From Thuidium tamariscinum (taxonomy: Eukaryota; Streptophyta; Bryopsida; Hypnales; Thuidiaceae): a stretch of DNA of 64,000 nucleotides. The stretch is taken from positions 372,001 through 436,000 of the forward strand of contig OX344750.2 in the NCBI GenBank assembly GCA_947034885.2. Direction: 5' to 3'. Each line of letters opens with the position of its first letter. Positions within the stretch are counted from its first letter, which is position 1. The notes beneath the pieces are model-generated. The model had not been told where the DNA came from, made no database searches, and saw nothing but the letters and a program-made list of their open reading frames with translations. Positions 1 to 64,000 of the stretch are shown here, in pieces. The position numbers were made by a program, and so were the translations under genes.

Positions 1-2019
1 TAAATAATCACTACAAGATAAAGGGGTATTTTAAGCGGGATTTTTAGTCAAAAAATGTATATTGAGAGGTCATGTATTTTAAGTAAAATTTGCTTAAGAT
101 CATGTGTTTAGGACATACCTTAAAGTACCTTACTCAAACACTAGTAGAAAAAACAGTGTCCGTTTTCGCAGGGAAATCAACTAGTTTATGTTAACTTCTA
201 CAGTTGATTGGGAGAGCTTGATTCGGACATTTCTAACATGTTTCTGTTGATTATTTGCACATATGAAGGTTCTTTGCATGTACTGCCACGTTGACAAGAC
301 ATAATTACTATGACGTGTCATTTACCATTGAGAATCTGCAATGGCCACTAAATTTTTGCAAAAGCACTTTTCATAGTACTTTAGGCAGAATTTATGGTTT
401 AGGATATTCCTTTGAAACTTTTGACTCTGACAAAGTAAAATTAGAGCTTCTCTTAATTTGGTAAGGACATGTGTCATTTTTTAGCTTTTGCTTCTATTCC
501 AGTAGATACACAGTAGCTTATATATGTGCCACTTTCTCATTCCTTTGTTATTTTTGGGTCATGACAAGTTTCCTTGAAATTGTGGCCTTAATTCTGAGGT
601 GTTAGATTCATATATTTTTTGAAAAATGAACCAAAGCACTTTAACAACACATTCAATCATCACCTATTTAAGAAATGAAAAACATGAACATTGCAAAATT
701 TCAAATTTAATCAAAACACTAAACAAACAACATAACAATAATAATCGCTTATATATATTCTGGTTGTAGCTAAATGCACTCAAAACTTATGAGGATTTCA
801 CAACTCATCCAAGAAGGCTCAGAATGGATTGATCAATACACGGCATAGCCTTTGCTTATACATTCTATTCCTTAAATCTTCTTCTTCAAATCTTCTTTTA
901 ATTGTGACTTCTAATCACTACCACCTCACTTCAATCCAAATCTGCATAACACACCCTACAAAACAACCCCTTTTTGGAATTAACAAGAAATATAAAACCA
1001 ATATTTGCATGCTACTGAACTAAACAAGATTCACATGGATGACCTACACATGTGTCGACATCCTTCTACTCCAATCTTCTAAGACATCAAATACCTCCTG
1101 CAGATCTGCAAGATAGTACAACATGAAGTCAGTAAATGTAAGAGATTCATGTTCTGAGATGTATTTCCCAATCATGATGTCACTAAAGCTCATATTAAAC
1201 GATTCTACTATAGATAATTTAAACTACCATAAAGATTTTGAAAATGAAAAATCATTTATTGCACCTCCTGAACTTCTTAAGAAACAACTAGCACAAGAAT
1301 AACATGTTCCCATGCATTCCAATGCTACATAATCCTCTATGGCTGAAACAAGATTCTTACAACTCGATGAATTCATTAAGATACTCATTTTTCAATCAGG
1401 ATAAAAAGGCATTACAAATACAAGCACTTGACATTTGTTTTCCTTTCAATCTCCTTCTCAATCTCGACTCAACGAATATGTACTCAAATTCATTGACATC
1501 TACCTCACATCACTAGTTTGTTCACAAACAACACACTATCTGATTTGACTTGGTACATATACATGCAATGCATGTTCACTAAAGTTTGCAGTGATGGAGG
1601 ATTTCACCTTCTATGCTGACCAACCCTGCTGTGAACGTAATTGCTTACTACTACCGCTCAACACTGAATCCGCCTTCACAATGTCAACATCAACTTCCTA
1701 GAGACTGTTACTATCACCTACTTTCCTGATGCCCGACAATATTAACATTTGGCACTTTTAAAAAAAATAGAGTGACAACAACAATGAAATCAAATTTTGC
1801 CAAGCATGCTGATATGCACAATTCAAATACTTCAATTGACTACGGCTTAAGGTACTAATAATATATAGGAAGAAAATTTCAAAGGATTAATAAGCTCTTA
1901 ACAATTCTTTTGCCAATGTATTACAACCTTGATTACTAGAATGGGGAGAATTATACTACAAACAGTACATAACATATTCAACATGCATTTTTGAATAACA
2001 TTATGGGCAAACTTTTACC

Positions 2020-4494
2020 TCAATCTGAGCCTTGGCAACTTTCTTCTTCTTCCACGCTTATTTGTTTAGCACCTACTGACTCTCTAGCCGCATCAATAGA
2101 ATACCGACGGCTAGAACCTTCTTCTTGTATGCCGTCGCCCTTCAATCTAGCAGCAACTTCTGCTTGTAACTTCACAATTTGTGACTGCAATTCATGCAGA
2201 TAGTCTTCTTTACTAGGAGTGATTTCGGCCACATTGCCAACCGAAGTACTTCCATACAAAATTTGCTTCTGCGCTCCTTCATGTGGATGTGGATGGGATT
2301 TCGACAATTCGTTAGTTGGGGACGAAACTCCAACCTCTGTCATATTATTCTTCAATAACTTCCTCTCAGCTGCTTTACCTCCATATCCCTTATCCCTCTA
2401 CATTTCTGTAAAAACGTCATCATAATTCGGAGAAACACCCTTTTTTAATCGAAGCATTTCCCTGATGCCTTCCTCGCCTAGAGGACCGGTTCTTCCCAAA
2501 GTAATTCGGCACTTATTTGCATGCTTCATCCTCTCAGACTTTTCATCATGCGAAGGACATGATCTCGTCCTCTCCAATTGGCTCCACACTTCTTTATCGA
2601 ATCCTGATGGACGCCTTGATCCGACATCTATTTTCTTCTATAAAATATTTCGATACTGAGTTACAGCTCGTCCAACTAGTTGTCTGATATATATGGGGTC
2701 CACTGGTTGACTGTATTCAAAGTTCTGTCGCAATCGACGACGTAAGGTCGACATTTCGGTGGCTGGCTGTTCCTTGACATCCATTACCGAGGGATTCAGA
2801 CCTTGGGCTAACTTGTTCAAATCAGACTTCCATGCTGTAACTCCATCCCCATATGGTTTTCCAACGTTATTAACGTGTAGATAGTATGCCTTGAATCCTT
2901 GTTTTTCACGACTCCGCACATTTCGTTCCCGAAGCTTCTGTTTGTCGCGCCTTTCCTTTCGTAGAGCTGTCTCGGACTTCACCTCCACAACTCCTTCATT
3001 TGTGACGTCATTTGTAACAGCAGTTGGTAATCGCGAACAAGAGGAAGTTGAACCATTCGAAATTCTGCTTTGTCTTTGTTGTCGCAGATCCCTTGAACTA
3101 TGTGTTCCTGAATCTGAGAGGATTGCTTCTTGACGAAGGACAACTTGAGAATTTCTACCGTCATTACCACGATGTTCCAAACTGCGACCTTCACAAGTGG
3201 TGCCTTTCTCCTGTGAATAGTGGGAGTAATCGCTGCTAGACTACTTGCTCTCAGAGCTACCGCTATAACACCTATTACTTCCCTTGGTCATCTGATTTTG
3301 TACATTGGGTACTCCTAAGGAGACGCTGTTGCGTTCAACCCTCAAAGATTTTCCTATTTATTCACGGTGATGATAGTCCTCTTCCCCAGACGAATGGCTT
3401 CTACTGCGACGGTGTTCTCTATTCCTCGACATTCGTTCCATCCTCCCACACTGTAGATTGTAGACTCAAAATCAACCTCATCAACATCTTTGAATAAGTA
3501 TTATTTTCTCATAATACACACGCAAATTCATGGAATTCTAAAATCACATACATGCTTTCACTTTTATAAATTCCTTGCACACCAGAAAAGTGAAGTAGTC
3601 ATTTACCAAGCATAGGTGCTTTGAGGGACTCCAGTGATCGATGACTATCAAAACACAATAAGTCTACACATAACGTACTATGAAAATATTGGTGGGGGAT
3701 TGGAAGGTCACCTCTTCTCGTTCAACTGATCCAGATGAACTGTTGTTTGACCTCCTCTGTAGAAAATGTCCTTCATGTGCATGTTCAATTCGTTCTCTCA
3801 CTTCCTTTGTGTACTTAGTGGAATTTTTTTTGGGTAAATTCCTGCTTCTTGAGAGACTGTTGTCACGCCGTTCGACCCGGTCATTCGTAGGCTGAATTTC
3901 TTCATCCTCAGACCTACCTTCACTTCGAATTGGAACTCTGACATCTCTGCCTCGATTATTAAAACCAGACCTCCCAATGTCACGATCATTGCAAAGATCC
4001 AGCTGTGGTGGATTGTGCTTATACTTCTTCCCAATTCCTGCGTCACCTACAAGTTAATGGTCACATTGTTAGTGACAACATCATTTCCATAGAACACATA
4101 AGCTTATGCATACCTTAACGTTGCATCAGAAAGTTCAGGAACTTCTGCATTCAAAATCTTTAAGTGCAAAAGTCAAAAGCATGTTCCCTCTACTGCAACA
4201 TGTGCCATCGTGTTCAAGTATGAGAACATGGTCTGATTCCTGCCAACCCATATTTGCTTGGAACTGAGCTCTTACTAGACAACCAAAAAACAACATAATT
4301 GAGTTTGGAGTATATGGACTACGTTTCATTTATCTTCCTTGCATGATGTCTACAACATGAGTTTGTGTCCGCTTTGTCTTGTGCGTTCCCTTCCTCTTCT
4401 CTGGTTCAAACGACCTAGACAAATTTGGATCTGTGGGTCTCTTCTTAGAACTCCATCGCTCGAATGTTTCCTTGTTACGTCCCATGTTGCTCAT
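2020..4494 (-). pseudogene. broken CACTA accessory (TNPA/PF03004-like) gene
   Basis: Minus-strand gene relic. A first exon probably opens at 4494 (MSNMGRNKETFERW), but its donor is not resolved. A second exon runs 4046 to 3712 and ends in phase 0. A third runs 3450 to 2020 in one frame. The third exon begins with an arginine/serine-rich stretch (REHRRSRSHSSGEEDY). Its centre, with WSQLERTRSCPSHDEKSE and a later GPLGEEGIREMLRLKKG, recalls the plant transposase family PF03004, the accessory protein of many CACTA elements. A short coiled coil (LHELQSQIVKLQAEVAARL) lies near the end. The third exon is interrupted by stops TAA at 3358-3360 and TAG at 3241-3243, 2638-2640 and 2398-2400, all in the same frame. 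That frame agreement argues that this was one protein. Family assignment rests on remembered motifs. Confidence 0.5.
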
Positions 4495-4804
4495 GACCGT
4501 AAAGAATGCGCTTGACGCAAAATCCTTCTACAACCTACACACCTTATAGAAAAATTATTTCCACAACATATAACATACAGTCTTCAGGTTAGGAGCCCAG
4601 TGAATAATACTACTTACACATCCTATGCTGAAGGTGAAAGGTACCTACCCCGACCTTATAAAATGATGAGCACAAAATTGAATCTGAAGCTAAGATAAAT
4701 ATGTGCACATAAAACCTAAGGAATCCTCAAATGTTCACACTCACTAAGCCTCAAATCTCAAGAAATAATCATTTCCAAGTCAAACATTATATAGAAAACA
4801 CATA

Positions 4805-4870
4805 GGGTACAGCACCCTATTAGTGCGCAAGCACCTATTATTGCGCACTTGGAGCCCTATTATTACGCAC
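4805..4870 (+). repeat. left terminal repeat and subterminal GCGCA motifs
   Basis: Left inverted end of the pogo-like element. Three closely spaced copies of a motif around TATTATTGCGCACTT follow the terminal GGGTA. Open reading frames drawn across this stretch on the minus strand have no family features and are treated as chance. Confidence 0.7.
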
Positions 4871-5582
4871 TTGAAACCCTAACCCTTGATTTCTAGGTGA
4901 GGTGAGGGTTGCCCCGTCGTTGCAGGAAGAGCTTACTCCCGCCCCGCGTGCTTCTGCACGCTCTTCGTAGCCATGGACAGGAGTGGCTTCTTGCAGCATC
5001 AGGTCGAACGTGGTGGGATGCAATTGCTCGTAGTGGGCGTCGATATGTCCCACTGATTCTCTCTCCCCGTGAGAAAACTCGTGCATCGACATAATGCTTG
5101 CCATCGAAATCTCGTTTGGTGGAATTCGAGTCTCCTTGGATCGGAGCTTTGTTTGAATTGGTCTGGTGCAGAAAAAACTCTCTGTATGAAGGAGAATGCA
5201 GTGGATTGCTAATGCAGACACTATGATTGGGATTGGTGAAGAGCCTGCTAGAATTGAATGGGAGCTTTGTGTGAAAGAGAAACTCTCTCCAGGAGGCCAC
5301 GGTTGAGTGAGTTCTGTGCAGGAGATTCTTCTTTGTTTGGAATTGGTGAGTCTCAAACAGGAAGTTGTGCGTCGCGGGCATTAAAGCTTACCGTAAATAG
5401 TTGCTGAATGTTTAGCTTCTTTGCTTGCCTGCCACGTGCTTTTCATCTGGAATCATAAATTGTTGCGTGGCCAAAAATTATTAGTCTGTTGTCAAGCGTA
5501 ATACACTGCCTCAACGTTGGAATTCCGTCTCCCTCTTCGTTTTCTAGGGCACCAATGATCGAGGTCTTTCAGTTTCCTTTTC

Positions 5583-6158
5583 CGACTCTCATTTTCAAAT
5601 TTTTGATCTGCAGGAAAGAAAATGTGGACAAATGATTGAGGAACGGCAACTGATTTGCAGTTTCTTACGTTCTCGCTACGCTGGAATCATTACTTAGGGT
5701 TTGAATATCGACGGTGAAACACAGCGCAACTTTGTTGTTCGGATGGCGTTTGGACTGCGGGCATTCCTATCTGGAGTTAATGGTGTGACCGAGCCTTAGT
5801 TTTACTAGGTAAGAGCCGTCTCGCATTGTCCTAATTGAAGTCTAGGGTGGTCAGCATACCCTAAACTTTGTTTGGTTTTGTTTGTTTGCAGGTACTCACC
5901 TCCAGTTCAACAACTTTCTCTACTGGGGTTTGATATTGAGGAGGAGGACCTCGTTTCTTTCTACAACACACATCCAGACGTGAGCATTTTCCAACTTTCA
6001 CTTTCAATTTTTTGATCTACAGGAAAGAAAATGTGAACGAATGATTGAGGATCGACAACTGTTTTGCATTTTCTTGCGTTCTTGCTACGCTGGAGTCATT
6101 GCTTAGGGTTTGAGTATCGACAATGAACCACAGCGGGCAACTTTGCTGTTCGGATGGG
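5583..6158 (+). repeat. 165-bp direct duplication in the pogo element 5' region
   Basis: Segments at about 5583-5747 and 5992-6158 are near-copies, roughly 85 percent by eye. Both contain TTTTGATCT, GCAGGAAAGAAAATG or a close variant, then TTAGGGTTTGA, and both end near GTTCGGATGG. They lie upstream of the transposase start, in what is likely promoter, 5' UTR or 5'-intron sequence. No coding sense is evident, although each copy contains an acceptor-like CAG before GAAAG. Confidence 0.7.
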
Positions 6159-6985
6159 CACGCGTGTGCTGAATTGAATCCGGAGACGATCAGTGTTAGT
6201 TTTCTCACCTTCTTTGGCTTCTTGATGCATTTCCTGGCTGGTGTGAATGTTAGATTCCCTAATTTTCTTCCAAGTCGAAGAGATCGCTACCAACTCCAGA
6301 AGCAGAACTCTGTCAAGGAGAGCTCAATCATCGGTCATGGAGGACTCGGTTGTGCCGTTGTTACCCAAGGAGAGCTTGTCGTTTTTCAACCCTTTGACAG
6401 GATTGTGTGAAGCTCTCCCACCGTTGCTCCATCCCATAAATCCTGATCTTGATCAACACTCGATCGAACATTGGAGTACAAAATGCATTCGATTCTGTTT
6501 TGTTTCCATAGCCTTCTTCTCATATGCTTCGACAGTCTTTTGCATCACTTGCATATACATGACGTATAAAATTGTTTCAGTAGGATTTCTTGTTTGGTGT
6601 TATCTATGAATGAGCAGAACATGAGTACTAATGCCGGCTCACTTAACAAACTCTTTTGTTACGTTTTATTACAGGAGCACGCTCTGGATGTTGAAGCTAT
6701 TGAATGGGGCCATATCTAGCATTTGGAGCTCATATCAAATCTTAAGATAAAATTGAAGATTGTGAAGCTAGCTTACGTTTTGATCTCAATAAGCACCTCA
6801 ACGCAGCTTTGACGGAAGCAACGGATTTATATGTAGATTTCCAGGTACATGTTTTTGAAAAGATATCTTATGTTGATGGAATTCATGTTTCTTGCTTTGC
6901 CAATGTCTTTACAAAGATTACATTACTTGATTAATGAATTGTGTGCTAATGGTTTGTGTTCATGTATGTAATTGTGTAGTTCTAC

Positions 6986-9003
6986 ATGGCCTCAGAGATT
7001 CCAAAATGGGGTGCAACCCGTCCCCGCAACTCTCAACCTATCATCCCCAAGGCAAAACCTAACCGAGGCAAGGGAGAGAGGGCAAAATGGACCATAGAAG
7101 CCATGCAGTTGGCATTGGAAGACATCTCAGTGGGGAGAAAAAAACTGAGAGAGGCTGCCAGGTATTATTGCATTCCATAATCTTCTATAAGAGCATGGAA
7201 GAGTGGGAAGGTCTCCTCTAGAAAAAGTGGTCCACCCACTGTACTAACAACTGAGGAGGAAAATGCTGTAGTTGAGTGGTGTGAGGAAAGGCAAAGGGTG
7301 GCTCATTGTGTCTCCTTAACATTGCTGAGATGCAAAGTACAGCAGATTTGTGAGGGTAGGTCAACACCATTTACTAATGGAATTCCAGGAAAACATTGGT
7401 GGAAATCCTTCTGCAAAAGGCATCCTAAACTAGTATTGAGGAGGCCAGAGAGTTTAGATGTCCAAAGGGCTAGGAGCCTCTCTAAGGAGGCATGTGAGAG
7501 GTTTTATAAGTTTTTAGGAGAGACTTACTCTGCTGGAGGCTATCCACCATCTCGAATTTGGAATGTCGATGAAACAGGGTTGTCTGCTGCCCAAAAAAAT
7601 GGTAGTGTGAAGGTGATTGGAGTTAAAGGCTCAAGAAATGTGATGAGTACTACATCTGGAAACAGAAAGTGGATGACAGTTATGGTTTGCTCAAACACAT
7701 TGGGCTACTCTATACCTAGTCTTTACATTTTCACAGGAGTGAGGGTAAGAGAGGATTATGTGGGTGATTGTGAGCAGGGAGCAAAGATGGCAATGCAAGA
7801 AAACGGATGGATCATTGAAGAAATTTTTTTAGGATGGTTGGACCATTTTAGAAAGAGTGTTCCTGGAGGAGTCTCACAAGAGTTCAAACACTTGCTCCTA
7901 GTTGATGGACACAAGACTCACATGACCCTTGCTGTGGTTACAAAAGCTGCTTGTTTGGGAATTGACATTGCCCTCTTACCTCCCCATACTACTTATCGAC
8001 TCCAGCCACTAGATGTAGCTGTATTCAAGTCTTTCAAGACTAATTTCTTAGCTGTGAGGGACAGATTCATAGCTAGAAATCCATCATGGGCTAATGGTGA
8101 TTTCAGTAGGAAGTCCTTAGCAGCCTTAGCTTCTGAGGCACTACAACAGGCTTTAAGTGTTAGCAACATACAATCAGGTTTTCAAAAAACCGGCATCTAT
8201 CCCTTAAATCCTGAAGCTATGGTTTTGGAGTATAGCCCAAGTACTCTGTTTGAAGAACATGTTGATAATGATACTTGCTCTGACCATGATGAGGAAGATC
8301 CTTGTACAAGCTTCAATGAAGATTCAATGCCTGCATCAGCCATGATTGCTTCGATTGTGTATCCTTCAAGGTAATAGTCCAGACTTTCTTTATTGCAATT
8401 GATTAAGTCAATGCTTTTGCTACTAAAGGTTTAGTGGTTTACAATTGTTGAAATTAGACTAAGGATTTTTTTTTCCAGGGATGATCTACATTCTGTGGAG
8501 ATACTAGGATCAGACATTGAAAGACTTAATCCAGGAGTATTCTTAAATGATACTATCATAGATTTTTACATCAAGTACCTTCAAAGAGATGAAGCTTTTT
8601 CTTCAAAGGAGAAAGAAAGATTTCATTTCTTTAATAGTTTCTTCTACAAGAAAGTATCTGAAGTGTTGGTGAGTGAACAAGGAAATTTCTTGAGCTTGAG
8701 GAAGTGGACCAGAGGAACTAAAATGTTCACCAAGGAATACATATTTGTACCCATTCACAAAAGGTATGTGCTATTCTATTGTGGAATGTGTTATTTATTT
8801 GTTTATTCATGTGCAATTAGTCATTGAATTTAAAACAATTATTTTGTTGTAGTCTAGTAGTCTAGAATTCCAAACCTTGTTATATGCTCCTTGTCTCTTC
8901 AGAATTTGTGCAGGCAGCTTGTTGACTTCTTCTCAACTTGTGAGAAACTCCAGTGGGCAAACAGTAGATTGAATTATCAAGGTACTTTGCAACATCAAGG
9001 GAC

Positions 9004-9042
<39 letters not shown>

Positions 9043-10815
9043 TTACCATAATAATCTTTCATTCTTTTTTGAAGGCTGTAATTTGATTTCAAATGTTTGT
9101 TAATTTCAGCTTACATTGGAGTCTTGCCATAATTTGCTTTCTTATGTATGAACCGGATTGTGGGTCTACATGCAACTGGTGCATCCTTCATATGGATTCT
9201 ATGATTGATGGCCATGACAGTGAGGAGATATTTGGACTTCTAAAGAGGTAAAGACTTTTCCTTCTTCACATGGCATAAATCTACATTATGGCTTTTGGTT
9301 CATTGTTTGTTTGGATCATTTTTTAATGTTGGATTGTTTTGTTTGGTAGGTACTTAGTAGAAGAATGGAATTACAGCATTGTATCAAGAGAGTATGAAGA
9401 TGTGGATGGCATTGATACCACACAAGAAGTAACATTTGACAACATTCATCACAAAAGAGTCCAGGTATGTGAAGATTTGTTGAATTTTGCTACTTAGGGA
9501 AATGAACTCCATTGTAATTTGAATTGAGATTAGAAACAATACATTTTACTTAAGATTATCATTGCACCACTCTTCTCATCCATGTTTGATACTCTTTACT
9601 CTAATCTTTGCTAATAATGTTGTATTAATTGGTGATGCAGGTTCCATTGCAAGAAAATGGCTTTGATTGTGGAGTATTCATGCTTTACTATATCAAGAAA
9701 TTTGTTGAAGATGCACCAAAGATGATGAAGATTTGTGATCTAGAAACTGATTACTCTATACTTGGGTGCAATTGGTTTCAACCTTTTGAAGCATCACTCT
9801 TGAGAAACACCATTCAGCAAGAGCTTCAATTTCTATTTGATGTTGAAACACAAGCATGTATGTGTCTAGCTCTTAGGTTTTGAAATTTCTTGGTATTGTT
9901 TAAGTGATTGTTTTTATTCCATTGTTGATATATTTGCTTACTTTCAGCGTGGTGTGTGGTTTTCTCATCTACTAATTCTTGTTCTAATTCATTTGCTTGG
10001 CTGAAGTTAATGAAATTTCTTGATATTGAAGTTTGTAACTAAATGGCTAGTTTTATGAGGACTTAGATTTTGACTTACATAAGTTATTAAATTGCAGGGC
10101 AATCTCTAGAGGGCAGTGCTGGTCAAGGAATCTCAGAAATTGGAGAAGCTATGCCTTCCCATGTTGGATTGGTAAATTCAAATCTTGTTGTGAAGAAAGT
10201 ATGTGCATCTCATATGAAAGGTACGTGATTGTTTGTTTTCCATTGTTGATATATTTGCTTGTTTTCAATGTGTTGTGTCAATCTTGTTTCTCAATGCTTC
10301 TGTTTTGTACTAAAATGCAATTACCAGGACTGTTTATATTAAACTATTGTTTAGGTAATGAATGAATCACAAGATAGTTTGGAATATGAAGCTGAACTTT
10401 GGTTTTCTCATCAACTAATTGTTGGTCTAATAAATTTGCTTAGCTGATGTCATTGTCTTGTTATTTTACAGGACTGAAATCAGATGCTTTGTCAAAGATT
10501 CTAGATGTTCCACGGTACAAAGTACCACAGCGGGCACCTAACCTTGCACGTGAAATTGCTACCCGTGCTTGCATCACATCAGATGAATTTAGAGCTCTTG
10601 AGGAACAGAAGCAGCATGATGATGCTAAGAAGAAAAGGTTGGTGCAGGTGAGAAAGGAACAGAGAGAAGCATCTAAGAAGGCAAAAGCTTTAGTAGCTGC
10701 ATTGAAGAAAGGGAAAGTTGTGAAAAAGCAACAGAAGACATCATTTCCTGTCCAAGTTACATTGCAGGATGAGAAGAAGACAAAGAAGTCTTTTGTTAGT
10801 CCTTTGCTTAAATAA
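6986..10815 (+). CDS. pogo-like DDE transposase fused to a ULP2-type SUMO protease
   Basis: Seven exons fit GT-AG rules and phase: 6986-8370, 8479-8763, 9110-9247, 9350-9464, 9641-9857, 10098-10220, 10472-10815, about 868 codons. Residues 29-80 resemble a Psq-type helix-turn-helix (LREAARYYCIP, then an SGKV stretch). The DDE domain shows WNVDETG (D195), LLVDGHKTH (D307) and LQPLDV (D343), with 35 residues between the last two aspartates, then FQKTGIYPLNPEAM as in Tigger/jerky proteins. Residues 463-715 form a C48 cysteine protease: LNDTIIDFYIKYL, LHWSLAIICF (H559), ILHMDSM (D586) and LQENGFDCGVF (Q645, C651). All catalytic residues are present, and the sequence is closest to plant ULP2 and animal SENP6/7. 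The lysine-rich tail (ITSDEFRALEEQK) resembles the normal pogo C-terminus, so the protease sits inside the transposase. A TAA at 7178-7180 interrupts exon 1 in frame. An additional 5' exon ending near 6843 is possible. Confidence 0.85.
9003..9044 (+). repeat. (TTTA)n microsatellite
   Basis: About ten uninterrupted copies of TTTA inside the second intron of the transposase-protease gene. Confidence 0.95.
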
Positions 10816-11177
10816 AAATGAGCTATTTTGAAAACTTTGTTTCAGTGTTGGAGTGTGGATGACATTCTATTGTTGTGAAGTGATTGTTGTAGGTGAATTA
10901 CAGTTATTGTCATTCTCACTAGCAGGGTGAATTTGTGTGGAATTTTCAATTTCTAAGAGAATGTGCAAGAATAGGATGTAATGCGCAATGATAGGGTCTG
11001 GGGCAATTGGGATGCCCAAAATACACCCATATATAGTTTTCCAGTTTTTGGTGAAACAAAATTCCAAAATTGAATTTTGATAATTGAGATTTACAATAGA
11101 TTTAATTTTCTAGGTGGGTTTCAATTTATGGCTGCATCGGTGCCCTTCACCGTCAAATTTGCAACAGTGAACTTAAG

Positions 11178-11202
11178 TGCGCAATGATGGGGCTCTCTAC
11201 CC
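11178..11202 (-). repeat. right terminal repeat of the pogo-like element
   Basis: Reads GTGCGCAATGATGGGGCTC and then TCTACCC before the flanking TA, the inverted counterpart of the left end. Another inverted GCGCA motif lies about 200 bp further in, near 10980. Confidence 0.7.
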
Positions 11203-14110
11203 TACCTGTAATCTTTAAAAGAAACTTATTAAGAGTCGACTTGAACACTGCATTCTGAGATCAACAGCGGCACCAACGCCTTCCTTTTCAATCGCTAAGG
11301 GAAATAAATCTGCATTGCAAATAACATGATTGACGGACAGTTGCGAAGACTACAACCTCAATAATAATAGCCAGCACTGGAGGTTCACATTAATGCATAC
11401 TCCCATGTCCATCGTCCGGGATAAAAACTTGACCTCAAACATACACTTCTTGAAGAAAGGATATACATAATATAAGCCAAAAAAATTTCCACTCGTAAGC
11501 AACACCGCATCAGGCTAGAACTCGAATCCGGCCTGAGTACTGATCGGATCCTACGATCACCGACACGAAGATGCACAACATTCTTGACAAGGCCGGCCAT
11601 GACTGAAACTAATCAAATTCCAAACTGCAAATAAATTTGAAAGTTCCGTCAAGTGTTCAAGTCACAAAGTCAGCTGAAAAATAGCAGGAAATTGTAATAG
11701 GAGCCTTTGCCTGTCGACTAAAATGGCTCACAAAATCTTACGTTAATTCCTCAAGTTCGATTCTGGAGAAATCTTAATCCCTTCCAACGTTGATGACTTT
11801 CTATCTGACATGAAACTTGTAAGTTTAAACTCTAGTTAACCTTACTCCGTAGTTGATTAACTCCCTTCTAAAGTCAAGAGATACTTATAAGAGACTATTC
11901 GATTCTGACCAATCTTTGGGAGATTTTGGTTTCAGGGTTGCACTTTCATTGACTTAGGGCTGCAATTTGTTGGATTCTCTTGCCAAAGAACGTGATGATC
12001 ATAAATTGCTATGGAAGTACACATACAAGAATTCAGAAATGTAATAATATTTCACTTAATACAAAGCTAGAGATTGAAGAACTGAAAAGGGGCGTTCTTT
12101 GAGAATTTATTGAAATCATGCTGTAGCCATTGCGTCCTATATTTGCCTAATCGTTGAGATTGAGAATCTTTCATCCAAATGAGTATTTGGTTTAATTGCA
12201 TCTTATTAGTTTAGAGGTAGAGACTCTAATGTGCTGAAATTACTTACAAAAGTTAGGAACATGATCAAATCTTTATCATAGAAATCAGACATTGGGTTCC
12301 ATTTCCCACAGCAACCTTTTCCCCAAACCACAAGAAAACCCTGAAACCAAAATCGCCCAAAGATGTTCCATTTCCCACAGCAACCCTGAAGCCAAGAGAT
12401 ACTTATAACCCAAATCTCCCAAAGATGTTCCATTATCCACAGCAACCTTTTCCAAAACCACAAGAAAACCGACACTGGAGTCCTATAACTTGTAGTACAG
12501 AAAGTACACACACCTTCAAGAATCGGCAGATACAAAAAGCTTCCACATAAGATAGAAATCTTGAAAGCAAGACAAAGATCAGCATCGAAAAGACTAACCA
12601 AAGTTCAAGGGAAGAGGGCTTCGGCTGACAGCTGCGAATGAATCTCAACCCCGCGTCTTGCTTCTGCAGTTTAGTGTCGTCTTCCTTTCACGTTTTCGAA
12701 AAGTAGCTCCACTTCTTCAGTCTTCAGGAACAAGTCCGAAGTCTTCAGGAACAAGTCTAGCATTCACCGCTAAATCTCTGAGCCTGGCAATCGAAAGCCA
12801 CTCGGATTGTATCCCTCCAAGCATCCATAAAATCTGCGGTCTAGTTCCTGAAATAGCCAACAGCAAAATAGCATGTAGACACGATTAAACCTCTTTACAG
12901 CTGCGAAGCTCTCCTAGCCGCCCCACAAAAGCGGACAAATTTGGAAGCCGTCAGTTGCAGGGGCTTTCAGCACATACCTCTCTTCTCCGATTAGTATGCA
13001 ATTATTCCTGAGTGATCCAGGTACAAGGACTGCTTTTCGGTGCACCACGGCGCCATGCAATAGAATCTGAAGCCACGGTATGGGACATGCATGCTGGACA
13101 TCGTCTAAAATTGCTTCCTGAGCCTTTTACCCACGAGTCTCTAGAACTTCCACATCTAAGTCGACTGCAAAGCATATTAACCCTACCGAGCTTGTAGGAT
13201 GTGTGAAGTTGGAATTCTGCATCCCACTCTCTTTAACACTGATAACTTCTCTGCAACAAAACTATTTTGGGGAACTTAGAATCTTTATAATGTAACCATG
13301 CCTTAGTATTGAATTTTGGATTCAATGCAATTGAAAAAGCATCCATAAGTTCAGGAACGCCGCTCCTGATTCAATAGTTGATAATCCAGCTTCAGCTTGT
13401 GATTAGGGGACAACCTAATATAGAAATCGGAAATTACATGAGTTGCATATATTCATTTCACTTTGAGAAAAAAATACTTACCGAGACTTCGCAGTTCAAA
13501 TCTGAGGCGGGAGCCGTGCAGGGAGCTGTGCAGGGAGCCGTGGCAGGAACTATGGCGGAGCTTTTATCTACATGCCATCCAAACGCATCTGCTTTGTGCA
13601 TTCTGCAGTTTCCTTTGCGATGCTACTCTAGTTCACAAATCCAGTAGTTTGTTCCCGAGTTCGTGAAAATCAAAATAAGTCGCAAAAAGATGAGGACGGT
13701 GCGTGGAGAGACGAAGTGACCACCATCATAACCTTTCCCTCTGTACGTACACACCAAACTGAGGTGATGGTTAACAGTTTCATTAGTTTTAAATGTGACT
13801 CATCATGACAGTAATTGTTGAATAGTACTTTCTAGACTTGCTCTCAAAACGTCACATCAAAGTTTCTAGTTGTGGAACCTACTCCCACACTTACAGCTGT
13901 GTTCTCTGCAGGCTTTCATTAGGTTCGGAACTTCGGAGAGCCCCAGTTTAAAGCCGAACAGCAGTGAAGATAACGGCGATCGGAATGGTTTTCGGTATGA
14001 ATCTCCTCTGCATTCTCAAAACTGATTTTGTATTATCTGTTTTTGCATTTACGTAGGGCCTTCATTAGGTTTTAAGTAGGCAAGAGTCTTCAGAATTGTG
14101 TCTCGATAGA
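11203..14110. other. no gene recognised; mixed unique sequence
   Basis: Between the pogo-like element and the next exon model I see no gene I can support. There are short open frames, none with family motifs. The stretch contains a local tandem repeat (12297-12470) and a short GTGCAGGGAGC duplication near 13515. It may be intron, UTR or spacer of the surrounding CACTA-derived element. Confidence 0.5.
12297..12470 (+). repeat. tandem repeat, about 62-69 bp unit, 2.5 copies
   Basis: Copies start near 12297, 12366 and 12428 with TTCCATTTCCCACAGCAAC or TTCCATTATCCACAGCAAC. The first and third share CAAACCACAAGAAAACC-like sequence, and the second and third are preceded by CCCAAAGATG. Confidence 0.8.
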
Positions 14111-14164
14111 CAATGAATCACTTATTACGTCTGCCTTGGAGTGCGTGCCTTGAAGGCAAGAAAC

Positions 14165-14739
14165 ATGTCCATGGCTGTAATTTGGAAGGCCCTAAACCTG
14201 CGGTTGGTTACGGTTGGTTCCTCATTGAGAGAAAAAGGTGCTCGCTTTCTTAGTTGTGGCCTTTGTCTTGTAATTTTGTGCACCAATTCTCTTCTCAATG
14301 AGGTCGTGTTGCAGAGAGAGTCCCTATCCTTCGAGCAGCCCCATTATTTAGAAGAAGGAAAAGACGTCAACCATGTTCCGACTCAGAGGAGGAGGAGAAC
14401 AAATTAACGAAAAGAAACAAACCTCTAGTCTTGGAAGTTCAAGATAGTCGTCCGTTTGCTACCTTGTCTTCCGAGGCTCTGACTCCAAGTGTGTCCAACA
14501 CTTCTGGAAGATACAAGGAAAGCTCTGATGCGGTTTTAGATACATCGATAGTTCAGACCTCTGGAACTATTCGTGAATACGCAACAGAGAAACAAAATGT
14601 AGACACGATTAGTGTAAACGGCATTACTGTTGGGGCTAATGACGTGCATTTCAACATCATGCCCCGACGACCTCGTAAATTGTGCCTGCAGGGCTTGCTA
14701 GGCTCATTTGTGCCAAACATATCCCCTCCTAAAGAATGA
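14165..14739 (+). CDS. unknown two-exon protein with a basic NLS-like patch
   Basis: Model: exon 14165-14237 (phase 1 end, donor GTGCTC), exon 14315-14739 after a TTGCAG acceptor, 165 residues. I do not recognise the family. The protein starts MSMAVIWKALNLRLVTVG, carries a strongly basic patch (RRRKRRQ, about residues 37-43), then an acidic run (SDSEEEE) and a serine/threonine-rich second half. It lies 0.86 kb upstream of the TNP2 gene on the same strand, so it may be an accessory ORF of the same CACTA element. Support is the matching phase across the intron and the protein-like second exon. An earlier start in a different frame at 14113 also stays open to the donor, but it does not fit the phase of exon 2. 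Confidence 0.35.
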
Positions 14740-15599
14740 ATAGATAAAGATGGGGTAGACAGTAGCCACTACTCTTGTGATGCAGTTTTGAGTGGACTAA
14801 TGTTTGACAGCTTTGTTGTTAATTTCAAGTGTGGAACGTGTTTTTCTTGTGAATGTGCAAGAATATTCATCGTTTGGAAGTGCTTTCGTTCATCTGACTT
14901 TCATGGATTCTGATATTATGCATTTTGTATGTATCTTCACACAAAAACTTAACCTTCTCTATAGTATTTTTAATACAATACGATTTGAAATGAACTTTAA
15001 ATTATTTCTACTTCTACCACGGAACCCAATTGTAATATCTTCGTTATAATAACTTCATTTGTGCCTTCGTCCTGTTTGATGCAGGTTTAAGAAAATAACA
15101 GACGAACAACTTGGTGGAATCACCTACTACATCTCTCCAGTAATCCATGAAATTGGTAGTGAATAGTTGCTGAGTACCTGACATTCATATTTGTGAAAAT
15201 CTTCAGCTTCGTCTCAGGTGCGTTAGCATGAATTCACTGAACTTGTTTCATATAAACTCAAACCCAACTTGTTTGCACAATGAAACTCTCCATTCAGTGC
15301 ACTTGTGAATCAGTGATGGACACAGAGCTTCACTAAGTGATATCTAGGTCTACGTATAACGACTTGAACTTCCAATGTGAGCTTTCATTTTGACAATGTC
15401 ACGTTAAGGGACTACTAGAATTTTTCTCATTTATTGCATTCAGGACATTTTTTATGACTACAAAAATTATCATAATTAATACACTGCAAACACTATAATG
15501 ATTACTATATTATATTTGTGTGCAAATTTATAAAGAAGATAAATTAACTTTTTGTTTCTCTGAAATGTGGTCTTTGTTAACAGGATTTAGTAGGGCACG

Positions 15600-18500
15600 A
15601 TGAGGCTTCGAAGACATGGCGCTGCTTATAATATAGAGCGTGCAATTGTTGCGAGACTGGGTTTGCCTGAGTACCTCTGTGCATGTCAAAAATGTCGAGG
15701 GGGTAGGGTACGCAGGGTGGAAACAGTTGCTCGTCATCACAGGGAACACGGTCGAGACCCTTTCTTGCCTTATCATGTGTTGGTACGTGACCTAGATGAC
15801 CCTTGTATTTAATAGTGATAACCTTTAGTAATTTGATGACATATTGTATAAAAGGAATGGAATTGTACACATGTGAATGTGATGCTATACTAGAATACGA
15901 AATCAAAGAACGTGATGATCAATTGTAGACTATACTGGGAATTTAATCAAAACTCTATACATACCCACAAATGTTTAAGCTTTTCTTCAATAACAGATGT
16001 GTTTTTTTGCAGTCAATTGATGGAAGCAATATCCAACGCCCTAGCTCTCCAAGAGACTATTCGGAGGAAAACTATATCCAAAGAGAGAATTTTCGTGACG
16101 TGCCGTTGTTTGTGTGGCCGCAGAGGACTGAAGTGAATGTAAACGATTTGGTGCATGATGCATACGAGAAGGCTGATGAGATGCATGCACAAGCCGAACA
16201 AATGCCAGACATGCCACCTGTTGAGGTGGATGTAGAAATGGGCTCCGAATTGCACATGGATGACGGTGACATGGAAGAACTTCTACGCGAATCTACAGTT
16301 GCAGTTTACGAGAATTGCCCTGTCAATCGCTTGCAAGCAAGCATCATTCTCTTGAACATGTGTAACTTGTATGGTGTTCCTAACACATTCTTGGATGAAC
16401 TGCTACTGTTTCTTGCCGGGGACTTGCTATCCAGATCAAATTGTTTGCCTCGGAGTAGTTATGAAACAAAGAGGATGGTAATGCGGATGGGATTGGAGCA
16501 CAAAGCCATACACTGCTGCCCACTAGGGCATATCCTGTATGAAGGTGAAGAAAATCAGGACCTTCTTCAATGTCCAACTTGTCAGGAACCACGTTATATA
16601 ATTGGCTCAAATCAAGTTCCTCGCAAGGTCTTGAGGTATTTTCCTCTGATACCCCGTTTACAACGTCTGTATCGTTGCCCTGAAATAGCCAAGTTAATGA
16701 AATGGCATGCGTCAAATCACTCAAAAGACAGGCTCATGCGCTCTGTCATTGACAGTCCTCAATGGGCCTCAGTAGCCACAATAGATCCCTCTTTCGCAAC
16801 AAAAGACACGAATGTGTATATGGGCCTTGTTGGAGATGGAGTGAATCCATTTGGCAATCAGTTTGTGAAACACAGTTCATGGCCACTTCTGGTTGTTTTG
16901 TACAATCTTCCTCCTTGGTTGGCAACCCGCAAATTTTTCATCTCTTTATCAATGATTATACCAGGTACGAGTTAATATCCACGCACTTGTACTAAACATA
17001 CCTTCAAGAGTTTTAGATTGCAACATAACTTATTGAATATAAAAGTCAGAGTTGAACCACCTACATATAGCATTGTTATATTAGTGAAGAGTGAATCTTC
17101 ATTCTTTTTAGTGGTCTTCCATTGTACTGTATTCACATCACTCTTACTATTTGAAAACCTTTTTGTGGTGTAGGTGAAAAGGCTCCATCTTCGCAAGCAT
17201 TTGATATTTTCCTTCGTCCACTCTTGAATGACTTCAAGAGACTTTGGGCAGGTGTACCTGCAATGGATTCTTCCATATCAGAAGGTATGCGCCACTTCAA
17301 TCTCAGAGGAATTTTATTGTGGACTGTGAACGACTTCCCGGCTTACGGGCTAATTTCGGGTCAACAAGTTAAAGGCTACAAGGGCTGCCCTGTCTGCACT
17401 ACTGAAACATACTCCGAGCATTCTGGGGTACTAAAGAAGATGTTGTATTTAGGACATCGTCGATTCTTGCCAAGTGAGCACCGATTTTGCCGTGCTAAAG
17501 TAGCATTCAATGGAGACCAAGAATGGCGTGAACCTCCACAACGACCCAGAGGAGTAGAAATTTTAAGACATGCTCAAGAGAGGGAATTGTATATCTCAAC
17601 GGGAGGCGCTGTAGATGGAGAGACAGATCCATTGAAGGCACATGGTGTAAAGCGAGTCAGTGTACTCTTTGAATTACCGTATTGGGAGGTTTGATTCTAA
17701 ACTAAAAGTTCCTGGTGCATTGCAATTGGTAGTTTTTTCTTTTTATAGATGTAAATTAACATTTAAGATACCCAAAAAATATAATAATTAATGCAAATGT
17801 AGTCTTGCAAAATGTAAATTTGGAATATAATTAAAATTTGGAATATTAAAAGAAATTGGAAGTTATTGTTATGTCATGCGATAGGACATCATTGAATTGC
17901 ATCACGGAATATACTACATATTAGTCTCCAAATTTTTTTGGTTGTAGTCCCTTTGTAAGTTTACGAAAATAGCGTATTCATAGTAGTGATAGTAAAAGGG
18001 AATGAATATTTGTTCAAGAAATCAGAGTATTTTGTTAAGGGCTGTCCAATTGCGTTAGTGTTCATTTGGTGGATTTTAATATAGTCCTTCATTTTGGGAT
18101 TGCCTATTTATTGAAAACACTATGGTATATTCTGGCACTCATATATTAATGTTTGCCTGAAATCATGTTAATTGATTGATGTAGGGTATTTCTGATTCTA
18201 TGTTTGATGTGATTGAACATTCTAAAGATGACATTGAAACCTGTTTTTGGACCAGAAGGAATGTCATATTGTTTGGATTACAGAGTATATAAACCTTTTT
18301 TATTAAGTCTTTGAGGTAGCTAATATAAGAAAACATATTTGTACTTGTGCAGAAACTACCTGTTCGCCATTTGGTGGATCCAATGCACACCGAAAAAAAT
18401 GTTTGTGAAAACATTTTGAAAACTTTACTTGGAGAGAAAGACAAGCCATCCACGCGTGCAGATATGCAAGTGAAGGGAATCAGGGAGCACTTGTGGCTAA

Positions 18501-21030
18501 AGCCCTTGCCAAATAATCCTAACAAATTGTTCATGCCCGATGCTCCTTACGTGTTGTCCAAAACTGATCGGTCAACATTTTTGCTCAATTTGGGGAGCAT
18601 TAAAACTCCTACAGGGTACACTTCAAATCTCAAAAATCGCATTCAAGATGGAAAAATCAGCGGGTTGAAGTCCCATGACTACCACATATTGATGCAACAA
18701 CTTCTCCCTGTGAGCTTACGAGGTCTTGGAGACGCTGGAGTGACAAGCACAGTCATTTGTTTATGTAGACTTTATCGGAAATTGTGCGCAAAGGTCATTG
18801 ATTCCAACAACAAGGAAGACATGATGTCTGATGTAGCTGAGGTTCTTTCATGCATGGAGAAGGATTTCCCTCCATGTTTTTTTGACGTGATGGTTCATTT
18901 GACAGTGCATCTTGTAGAGGAATTGTTCATCTGTGGACCTATCCATACATGTTGGATGTATCCCTTTGAACGCTATTTCAAGGGATTGAAGGGTTTTGTA
19001 CGTAATTTAGCCAAACCAGAGGGAAGCATCGCTCAAGGTTATCAAGTGGAGGAAGCCCTTGGATTTATCACTGAGTACCTAGCTCCCTATGACACGACAA
19101 CTCGACGGGTTTGGGATGACAAGGAAGATCCGACAATGACCGATGAAATTTTGGAGGGGAAAGGCAAGCCACGGAAGTTGTCAGAGCAACTACGGCTGTG
19201 GCTGCACAACTTCGTGTGCGACAACGCAGAGGCCTTGGACCCATATCGCCAGTAAGTTTTTTTGTTAACATGGTATATTTCTCAAATCATGTGGAGTATT
19301 GTCTGTAATTATGGTGCCAATGTGTTTCTCATACAAAGACAACACTCTTAGTCTAATAATGTAGGTTGTCAGTTTTGGCATCTAGGAATCTTATAGTCAT
19401 ATTTGTAAGTACATAGTAAGTGTATAGCCATTTTGTTGAATTTATTCTGTCTTTGTCTCAATAGAAAACTTAGTTTTGCATTGCAATAATGGTCTAAATC
19501 TTGATAGATACAATTAAATCTGAGTTTTAGAGTCTTTAGACTGAAATTTATAGAACAATGATATCCTAAACGTGAATCCAAATATAACTACTATGAAATA
19601 AAAGGATTCAAAATAATCTTAGGTTTAGGAATAGGTTAGGCTAGAAGTCTAGAAGTAGACATCATATAATGAATAGATTAGGGTACTCATTGCCTATTTT
19701 GTGAATTCCTTTTTTTTTATAAAAGCGATTGAATATTAATATGCCACCGAATCGTTTTATTCTTTTGTAGTAGAAAAATAGAATTGCAAAGTGGATTTTG
19801 ATTTATTAATCTTGCAAAAATTACTACTACTATAGAAGAGTTTCAATGAAAATTACCTTTCAGTTTTGGAATGTGAAAGGAAACAAATTGTGGTAGAAGT
19901 TAAGTCTTTGGACAGTACGGACCGACGTCAAATAATGGACATATGCTGACAAAGTTTGAATATGTTTTACCATTAGTTATTTGTGTGTTGTTTTATAAAT
20001 TTTTAAGATAACGAAGGGTCAATCTTCCAACATGCTCATGTTTTGGTTTTGTACATCATGAGTTGGGGAACTACAAAGTGAATCACAAAACACATATTGA
20101 TTTGGTTTGTTTGGTGTTCATGTATTTAATATAAGGAGGTACGAGGCATTCTGTGTGGACCGGATAGCTGCACGCGTAAGGTTTCGTCGTGAGCATCGAC
20201 GGCGTCGCCGTCGACATGTTGAACCTTTTCCGGCCGAGCTATGTGAACCTTTGGCCTTTCCTCTATGGCTGGAATCAGTGGTGCAGAGTGAGTTGAGTGA
20301 TGGAAACATGCAGCGTCCTTCAAAGGACGTGATTAACCTCTCTAAGCTACCATCTTTGCATGCTACAAAATACAGAAGCATGTGGGCTTTTGGAAACCAT
20401 TTGAGGGTTGCCACTATTGAGTCCCACTTACGGACTTGTGACTCTGGAGTGGCGGCTACCTTCCGTCGCCCTTGCCGTTCTGGTTTGGGAGATGTCAATC
20501 ATGTTATTGCAGCCATTGAATATGTGGGACATGTAGAAGAAATTGTAGAACTTAACTATGGTGGATTATGTGTAGTGGTCCTCATTTGTTCATGGGTAAG
20601 GGCCAACTACCGTGGCAATACTGCCACTGTGAAAAAAGATAAATGGGGTTTCAGTATTGCTAACTTTCAGAGGATGATACCACTGGGTCAAGATTCCTTT
20701 GCTTTTCTAATGAACATTGACCAAGTTTTTTTCTGCGATTCTCATGAAGAACCAGGATGGAGAGTAATACTTCGCAAGGAAGTGAGGGGCAGGAGGATTT
20801 TGGGCAATGTCGGTGCTGGTGAAGTGGGAGGTTTGTTTCAGGTAGGTCGAGACATCGATCATGTTGTCCTCCAGCCTCCTACCATCATTCCTGAACAAAA
20901 TCCTGAAATCCCAAGAACTAGCAGGCGATTGAGAAGGGACGAGGTTTTGGCTGAGTGGATACATGAGCCTGACACAGTTTACGATGTAGATGTGGGTGCT
21001 TCAGGGTCATCGTCATCAGAGGAAGATTGA
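15600..21030 (+). CDS. CACTA transposase, TNP2 family, apparently intact
   Basis: Five exons in matching phase: 15600-15782, 16013-16964, 17174-17688, 18353-19251, 20136-21030, giving 1,147 residues with no internal stop. The start is the first ATG after an in-frame TAG. Residues 27-32 (CACQKC) with a following ARHHREHG resemble the zinc-binding N-terminal transposase-associated domain. The Tnp2 core shows FPLIPRLQRLY, VGDGVNPFG (about residue 335), YNLPPWL, WTVNDFPAYG (about 427), GCPVC, FELPYWE, then VDPMHTEKNVCENIL (about 557). Next come LPVSLRG and CWMYPFERYFKGLKGFVRN, the DUF4218 region. The last exon holds the usual C-terminal domain (KWGFSIANFQRMI, QVFFCDSHEEPGW) and ends in an acidic serine tail. 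Such proteins bind CACTA ends and cut and rejoin DNA in the nucleus. Known family, high confidence; activity is not shown. Confidence 0.9.
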
Positions 21031-21034
21031 TATA

Positions 21035-21307
21035 AGGTAGGTACACCCAAAAGTGCCAATTTTTCATACTGTGCCTAGTTCCTGTTATTATATTGTTCAG
21101 ATTTTTTTACAATCTTGTTGGTGAGTGAAAGCATGTTCCAACGCACCAAAGAACAGTGGATTTGGATACCGTATGCAAAAGTTATTAACAGTCTAAATGT
21201 GTTTCTGAAAGCGCCATCTACAGTCTGAGTACATGACTGATTTTGAAAATGTATGTACATTGTACAGGGCGCTTTAAGGTCAGGTGCCATTTTGGGTGTA
21301 CCTACCT
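21035..21307. mobile_element. 273-bp MITE with TA target duplication
   Basis: Left end AGGTAGGTACACCCAAAA and right end TTTTGGGTGTACCTACCT are perfect inverted repeats of 18 bp, flanked by TA at 21033-21034 and 21308-21309. No ORF. It starts 4 bp after the TNP2 stop codon and so would lie in that gene's 3' UTR. Confidence 0.85.
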
Positions 21308-22369
21308 TAGTTTAGAAGATGAAGCAGTTTTCAAGCGTGTGTCGTCCTTGAAGATGCAACTGCCATGGAGAATCAGGAGAATCATGAAGCATCCATGTTT
21401 CTAGAGGAAGTCATTTTGTGGATTTTTTTCATCACGATTATTTTATAGTAGTTAGTGTTAAGGCTATTGAATGTGTCCTAGTGATTGCAAAATAATGAGT
21501 ACTGACTCTCAAAGCGGTTGAAGTTTGAGTGCATGTAGCACTTTATATTTTACTTATTGTTTCTACTAGCCAAAGGTCTCAATCTTAGTATGAAATGGTT
21601 ACATACCCTCCATGCAATAGATACAGAGATTTGTAGGAAAGCTGTTTTGATTGGTTGTTTTTAAAAGCTCAATTTTGTTTTATATATATATACTGTGAAT
21701 ATCATAACACAGTAAGGTTTTCGCTCAGAGAAAGGATATTTCGATTCATTCTATTTTAATACCCGTGTGTTATTATAGTAAGTTTCTAGACTGTTGAAGA
21801 GTTGATTTTTACACTGAAGATTTTATTGGGGTTATGAAATAATGTTACTTGAAACTTAGTATTGACCACAGAGGAAGTACATCTAATTTTCAACAAGGAG
21901 ATTTCTCCACTTGGAAAAGTATTACCAAGGTAGAATGAAGGAACAGTTGGATAAGAAAACTAAATTAAGAAGTCAAAGGCCTGATATCGTGGAAGACATA
22001 AAAGTTGATGCTGTGTCTGCATGCCATGTGTAAAGATTGTGGAAAAAGGATCAGTTAGCGGCAATCTCTTGATTCAGCTTTTTTTCGATTGCCAAATGAA
22101 CAGACCAAATTATCAAATCTACCTAACCAAGTAAAACGTGTTGATTTCCTGTCAATTAGGGTAGGACATTCTAGTAGTGAAATGTCAATTCTATCAATTT
22201 TGCATGTCTTTTTAGCATTCTTAAAAGACAACGCTAACTAAAAAATAAAATCTTCCCTAGGAAACATTCTACTTAGTAAGAATTTGTACATTTTAGAGAG
22301 CCAAATCAACAAGAAATTTTATTCTTTACAAGAAGTTCAAATGTACATATGATAAAGTCTAAATTTATT

Positions 22370-22520
22370 AAAAGTCCAAATCTATGAAAAAAAATCTAAA
22401 ATCTAAGGAAAAATCTAGAATCTAAGAATAAATCTAAATCTATAATGAAAACTAAATTCTAAGGAAAAAATCTAAAATCTAAGAAAGAATTTAAATCTAT
22501 AAAAAATCTACATCTATACT
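22370..22520. repeat. degenerate AAATCTAA tandem tract
   Basis: Repeated variants of AAATCTAAAATCTAAGGA and AATCTAAATCTA over about 150 bp. Low-complexity, no coding sense. Confidence 0.7.
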
Positions 22521-23100
22521 CCAACAACCCCAAAATGATGCACTTGCGTTGCACTAGAGCTTGGAGGACCAAACATCTACAATCCAGAAGGGAAACATCC
22601 CATAGAATTAGGTATACAACACTTATAACAAAGCATCCCAATTATCACTAGAAGAAAACCGTTTTTTTTTTTATGTCTAGCCCTGACATACTCATGTCCA
22701 GAGGTGAACATGTACATGTCTAGACAAATGTCTATATGTCAGAATGTGCATTCCAATGTCTATAGTAGATTTTTGTGTATGTTGAAGACAATCGTGTAAA
22801 ATTCTAGTGAAAAACAAGATGTGCTTCCATTGACATCGACTTTTTGCTACCGTTGGTTGAAGATTGGGTGATGTTGAAATTGATGTCTGTAGGAACGTTC
22901 ATTGCCACATCAGCTTCATTGACCCATTTTGACTTTGGATAATTTTGTAAGAATTATTTTGGTTCAAAAAAAAAATGCTGCCCAAGCAAAAAAAAAGGAA
23001 ATGGACAGTCACAGGAAAAATTCCGGGGGAAAAAATGATGACGTGGCTGTTGACGTCACATCTGACATCAAATATTTGTGACATGGCAAACTCTATAATC

Positions 23101-23123
23101 TGACGTGGCAAAATGCCACGTCA
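23101..23123. promoter_or_regulatory. palindromic TGACGTGGCA site, left side
   Basis: TGACGTGGCA, 3 bp, then TGCCACGTCA: perfect 10-bp arms with an ACGT core like that bound by plant bZIP factors. It lies 455 bp from the left end of the CACTA element, among other GACGTC and ACGTGGC words. Confidence 0.5.
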
Positions 23124-25861
23124 ATACTTTCAGGTACTACACAAATTTAATGTTCTCTTAGACGTCGGAAGAGACTTAATTAAGTCATAATAGACGTACT
23201 CTGAGACATTTATAAGTCTCATAAGGTATCTTATAAGAGTGTGTCATGTTCATGTAGATGTTGAGTGTGACTTCAATTCGTTCCAACAGACTCTTATGAG
23301 ACGATAGGATGGACCTTGTGACATTTATGGGAATTTTTGGATGTTTTAGGTAATATATTCTAGAGTTCAGAGGTGTTTAGCGTTGTACAAAAGTTAACTC
23401 CTACTACTTGAAGTTTTATGTATTCTTCATTAAACTCAAGCAAAGTTACTATATATAAACATAAAAGACTATGTCCAAAGTTCATCCTTAACATCCTATG
23501 CCATAACATTTTATAAAGTGGTCAAGGGACACTAATGTTGTATCTAGCATTTAGGAGTTTGGAGAAACTCTTTCATTGCAATGAGGATTGGATCAAGATG
23601 TTCATAGTTTGAAGTCTTCTATTTTCTATGACAACAATGACGTTTTTATAGGGTTCAAACAAGTCACATGATGTACAACAAGTGAAGCGGATGAAGTAGG
23701 ATAACACAAGATGTTTCAAAAGCATTACAATAGAGAAATAATATAATAAGAAAGCTTGTTTCTATAGAGTATTTTCAAAGGTATTTTATGTGTCGCTATT
23801 TACCTTAATTCTTGTATTTAAGATGACTTTATTTTTATATAAAAAGCTACAAAGGGCATATTTTTAATACCCTATAATTTTTGTAAATTCATTCTTGTAG
23901 GTTTTAAAATAGGGCTATGTTACATTTAAAATTGAAATTTTTTACCTTCTACTACATATATGTACAATATTTATACCATGAAACCAACAACAATCAATTC
24001 AATTTAAGTGCTATTGACAAAGTGGTAGTTTTCAACTTTTAAAGGTCAATTGTTCATTGAACAAACAATTGAAAATTTAGGTAGGTTCCTATGAAATGAA
24101 TTTGATTGGATGTTCATAAAATTTTAATATAAGATGGGAATATGTCTTTAAGTGAAAATATATATTTTTTCCAACTAGGGATCCAAATCAAAGTTACGCT
24201 TCCCTAAATTTTTTTAGTAGGTTGGAAAATTTGGATATCTTTGGCACATCTTTTGCAAAAACACTCATTGACTTTTGAAATTTGGAAAATATACAAAAAA
24301 TAAAATATGGTATTTAAGTGTCTAAATTTTTTTGGAAACTTTTTATCCTAAACCCTCAAATTTACAATTTCACACTAACTATGTAGCTTTTTGAACCCTT
24401 GTCATCGAAATTACACAAACATTCACAAAAACAAACAAAATAAGAAGTCATTGTACAACACAATATACCAAAATCCTAAATCCTATCTATTGAAAATACT
24501 AAAGTGTAGGAAGATGAAGTCAAATGAGCGTCATCTACAATGACTTTGAACCAACAAAAAAAATCATTTCAATTTTTTTTAATCTAAAATGCACACAATT
24601 GCAATATAATAATGAAAATTTCCTAAATTAAACAATTTTACACTTTTGGTATTATAATTGTATAATTGTTTGACAATATTTAAAAAAAATTTGTATGTTT
24701 TAGTATCAAAAATTCATTGCTTCTATATACACCAATTTTACAAATGTGCATTACTACAATTATTCATAAAAATCATACTTTCAATATCAAATTAAAGATA
24801 TTTTGCAATGCTTAAACATATAATTTTCATTATCCAAGTTGTGGTATTGTTTACTAAACCACTGGACAATATTCATTTATGGTAGCTACAATATTTCATT
24901 TATGCTTGTTTTCTTCTATATTGATTCAATATTGCATTAGTACTATACTGTTAAATATTTGCATTAATATTGAAAGTTACCCACATCAATACCATTTCAC
25001 TTGGAAGAAGAAATTGTTTTCAATCAGTAGATTACTTGTCACTTGTCATTAACTATCACTAAAATTGGTAGCTTGACTTCTCTCTACAACTTAGGAAATC
25101 CAACCCAACTCATAGAATCTAGCCCCTTAGTTTCTTAAATCCAAATTTATTATAGTTCATAAAACTTCAAATTTTGGGAGACCTTTTGGCAACCCTATTT
25201 TAGAAAAAAAAATAATAGGTAAAGCTATCTATTATCACCTACCCTTCATTATAAATAATTTGAAATATTCCATTTTAATGATGCTAGTTTACTTTTTAAA
25301 ATTAATTAAATTTAAGAGAAGTTAATTAATACCACCTTGCATTTGATTGCACAATATAATTTTTTTTAAATGGAAAGTTCTCCCCCTAAGATTTCATTAC
25401 ATTCATTAGAAGTTCTAACATGTAATAGACAATGCAAGATGTTATCTTATATGTTTTGCACCCTATAGTGTGCCACGTTAGCACACTTTGCCGCCATGTG
25501 AGGCTTTTAAAATTGTTTTTAAGGGTGTCGTTGTGTCCCTAGCCAAGCCACTTGTGGTTGACTAGTTTTGTTTTTGTCTCCTTGCAATGAAATTCCGTTT
25601 CATGTGTGCCAAAAAAAAAATTGTTTTTAAGGTGTCAACTGAGATATCAATTGAAACATCAATTAAGACATGAAGATATTTTTTGCAATATCAATTCAAA
25701 CGTCATTTGAGATGTCCAAATAGACAAGGTTCACAACCTGTTGTACTAGGAAAATCCCATATGGTTTGTCTTTCCTCCTAGCACTCCATTAGTATAAATA
25801 TCTTGCCTTCTTATATCAAAATATTCATATAATAAATGGTTTTTCAAGCCATGCAACATAG

Positions 25862-26010
25862 TTGCCATATATGGTGTATTATATATGGATTACAATGTAT
25901 AGCATATTATGTATGATGTATTTATATGGTGTACAATGTATGGTGTATTTGTATGGTGTATGGTATATTATATACAATGTATTGTGTATGGCATGTTGTG
26001 TTGGACATTA
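25862..26010 (+). repeat. TATGGTGTA-type degenerate repeat
   Basis: About 150 bp of variants of TATGGTGTAT and ACAATGTAT inside the CACTA element. A 68-residue open frame over it is only a reading of the repeat. Confidence 0.7.
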
Positions 26011-26530
26011 TATTTGCATTGGTACATATGTTGTAGTAGACATTATAACATACATGTGCATTATGTAGAATATATGTGACTAGTAGATATATTAGTATCA
26101 TTCTAAATTATGCATTTAATCACACAAATGTCCAATGTGACATTATTTTGTTTGTTTGATTTGTACTAAATATTTTAATAGACGTTCATGATGCCATCAA
26201 AGTTGACATTGCAAGATATTTCAATGTCCATATTGATGTCTTTGTAAATGTGTATATCTCAAATATTATATTTATTACTACAATGTTGAAGTCTTACAGG
26301 ACATTATATGTCAATATATTTGTATCCTTGCCTACACCGCATGCACGGAGATGAACATCATATGAAACACATAGATGTCTCTAATGATGTCTTTTGAGAC
26401 ATAAAGATGTCTTTGTAGACATCATAGAAAACACCCCCCAAAAGCTCAAAAGACAGTAAATGTGCTTTTAAAAATCTACCACGTCACCATTTGAACATGC
26501 CACGTCACCCCATTTTGACCCCCAAATGAG

Positions 26531-26554
26531 TTGACGTGGCAGATGCCACGTCAA
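26531..26554. promoter_or_regulatory. palindromic TTGACGTGGCA site, right side
   Basis: TTGACGTGGCA, 2 bp, then TGCCACGTCAA: perfect 11-bp arms. It mirrors the left-side site and sits 277 bp from the right end of the same CACTA element, with further CCACGTCAC words just upstream. Confidence 0.5.
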
Positions 26555-26831
26555 CAAAATCTGGATGGATGAAAAAAAATCCTAGCTGGCTGCCCGTGCC
26601 TATGTGGCACTAAATTTCCAGCCACATGGCACTCTTTTAGGACCCCGTTGACCGGTGTTTTTTGGGATGTCTAACCCTTGACATGTTCATGTCTGCATGT
26701 TTTTTTGGATGTCTTGCCGATGTTTTTTTTAACGTGATCCTTTTGGACATCCATGTTGACATAGAGGACGTCTAACCCAACATCAACATGTCTATCAGGA
26801 CGTGTCCAAAAAAGACTGTTTTCTTCTAGTG

Positions 26832-28171
26832 TATGGTTCATATTAGGGATCACAAAGACACAAACCAAGCTACGTCGATTATAGGCATCGATAATCACTA
26901 TCAACAAAATGATAATAGTATAACCTTGTCATACAACGAGAAAGAAGATCTTGTCTACTTTGAGGTCATGCCAACACAAAGCATTATATTGTTAGGCTTC
27001 TTGTCCTGGTAGTGGAAAGAGTTTAAGAGTCTACAAAGCAAAAAATGGTGGCTTCATCATATAGCATTGAAATTTCTCTAAAGCTAGAAATAAACCAAGA
27101 TAGAAGAGTTAGTTAATTTGATAACTTACCGACCACTTGAACGGATGGCAACTTCTCCACAAACAGAATTCGGAAAATAAAAAGGTGATGCTCATTAAGA
27201 TACTCGCTAGAAGTGAGAGTACATGTACACACTCACTTATGTTTTGCCTACACATATAAACAAGATGTAACAATCAAACAAATGAAGCCATTCCAAAAGG
27301 TCATCTAATTCATCATCACTATGGTGTAAGTGTCATGGTTGACTCTATAAACAGACCATGGTTGTCTAACTCATCATCACTTTGGACCTCAAAGATGATG
27401 CTTTGTAATTCAGATTTTATACAAGGATGTCAATACAAATAAATGACTCAGTCAATATACTACATTGGAACTATAGAAATCACAATCTAAATCATAAGTC
27501 AACACTTGTTCTTCATTTCAGAGCTCAGAGTAGATTTAGGACAAAACTTGGCAGCAAAATACATCGAGTTAACCCTAGAAGAAAGCTATGACCAATGTAG
27601 TCAATCAAAATTACCAAATTTTTGTTTTTATAATTTCTCTCCTAAATAATTCAACAATTAATTTGAGCTAGTTAGTTTATCCATGGTTGACGGAATCAAT
27701 TATTCGACCAGCTCTACAAGTTGAATACAAAATGAATATCAAAATTGTCTTCATTATCAATAAAATTATGACAATCAATTAAATGGATGCAAAATTGAAT
27801 ACTCAATATATCATAATATGATGTCCGACATTATAAAATTTGAATAGCAAACTATAATCGATTGTGTAATATTATAAAACGCAAGTAAGTTATAGGCACC
27901 GACCCCGAAACATTTGGTTGCAACTACCACCAAGTTCATACATATTTTTTCCTCAATCAAACTAGATTTGCAAATTACCTATCCTTCAAACACCAATAAA
28001 AAATTGGCAAGGTGATAGAATTGCACCTTTTGAAATTCCACCTCTCAATGTAACCCACAAACCGGTAACAAAACACTTGAGTCAAATTTTCAAAAATATC
28101 AACACTTTGGCAATTGCAAAATTAAAATACTATTTATTGAAAATTAGCAATATATTACGTAGTACAAACTA
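26832..28171. other. AT-rich intergenic sequence, no gene seen
   Basis: I see no supportable gene. A stretch near 27270-27330 (AACAATCAAACAAATGAAG followed by AATTCATCATCACTATGG) recurs in similar form at 33580-33640, so part of it is a dispersed repeat. Confidence 0.5.
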
Positions 28172-28463
28172 GGGGAGGACACTTCCCGTTTTTTAATAAC
28201 CTACGTGCGGCGGAATATAGGGTACATTTAAATAATCTCAGGTAAAATTTATAAAACATTTACATATAAATTAGGGGACATTAAAAAGGCAAAGTGTTTT
28301 AAAAATAAAATAGGGATGATAATATGGTTGATTTTTCCGCTTTATGGTAAAATAGGGGCTCTTTTAATGTTGCCAAGTAATGATTACAAGTAATTGATAG
28401 CCCCCCTAAAAATACCCCACCGCCGCACGTGGGTCCTCCAAATACACAAGAAGTGTCCTCCCC
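28172..28463. mobile_element. 292-bp MITE, GGGGAGGACACTTC ends
   Basis: Left end GGGGAGGACACTTCCCG and right end, read inward, GGGGAGGACACTTCTTG; inside both comes ACGTGCGGCGG, so the inverted similarity extends about 50 bp. No ORF. A related copy, split by an insertion, sits at about 58469-60195. Target duplication unclear. Confidence 0.75.
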
Positions 28464-30049
28464 GGGATTACAAATCTACCATCTACCTTCTCACTACTAA
28501 AATTGATCGACAATTCATCCAATCTCACACACCAATTCCTTTCAACAAAATAAATTCATCAATTTAGACAATTGGTTCCACAAACTAGAATGTGGTGTTA
28601 GCACCAGTTGCCAAATTCATTATCAATTGACCTTCACATAAAAAAGCAATTGCCAACAATCACTTAGAGTCTTGTACAACCTCTGATATGAAAGTAAAGA
28701 CGTCAAATTATGTAAATAAAATGATAAAAATGATACTACTCCTTCTACAAATAGTCATCCTTCTACAGCTCTTCATTTAGCTCCAAATATCAAACTCTTT
28801 TTCGAAGTCCTGCGAATCCAATACTATAATTTAATAACAAAAGACAACTCAAGAGGTCTCTAAATCAATCAACTAACCATTGAATCCAAAAAAGCTAGAG
28901 AGCATTGATTGAGGTCATCAACAACGATAGGAACCATATTGGGGAGAAGCCAAGCGGTCACGCGTATGGCTATAGTAAGGAAAATACCGAGAGGACCTAT
29001 CATAAGAGGATTTTCAGCTACTCTGGAAGACCGTGAGTTCTCAGGCTGTGGGAACTCTTTGAACGCTGCCACTGAGGCAATTTGATGTGGCCAAGAGACT
29101 GCTACATCAGATAATCATATTTAATTAATATTTTAATTTTTTTTTTGAAAAAAAGATTATTATTTTATTATTTTTAAATTTTTTTAATAATATTTTAATA
29201 TTAAAAAAATATTTTTTTATTTTTTTATTATTATTTTATCTGACGTGTTCGCAAACTGGGGAACAAGGCTGAAACAGTCTCCTGAAGCCCTGAAAAATCT
29301 TCTTATGCATGGCTTAAGTTTAGTCTTGATTGCTATTTCAACCACTTTGATACTCTAACAAGTGATGCATGTTCCTTCCATCATGAGAATAGCTTCCACC
29401 CCCTCGCCCTCTACCACCTCCACGACAATTTGCTTGCATAGCTGAGAAATCAAAATCAAATATTACCATCACTAAATCCATACACACTATACTCAATTTA
29501 ATAAAAATAAAGCACCGTAAAAGAATTACACATTAAATTTACAAGTTGCTCATGCAAAGTTTGTGATAATATAATGAAAGACACTCAATATCAACATTGC
29601 TTGATGTTGAATTGACGATTGAAAATAAAATACATAGAAACTTACTGCTAATGACACTACCATTCACTCTGACCATTAATTGATATTTGTTTCTTCTGCA
29701 CAAATAGCAATAGCAGAAAAGATAGACATTCTAAAACAACTAGTCATAACCCACACTTCAAGATCCCAAAATAGCTTTACATGAAATAATGGATGCAAGT
29801 GAGTTCCATGTCCAAGTCCAGAAAGAAAAAAGTGTTTATGCACCACATACACCAAGATACTCGCCAAGTGTGGGAATATGCGCTCATTTATGTTTCACTT
29901 GTTGTGGGCGCTTCATTCCCACCCTTGGAATTAAGCGATTACAACCAGGCTCTTGTCCTAATGACTCTACTACCTATGGGTGTCTAAGCGTCAATCCATT
30001 GTGCCTTCCAAACAATGGATCTTCTTTACTAACCTACCTATCCTATTGT
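28464..30049. other. AT-rich intergenic sequence with low-complexity tract
   Basis: Includes a nearly pure A/T tract at about 29110-29240. Open frames at 28869-29072 and 29676-29867 on the minus strand have no motif that I can identify and no matching exons. Confidence 0.4.
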
Positions 30050-30590
30050 GTGTTCGTTTCGTTCTCTTGTCCTACTTCTATATTCCTTCTACTTTGATTT
30101 AGGTATTTGTTTGTTTCGTTCTCTTGTCCTACTTCTATGTTTGGATTTGTTTTAGCCTACTTTACGTATAGTATTTCCTATCCCATCTCTACGTCCTTGT
30201 ATTTTTATCCTATCCTACGCATTTGTATTTATCTTACCTTACTTCTACATCTTTGTATTTGTTTGGGCCTACTCTACACCTTTGTATTTTTATCCTATTC
30301 TACGTATTTGTATTTATCTTGGTCTACCCTACGTCTTTGTATTTGTTTTGGCCTACTCTACGTATTGGTATTCTGTTAACCTACTCTACGTCTTTGTATT
30401 CTTTGAATCTACTCTACGTCTTTGTATTTGGTTTGGCCTACGTTACGTATTGGTATTCTGTTAACCTACTCTATGTATTTGTATTCTTTTACTCTACCCT
30501 AGTATTCTTTTAATCTACCCCATGTATTTGTATTCTTCTACTCTATGTATTTTATTCTATGTTTGTGTATTCCTTTTTCTTCTTTCTATT
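30050..30590 (+). repeat. minisatellite, CTACTCTACGTCTTTGTATT unit
   Basis: About 540 bp of degenerate 28-45-bp units built on CTACTCTACGTCTTTGTATT, with subvariants ending TATTGGTATTCTGTTAAC. The three overlapping, tyrosine/leucine-rich open frames here are artefacts of the repeat. Confidence 0.85.
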
Positions 30591-31139
30591 CTAGTTGTGG
30601 TTATCTTCCTATTTGTGTTTGCTAATTGCCGGACTTTAATCCCACTTGGGATGTTAACCTTTTCCTACTAACGAATTCCTAATGGCATCAACTAATTAAT
30701 TCAAAGGGAGAGTTTTAGAGACCCACCCCCGTTCTGTGTGTGTCCCATGACAAGCCTTCTCCGTCCATGCCGCCTCCATAGCTTCCGCCTTGGTGGAAGT
30801 GTTTGCCTCCAATCTTCAACTTGTCTTCCTCCACTTCAAGTCATGCTCCTGACTACCTTTTATGATTGTTCTTGATTTGGGTCTCACTCCTAAACTATTT
30901 CTATACTAATCTCCTAAACTATCTCTACACTATTCCTCTAATTACCTTCTACTTCTAAACTATCCCTTAAACTAGTTTCTACCTCTAAACTATCTCCTAT
31001 TCTATTTTCTACCTCTACACTATCCCCTATTCTAAGAGTTTGCAACCGGCCAGCCAATCAAAGCATTGAATAAGTCCTATACTATGCGTCCAAACAGAAA
31101 ACAAAGTCTATATTTAGGCTCAAAGGTGCTATGCCAACT

Positions 31140-31430
31140 GAAACGAGTACAAATAAGACCATGTTCTGAGATACCCACGTGGCGCCTCCCGGTTCGTCCG
31201 ACCCCTGCAGCTGCTGACTGCGCAGGCGACGTGGCGCGGTGACGTAGCGGACGCGGTGACGACTCCAATGCACAAAATAGGCTCTCAGTCCTAAACCGTA
31301 AGTCGGAATGAAGAACGGAGGCCGGATTCGGTGTCAACGGCAATGCACCGGTCAAATCGAGTACAAATAAGCTAGTAGTCCGAGACTGCCACATGGCGCC
31401 CTTTGGGTGGGCTGACCCCGGCCGAGCTCC
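31140..31430 (+). repeat. imperfect direct duplication around GAGTACAAATAA
   Basis: GAGTACAAATAAG followed by a GAGAC/CCACGTGGCGCC-type block occurs at about 31145-31200 and again at about 31358-31415. The surrounding DNA is GC-rich compared with its neighbours. Function unknown. Confidence 0.5.
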
Positions 31431-31569
31431 GCAGACTGGGGGGGCTAGCCAGGGACTACGGCTGGCTGGTTTGGGCCGGGAGGGTTTCTTCCTTGTTATT
31501 GTTTTTTACTAGACTTCAACTATCAATAACTCTCTAATTTTTGATGTTTTAGTCACATTACAAAGCTTT

Positions 31570-31840
31570 TAACCCTTGAGGGGTTCAAAGCTTCACCGTC
31601 CCTATGGGACTTAATTCAATACCGTGAACAAGAAAAGAGGGAGAAGAAAAAGATTAGTTGCTTTGACCCTTAGGAGGTTCAAAGCTTCGTCGTCTCTATG
31701 GGATTTAACTCAATATCCTGAACAAGAGAAGAGGGAGAAGAAGCGAGCACACAACCTCCTAAGTACTAATAGCCAAAGCTTCGCTGTCCCCTATGGGACT
31801 AGATTAACCCCGTGAACAAGAGAAGAGGGAGAAGAGAGTG
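31570..31840 (+). repeat. tandem repeat, about 100-bp unit, three copies
   Basis: Three copies of AAGCTTC then CCTATGGGA, then GTGAACAAGA or CTGAACAAGA and GAGGGAGAAG, beginning near 31585, 31680 and 31778. The units lie at the edge of a region that looks like the end of a retroelement. Confidence 0.75.
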
Positions 31841-31844
31841 AACA

Positions 31845-33560
31845 CAAGATGCAACATACTCTCAAAGTCACCTCCCTAGTAACCCCTCGGTTCCTCCCTA
31901 GTTCTCTCCCACAACACCTCTCAATAGTGGCACAATACAAGAGTGAAACAAGATCAAATTGCATAAGTTTCCACCAACTTGGGGGGGTCTCAAGTCCCCA
32001 AGTACAAACCACACTTACTAAGGGTGTAAAACCCCCAAAAGACCATCAAAGGCTCCTTTGGCATCAAAAGCCAAAGGAAATCCGGCATAACCCGGGTCCA
32101 ATAGTCCTCCTCCCTTAAATGGTGAGGAGTGAGAAAGAGAGAGAATGAGAGGAGAATGTCGCCCCTTTTATACTCAAAAAGGAGCAACCCCCCCCCTTAA
32201 TCTACTCAGAATAACTAGATTAGGGAATTTAGGAAGTCCGTACATATTTACCAATCTCAAATCTAACTATCCACCTAAAATCTACACAATTTGAATTGAG
32301 AAATTCAAATCTTACCTAACCTTACAAGAACTTGCAAAACCACCTAATTTACCTTCCCCCAAAATCTACAAGTTCTCACATGGGAGAAGTTCCCATATGT
32401 TCCCACCTACTTCATTTGAAATTACTTACACCAAGCACTTGGAGCCACCTCCACTAACTTTTTGAGATGGTACTTGCTCCCACATGTGCCCGGAGTTCCC
32501 TACGTGTTCCCTACATGTTCCCCGCGGCCATTGGGGCCCAAACTCCCCAAAAAAGCATTGGAGGGCCTTAAACCCCCATTTCTCTTCCATGTGCTGTCCC
32601 CAAAAGGCTAACTTTTGGAGTTTAGCTCTGAATGGCAAACGGATTGCGCCATTGGGTTCGGAAGGCCATAATTAGCCTGTAAAAATCCCTAACCCCCTAA
32701 ACTATGTCCAAATTCTCAAAGAATCTTAGTGTAAGCTGGGGTCAAAGTTGGGATAAATTCCCAACTTTTGGAGTTTGGCAATTTTGGACCCCAAACCTTC
32801 ACCAATCTTCTAAGTAGATAGAGGGGGGTAGGAATAGATCCAAGGTAGGCTTCGTTTCAATGTTGTATGGCCCCGGTACGCCGGTCAACCTCAGCTTCCG
32901 TCATTTAAATTGTCAGTTGGGGAGGAATGTCGCCGATTCGGGATCTTCCAACTATCGATTTGTCTTGAAACTTGGGGAAGCGCTCCGTTGGTGTGAGACC
33001 ACCTCACCGGATTTTTAGTGGGATTTTATCGCACTTTGGGATATTCTTTCAAATTCCCACCCAAAGTCCACCGCGGTTGACCGTCTGGGAAAATATCCAA
33101 ACAATATCGGAAAATTTCCAAACTTTAGAGGGGACCACCCATGGGATCCCCCCACTTTGATGCAAATTTGCATCCCCACTACGTGCTCCTAAAATTAGGA
33201 AATCGCCCGGTACCTGAATTTCAAGGTTAGTATTTTGCCCGTATTCTCTTCGATGCTATGGGGAGTGGGGGATTCCCTCTAGATTCCCCCACGAGGACTT
33301 CCTAGCATAGACAGGGCCTTTTTAGGCTTCTTACCCTAATCCTGCACATCCCTATTAGTTTGGCGTCTATTTAGTTAAGACAAGGCCCGTTTTGGATGTA
33401 AACTATCCTAAATCCCACCTAATGACCAAATGGCACATTAGTATCTGTAATGCCAATGCCGGTTTAATGCCCTTTTGTGGGTTTTATAAGCCCAATTACG
33501 CCTTAGTTTATGTAGGAATTCGAAAAAAGAACCCGTGAGTCCCCGGTGACGAATCGGGGA
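31845..33560. other. unassigned element-like sequence, possible LTR remnant
   Basis: C-rich on the plus strand, without a supportable ORF. The text resembles the long 3' regions of plant LTR retroelements in minus orientation, but I found no clear TG...CA pair, primer site or polypurine tract. This is an impression, not an assignment. Confidence 0.2.
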
Positions 33561-34296
33561 CACACTTATACATCCAAAAAAAGTGCAACAATCAAACAAA
33601 TGAAGTGAGAAGGTCTTTTAACTCATCATTACTATGAGTACCACCAGAAACTATTAGAAAACATGAAGTACAATAGGAGGGAACAACCTTAGCCATCACT
33701 TCAAAGATCTAGAAGATCAATCTACAAAAACACAAACCTACAACCATGTTCTATCTACAAGGTCAATCATGAAACTTACAACTAGTTCAAAAGTGGCAAA
33801 AAAATCATTATAGACATATGCAAGGCCAAAATGCAACTGAAAGAACCAACATGCTAATTGGCAAAATTGAATTTGTGTTGACACGGCTCCCACATTCAAT
33901 AACATTCGAAGAATTAAAAGGTGGCGCTTGCACTTACAATACCAAGCAGTAATTAGGTGATGCTATTTAGAACAGCTACTGAAGAAGAAAAGATTGGATT
34001 CTATGCCTTCACACATTGTAAAGAGCTACAGGAATCAAAGGTGGAACCTTTTGAAAGAACCAATCGTTGGCAAAAGTGGTACTTGCTATGGCTTTGATGT
34101 TGGCATAGAAGACTCTAAATAGAAGGGTGGTATTTGCAGAAGTAAAGCAAGCTAGATTTTGGATGACCAAAAGGTCAAAAAGAAGATATCCATCAACACA
34201 ATCTAACTCAATACAAAATGGAACCACTAGTCTACACAACAAACAACAGTGGTTATTTAGTGTAAACTTAAAATGGGACCCCACATAAACACACAT

Positions 34297-34413
34297 TTTT
34301 TCTACAATAATCATCTGACCTTCAAGTATAGAATGGTTTAGATATTTAATGCAGCACTTTGCATCTTCCAACTGGTCCATCATCACAAAACTGAAACCTT
34401 GCAATTCACGCAT
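34297..34413 (-). pseudogene. captured RRM exon of an SR45a/Tra2-like splicing factor
   Basis: The minus strand encodes RELQGFSFVMMDQLEDAKCC followed by IKYLNHSILEGQMIIVEK. This matches the second half of the RRM of plant SR45a / transformer-2-like proteins, where the normal text is close to SRGFGFVTM, then ED A.. CIKYLN.S.LEGR.ITVEK. The open frame continues into non-RRM sequence after about 34297, consistent with an unspliced exon-intron junction. No other exon of such a gene is recognisable nearby, so this is probably one exon carried by a transposon (a Helitron end lies at 36085/36498). Confidence 0.7.
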
Positions 34414-35171
34414 ATGGAAATTGAGAATGAAACATCATTCTAACACCTCAAAAAAAAATATGGAGAGTAATAGAGTCACAAATTGATAATTTAGAAGTTC
34501 CAAATGGAATACCAAGAATAAGAACATGACACATGGTAAATTCACTCAAACAAAACACTAAAAAAACACAAAAGAGCAAGTGATTCTCACCAAGAAAAAA
34601 ACAATTGACTTCAATAGAGAGCGTTGAATGCGTAGATCATGCATGATACTATACCAAAACTTGAAAGGAGAAGCTCCATGGAATCATGAGAGGAAAATCA
34701 TGATAGTATACGAAACTACAACAACCATGCAGTCCGCAAATGTAGCTCAAAAGTTTTTCTCCGATGCAGGAGAAATCTAGACAAACCTCAACAACTTGCT
34801 AGGTACTACTTACAGAGATGAGAAGAAGGGGAAAGAAGAAGAATTGTCGCATGTACAAAGAAATCTACTAAAACAAAGACCTCATATCTAATGAAAAGGA
34901 AGATTTTAAATGGAAAATGTTCCTTCTTGAGATATTACTATAGCACATTGTAAGATATTTAGAGAAGTAGTGACAAAAAACACTTATTGAGTTAAGGACA
35001 ATGGATAAAACTGGATTCCATTAACCAACCAACAATTCATTACTCAATGTATCCTTTTCTACTTCACAACATGAACTTCTAGGAATACTAAGGTCTTCTT
35101 AGTAATTCCTTAGTTATTTCCTCTACTCAAAATGCCTACATCAATTGTAGTGAATATTTGAAAGAAGCTGA

Positions 35172-35436
35172 ACAACTAAGGAAGGAGTTGAAAGATTTGT
35201 ACTAAGAAGACAAAAATGTCTTTATTGCCGTCATTTGTTGAGCTTGTGTCCTTCAAAGAAAATATTGGAAGCAAACTTACAAAATCATTTAGTAGGTTCT
35301 AAGCATATGCTATCTTTTGAAGAGGCTTGTGCACGAAAGTCAAAATCAAACGGCTTATTAATAAGAAGGCGTAGGAGGCCTCAAAAGTCTATAAGTACCA
35401 ATGTTCACTCCAATCACTCGGGCTTGTATTTGTGAT
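35172..35436 (+). pseudogene. possible fragment with a C2H2-like finger
   Basis: One frame reads KCLYCRHLLSLCPSKK and then LQNHLVGSKHMLSFEEA, ending in a basic RRRRRP patch. The C-x2-C and H-x5-H spacing recalls U1-type zinc fingers. There is no start codon and no recognisable flanking exon. Weak, but more protein-like than other frames nearby. Confidence 0.25.
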
Positions 35437-35592
35437 ACACTAGTGCATCGAGAAGGAGCGAGATATGTGTATATTCTACCTTAGGTTTACATTCAAATTT
35501 TGTGAAGTCTTTGATGTATTGGGGCTATCAGAATGCACACCCTTATCTCCCTATGAAGTGACGTTGTTGTTTGGATGTTTGTTTGTTTGTTT

Positions 35593-36460
35593 GTTACGTT
35601 GAGATCTCTTGGACCGTGAGTCCCCCGGGTGCGTGTTTGGTACCGTCAAAAAGCCCTCGGCGAGGAGGGGTGCACGGGCTTTGATTCATGGTGTTCCAAC
35701 CTACGACATGAAAGTTATTGAATTTTAAAGTTTTTATATGTTACGTTGAGATCTCCCGAACCATGAGTCCCTTGGGTGCATGTTTGGTACCGTCAGAAAG
35801 CCCTTGGCGAGGAGGGGTGCACGGGCTTTGATTCATGGTGTTCCAACCTACGACATGAAAGTTATTGAATTTTGAAGTTTCTATACATGTTTGTTTGTTA
35901 CGTTGAGATCTCCCGGATCGTGAGTCCCCCGGGTGCGTGTTTGGTACCGTCGGAAAGCCCTTGGCAAGGAGGGGTGCACGGACTTTGATTCATGGTGTTC
36001 CAACCTACGGCATGAAAGTTATTGAATTTTGAAGTTTCTATACATTAAAAAAATTAGACCGTGGCAACGGCACGGGCCACCCTAGTCCTCCTATGAAGAT
36101 AGGCTGTTTGTTTGGATGTTTGTTTGGATGTTTGTTTGTTTGTTTGTTTGTTTGTTACATTGAGATCTCCCGGACCGTGAGTCCCCCGGGTGCGTGTTTG
36201 GTACCATTGGAAAGCCCTCTGTGAGGAGGGGTGCACGGGCTTTGATTCATGGTGTTCCAATCTACGGCATGAAAGTTATTGAATTTGAAGTTTCTATACA
36301 TGTTTGTTTGTTACGTTGAGATCTCCCGGACCGTGAGTCCCCTGGGTGCGTGTTTGGTACCGTCGAAAAGCCCTTGGCGAGGAGGGGTGCACGGGCTTTG
36401 ATTCATGGTGTTCCGACCTACAACATGAAAGTTATTGAATTTTGAAGTTTCTATACATTA
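35593..36460 (+). repeat. five tandem copies of an about 150-bp unit
   Basis: Units starting GTTACGTTGAGATCTC at about 35593, 35740, 35897, 36154 (GTTACATTG) and 36310. Each contains GTGAGTCCC, GTGCGTGTTTGGTACCGTC-like sequence, GAGGAGGGGTGCACGG and CATGAAAGTTATTGAATTT. A GTTT microsatellite precedes units 1 and 4. Two units are followed by a Helitron-type 3' end. Confidence 0.9.
36047..36085 (+). mobile_element. Helitron-type 3' terminus, copy 1
   Basis: ACCGTGGCAACGGCACGGGC forms a short hairpin (CCGTG/CACGG), followed by CACCCTAG and then T. The hairpin plus CTAG-T ending is the signature of Helitron 3' ends. Confidence 0.65.
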
Positions 36461-36498
36461 AAAAAATTAGACCGTGGCAACGGCACGGGCCACCCTAG
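36457..36498 (+). mobile_element. Helitron-type 3' terminus, copy 2
   Basis: Identical hairpin and CTAG ending, followed by T at 36499. Copies 1 and 2 close two tandem blocks of the 150-bp unit. The matching 5' end was not found with confidence; TCCTATACTATG at about 31075 is a candidate but is preceded by G rather than A. Confidence 0.65.
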
Positions 36499-37299
36499 TA
36501 CACATTGAACATACAATGGATTGAGATATGTTGTCAAGGAATTGCTAGGGGGTTCTAACATTGGTCTATTTTGGTTTGTATATGGCATCTGGCAACATCT
36601 GTAACTATGGATGGAAACTCGAAGAGACAACAAAAATTAGTGGTATATATATATATATAAGGAATGTATTTGGTTTTGTACCAAGAAGAAAGGGTTTTGA
36701 ATCTAACATGCTCTATATGTATTTGGATACCCCAGTGAAATGATTTTAACAAGATTTCACTACTAGAAAGAGGGGCTTGTTTTGGCATAGATTGAGTTGA
36801 TTATTGTTGATTTCAACAATTATTTATGCTAAAATGGCTAACTTGTCCATTTTGTTTGGACAATCAATATAGGTTGTCTAAAATTGTTGACTTCTATTTA
36901 TTTGAAATGTCACTAGTAGAAGTCCATGATGTTTTGGACATTTGTAGAAAACAAGTGTTTTTTAGAATGTAAGCAAGAAGATGGTGTTGCAACCATGGAA
37001 GACACAATTCAATTGCATGTTGTAAGAAACACGTGGATGTCATAGGCAAAAGAAGGTAATGTTCCTTTTGACAATGATGTTGTAAGAGACATAAAAAAAT
37101 ATAATTACATTTTGTACAACGTCCAAGAAAACATGGAACTGCCACATTTGCAAGGGTTTTGATTTAACTCCAACTAAGTTTACAAAAGTTACCGTGGGCT
37201 TAGATAAACCTTGTAGCTTGTTTTTAACAAAAAAAAATCAATGGATGTATACTATGAATGAAAGGAGCAAGTCTATATACTAGTAGATGGTAGGAAGTA

Positions 37300-38344
37300 T
37301 AGTGGGGTCCCAATCAAAATGGTGTTTTGGAATCCGCAATGAAAACAATTTCAGCTCTGTCAACTTTGATAGCTTCCTGAGACCTCAAAAATTGGTATTT
37401 TCCTATGAATTTTCTTACAACATCATTTGTAAGTGAATAATATGCATGCCAAATTTTAATTCTAGAAGATTTACACAAAAAAAGATATTCAAAATCTACC
37501 AGCATGTGTAGCGGTGAAAAACATTTCACTACTTTCAACTTTGACACCCTTCGAAGGATTGAGTTTTTCTTTTTTTGCCATGAAATTTTTGATATGAAAT
37601 AAACTCTATGTTTTTAATATGTGTAAAAAAACTTTAAGGTCAAAATATTAATTTATAAAAAGATATTCAAAATCTTCCAACATATGTAGTTGTGAGTATG
37701 AGTTCTTTTGTCTTTGTCAAACTTTGACCCACAAAATGACACTATACTAAGGGCTCAAAAACTCATCTTCAGAACTATACATGTTGGAAGATTTTGGACA
37801 TCTTTTTCAATGGATAAGTCTTTTGAACTTGAAATTTAGAACACATATTATTGACATAGAGCTGTCTTTACAAGAAAAATTCATGGTAAGAAACCAATTT
37901 TTCAACCTTTGGAAGGGTGTCAAAGTTGGCAATTGTTAAAATTTTCTCAAAACTATGCATGTTGGGAGATTTCAAATATCTTTTTTTAAATGAATCTTTT
38001 GACCTTGAAATTTTTTCCACATGTTGAAAACATAGATTTTATTTCATTCCAAAAATTTCGTGGCTAAAAAAAACAAACTCAATCCTTCGGAGGGTGTCAA
38101 AGTTGAAAGTAGTAAAATGTTTTTCACTACTACACATGTTAGTAGATTTTGAATATCTTCTTTTTTGTAAATCTTTTGGCATTGAAATTTGGCATGTATA
38201 TTATTCACTTACAAATGATGTTGCAAGAAAAAAATTCATACAAAAATATCAATTTTTGAGGTCTCAGGAGGCTATCAAAGTTGACATAGCTGAAATTGTT
38301 TTTACTACGGATCCCAAAATGCCATTTTCATTGGAACCCCACTG
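37300..38344. mobile_element. foldback element with TA duplication, 1.0 kb
   Basis: Ends AGTGGGGTCCCAAT and ATTGGAACCCCACT are inverted, flanked by TA at 37298-37299 and 38345-38346. The inverted similarity is long, at least 250 bp per arm, which explains why the minus strand at 37314-37547 and the plus strand at 38094-38327 give nearly the same peptide. TIR style and TA duplication suggest a pogo/mariner-mobilised MITE. No transposase. Confidence 0.8.
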
Positions 38345-39021
38345 TACAATAACTCATATGGGATATATTAACCCCTAAAGTTTCTTGACTATGTTTTCAC
38401 CAAAACCTCTCTAAAATTGCCATTCTTAGTACAAATACCAAATTTTAGGAAAACAACATTTTTAGAAACATGTAACCATACAATCTTGTTGTATGTTGAT
38501 TTGAGAAGATGGTAGAAAAAATTCAAAATATTCTACTATATAGATTGCAAGATATTAGCATTGAATTGATAAAAATATTTTTTTGACCCTCCCAAAACAA
38601 GGAAGCTACGCTTTCCAAGGTCACATTTGTAAGAAAAATTCTCCATGTTGTTGGTGCTTTTTTGGATTCTTTTTTAAAGACAAGCTATCTACATGCTTGA
38701 AAATTTTAAGATCATTTGGAATTGTACAACATATAGGAAAAAATAGTAAATAAAAAGAAGTAGAGAGTTATTCAAAATAATACATTGTTAAGAATTTAAT
38801 TATGGAATTTTAAAAAATCAATTCCAATGGTTTTTTTGTTTTAATAAACAATCTAAATCTAAAAAATAATTTTTTTTCAAGATAAATTGAAAACTTGAGT
38901 TAAATAAAGAACTTCAAAGTTTATTTCAAAGTAGAAAATCTATAACTACCCAAAACTAAAACTCATAACTTTCATCTCATTGGTCAAAATGCAATGATTC
39001 AAAGATTTTCTCGCATGCATA

Positions 39022-40713
39022 CACTAGTAGAAAATCCTGTCTAGATCAATAGAAAACCAACTGATTTTTGTTGTTTTTTGTTGTTTTTTGTTGTTTTTTG
39101 TTGAATGGAGCATTGCACGGACTATTTGTAAACATCAACAGAACAAGCAGTCATTTTCTGTTGATTGGAGTAATGCAATGATTAAATCAACAAAATTTTG
39201 TTGTTTTTGGCTCTTTTAAGAATGTTTTAGGAATCTTTAGGAATCTTTTAGGAATCTTTTAGGATTCTTTTGGATTGTGATGGAATCTAATGGAATGTAA
39301 TGAATTTGACGGAATGAAAGTTTATGTAATGAATGTGATGAAATAAAGTCTTCTAAAATCTTGTATATTCTGTAGGAATTTTTAAATTCTACTTGTCACA
39401 TCAACAATAAATTTAGAATAATTTGGAATGTTTAGATAATGTAGCAAAAGGGAAGGTTAGCACATTGATGTTGATTAACTAATGAACTTCAAAATATTTA
39501 AATATGCTTTGAAGCTATTTTCAAGTTTAAAATAGGTCCTTTCTGGTGCAATATTTGTCGCATATATCTTTTGTGAAATTCTTACCAAAGTTGTATGCAC
39601 TTCAAATACAATATGTATAAAACTTCAATCCAATTGATTCAATTTGTAATTAAAAAATTTGTTTTAAAAGCTCTATATATTCTTTAGAGTTATAAGTAGT
39701 TTGGATAATTGTAGCAAGTAGATTCAATTAAGTGGTAAAAAATTCTTCATACTACATACTTTGATTTATATTATTAACATAAGCCCAAAATTTGAATTAC
39801 ATACAAGTATAAAATTTTATCTTACTAGCATTTGGAGATTTATTCAAATTAAAACAACAAAATTGAAATTCTATGCAATGAAAGTATTTTTTTTCAACTT
39901 AATCATTTACAATTCAATGTTTTTCTTAACTCAGCAGACTTTGGATGTCATTATCACATAGAAAATTAATCTTTTTAAGAAAACTTTGAACTAAGAAAAG
40001 TTGGAAGATCAAGTGAAATTTCATCCCCAAAAATCCGTTTCAGATTTTGAGCCTCCAATCAAAAGTTATGGACAAAGTTCAGAGAGAGGTTAGAAGGAAA
40101 TGTTTTTTGACATTTTCAAACATTCACTCTGAATTTTGTGCATAACTTTTGATTGGAGGCTCAAAATCTGAAACGGATTTTTGGAGGTGAAAGTTAACTT
40201 CATTGCCTAACTTTTCTTAGTTCAATTTTTTTTTTAAAGTTGATTTTCTATGTGGAAATGACGTCCAAAGTCTGCTGAATCTAAGAAACACAAGTAGTAA
40301 GTGGATAATTAAACTAATCCTCCCAAAGTAGTTCATTACAGGTGAGTGGTGGTGTAGTGGTTAGGCTTGTGTGTTTGTAGGTATGAGATCTTAGGTTTGT
40401 ACCTCATGGGTGTCAAGTGGTGGTTGTTTGACTTGTTTGGGGAGGTTGTGAGCGGATAGGGCCTGATTTTTTTCAGCTACCCGGATATTTCAGGCAGGGT
40501 TTGATAAAATTTTAGCTGCCCGGATGATTCGGGTAGCTGAAAAAAATTTGAAAATTTTTGGGAAAAAAAAAGGTTTTGGGAAAAAAAAAGTGTCCAAAAC
40601 AACAAAAGGAACAACACTTTTTTGTTGGTTTTTGTTGATGATCAACTCGACCAAATCAACAGAAAATGATCAACAGTTTTCAGTTGATTTTAATCCTGAA
40701 TTTTCTATTAGTG
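39022..40713 (+). mobile_element. inner CACTA element, 1.7 kb, nested
   Basis: Left end CACTAGTAGAAAATCCTG; right end, read inward, CACTAATAGAAAATTCAG. ATA flanks both sides (39019-39021, 40714-40716). Subterminal regions are rich in TGTTGATTTT / CAACAGAAAA words. A pure 10-bp repeat (GTTTTTTGTT) runs from 39066 to 39104. Non-coding. Confidence 0.85.
39918..40290. repeat. long hairpin, about 160-bp arms
   Basis: CAGCAGACTTTGGATGTCAT on the left is answered by GACGTCCAAAGTCTGCTGA on the right, and the inner arms include AAATCCGTTTCAGATTTTG / CAAAATCTGAAACGGATTT. The arms are separated by about 50-60 bp. A transcript would form a long double-stranded RNA. It lies inside the inner CACTA element. 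Confidence 0.85.
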
Positions 40714-41770
40714 ATAAATTTGAAAAAACAATTCTAAATTTTTGTTTATGAAAAAAGTGATTTTTATTAATTGGCCCAAATTACTCAATTAAAAAAAAGT
40801 TACATATCATATAAGAATTTTTTAAGCATACATGTAGTCAAAGTTTTTGAAAAGTGCTAGGCGTTAAGAAAAAATCTTGTTTTCATATAGCCTAAAACTT
40901 TCAAAGAAAAAAAAAAAAAATCCATTTTATAGTAAGCTACCTAAAATCACTATGTTGCCAAAACAACACAACTTGAATTGGTCCTTAACAAAGAACTATA
41001 TTCAAAGTAAATTGCTTGAAAAAACTCCCATATGTTTGATACAACATCCATATGTTTGCAGCAACATCTAAAACAACATTTGAAACAATGTCTATAACAA
41101 CATATGAGATTCACAATGGTTAAGTTTCTTCATTGAGTTCATTCCAGTTATCCAATATCTTTTGTCTCCACAAAGGCAGACCATAGATATAAATATGACC
41201 TCTCTCATCTTCATTCTTACAAGCAAATAATAAACTAATTAGTTAATAATTATTATTTAATTAATAATGAACCAAATAATTATTAATTAATTAATTATGA
41301 ACTGAATAATTATTAATTAATTGATTAATAATTAAATTTATTATTATTTAATTAATTTGCACCAACCTTGCCTATTATGTGAGATGCTCCAATCAATGTT
41401 TTAGAAAATTTCTAGGTGTCTAAGTTGATGTTGCTGAAAACAAAGCTAAAATTTTTCTAAACATCTAAGTTGACATTGCTAAAAACAATATTAAAATTTT
41501 TGTGAAGTAAACAAAAATCCCATGTGGCACTATTTGCCTATCTGGTGCTTATGTGGTTGCCAAATGGCACATTTTTGACAACTTCTTTGTCCATGTTTTC
41601 TATGATGTTGCTTTAAAAATAGGGCATGTTTTTCCAGATTTTCTTGTGTTTTGTGCTTGTCAATCTTGATGGATTTTCCTAGACATGCAAAGTAGACATG
41701 CTTGATGTTAATTCAAACATCTCACCATGTCTAAAGATTTGTCATGAAAAAATGTGGTTTTCTTCTAGTG

Positions 41771-43181
41771 TGTAGAATCATCAAATAATAAAGACTTTGC
41801 CCAAAATTAAAGTAATTTTTTAGGAAATTTTAGAATCTTTCAAAAATATTTTTGGAATCTATTAGAATCTTTTGAACCAGCCAAAAACCTTTTAAAATCT
41901 TTTAGAATTCTTCAAATCATCTATTTAAATTTTATTACAAGAATCTTCTTTAAAATATATTAAAAGTTGTTAAGTATATTGGAATCTTTTCAAATTTAGT
42001 TGATTCTATTTGAATCTTTAAAAAAAAAATTAATTTTCCAAAATCTTTTGAAATCATTTGGAATCTTTCAGAAAGTATGGATTCTGATCTTGAATTCTAA
42101 TTAAACTTTTATCAAATATAATTTGAATTTAATTTTGATTTGAATTCCAATGAAATTCAATAATTATGGTTCAAACTTAAAATTTTGTCAAAAAATTTAT
42201 CAAATTCATCTCTAATTCAAATTTTGATTCAAATGACTTAATGATATTCAAACTTTGATTCAACTTAGTTTGATTAATTCAAATTTGATGAAAATTCCAA
42301 TTCTAGTGCAATTTTTATTCAATACAAATATATAGTTCGATTAGAGTTCAAACTTACAAGTTCATTGAATTTCTAACTTATATTTTGAAATATTTTTGTT
42401 CTAATTCTAATTTGATTTTAATTCTAAGTTTTGAATCAAAAAAGTTAAATTTTTGAGCCATTAATAATTCAATTTCAAACTTTCAATTATTTCAATATGA
42501 GATCTTCAAGCCTTAAATTGTCAAGGCTACATTTTTTCTACTAAAACATCCAATATTACAATTTTTGGTGCACTCATCCAAGAAGCCAAAAATAATTTTT
42601 TTTGAGTCAATTCATAGGATTAGGCACTTCACTTGTCTTAGATCATATGCTAAAATATTCTAAGTTGTTCTAGCAAATAAATTTAATTTTGAAATAAAAT
42701 TTTGATTTAAAAAAAATTACATCAACAAATGAATCCTATAGGTTAATTTATCACTAAAATACTTAAATGCATAAATTAAGAATTTTTGTTATTCTTTCAA
42801 CACAAGTACAATTAGAGTGAATCAAAATTTCACATACACATAAAACACAATGTTTGAGTGAAAAATAACCAATTTTATTTTGACAATTTGTGGGGTTGTT
42901 TGTATTGCCTGCTAAGTTTAGTTTTGAGCTTATTGTGGCATAGCCTTTTTTTCCAAGCACTAATTGAAATACAAATTATAATTGTAAAAATATAATAAGA
43001 TTTTTGTTACATGTCAAAGTTTCACTATAAATTGAAGTCATACAAACTTGCTTGAAATCCATTTTATTTTTTGAAGGGACACTAGTAAATAAAAATAAAC
43101 AATCTAAATTTTGAACTATTCAAAATGTAAATTTTCAAATATTCAAAATTAAATATTTGATCTATTCAAACTTTTAGATTT
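41771..43181. other. AT-rich filler of the outer CACTA element
   Basis: Runs of AATCTTTTGAAATC- and ATTCAAATTTTGATT-type words; no gene, no clear terminal structures. Confidence 0.5.
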
Positions 43182-43364
43182 ACAGAACGAAAGCGTGTAG
43201 AAGTTAAAGCTCCTGGGATTATTGCACGTAAATTTGTGCATGAACCCATACAAGTAGGATTAAAAGCAGTAGATAGCCTGGTTCCTATAGGTCGTGGTCA
43301 ACGAGAACTTATAATAGGAGACAGACAAACTGGAAAAACTGCTATTGCTATTGATACCATATTG
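43182..43364 (+). pseudogene. atp1: mitochondrial atp1 fragment (nuclear copy)
   Basis: Sixty-one uninterrupted codons encode [17 protein letters not shown], then [19 protein letters not shown] and the P-loop [16 protein letters not shown]. This is the nucleotide-binding core of the ATP synthase alpha subunit. Wording such as [12 protein letters not shown] and [10 protein letters not shown] is mitochondrial rather than plastid (plastid proteins read close to SPAPGIISR and GLIAIDSMIP). The fragment starts and stops abruptly in AT-rich non-coding DNA, and the frame runs on without homology to a stop at 43488-43490. An ATTTACAG precedes it, so a spliced exon cannot be fully excluded. Lack of stops suggests a fairly recent transfer. 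Confidence 0.9.
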
Positions 43365-44007
43365 GGCTCAAATTTCCAAATGGATTTTTGGAGACAAAAG
43401 TTGAATTGGTTTACCACATTTATTGAGCGCAAAGTTTTTTTGAAAAAAATCATTCTACTATGCCTAAATGAGGTCTACAATTTTACTTAGAGTATGTTTT
43501 TTAGTTTTTGACTTAACCCCTAAATGCCTAAGCCTTGGTAAGTGTGTTTTTTGTAAGAAAAAAGAGCATTGGCTTCTAGTAATCTCCAATGAACCAAATT
43601 TTTCTTTTTTCAAAATCTAACTGCATAGATGTTTCAAGAACTTGCATATTAGTCTAATAAAATACCAATTTTGAGTGCAAAATTGCAAAGGAGTTGTGAA
43701 ATTATAACAAGAGAAATATGTATTTTCTATTTTTAGTATCTTGCCTCTCCCCACAATGTTTTAGAAATTTGTATATTAAAGTTTTTAGGGCTAATGGTGA
43801 AATGAACAAATACAAATAGTATTGGCACACTAAAATATACTTTCTAAAAACTTAATTTCACTTGAAAAGCTATCAAATTCATTACACAATCCACCTTGTA
43901 ATTGTGGTAATATAAAGAATTTCTATAAATAAATATCGCAAAAATCTTCAAATCAACACTTACATGTTGAAATTTTCAATGGTGAAAGTTGTCACAGACA
44001 TAACAAG

Positions 44008-44290
44008 ATAATAGAAGTTTCTCAAGAAGCTTCTCACTTGGTAGAAACATCTAGAACCTTCTGGAATTTTGTAAAAACTTATAGAACCTTCTGGAAGCTT
44101 GTAAAAGCTTCTGAAATCTAGTATAACCTTCTAGAAGATTATAGAACCTTCCGAAAGTTAGAAGAACTTTTTTGAAGATAGTGGAAGGTTCTTAAGAAGC
44201 CTCCAACCTCATAGAAACTTCTTAAGGAGCTTCCACTTTGGTAGAAGTAGTTGAAGAAGCTTCTAGAAACTTGTAGAAGCTTGTAGAAGA
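44008..44290 (+). promoter_or_regulatory. dense heat-shock-element array
   Basis: GAA and TTC blocks alternate at strict 5-bp spacing, the heat-shock-factor binding rule. Clear trimers lie at 44054-44066, 44084-44096 and 44129-44151. The longest run, 44256-44288, has seven consecutive blocks (GAA, TTC, GAA, TTG, GAA, TTG, GAA). A TATA box follows 20 bp later. No recognisable coding sequence lies immediately downstream. Confidence 0.65.
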
Positions 44291-44307
44291 AGTCTAGGAC
44301 CATCTAA

Positions 44308-44316
44308 TATATATAG
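44308..44316 (+). promoter_or_regulatory. TATA box downstream of the HSE array
   Basis: TATATATAG, 20 bp after the last GAA block. A transcript would start about 44340, in AGAGGTTCTTTAGTCTC. The arrangement resembles a heat-inducible LTR or gene promoter. Confidence 0.5.
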
Positions 44317-46119
44317 AGGTTGAGATTAAGAGGTTCTTTAGTCTCAACAACTCCTTTTGTCATCTTGTTCTTAGTCGTGAGCCTTACTCTTATTCTAAAC
44401 TCTATTCTATGTACTTTTGTCATCTTGATTACAATTAAGTCTTGAATTAACTCTTGTCTACTAACTCTTGGAGATTCCTATCTCTATTTAATTTTGTCTT
44501 AATCCATCCCTAAAAAAATTCATGAAAATACTTTATTCTTTCTATTGGGATCATTTTCAAATCATTTAGATAAGTACAACTTCTTATATCTCAAATCAAG
44601 TAAAATTGGTAAGTTGTGCTTTAAGGCGGAAAATGAAATAAAATTGACAAGCTTTACTCTCTACTAATGTTACTTACATGCCTTTAAAGACCCTTAAATA
44701 ATCAAATATTTACTTTTTTTGTAAAAAAATGAAAGTTTTTAATGATTAACACTAAAAACTACCCGAAAAAATTTCAAAATGGTCAAAGGGATTTCACTAC
44801 CCATTCAAATTTGAGTTGAAATTTTCCGTGCGACCATATATGTCCGCTTAAGTAATTAGGGGTTAACTATAGGCAATTGAATTTCTACTCATGGGTGATT
44901 GCAAGAAACACTTTACATTTTTGGCTCAAAAACGTTGTTTTTGCGTATAGTACTAGCAGTACTATGCAATCCTGATTAAAAAACCCGTTGATTTTGGGTG
45001 CCCGTAGATATGGGCCGTCAGTTTAATACTATGCAGTACTATAGACTACTACAAAGTACTTCACAAGCCACAAAGAGCAAAAAATAGCAAAAAAAGGGTT
45101 AGTGGACTTTTTTTATTTTTAGTAACCCAATAAGAATTCAAAAAATCATTTAAAAAAATCTATTTTTCTAAACAAAATTGTGCTCATATTGCAACAAAAA
45201 ATTCCTTTAGAAATTTTTTTCCCTCTTTGTAGTGTTTGTACAAAGCAAGTTCACTTTGACCCCATGTGGACAATAGACATTTTACTATTTTCCCAAAAAC
45301 TCAATGTCAATCCTTGAAATGTTAGTATACTTCCAACTTATCCAATTTGTGGCTTTCAATATGGATTTTTGAGTCAAAAATAGGACTAAAAACCTCCAAA
45401 ATGGCCAAGGTAGACAACCAATTGGGGTCAATTTAAAAATATTGAACTAATTTCTTAAAAATTGAAAAAATTATACAACATATAAAATTTTTGTGTGCAT
45501 CTTCATTTCAAATTTCAAGTTGATAGGGCAAACAATGAAAAAGTTATGAGCAAAAAACTACCTAATAGAGGTCAAGGGGACAAAAAATAGGACAAGTGTT
45601 TCTTGCAATCATCCTTATCTTAAAACCACATTCTATATGATTTTTTGACCTCTTACCACCCCACTTGTATAAAGAGCTTGTCTTCTTCTTTATTGAAGCA
45701 CTAAAATAAGTTCCATTTGAAGATCACTTTCCCTATCTATTGAAACATTTGGAATGTGGCGTTGTAATTTTAATCCAATTCTATTGAAGAATAGAATCTA
45801 CATTGGGACCTTTAATGTATTATAGTTAAATTTAAATAGTTAAATATAAATTAATTAAATTTAAATTAATGTGATAGATTTTTCTTATGCGGGAGCCCAC
45901 ATGGTGAATTTTTTGTTAATAAAATAAAAATAATTTTTGATGATGTGGCAGTTGTTTTAATCTAATGTGGCACATTCATGAGGACATTCATCCTACATGG
46001 CATAATTAATAGAACTATACTGAAAAGTATCCGAATCAAGCCATACAACCAATTTTTTTTGTAGAAAAAATATACTAACATCTACGTTGGAACAAGTCTA
46101 CATTGATTTTTCTAGTAGT
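44317..46119. other. AT-rich non-coding right half of the outer CACTA
   Basis: No gene recognised. ATGTGGCA words near 45946-46000 are shared with the other CACTA right ends. Confidence 0.5.
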
Positions 46120-46194
46120 GTTTGAGGGTGCAAAGAAAAGAATGTGCAATGGAGAAAAGAGGTTTTAGAACTACTGTTGATCAACAAGTTCGAG

Positions 46195-46690
46195 AGTTCA
46201 TTACCTAACTGTCTCTAAGCTTATTTGTCATATCAAGGATATGAAGAAGAACTTGAGGTTTGAGTATTTGAAACATTGGTTTGCTAGAGCTAGGATGATT
46301 CAATTAAAAATAAAGCGACCAACAGTGAAGGGGATGGCAAAGTAAACATCTTTTGAACACAATTTGCTTAAATTATGCAATAATATTTTGAATGCTTCAA
46401 GAATTGGTGCTCTTGGTGGTATACCTACGTTATGGGACTTCATTTGTGATGTCGCACAAAATTCGAACCATGACAAGTAGGGAAATTACTACTTTGAGAA
46501 CATGAAATCATTTGCTCAGGTTATGAACGGATACAGGGGCAAAAGAATGCATGACCTGTTTAAATTGAATTATTCTAAACCTCATTTTAGTACTAGTAAG
46601 AAGGATTACAAAAAGGAATACATTTCATACCAACTGAGCACTCTGAAATTTTTTCTAATGTTGCAAAAATTTACAAGAAAGAAAAACTAA
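46195..46690 (+). pseudogene. relic of an unknown protein gene
   Basis: One frame reads HIKDMKKNLRFEYLKHWFAR, then ASRIGALGGIPTLWDFI and YYFENMKSFAQVMNGYRGKR, with stops TAA at 46343 and TAG at 46478 before the last open part (46502-46690). The consistent frame over about 165 codons suggests a decayed coding exon. I do not recognise the family. It begins just outside the outer CACTA element's right end. Confidence 0.35.
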
Positions 46691-46848
46691 TGCTTGTGAT
46701 TACTATACCAATTCTTGTAATCCTTGCCAAGGATGAAACAAAAATTAAAGGTTGAGTTGCTTATAAACCTAAGTGGGACAATCTAACTGGCTTTGTGGTG
46801 TGAATGTTGATCATATTTGTATTTTTAGTTTCAAACTAACTGTGAGAT

Positions 46849-46962
46849 CACTAGTAGAAAATTTGTTTGGTTCTGTTGTTTTGGTCACATTAATGATTAA
46901 CAGAAATCTGTCGATCATCAACGCAATTAAAACAACAGAACCGGGCAAATTTTCTACTAGTC
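46849..46962. mobile_element. 114-bp CACTA-like MITE
   Basis: CACTAGTAGAAAATTTG at the left and CAAATTTTCTACTAGTC at the right, inverted except for the terminal base. Inside, GGTTCTGTTGTTTT and AAAACAACAGAACC are also inverted. It shares CAACAGAA words with the inner CACTA element at 39022. Flanks GAT and AAT do not match exactly. Confidence 0.65.
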
Positions 46963-47124
46963 AATGTAGAGAAGAGGGTTACAACATGCTTATTGATATG
47001 TCACAACTTTTTCCCAATCTTCCCCAAAAAATTTATATAAAATACAACAAATCCTATTCCAGTTTATTACATTCTTTTCCACGCACACGATTAGGTGTTG
47101 CGGAGTTAGCTCTCTCGTACTGTA

Positions 47125-47527
47125 TAAGGTAGAACCACCCATAACCAATCATTTAAGGTATTTTAGGCATGATCTAGTGTAGTGCAAAGCAAAACAAATA
47201 TTTTCATAGGTGTAAAGATAAAAATGATGGGGATTCCAAAAGCTTTGGTAATTTTATCACATGAATTGAAATTACTATAAATTTTAGAAGGCATAAAGTG
47301 TGCTTGACCAAATACCAATCTGTGGAGTCTTCTAATTTCGATCACGTAAAAAACTACATTTTTACTCACTCTTTCTACTTTCTTGCACACTACATTGGAA
47401 CATGTGCCATGAACTTTTAGTCCCAACTTTAAAAATGAGAAAAAAACTCATTCTAGCCTTGGTTGGAAATACGTCCATCAAAAGGTTGACTATGGGGAGC
47501 CTATTGATTATACGTGGTTCTACCTTA
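47125..47527. mobile_element. 403-bp MITE with TA duplication
   Basis: TAAGGTAGAACCAC at 47125 is answered by GTGGTTCTACCTTA ending at 47527, flanked by TA on each side (47123-47124, 47528-47529). No ORF with features. It lies about 280 bp upstream of the DCD-RING start codon, so it could affect that promoter. Confidence 0.6.
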
Positions 47528-47805
47528 TAGGAATAGAAATACGACAAATTGGTTCTGGGATGACGTTCTATCCATATTTAAACATCAAATGGATGGATGG
47601 AGTGAAAGGTTCCCCACATTCATCAACTATCCGCCCGGTCGATGATATTTAGGCAGTGCGGCTTTACTTCTCTGCCTCCGTCGCTGGAGCGTCTTGATGC
47701 CCTCTCGCTCTCGCTCTCGTGGTGCTGGTGGTGGTTGCGAGTGTTGCTGTTCTCCATATTGGCGTCGTTGTTGTGTCCCGGGCAGGCCCTGCCATTGCCA
47801 TTGAT

Positions 47806-50800
47806 ATGGCCATGGCCGCGGCCACGGCCCCCGCCGCCCATTCCTCTTTCGACTTCCCCTGCCTGCTGTCTCCCTACCTGCCCTCGTCCTGCTCCGACGA
47901 TGAGGCCGATGAGGCCGAGGTCGAGGACATCATCGACGACGTCGACACCTCCTTCCTCGCGGAAGACTCGTTCGACTCCTTTGATGAGTGGAGCGATGAC
48001 CGCACCGACTCGTCCGAGGACTCGGATCGCTCTTCCGACTCCGACGATTGTTCCGCGGCTTGGACCCCCAAATCCAAGAAACACTCCCCGCACCCGCACC
48101 TGCACAAGAAGTCCTCCTTCCACTCTGCCTGCGACTACCTGTCCTTCTTTGGGGCGCTCCGCAAGGGCTTTTGCTCTCGCCCCTTGGACCAGAGGTCGGC
48201 TTCCTTTCTTGCTGGCCGGCGGGTTTTTTTCTTCGTCTCAATCCTCGTCTTCCTTTGTAGGTCGCCTTTTCATTGTATTATAACTATGACCTAATTATGT
48301 GCTGCTTTCTTCTCCCTTCTCTCAGGATCGCGGTTTCCAAAATTCCCAAACGTGCCGACAGTACCACTTTACCTGGAGGAGGTGAATCAGAACAGAAATG
48401 TGTAGCTAAGACTGGCATGGGAGATGACCGTGCAGTTGCTAGCAGAAATCGGTACTCAGCAGCTTCTAATCTTGAGGATCGTGAAGGTACCTTGTCATTC
48501 AATGCAATGTTCAAATGCACGGCAGCAGACACTCCAAAAATTTTCTTCAAAAGAGCAAATCCCTCGGAGGATGCTGACGAACAGGTAGTGTCCACTTTCG
48601 TTTGGTCGAGCTTGTTGCCTCCTACACAACTCTTTTTGCTGCAGACTTCCCTCAGAAGAAAGACTTTACTTATGACAATTTATTTTGGATTATTTTACGG
48701 AATTCGATGATTGCCCTTCCTCACTTTCCTCCTCTGGAAATGCAAGCAGATGGTTTAGGATGCCCTCTTACTAGCTTACAATCGTGATGCAATTATCATA
48801 AAGAAATCATGTCTTACTGTGCAATATTGTTTTATGGTTGATGTTGGTGACGATGATTTAGTGAATCCTGGTAAATTGATTAGTGCCCCAAATTTTCCTA
48901 TTCTGCCTCAATTCTACTCCACCTGCCCTTTGTTTGCTAATGTAACATCGACGAGTCGAATTCCTTGAAACATTTGATTTGATTGCATATATTACTTTGA
49001 ATATATTTATTGCATGAAAGTTCGTGCAGGACATAAATGTGCTCGAAGCAGGTGCTGAGAACAGGGCTGAGAAGGATTTGACAGAGAGTGATAAGAAATT
49101 TAGGAAGAAAACTGCGAAAATAAACGTGGCAATGGTGCTAGATTGTGACGGAAAGGATTCATCAAAGAAGTCCACGGATGGGCCACGATCAAAAGAAGAG
49201 ATATGTAAAGATATGACTCATAAAGAGTATGGGGAATCTCATGTTGAATCAGGGAACTGTGTTTCACGAACAAATCCTGTTCCAAGTAAGTCAAGATTAT
49301 TGGACGAGAATTCTAATTTGAAGGGTGCCGACAAATCGAGGAACCTTAGTAAAACTTCCGAAACGCAAAATTACTGGCGTGGGTCTGACAATGAAAAGAT
49401 GCACAACAAGAGTGATTCGACACCTGCAATGGCAGGTAAGAAAGATACCTTGAGATTTCTTAACAGATGAGGTATTGATGAATTTAAATCATCAGATCTT
49501 TGTATACTCATCACTTCTGTTTTGGTTTGTCTTCATGACTCAATAACACTTGTGGCGTCAGCGGACATGCACTGAATTGTTGAAGGGGCATGCACTTTGT
49601 TATTGCTCATTTGTTGACATGAATAATTCTTTGCAGATCGCTCAAATAAGACTTCGAAGAATCCGAATCAAGTAGCAATGACGGTACCTTTCCGATTTTG
49701 ACATTTATATTTGAATGCCTGAATTTAAATCAATGAGTGTTGGCAGTTACACTGCCAGAATCAAGGAATTTCGATGATGCAATGAATTTCAGATCATTGT
49801 TGGAACTGGTGACTTTGTATATGTTGATGTTCTTAAATTTTCTTCACCCCTTAGTAATAAGTCTAGATGAATTGCCCCCCCACCCCTAGCTCGACTCGTC
49901 TGCCTTTCATCTGAACTGTGTAGCTACCTTTCCCATCCTAGCAAGATTATTTTGTTCTGTGTATAGTCAAAATTTGAACCCCTGAAGATGATTGATGTGC
50001 GGCAGGTGAATAAGTTGGAATCACAAGAAAAGGACTGCATATCAATTCCGCTACGTAAGGACTTGCAAGAAGGAAGCCCTTCCAGGGATAAGTTAAATGA
50101 AGCGGTTGACGTGTCAACTGTTTTGGTCAATTCTACAGCTGAAGAGGTCCCTTTATATCCTTCCAAATCTTATGTTTTTTGGCAATGGATCAGGTTGTCT
50201 TTAGTTTACTCGTGTTTACCCTCAGCATAGTCCATAGCACGTTGAGACTACGCAAATGGGATATAGTTGCTTATCTTACTGGATGTATTGCCAATTTTTT
50301 TAGTTCAGTTTCATATATGAGGAATAACTAGTAGTGTCTGGGAAGGTTTCTCTATTCTACGTGATGGTAAAAGTATTTCCTTCTTCAAGTGTTTAGTAGA
50401 GCTCAATGCTGAAGGACATAAATTGTCTTTGGCCTCTGATCGGAGGTCCTTCGTGAGGGCCTAATAAACATCCTTTGATATTCAGGACAAAAAAGTGACT
50501 GAGTCGGATGTATCAGCGAACAAGGCTAAGTTACAAGATATGCCACTTCACATCTACATAAAGGAGAAGCACCAACCGGAGGTGGTTGCTAAGGATCCAA
50601 AGCGCAGAGCCAAGGTTTTCCTCAAACTTTAAGAAGCTGGCTTGAACATACATCTTAAGTAAAAGTTTGCTTCCTATTCGATTAAGCGAAGTAAGAAGTT
50701 TTATTGGCATTGCTATCGCACGTCTAATTGATTTAAGGGAAAAAATTTAAACTGCTGATGACCTCAATTTCTGCGAAGTTTAAGGTTTAGGGTTTTAGGG

Positions 50801-53800
50801 TTGAATTCTTTTTGCGTCCTAAAAATTAGTCAATGCGCAGGCGAAGAAGGTAAAGGCTTCGAAAGGGAAGAAGCTGCATCTGTTCCGGGATGGTTTCACT
50901 CTACCTTCAGCGACAGAGCCTGCTGAAGATGCTGATTCAGTTCCTACTGTGTTAGACAAGCAGTCTGAACGAAACAATAAATTGCAATCACTCAAGACTG
51001 TTGTTAAGAATCAAGTAATTTACTCTATTGTGTGTATAGTGTTTTTTTTAAGGTCAATTTTCACTATTACGTAGCTTAGTGATATTTGTCCGTAATGAAA
51101 GGCTACTTGCGCTTTTTGGTTCACTTCAGACATAAATTCACAGTCTAGTGACGTCGACTGTCATCCTTAACTACAAATTATCATCTTTTGATGGCTGAGG
51201 TTGATCACTTGACACCTGCACATCGCTGCATTTTTCCCTTTAAATTTACAGTTTGCGTAGTTTATTTGCGAGTCTGCAAAATTTCCGTTTAATTTTAAGT
51301 ATCAAGTCCATGATATTGACACTCTGATCTGGCAACTCAGATGTTAAAGGAAGTTTCGTCAACTTCTGCTACTGACAGTATTATTAAATCACCTGTCATC
51401 GTCGAGATAGAAAGTAAGTGGACCCGTGACCCCCTTCTACCCATCATCTTATCTCATATTCCCTGAGGCCATCAGTTTAGAAAAACATTCTATCAGTGGT
51501 TTCTCCCGAGTCTTTGATCACCTTGTTTCTCCATGTTGCTTTCTACAGATGTAACTCGTTTACGTGGGTCAACACCAGGCAATGCCTTGGAGGTAGTCGA
51601 CGGAGTTCCTCTCAGAGACGCGAGTGAAGCGGTGGCCACACTAAAATTGATTACAACCCAAGTAGGGAACCCTACAGTAAATGACTCTGATCAGACAGGT
51701 GTTGCTTCATCTGGCTCTGTTCCTAAAGGTGTAGTACCTTTATCTGCTAGTCACCAGAATCGAGAGGAGGGTGATGCATCAGTAACTTCTTTCAACGAAA
51801 CTTTACATGCTGCCCAGACACATCCTGAAGCGCAGATTTCTGGATTTTCTGAAGAGAGCTCCATGAAAACCGTGATCACGACAGTGCCTCCACCCCCGCA
51901 AGTATCAAGCAGAGGGTGGTTTCCACGTTTAGATGTTGCACATCATGACCCTGTTCCTGCACCAGAACTTAACTCTACTGTAAATGATTCTCTCTCAGTG
52001 CCAGGGCCACTAGTTGGCAACTCTGATGCGACATCCATGCTTAATTATTCTTCAAATGCTTCCTCACAGGAACTGGATTTTGTATCTGAAGATATTCAGG
52101 CCAATCTGGCATCTTTCGGCAACATTGATTACTCAGCTTCTCATAATTCTTTTGTCGAAGCACCATCAACCGCGTATCACCTAGGCAAAAGAGTTGTTCC
52201 TCGTGCGATAGTTTCATCTAGTCTCAGAACCTCGACAGTGGATACTAGCAATGCCCAGAATCTTTCAAGATTTATACAGGTGCCAGTTTCTCAGAATCAA
52301 GCCTATGCTTCTAATCCTGTATCGAAAATGTCGTTGCAGCAGGAAATCAACCTTCCTGCTTCTTTCCATGTTGACAGCAGAGCACCTATAACCTCCACGT
52401 GGTTTCAGCCTGGAAACAGTTCTGGGCTTGGGTTTTCATTTCCAATGGCTACAACCAGTACTGCCACTTTTGGTCAGGTAAGGACATCTTAAAAAATAGA
52501 ATGGAGTTTCTGGTGTTTTTGTAATGTTACTTTCGTCTATTTCAAAAGTACTGTTCCTCAGACGTGTACTCCTGAAATTTGACATCTAGGTTTGCTGATT
52601 TTGTGTGTCTATTAATCATTTAGGCATAGTTTTTCCACGAGAGGAGTGTGAAGGTGTTGGACATTATACTCCTTTTCGAAGGGTTGGCGTTTGTCATCAA
52701 TTTTTGGTTAGTATCTCTTTTGGGCAGTTGCTGCTGTTTTTGACTAGCAATATTTGTTGTGTTTCCAGGTTATTGGCTGTAACAATCAAACCCTATCTAT
52801 GTACAAGCAGATGAAATCTTTTTCCATAGATGCCAGGTATTTGGTAAATGTGCCAAGTATTGTTCCAGGATGTTGTAAGCTTTTCTTATTCAATATCGAG
52901 AGCAGACAGCTCTATGGGGTATATGTGTCATCTTCTTTACAGGCGGTGAGAGTCTCCTACCTAATGCTTTTTCTCTTGATTGTATCTAACGACTTCAGTA
53001 CGGGCTGTATTCTGTTATTTTATCCTTATTTAATCGTTTGTGAAATCTTCGATAGAATCATGAACTGATGTTCATAAAAAACTCACTCTTTACAGAAATT
53101 GGGTCTTGAAGTGAATCTGCCGCCAGTTTTCTCTCTGTCTATGGCTATTTGCCCCCCGTATGTTACATATAAGTAGATGGTGCCTCGCAAATTTTCATTT
53201 TCATTTTAGATTATTACGCTTACTAAGCTGAGTCAGTGTTGCAGATGCCAATTGATCACGAGTTTCCTGTTGCATTTGACTGTATCGAAAACTACTCACT
53301 TCCACTGTCGGTGGGGGAACTGGACACTATCCTGCCAGAAGCAAAACTAATGGATGGGAGACCCTTGTTTTTACAGTCTCGCACGGTGAGTGATGGGAGT
53401 AGTTTTCTTGCGCTTTGGATAATGTGTCATAGGAAGATGTTAATGTGAAGGGGTTGGCGTTGAAATTTACTTTTGGCCACGAGTATCGGAAAGGTTTACT
53501 GTGGCTTGGTTCAAATATTTCTTCGATCGACAACTAGTGCTTCCATGAACCCGGTCCAGTCTTTCTCGTGCAGGTGGAGCAGTTGGTGACAATGTTTGAA
53601 AGGAAAAACAAATCACAACTTTCTTGGGTTCCTTCGACAACCAAACCAGTTGCAATAGCAGGTGTTCAGGAACTACTGGAGTTAGGTGCAATTGCCTCTG
53701 AAAGTTCACAAGATCGCATTGTGGAAACACTGGGTCAGGGGTACTCTTTGACTTCTGCAAATGCAGCTTCTTTGGCAACAAATGAGGTGACCAAAGGTGA

Positions 53801-56122
53801 AAGGTTTTTTGCATGAGATTGCCTCAAATCTCCTTTGCAGCGAAACATTTGTTAGTTTGTGCGTTTGGTCCATGTCTATTTCATCTGCTTCATTCCTTTT
53901 CTAAATTTTTATGCTTTATCGTAGTTGTCTCATGACCTCATTCTTTGTTCTTGAATTTCTTATTAGATTATTTGTTTGATTGACAGTGGATAGCAGGTGA
54001 ACGCTCTTTGTGTTAATGGTCTTTGTGTTGAGATCACAGGGCGTGTTGTTTGGCTTGCAAGATCTATGTAGATATTACTCAGAGTTGAATGGCGATGTCT
54101 TTGCTATGAAGAGACATCATTGCCAGCTGTGCATTCTACGAGTTATCATCTGACGCTTAATTGTGGGCTTGCTGTGTAGACTCTTGGAGCTCCCTTTCTA
54201 GTGGTTCTGGAGGTAAAGTTCCGGAAAGTGGCCAAGCGCTTGTTGCTCATGAACCTGATTCCCAATTGGTAAGTGCACGAGTCTTTTCATTTCCGGCTTC
54301 ATCAATTAATGATGTTGAAGGAGCAAAATCTATTTGGCCGGAGGTTTCTCAAACAGGATTCACAAGAAAAATTCCTGAGCAAGGGGTTGCGCCGTCTCCC
54401 ATGGCTCTTTGGCCGCATCTATTTCCTAAGGTGAGCATATGTTTAGTTACTCTTGTTTGTCGTGTATTGCATGAGATTATAATTCTGTCACAATCTTTTC
54501 TAGCCCTCTAAACAACTTTCGTTTCAGAACAGTATTGATTATGTTAATGTGGGTGTCTTGAACTGACCCGGAGGATCGGATTCTTTTCAACATGACCTTT
54601 CCGTTTTGCTAATGGAGAGAGGCTCTCTATGCCTGTACAGCTCGCTGATGAAAGCCATTTGGTAATGCAGGCATCGTCTGCGGATACCAGAAAACAAAAT
54701 TTCATGCACATGGAAACTCGAGAAGGGAACAGTTCTCAAAATTATCATTCATCTCTATCTGAAATGATTAATATGGGTGCACGACCAGATTCTGAGTCAG
54801 AAGTAGGCTTTTCACCACACCCTGAATCTTTACTTAAAGGTAATGCGCTTAGGCCAAAACTAGCATACAATCCACTCGCAGTAGAACAAGGAAGGCAGAG
54901 GCATCTCTTTGATGGCCCAAAGCCTTCAAGTTGGTCGACTCTGGGAACTGATTTCGATCTCCAGCAAATATCACAATATGGAAACCGATCGAACTCTCAA
55001 GACAATAAGTTTACAGTTCCTTTATCATCTCCAATATCTGATCAGCTGAAAGGGAGCATCAGTGGTGCTGCGCCTGTTGAATCATCATCAGTAGAACTAA
55101 GTGAGCTCCCTTCACATTATGAGGTTAGTTCAAAACTCCCTACTCTTTATTGTCGTCCACCTAGACATTCAAAGATCGAGATTGACTTTTGAGTGGTCAG
55201 CCGTGCTTAGATGTTCCATGAATTCAGATGATCTATTCTCTGAAGTATTTTGTCACTGCAAATATAATTTTGGAGCTGAAGTATATTTGAGGATTTTTCA
55301 GTTTTTTTCTTACATCTAGGTTCTCTTTCTTTCTTATTAAATGCTTCATATTTCTTGGATGGAGATTTATGAATTTTGTCAAGGGACTCTTGAGTTTATC
55401 CATACTTGTGATGAAATATGTGACAAAGTAGACATTTTCTTGAGAAGTCCGCTGGCCTCGCTCTGTCAGTTCCACTCTTGTCGTTATGTTTTACTAATTA
55501 CTATAGCAACAATGCTGTTACAATGGACCTGTCAGCGGATTGATGTAGTACTCAGGTTGATGATATAAGTAGTTTTCCTGCTCTCACAATATCTGAATAT
55601 CGCTTCTTGTGTGAGCAGATAGATCATGCCCTTCCTGATTCTCTCAGAGACGACTTAGGACTCTCTTCGACAAGCACCATGCAGACCACTTCAGCTTGGA
55701 ACGAGGGACCACACTCGATGCATCTACCGTCTAGTTCAGAACTAGTTCCGGGAGCTGTGAACCTCGACCAAACAAATTTATGCTGCTACTGCTTCATAAG
55801 AAGGGCTGACCATTTGATTATTGATTGCCGTGAGTTCTTCAGTTATCCCTTTGTTTCGTGATGTGCTATATTTTGTTGCCGTCGTCGTCCTTCCTGGTGA
55901 AACATTTGTTGCAGGTTTTTTTATGGTCATCTTTTCTTTTGGCAATAGTTTAAAAATCAGTTTTCTGTATAATCAAAGTCCTAATTTGTTTTTGTGTACA
56001 TTTCTCGTCATGCAGAGCATTTAGGTCCCTGTGTGGAATGTGCAGCGGGCAAGAAGATAGAATACTGCGGCCATTGTCAGACTAAGGTTACAAGATTGCT
56101 TCGCTTGTTTCGTCCAGTCTGA
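47806..56122 (+). CDS. DCD-domain protein with C-terminal RING-like finger
   Basis: Exons in phase: 47806-48194, 48326-48584, 49030-49435, 49637-49683, 50006-50146, 50486-50614, 50841-51014, 51341-51413, 51549-52477, 52769-52945, (53096-about 53157), 53245-53385, 53574-53796, 54180-54430, 54671-55123, 55619-55829, 56016-56122; about 1,390 residues. The start is ATG 47806 or 47812; the latter has better context (GCCATGG). The first exon is very acidic (SDDEADEAEVEDIIDDVD). The middle is long, serine-rich and probably disordered. The DCD domain (development and cell death; plant-specific) runs about 850-985: VIGCNNQTLSMYKQM, LFLFNIESRQLYGVY, FPVAFDC, VEQLVTMF. The last 55 residues form a RING-type pattern C-x2-C-x11-C-x-H-x3-C-x2-C-x8-C-x2-C ending LLRLFRPV, like MULAN/XIAP-class RINGs but without the proline before the last cysteine pair. 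Probable nuclear or cytosolic E3-like protein; function inferred only from domains. Confidence 0.75.
52769..53796 (+). other. DCD domain-coding exons
   Basis: Exon 52769-52945 gives the start of the domain, joined in phase directly to the preceding exon (TATFGQ then VIGCNNQT). Exons 53245-53385 and 53574-53796 give its end. The small exon from 53096 is open in one frame only and reaches the GT at 53158 in phase 2, whereas the next exon needs phase 0. A GAA-GTGAAT donor at about 53110 would restore phase but shorten the domain. Confidence 0.6.
55619..56122 (+). other. C3HC4 RING-like finger exons
   Basis: Exon 55619-55829 ends with CCYCFIRRADHLIIDC and exon 56016-56122 continues QHLGPCVECAAGKK and YCGHCQTKVTRLLRLF. 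All eight zinc ligands are present. The intron falls between the third cysteine and the histidine. A hydrophobic-arginine tail after the finger, LLRLFRPV, resembles the VVRVYRP-like ending of MULAN/LRSAM1-type RINGs. Confidence 0.75.
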
Positions 56123-58414
56123 GCGGTCGCTACTTCAGTATGAAAAAACTCCTTGTATGGGATGTTCTTTTACTAAACAGCTGCTTGAAGAAGTTTTACT
56201 GCTCTGGGCTTTCCATTGATTGTTGTAGTGTTAACGTCAATACCTGGCTCTGTTTAAGTTACAGATGCAGTCTCCAGCTGTAAGGTATTTTTTCGCCAAT
56301 TGAAGGGCTTGGTTGAATCGACCCCAGAAGTCCCATGGCCTTTTTTCCTTCAAAAATCACTCAAAACTGCCATTGCTATTGCATATTTAAGTGTACGATC
56401 ATGCAGCAGACTACTAAAAACATGTATGGAAGAAATTTCAGAAACTTTGACTGTTGATTTGCACTCAAAGTGAGGGAAAAAAACAAAGTGACTTAACCCC
56501 TAACTGCCCAAGGCACCAAAATTTGGTGTTTGCAAAATTTTGAAGTTAAATAAAACTTAACCAATTTGCTATTTTTAGTAGTTTGTACTTTTGGTAAGTT
56601 CTTCTAGAAGTCTAGTTTTAGTGTCAAAAATCCGATCTGGAAAATGAATGATAGTGATTTTTCTATACAAGATTTTGTACAAGGATACCCCTTGCAATCT
56701 TGACTTTGTGTAGTGTTGAGAGCTCTTGAAAATGAGCCTCAAATACACTAGATCTTGAAGAAAAAATCACATTCAAAATTCACTTAAAAAAATTGTAGAA
56801 TAGATTTTGAAGAGCCGTAAATTGATTGGAGTTGTATGTGTTAGGCCCTTTCACCTCATATTTTTTTGGTCACCAACTTTTTAGATTTAACTTGCAAAAA
56901 GAGGATAAAAACATTTTACATCACTTTTGTAGTTTTAACACCCTCACAGTCAAACATTATAATCTTTCACTCCACAAGTGCTTTTGTTGTGTTTTCTTTT
57001 CCTATGTAATCTCTAACATGTCTAGTTTGAATTTGTACGGTTACAATTCAAAAAATATTGATACAACTTATCAATATGTTGGATTTTTGTTCAACTTAGA
57101 GCAAATTCTAAGAAGCTAGAAACAGGCCTTGGGCAGTTAGGGGTTAAAATCTTCTCAACCTCTAACTGCCTAACCTACCATGTATGCTTATTGTGAATTT
57201 CAAGCCCGTTTTAGTGTTAAATTTCTTCCTCTTATAAAGAGACTATGGGCAGTTCTGAAGGCTAAGTATTGAAAGCTTTTATTGTTGATTGAAAAAGGGA
57301 AATATTTGATTTTGGGGGAGGTCTTCGAGGGCATATATGAATCATTAGTGGAAGACCAAAGCTTGTCAATTTTACTTAATTTTTTGACAAAGCTTTTAAC
57401 AAAGTTTGTCAATTTCACTTGATTTGAGGTCTGAAGAATTGTACTTATTTGGTTGCTTTGAAAATGGCCCAATAGAAAGAGTAAAATGTTTTTATGATGT
57501 TCACCATTGATATTTTGAATATGAAGTAATTTGCAATTTCTACAATCATTTCAACAATTGCAAGGGGGTTGTGTAATGAGTTTATTAATATTTGAACTTA
57601 AGATTTTTGAAAGAACATTTTAGTGTGCTACCATATTTTGTGGTTGTTTAAATCACCTCCAATCCCACAAAATTCTTATTATACATTTCTCAAACATTAT
57701 AGGGAGAAGTATATTGAAAATTGGATGTATACATCTCTCTTGTTTTAATCTTAAAACTCCTATGCAATTTCACATTTAAAATTGGTATATATACTAGTAA
57801 ATAAGCTCATAAAACTGTGGTTGATTTTGGGGGGTGCAAAACATTTTTTAGTCCTAAGCTAAATATGAAAAAAATACCAAATCATGATGTATTTTGAAAA
57901 TTTAACCACATCAATAAAATTGACATGAATCTTTGGGCCTCTTCAGTAACTTTTTTGGCAATCAAAGGTTCTCTTGTAAGAAGATTTTTGTGTTTTCAAT
58001 CCATATTTCGTTAGTTTTTTCAACCCCTAAACCACATGCTAGCACAAATTACTGTAATTCTTGTCTTAATGCATTCAATTGCCAATTCTCTACACCTATC
58101 CTCTTCGGTTCATATCCAAATTCAATTTAAAACTTTGGCTACCAATGAAAAAGTATCAATATCAACCAAAAAATGGTTGACTAATCCTTAATGGATTAAC
58201 CATCTATGAATTAGATTTTCAAGAGAAAAAAAAAATCTTCATTGGGAAATACTACAAGCCCATACTCTTTTTTCATGGGAAAACCTCATCTATTAGAGGT
58301 GAATTAAATTTTTGTTTTATAGATTTTGAATTTCTAATTTTTTATGAAAGAAAATTCAAAACCGACTTGATCTTCATACTTTGAAAAAAATTTGAGTTTA
58401 AATATATACAAAAT
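56123..58414. other. 3' flank and AT-rich repeats
   Basis: A 22-bp perfect inverted repeat starting TTAACCCCTAACTGCCCA occurs at 56493-56514 and 57126-57147, bounding 655 bp of AT-rich DNA without a gene. Beyond it, 57520-57795 is an inverted relative of 43640-43915. No gene seen. Confidence 0.7.
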
Positions 58415-58468
58415 CACTATAAGAAATCTATGTTTTAGGTGACAAGCCCAAATTTTTTTAAACGGACT

Positions 58469-60195
58469 TAGGGAGGACACTTCCCACGTTTTAGGAACTA
58501 ATGAACAGTGGAATATAGGGTGGATTTTATTCATTTTGGGTAATATTTATAAATATTTATTAAAAAATTGCATATAAAGTAGGGGGCATGAAAAGTGGCA
58601 AGTCCATTATAAATAATGTAGGTAGCCAAAAAATATGGTCCATTAATTTTTAGGTACATGTAATTTAGGGACAAGAAAATTGGATCTAAGGAATTGTATT
58701 TAGTAGGGTCTGTTTGTACTATGTCAAAAGTTATAGTATAGTAATATGTTAGTTATAATATAGTATTTGTATGTCAGGATTACAGTACAATACTACATCA
58801 AAAGATGAAAATGTGGAGCATTACAAGTGTTATATCCAAATCAGTGGATGAAGGTGCATTTTGAGATCCATAGACTTTAAGGTCAAGTCAATTCATTCAG
58901 CAATTCATGTACTACAATCAAAAGAAAATCTTCATTCATCCCTTGTTTCTCGATTTCATTTATTACTATATGGCTCATATGAGAAATGATTGGATCTTTG
59001 AGTTGTATGCATTATGTAAATTCTTTGTTCTTTATATGCAATTTTCATTCCAATGTTACTTTCAATTAATTGCAAATATTCCTTTTGATCATAAAAGTAG
59101 TTTTGGTAATATTTTCTTAAGAAGAAAAAAGTATTGTGATTAAAATGAATCAAATTGCAAGAATATAATAAATAAATATACTTATGCGTGTATTATAAAT
59201 ATATATTACAAATACTCCTACAAGATGTTGAAGCAATACATCCGTAGTACAAAACAACAATTTGGTTTGAGGAGACATTTTTGTCTCTGAATGAAGTTGA
59301 TTTCCAATGGTCAATCCAAGAGGTTCACATCTTTCAATAGCAATACAAGTGACTATTGAAATAGCAAAGATATGATGAGGTTGTATACAAACAATGTTAC
59401 AATTATTAGTGGTTTCATTTTCAATAGCTTAGCCAATATGAATTGAGGGAGTTGAGTTGTCTTCTTTGATCATGTGTCTCTAGAAACCACAACTACATAT
59501 GCTACATGTTTGAAAGTAACCAACATAGTTGTGATTAATTTTTGGAATTTAATTAGTAGAACTTCAATAAATACTTGAAAGTAGGTCTTACACATTATGA
59601 TACATAACAATTCACATACTAAATTAGATAGTTGCAACAATATTACAAAACACTTGATTATTAGCAATTGTCTTCAAAAGTTCCTTTTTCAATTTATATA
59701 TTGGTAGGGTTTTCAATTCTAATGTTTTGTGTTTGAGTCATTCATGCTAATTGGTGTTGAAGTGTGCTTATTGTTTACATTCACATGTCAATGCATCTGA
59801 AAGTATGTATGTTCAAAGTGCTCTTTCAATAAAAACTGCATTTCCTAAACCTTGAATATAGCATTGTTTGAGATTGCATAAGATTTTGAGTTAGAAATTG
59901 AATCTTTTTTTCTATGATATTTTTTTTGTGACTTTATCTTTATCTTTATCTTTTTCTTTTTCTTTATCTTTTTCTTTAGTTTTTTTGTTTACAAAAAATA
60001 TAGGCTAAAAAAAATTGCATTCACTTACGTATTATAAGAAATGATATAGATGATTATATAGGAGATTTTTCCGCATTAGGTAATGATAGGGTCCCTCTTA
60101 ATGTTGCGAAGGAGGTAAATAGGCCCCCCAAAATACCCCTCTGCTGCACATGGGTCCTCCAAATGTAGCAAAAGTAACCTCACTAAGAACGGATT
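58469..60195. mobile_element. split copy of the 28.2-kb MITE
   Basis: Starts TAGGGAGGACACTTCCCACG and continues like the 28172 MITE (GGAATATAGGGT). The right half resumes at about 60065 with TTTTTCCGCATTAGG-like sequence, CTTAATGTTGC, and TGGGTCCTCCAAAT. About 1.4 kb of AT-rich sequence separates the halves, apparently a later insertion or expansion. The right tip (AGTAACCTCACTAAG) is degenerate. Confidence 0.6.
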
Positions 60196-60340
60196 TTAGG
60201 TGATGTTTAAGTACATAAATGTTCAATTAATGCAACAACACCATGTTTTTATGTCAACAATAATATTACATTGAACATTTTTGTTGACATAAAAACATGG
60301 TGTTGTTGCATTAGATGTCATTTAGACATCACCTAAAATC
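60192..60340. repeat. hairpin near the right end of the CACTA-like element
   Basis: GATTTTAGGTGATGT pairs with ACATCACCTAAAATC, and the inner block CAACAACACCATGTTTTTAT pairs with ATAAAAACATGGTGTTGTTG; the loop is about 20 bp. Confidence 0.85.
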
Positions 60341-61681
60341 ATTTAAAAAAATTGAACTTATCACCAAAAATGTGGGTTTCTTATAGTGAATAGAATGAAA
60401 ATCTAAATCATTAATAGCCCTCAATTGGAACTAAAATGAAATAACCCCAATGGTGACATTGTTCTTGTCGTACGCGCAGTCTAGCAGAAAGCACCTTTAT
60501 CACACCCAAACGTGATAATATGACACGGAATATCGTCCCAGGAGATTCCAGACGTTACTAATAGTTGCGTTTTCCGGTTTCTAGGTTTCTCGGATCAAAA
60601 CACCCCAAGTTACTACTCTTAATCCGGAATACCAACTTGTCTTCCGAACTCTTTTTCCGGATCCGTCTTTTCTTTCCGAATCCGTCTCTCAACTATAACC
60701 GGATTCCTTCCTCGGATCCGGATTTCACCTTCACCCGGATCTGTCTCAATCCGGAATCCGGTTCCGTCACTCAATAATAGGTTTTTGATACCCCTGTTTT
60801 ACCCTCAAGGAGTCCTCTCTTGATCTTTAGAGGGGTAGGGACTTACCACTCGTAAACCTCACGCTCTCTCCTCTCAAACAAAACACACGAAAACACCAAA
60901 ATATATCCGGTGTTGTATTAGGGCCGGATCCGGATCCTCACAACTTCCCGGATAGCTCTAGGCCAATCCGGTTAGCAGGTCACTCAGGACTACTTCACTT
61001 GCCCTTACTACAACGACAGATTCGAAAACCCCTAGACCCGAAAGGACGTATTTTCCTAGTTCTTCGGATCGACTCAATGGATGGCAGACCTTCCGATGGA
61101 CGGAACTTTCCTCTGGCGGCTGCTTAACTCCGCACGGATCCGCCCCTGCGGTTCCGGAACCTCCTCCTTGTCACTCCTGGACTCACACCGGATCACCGTT
61201 CCGGTGAATTAAAGGCTCCACGCTCAAACTCACGATTCAAGATCCTAACTCTCGGAAGTTGGTCACTCAGTTCGGATTTCAAGTGCCTCAGAATCCGGAT
61301 TCCTCCTCACCCTTCCCTCTTGCCTCTCAACACTTCAACGAACACACACCCAGAAGAGACTCAAACACAAGTCAGAGCTAGAATGTTCATCTGCCGGCTC
61401 AAATTAAAGAAGGGAATGAAAATACAATAGAATATGCACTAGGAGGGAATGACAGGCCAACTAACTTGCTTGCCCCTTAAAAGCCCAAAAAAACAATGAA
61501 AGTCAAAGCCTAAAAACAGAAACGGAATGCCAACAAGGCAAAAGAAAATCCGGAACAACCAATCGGAGCCCAACTGGATTATCCGGAAAGGTCTGGCCAG
61601 TTGTCCCTAAAGTTCCGGATCGGGGCCCACATCCGGGAAATCCGTCCAGGAAACTTCCGTCCCAAAATCTCAAAATCCTAC

Positions 61682-63697
61682 CTAACTACTCAAACCTATC
61701 CTACTTACGCGCCCGCTTCGATGTCGCGCCCACGGGCGGAACTGAACTTCTCCGCGTTGCTGCCTTGGGAGGGGGAGCCTTCTTGGTGGCGGATCAGGTC
61801 TGCCTCTTCTGAATCGGAACCGGCGGCGTTCCGCTGTCTTCCGTCGAAGTCTCCTCCGAATCCGCCTCGGAGCTTTCTGAATGCTCCACTTCCTGAAATC
61901 CGCCCTGCTCTCTAACTTCATCACGGATGGTGAGGGGCGGATTGTCTTCCCTGTCCGAGTCATCCAAGATGACTGTCTTGCTGCGCGGATCTTGCCCGGA
62001 ACCCTGTCTGGCTCGTTCATGTGGGCGAACTTCTCCGGATTCTCCCTGGCCGGATTCGCTAGGGCCTTCATCCGGATCTCCAGGTTGAGCCGTGGTGATG
62101 CCCTCTTCTCTTGCGGATCCGTAGGTGTGTTGGACGATCCAGCCGCATTCGGATCCGATCCGAGCTCGCCGAGGTTCTTCACGACCGGCGAGTTTCCGAG
62201 TAGCTTCCGATCCGTCGACATCCGTCCTTGCGCACCGGGGCTGAAGTCCGTAAACACCTGCTGGTTGAGCAAGCTCGACAGTCCTTCCCCCAACTCCGGA
62301 TTGAGAGCCCCAATTAAGGCCCTCATCTCCTTCAGTACCCCTTCCATCTTGGCCTGGTAATCCACCAAGATGGTGATGACTTTCGATCCGGTGACGTGCC
62401 CTTCCGTCATCAGCCGGGCGGAAAACAGTTTCACCCTGATCACTGTACCCGCCGGTTGGGCCACCAACTCCTGCAGGTTCCGAACCAAGGAGGTGGCCTC
62501 CACGATCTTCCCGTTGGCGACACTGAGATCACTCTCCAGGTACGTCACCGTGCTCTGGAGCCCATTCCGCTCCTCTTCCGCCTTCCGTCGTCCCTCTTCA
62601 GCTATCCGGGCCAGATCTTCCGCCTATCGGGTTTGATCCGTCTGATTCCGAGCCACGTCCTCCCATTTCCGGATCTCTTCGTCTTTCTTCCGCAACACCT
62701 CTTGAGTCGGAAGACGGTCGAGGATTTCCGGAATGTCTTCGATCTTCACCGCGCCCAGCTTCGTGACAATCTGCTCGAGTATCGCCTCATATTGGTTGTT
62801 GTCTGCGTGCGCCATCATGGTGTGACGGATGATGGTGTTGAAGTGGTTCCGCTTCTTCTTCCCCAGGGTTGATCCGGGTGGATCCGGGTCGGGGTGTCCT
62901 CTCTTATCCGGCGTTGTGGACTTCTTCCGTTCCGGCTTCCGTTCCGGCTGGCTGACCGGCTTCTACTCTTCCGGGTCCTCGTCCATCCGCTCGTCCTCCG
63001 GGTCCTCCGGCTCCTTCTCCAACTCATCCGTCAAGCCGTACTTGAGGATCTGAATTCCCGTCTCATAGCGGAGGAGTTCCGGGCCACTCAGCACATCATT
63101 GTGGTGGTACAGGTGGAAGAGATAGCCATTGATAGTGCTGGTCTTCTCCCGTCCCACATGCTCGGCTAGCCGGTTAACTACCCACTGGAGGACTATACCC
63201 CAGTTGACTATCCGCTTCTCAAAACACCCGAAGATGGTGTTTGCTACCGTCACGGTGACACGGGTAGGCTTTTCCGGATAGAGGATGGGAATCAAGAATT
63301 CCAACATCCGTCTATGCCGGTCGTTGGTGCAATCCGGAACTGAGTATCCGTCCTTAGGGTGGGGCGGATTCCGAAACTTGTTAACACCAAACTTGTCCGT
63401 CCGGGGAGCTAGACCTAATCCGGTTTTATCAAAACCATATACATTCGCCCAGATATCCGGCATCCAGGCACTCGGTCTACCCCTCACTGTGAGTTCGTAC
63501 TGATTCGGAACTCCCGAGAGGATTTCCTGTACTATCTCGTCACTCTTCACACTCCAAGGGCGCCGGATCAACCCATGACACCCTAGGAAGACTAGATCAT
63601 CTTCTAACTCCTTCCGATGCTGCGGATCGGAAGGGATGACTAGCGAAATTGCCTTGGCCGTCACTACCGCTCGCTTCGGATTGGAGGAACTCGCCAT
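61682..63697 (-). pseudogene. unknown element-encoded protein, broken by two TAG stops
   Basis: Minus-strand frame from ATG 63697 (MASSSNPKRAVVTAK). The first about 245 residues form a folded-looking domain (WANVYGFDKTGLGLAPRTDK, VANTIFGCFEKRIVNWGIV, YLFHLYHHNDVLSGPELLRY). An acidic and then basic linker follows, then a coiled coil (LRKKDEEIRKWEDVARNQ to ESDLSVANGKIVEATSL), then a low-complexity tail. TAG stops at 62963-62965 and about 62624-62626 lie in the same frame. Near the end the protein-like reading moves to another frame (VILDDSDREDNPPL, about 61970-61930), implying a frameshift between about 62170 and 61990. I do not recognise the family; a gag-like or plant-transposon protein is possible. 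Confidence 0.5.
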
Positions 63698-63871
63698 CTC
63701 TCCGCCCGAGTCGGAACTTGTCGGTGCGGTCGGCACCGACCCTGAACTAAACCCGGAACCGATCTCTACTGCTCACCACTCTTTCTCTCTCTATACGCGC
63801 TCCAAAACCTGCACACAAGCCGTACCTCGATTTGCCAAATTGAAAAGGAAAAATGAAGTGGAGAGGAGGGG

Positions 63872-63880
63872 TTTATATAC
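63872..63880 (-). promoter_or_regulatory. TATA box for the minus-strand element ORF
   Basis: The minus strand reads GTATATAAACCCC, about 180 bp upstream of the ATG at 63697. Spacing fits a plant promoter with a short 5' UTR. Confidence 0.5.
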
Positions 63881-64000
63881 CAGTCGGTACCCTGCGTTCC
63901 CAGTTCCCCTCGGAACGGCGCGACGTTCCCCGGCCGTTACGCTAGTTTCCGTAGGTCGGCGGCGTAGACCCGTAGGTGCCGACCATCCGAAACTAGCTCG

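Follow-up and report, generated by a model that had tools for sequence, protein, structure and literature searches.

A pogo-type transposon of the moss Thuidium tamariscinum with a predicted ULP2-type SUMO protease between the DDE domain and the tail of its transposase

Ginger1 elements carry an Ulp1 domain within the transposase (Bao et al. 2010, PMC2836005). Like the moss gene described here, they combine a DDE transposase and Ulp1 (pfam02902) in one protein, often with introns, but the Ginger1 transposase is of the Gypsy-integrase type with a zinc finger and a GPY/F motif, its Ulp1 domain is C-terminal, and the Ulp1-bearing families in Table 1 of that paper are all from Hydra; the moss gene has a pogo-type DDE_1 domain with a helix-turn-helix (HTH) and places the protease between the DDE domain and the tail. 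Kaonashi/KIU of non-TIR MULEs (Vandal) offers a second likeness, as a plant transposon with a transduplicated and long-kept ULP domain (PMC13317346, PMC6117577). In a MULE, however, KIU is one of three coding genes, whereas the moss protease lies inside a pogo transposase in an element with a TA target site and short terminal inverted repeats (TIRs), and MULE-borne ULP-like loci (KIU) are considered unlikely to act on SUMO (PMC6117577). SUMO is known to regulate HMGXB4, a host factor of Sleeping Beauty transposition (PMC10138897). The pogo superfamily (Lemi, Tigger, Passer, Fot and others) shares with the moss element an HTH and DDxD transposase and TIRs (PMC7386202, PMC7325037); the words 'protease' and 'peptidase' have no occurrence in the main text of these two papers. 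For land plants, one survey describes just Lemi in 23 eudicots and the other describes pogo in dicots and Selaginella (PMC7325037, PMC7386202).

The window, by which we mean the whole analysed stretch of 64,000 nucleotides, contains a gene that an initial annotation had described as a pogo-like transposase with a ULP2-type protease built into it. What is new here is the placing of a ULP2-type protease between DDE domain and tail of a pogo element; an Ulp1-carrying transposase as such is known, from Ginger1. We met no report of a pogo–C48 fusion in the open literature surveyed on pogo and Kaonashi elements, Ulp1, SUMO, mosses and fusions, most subscription papers lying outside that scope. Proteins with both PF03184 and PF02902 numbered 0 of 120 among the matches listed (477 passed, 7990 candidates scored), 0 of 103 in a second match list and 0 of 120 listed (126 passed) in a third.

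Gene model, domains and insertion point

Seven exons with GT..AG borders (Table 1) join in one phase, as first proposed, into a single 868-codon reading frame with one internal stop. Splice sites were chosen from 4608 GT-AG combinations, 32 of which leave just one internal stop, and the model uses canonical-looking sites. Its internal stop prevents the window copy from making the full protein, and this copy is probably dead.

A Pfam search of the joined frame, with X at the stop, returned HTH_psq at residues 38–77 (E 1.3e-3, under its curated cut-off), HTH_Tnp_Tc5 at 89–151 (E 1.8e-7), DDE_1 at 230–356 (E 4e-17) and Peptidase_C48 at 483–670 (E 6e-29), in the order claimed beforehand, and nothing beyond these four families at E up to 1. 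The same families were obtained when five pieces were run separately, HTH_psq then at E 0.04 only; the tail piece run separately gave just a chance-level match (E 0.18). The gene and its surroundings present a DDE_1 catalytic domain with an upstream HTH (Psq / CENPB-Tc5) and TIRs with a TA target site, a site typical of pogo, together with the ULP/SENP (C48) domain and its His, Asp, Gln and Cys. All residues named in the initial annotation were correct: the DDE triad D195, D307 and D343 has DD35D spacing, inside the pogo range of DD29-56D (PMC7386202), and the C48 catalytic set is complete with H559, D586, Q645 and C651. The ULP2-type label also held, the best solved relative of the protease being SENP7 (E 1.2e-26), a ULP2-class enzyme (PMC6117577), and many plant matches being named ubiquitin-like-specific protease 2A or 2B.

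Other identities were rejected. For Ginger1, there was no Gypsy-integrase-type transposase match in Pfam at E up to 1; for a MULE or Kaonashi element, there was no MULE domain and the ends consist of a TA site and GGGTA. CACTA elements have a Transposase_21 (tnp2) transposase and CACTA-type ends, and the fused gene has no Transposase_21. Pieces of a separate CACTA-type element do lie in the window at 15947–21027 (+), with two open frames that match Transposase_21, together with DUF4218 and with DUF4216 below threshold; a passenger origin from this element at 15.9–21 kb was discarded as well, the fused gene being without tnp2 and its ends being different.

Table 1. Coordinates of the element and of the fused gene in the window
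Feature	Position	Strand	Remarks
TA target site, left end	4803..4804	.	sequence and other copies
Left terminal inverted repeat, starts GGGTA	4805..4829	+	other copies begin exactly here, with differing flanks
Left subterminal repeats, core TGCGCACTT	4813..4872	-	scored copies 4833-4850 and 4855-4872; weaker third near 4813
5' region of element	4830..6985	+	without coding match to L039, L041, L043
Exon 1	6986..8370	+	HTH_psq, HTH_Tnp_Tc5, DDE domain, linker, first protease residues (IVYPSR)
In-frame stop TAA of window copy	7178..7180	+	some relatives lack it
Exon 2	8479..8763	+	C48 part 1
Exon 3	9110..9247	+	C48, catalytic His and Asp
Exon 4	9350..9464	+	C48
Exon 5	9641..9857	+	C48, catalytic Gln and Cys
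Exon 6	10098..10220	+	post-protease linker; without counterpart in L039
Exon 7	10472..10815	+	lysine-rich pogo tail; L039 and P0124 have homologous tails
Right subterminal repeat	10979..10996	+	core TGCGCACTT type
Right terminal inverted repeat including subterminal repeat 11175-11192	11175..11202	-	
TA target site, right end	11203..11204	.	sequence and other copies

The claim that the protease sits inside the transposase rather than in a neighbouring gene was borne out at both borders. On the upstream side, the protease residues IVYPSR already lie in transposase exon 1, and homology to a cellular protease gene continues across the 8370/8479 junction. On the downstream side, both the window and L039, a second fused locus of the same genome, carry the pogo tail after the protease; in P0124, an unfused relative of 663 aa with DDE, linker and the same tail, the tail comes after the DDE region. 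The window tail matches that of L039 at E 3e-8 and that of P0124 at E 3e-6 (small database). We found no sibling with its protease elsewhere, P0124 simply having none. Over exon 1, a further protein, P0121 (423 aa; 5 members; one contig of 89.8 kb), shares 93% identity, and its last residues are likewise IVYPSR; it should come from another assembly, as no such match is among the own-genome (G000) matches listed.

Element boundaries and related copies in the genome

The gene belongs to a 6.4-kb element, at 4803–11204, that extends beyond what the initial annotation had described; that annotation had overlooked the larger element as well as the donor gene and the siblings within the same genome. 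The left and right ends match at 14 of 18 positions, a score reached by 20 of 100 shuffles and not significant alone, and the element ends therefore rest on other copies. When the own genome, of 363.2 Mb in 19 contigs, was searched at the DNA level (30 candidates scored, with copy counts as lower bounds), the window gave the one full-length copy, alongside at least four copies of 1.8 kb. Four of these short copies are 94–96% identical in the matching parts, starting at query position 1 and ending at 6402. In two of them, L012/L022 and L013/L025, both ends abut TA and the flanks differ, L013/L025 having one changed base at the ends; the ends of the remaining two are given by match coordinates only. 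The ends of three further copies (L047, L048 and L050) also abut TA in differing flanks. Two 1.8-kb copies at C9:22277877-22279664 and C9:22280857-22282644 are 1.2 kb apart in opposite orientation and are perhaps not separate insertion events. The 5' region of the window element contains a 149-bp direct repeat (87%) at 5578–5726 and 5987–6135. Frames of 4803–7000 had no tblastn match to L039, L041 or L043 at E up to 1, so our model places no coding exon before 6986, even though L039 seems to require one. A domesticated host gene was rejected as an identity, the window copy having a stop and siblings with TA ends lying in several different flanks.

A C48 protein search of the own genome yielded 30 matches, which were grouped by eye into 20 loci, one of them the cellular gene L042. 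A DDE_1 match (from a set of 150 matches among 303 candidates) occurs at most 2 kb away from five of the 20, namely the window, L039, L040, L041 and L043; with 150 DDE sites in 363 Mb, simple arithmetic predicts that ~0.0006 of randomly placed loci would fall up to 3 kb downstream of such a site and on its strand. Three more loci, L044, L045 and L046, are remnants that keep the C48 end and the tail. A Pfam search for C48 across the whole genome lacked the sensitivity to pick up intron-split genes, giving 10 matches from which L039 was missing. The genome also has 11 further C48 loci at 36–42% to the window (C4:4.605, 6.620, 9.028, 9.071, 10.737, 10.759, 10.785, 17.300 and 23.100 Mb; C5:12.341; C7:22.754), none adjoining a listed DDE_1 match; the one at C4:6.620 sits in a 762-aa open frame.

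The same domain order without a stop occurs at L039, where 826 codons encode HTH, DDE, C48 and tail. This frame opens at a likely acceptor site without Met, its first Met lying ~50 residues in; lacking a start codon, the L039 model therefore seems to miss an upstream exon. L039 and the window are 49% identical over a long match that includes intron read-through, and 65% identical over 359 transposase residues. The ends of L039, of the type TA followed by GGGTA, are common to L040 (with one changed base), L044 and L045, with differing flanks. An internal deletion in L040 takes out the later protease exons and the tail, and L041 is decayed with every part present and in order. At L043, the transposase is 35–41% identical and falls into two pieces, with one frame change and with a break near the end of the DDE domain; the last DDE stretch runs through a linker into C48 in one intronless frame, without the first protease intron, with one stop within C48, a changed Asp position and a weak tail match (E 0.24). 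Judged across these loci, the fusion order is more than chance, as it recurs elsewhere in the genome with shared introns.

In a transposase tree of 28 rows, built with database matches and no named Lemi or Tigger references, the window and P0121 were sister to L039, P0122 and P0123 (100/98), joined next by P0124 (97/92) and then by L043 (97/94). This position of P0124 between L043 and the window/L039 pair means that the protease was lost in P0124 or else gained separately in L043. Given also that L043 is without the first intron and has a changed Asp, a single capture for all fused loci is therefore not proven. In total, the own genome has at least 104 transposase matches (344 candidates), which apart from the window are 34–65% identical, most of them 34–45%. 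Many of these matches lie in open frames of 550–1040 aa, for example L005 (C2:5.611 Mb). The longest forward frames of L001–L008 had no C48 match at E up to 1, but in L002, L003, L006, L007 and L008 that frame (98–149 aa) was not the transposase, which leaves this negative with little weight. Another pogo family, P0224 from Taxus chinensis (883 aa, 31 members), is 43% identical in the DDE region and has no C48 in its precomputed domains.

Source of the protease and constraint on the fusion

The closest proteins to the window C48 domain among the matches listed were the moss ULP-like proteins P0002 and P0005 (Ceratodon) and P0004 and P0006 (Physcomitrium), at 46–52% identity. L042 is the own-genome counterpart of these ULP2-like cellular genes, with 4 of 8 stretches matching P0004 at 64–81% and the rest at 34–44%. 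The fusion resembles all of them in C48 and L042 also in intron positions and phases; unlike the fusion, the moss ULP2-like genes lack a transposase and encode their own long N-terminus. The window's four protease introns equal introns of L042 in alignment column and phase, and five introns of L039 match L042 in position and phase, the L042 introns having been modelled with canonical sites picked among alternatives; L042 has two introns beyond those of the window and L039. In C48 trees of 27 and 28 rows, the window and L039 grouped with L042 and P0002–P0005 at 100/100. The two were sisters at 81/84 in the first tree and not resolved in the second, with a long-branch warning, and the L043 branch was too long to place. 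The simplest reading of these comparisons is that genomic DNA of a cellular ULP2-like gene, introns included, was copied into the transposase gene; we rejected retro-capture from mRNA because donor and element have introns in common.

We compared the window with L039 by pN and pS in place of dN/dS because synonymous sites were saturated (pS 0.75–0.90 across the parts). Presupposing one capture common to the two copies, pN was 0.25 for HTH and DDE (387 codons; pS 0.78), 0.33 for C48 (222 codons; pS 0.78; pN/pS 0.42) and 0.35 for the tail (83 codons). The four catalytic C48 residues are kept in both copies, as is the frame on both sides of C48. On these values, transposase and protease both remain constrained.

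Interpretation of the fusion and its wider meaning

We assign a probability of roughly 0.7 to the reading that this is a pogo transposon whose ancestor captured a genomic ULP2-type piece, that it encodes a single spliced HTH-DDE-C48-tail protein, and that the protease aids mobility or evasion of silencing. An ancestral pogo-superfamily cut-and-paste transposon would have copied part of a ULP2-type SUMO-protease gene with its introns, and the piece would have entered the transposase gene after the DDE domain and ahead of the lysine-rich tail, so placing both enzymes in one predicted protein. The HTH probably brings this protein to the subterminal repeats, where the protease fused to it would strip SUMO from the transposase itself, from its partners or from silencing factors present at the element, with more mobility or less silencing as the outcome. 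The element ends, the fused frame, the recurrence in diverged siblings, the donor gene and the constraint on both enzymes are established at the level of sequence; the protease probably helps the element to move or to escape silencing.

Two alternatives concern the protease's role. It could serve purely as an anti-silencing module, acting on chromatin at the element via the transposase HTH and dispensable for transposition chemistry, a possibility that we take seriously without favouring it: VANC and KIU of Vandal MULEs are thought to act as such modules, KIU-carrying Vandals with an Ulp1 domain direct hypomethylation of their own family (PMC13317346), and the subterminal repeats could be docking sites, but the same source gives the function of the Ulp1 domain within KIU elements as unknown. 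That the protease is instead inert, a piece of host sequence captured as a passenger and by chance still in frame, seems improbable; although host-piece capture is frequent in plant transposons (PMC13317346) and both the window copy and L043 have stops, such a passenger fits poorly with a C48 pN/pS of 0.42 over 222 codons at saturated pS, and with catalytic residues and flanking frame that both the window and L039 have kept.

The remaining alternatives concern how the gene came about. We give very little weight to two neighbouring genes or a gene-model artefact, with a transposase that ends early and a ULP pseudogene downstream. The exon 1 reading frame does reach a stop shortly past its donor site, the gene model is a prediction from genomic sequence, and no fused protein is among the database matches listed; against this stand IVYPSR in exon 1, the pogo tail after the protease, the frame and phase kept in L039 despite saturated divergence, and the intronless border of L043. 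Repeated capture, in which the L043 lineage gained its ULP domain separately from the window and L039 at the same place in the transposase, comes close to an even bet while falling short of one. It would account for the branching of the protease-less P0124 between L043 and window/L039 (97/92, 97/94) and for the donor intron missing from L043, but protease loss in P0124 and intron loss in L043 are equally possible, and the C48 domain of L043 is unplaceable.

Returning to the capture reading, its capture step is clearly visible, from intron-containing genomic DNA to the linker preceding the tail. The donor, a stop-free fused sibling, decayed siblings and deletion derivatives occur together in one genome, with an unfused relative from elsewhere, and therefore capture, upkeep and role are directly testable; a single catalytic-Cys mutation in one protein would part transposition chemistry from deSUMOylation. 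The moss genome is also rich in pogo, compared to earlier surveys with little land-plant pogo (PMC7325037, PMC7386202). Unrelated transposons, the MULEs and Ginger1, acquired SUMO-protease domains too. More speculatively, and on balance doubtful to us, moss pogo elements may on two or more occasions have welded a ULP2-type protease into one and the same point of the transposase, with the HTH as the address; if so, a cis-delivered deSUMOylase would be a recurrent solution among cut-and-paste elements.
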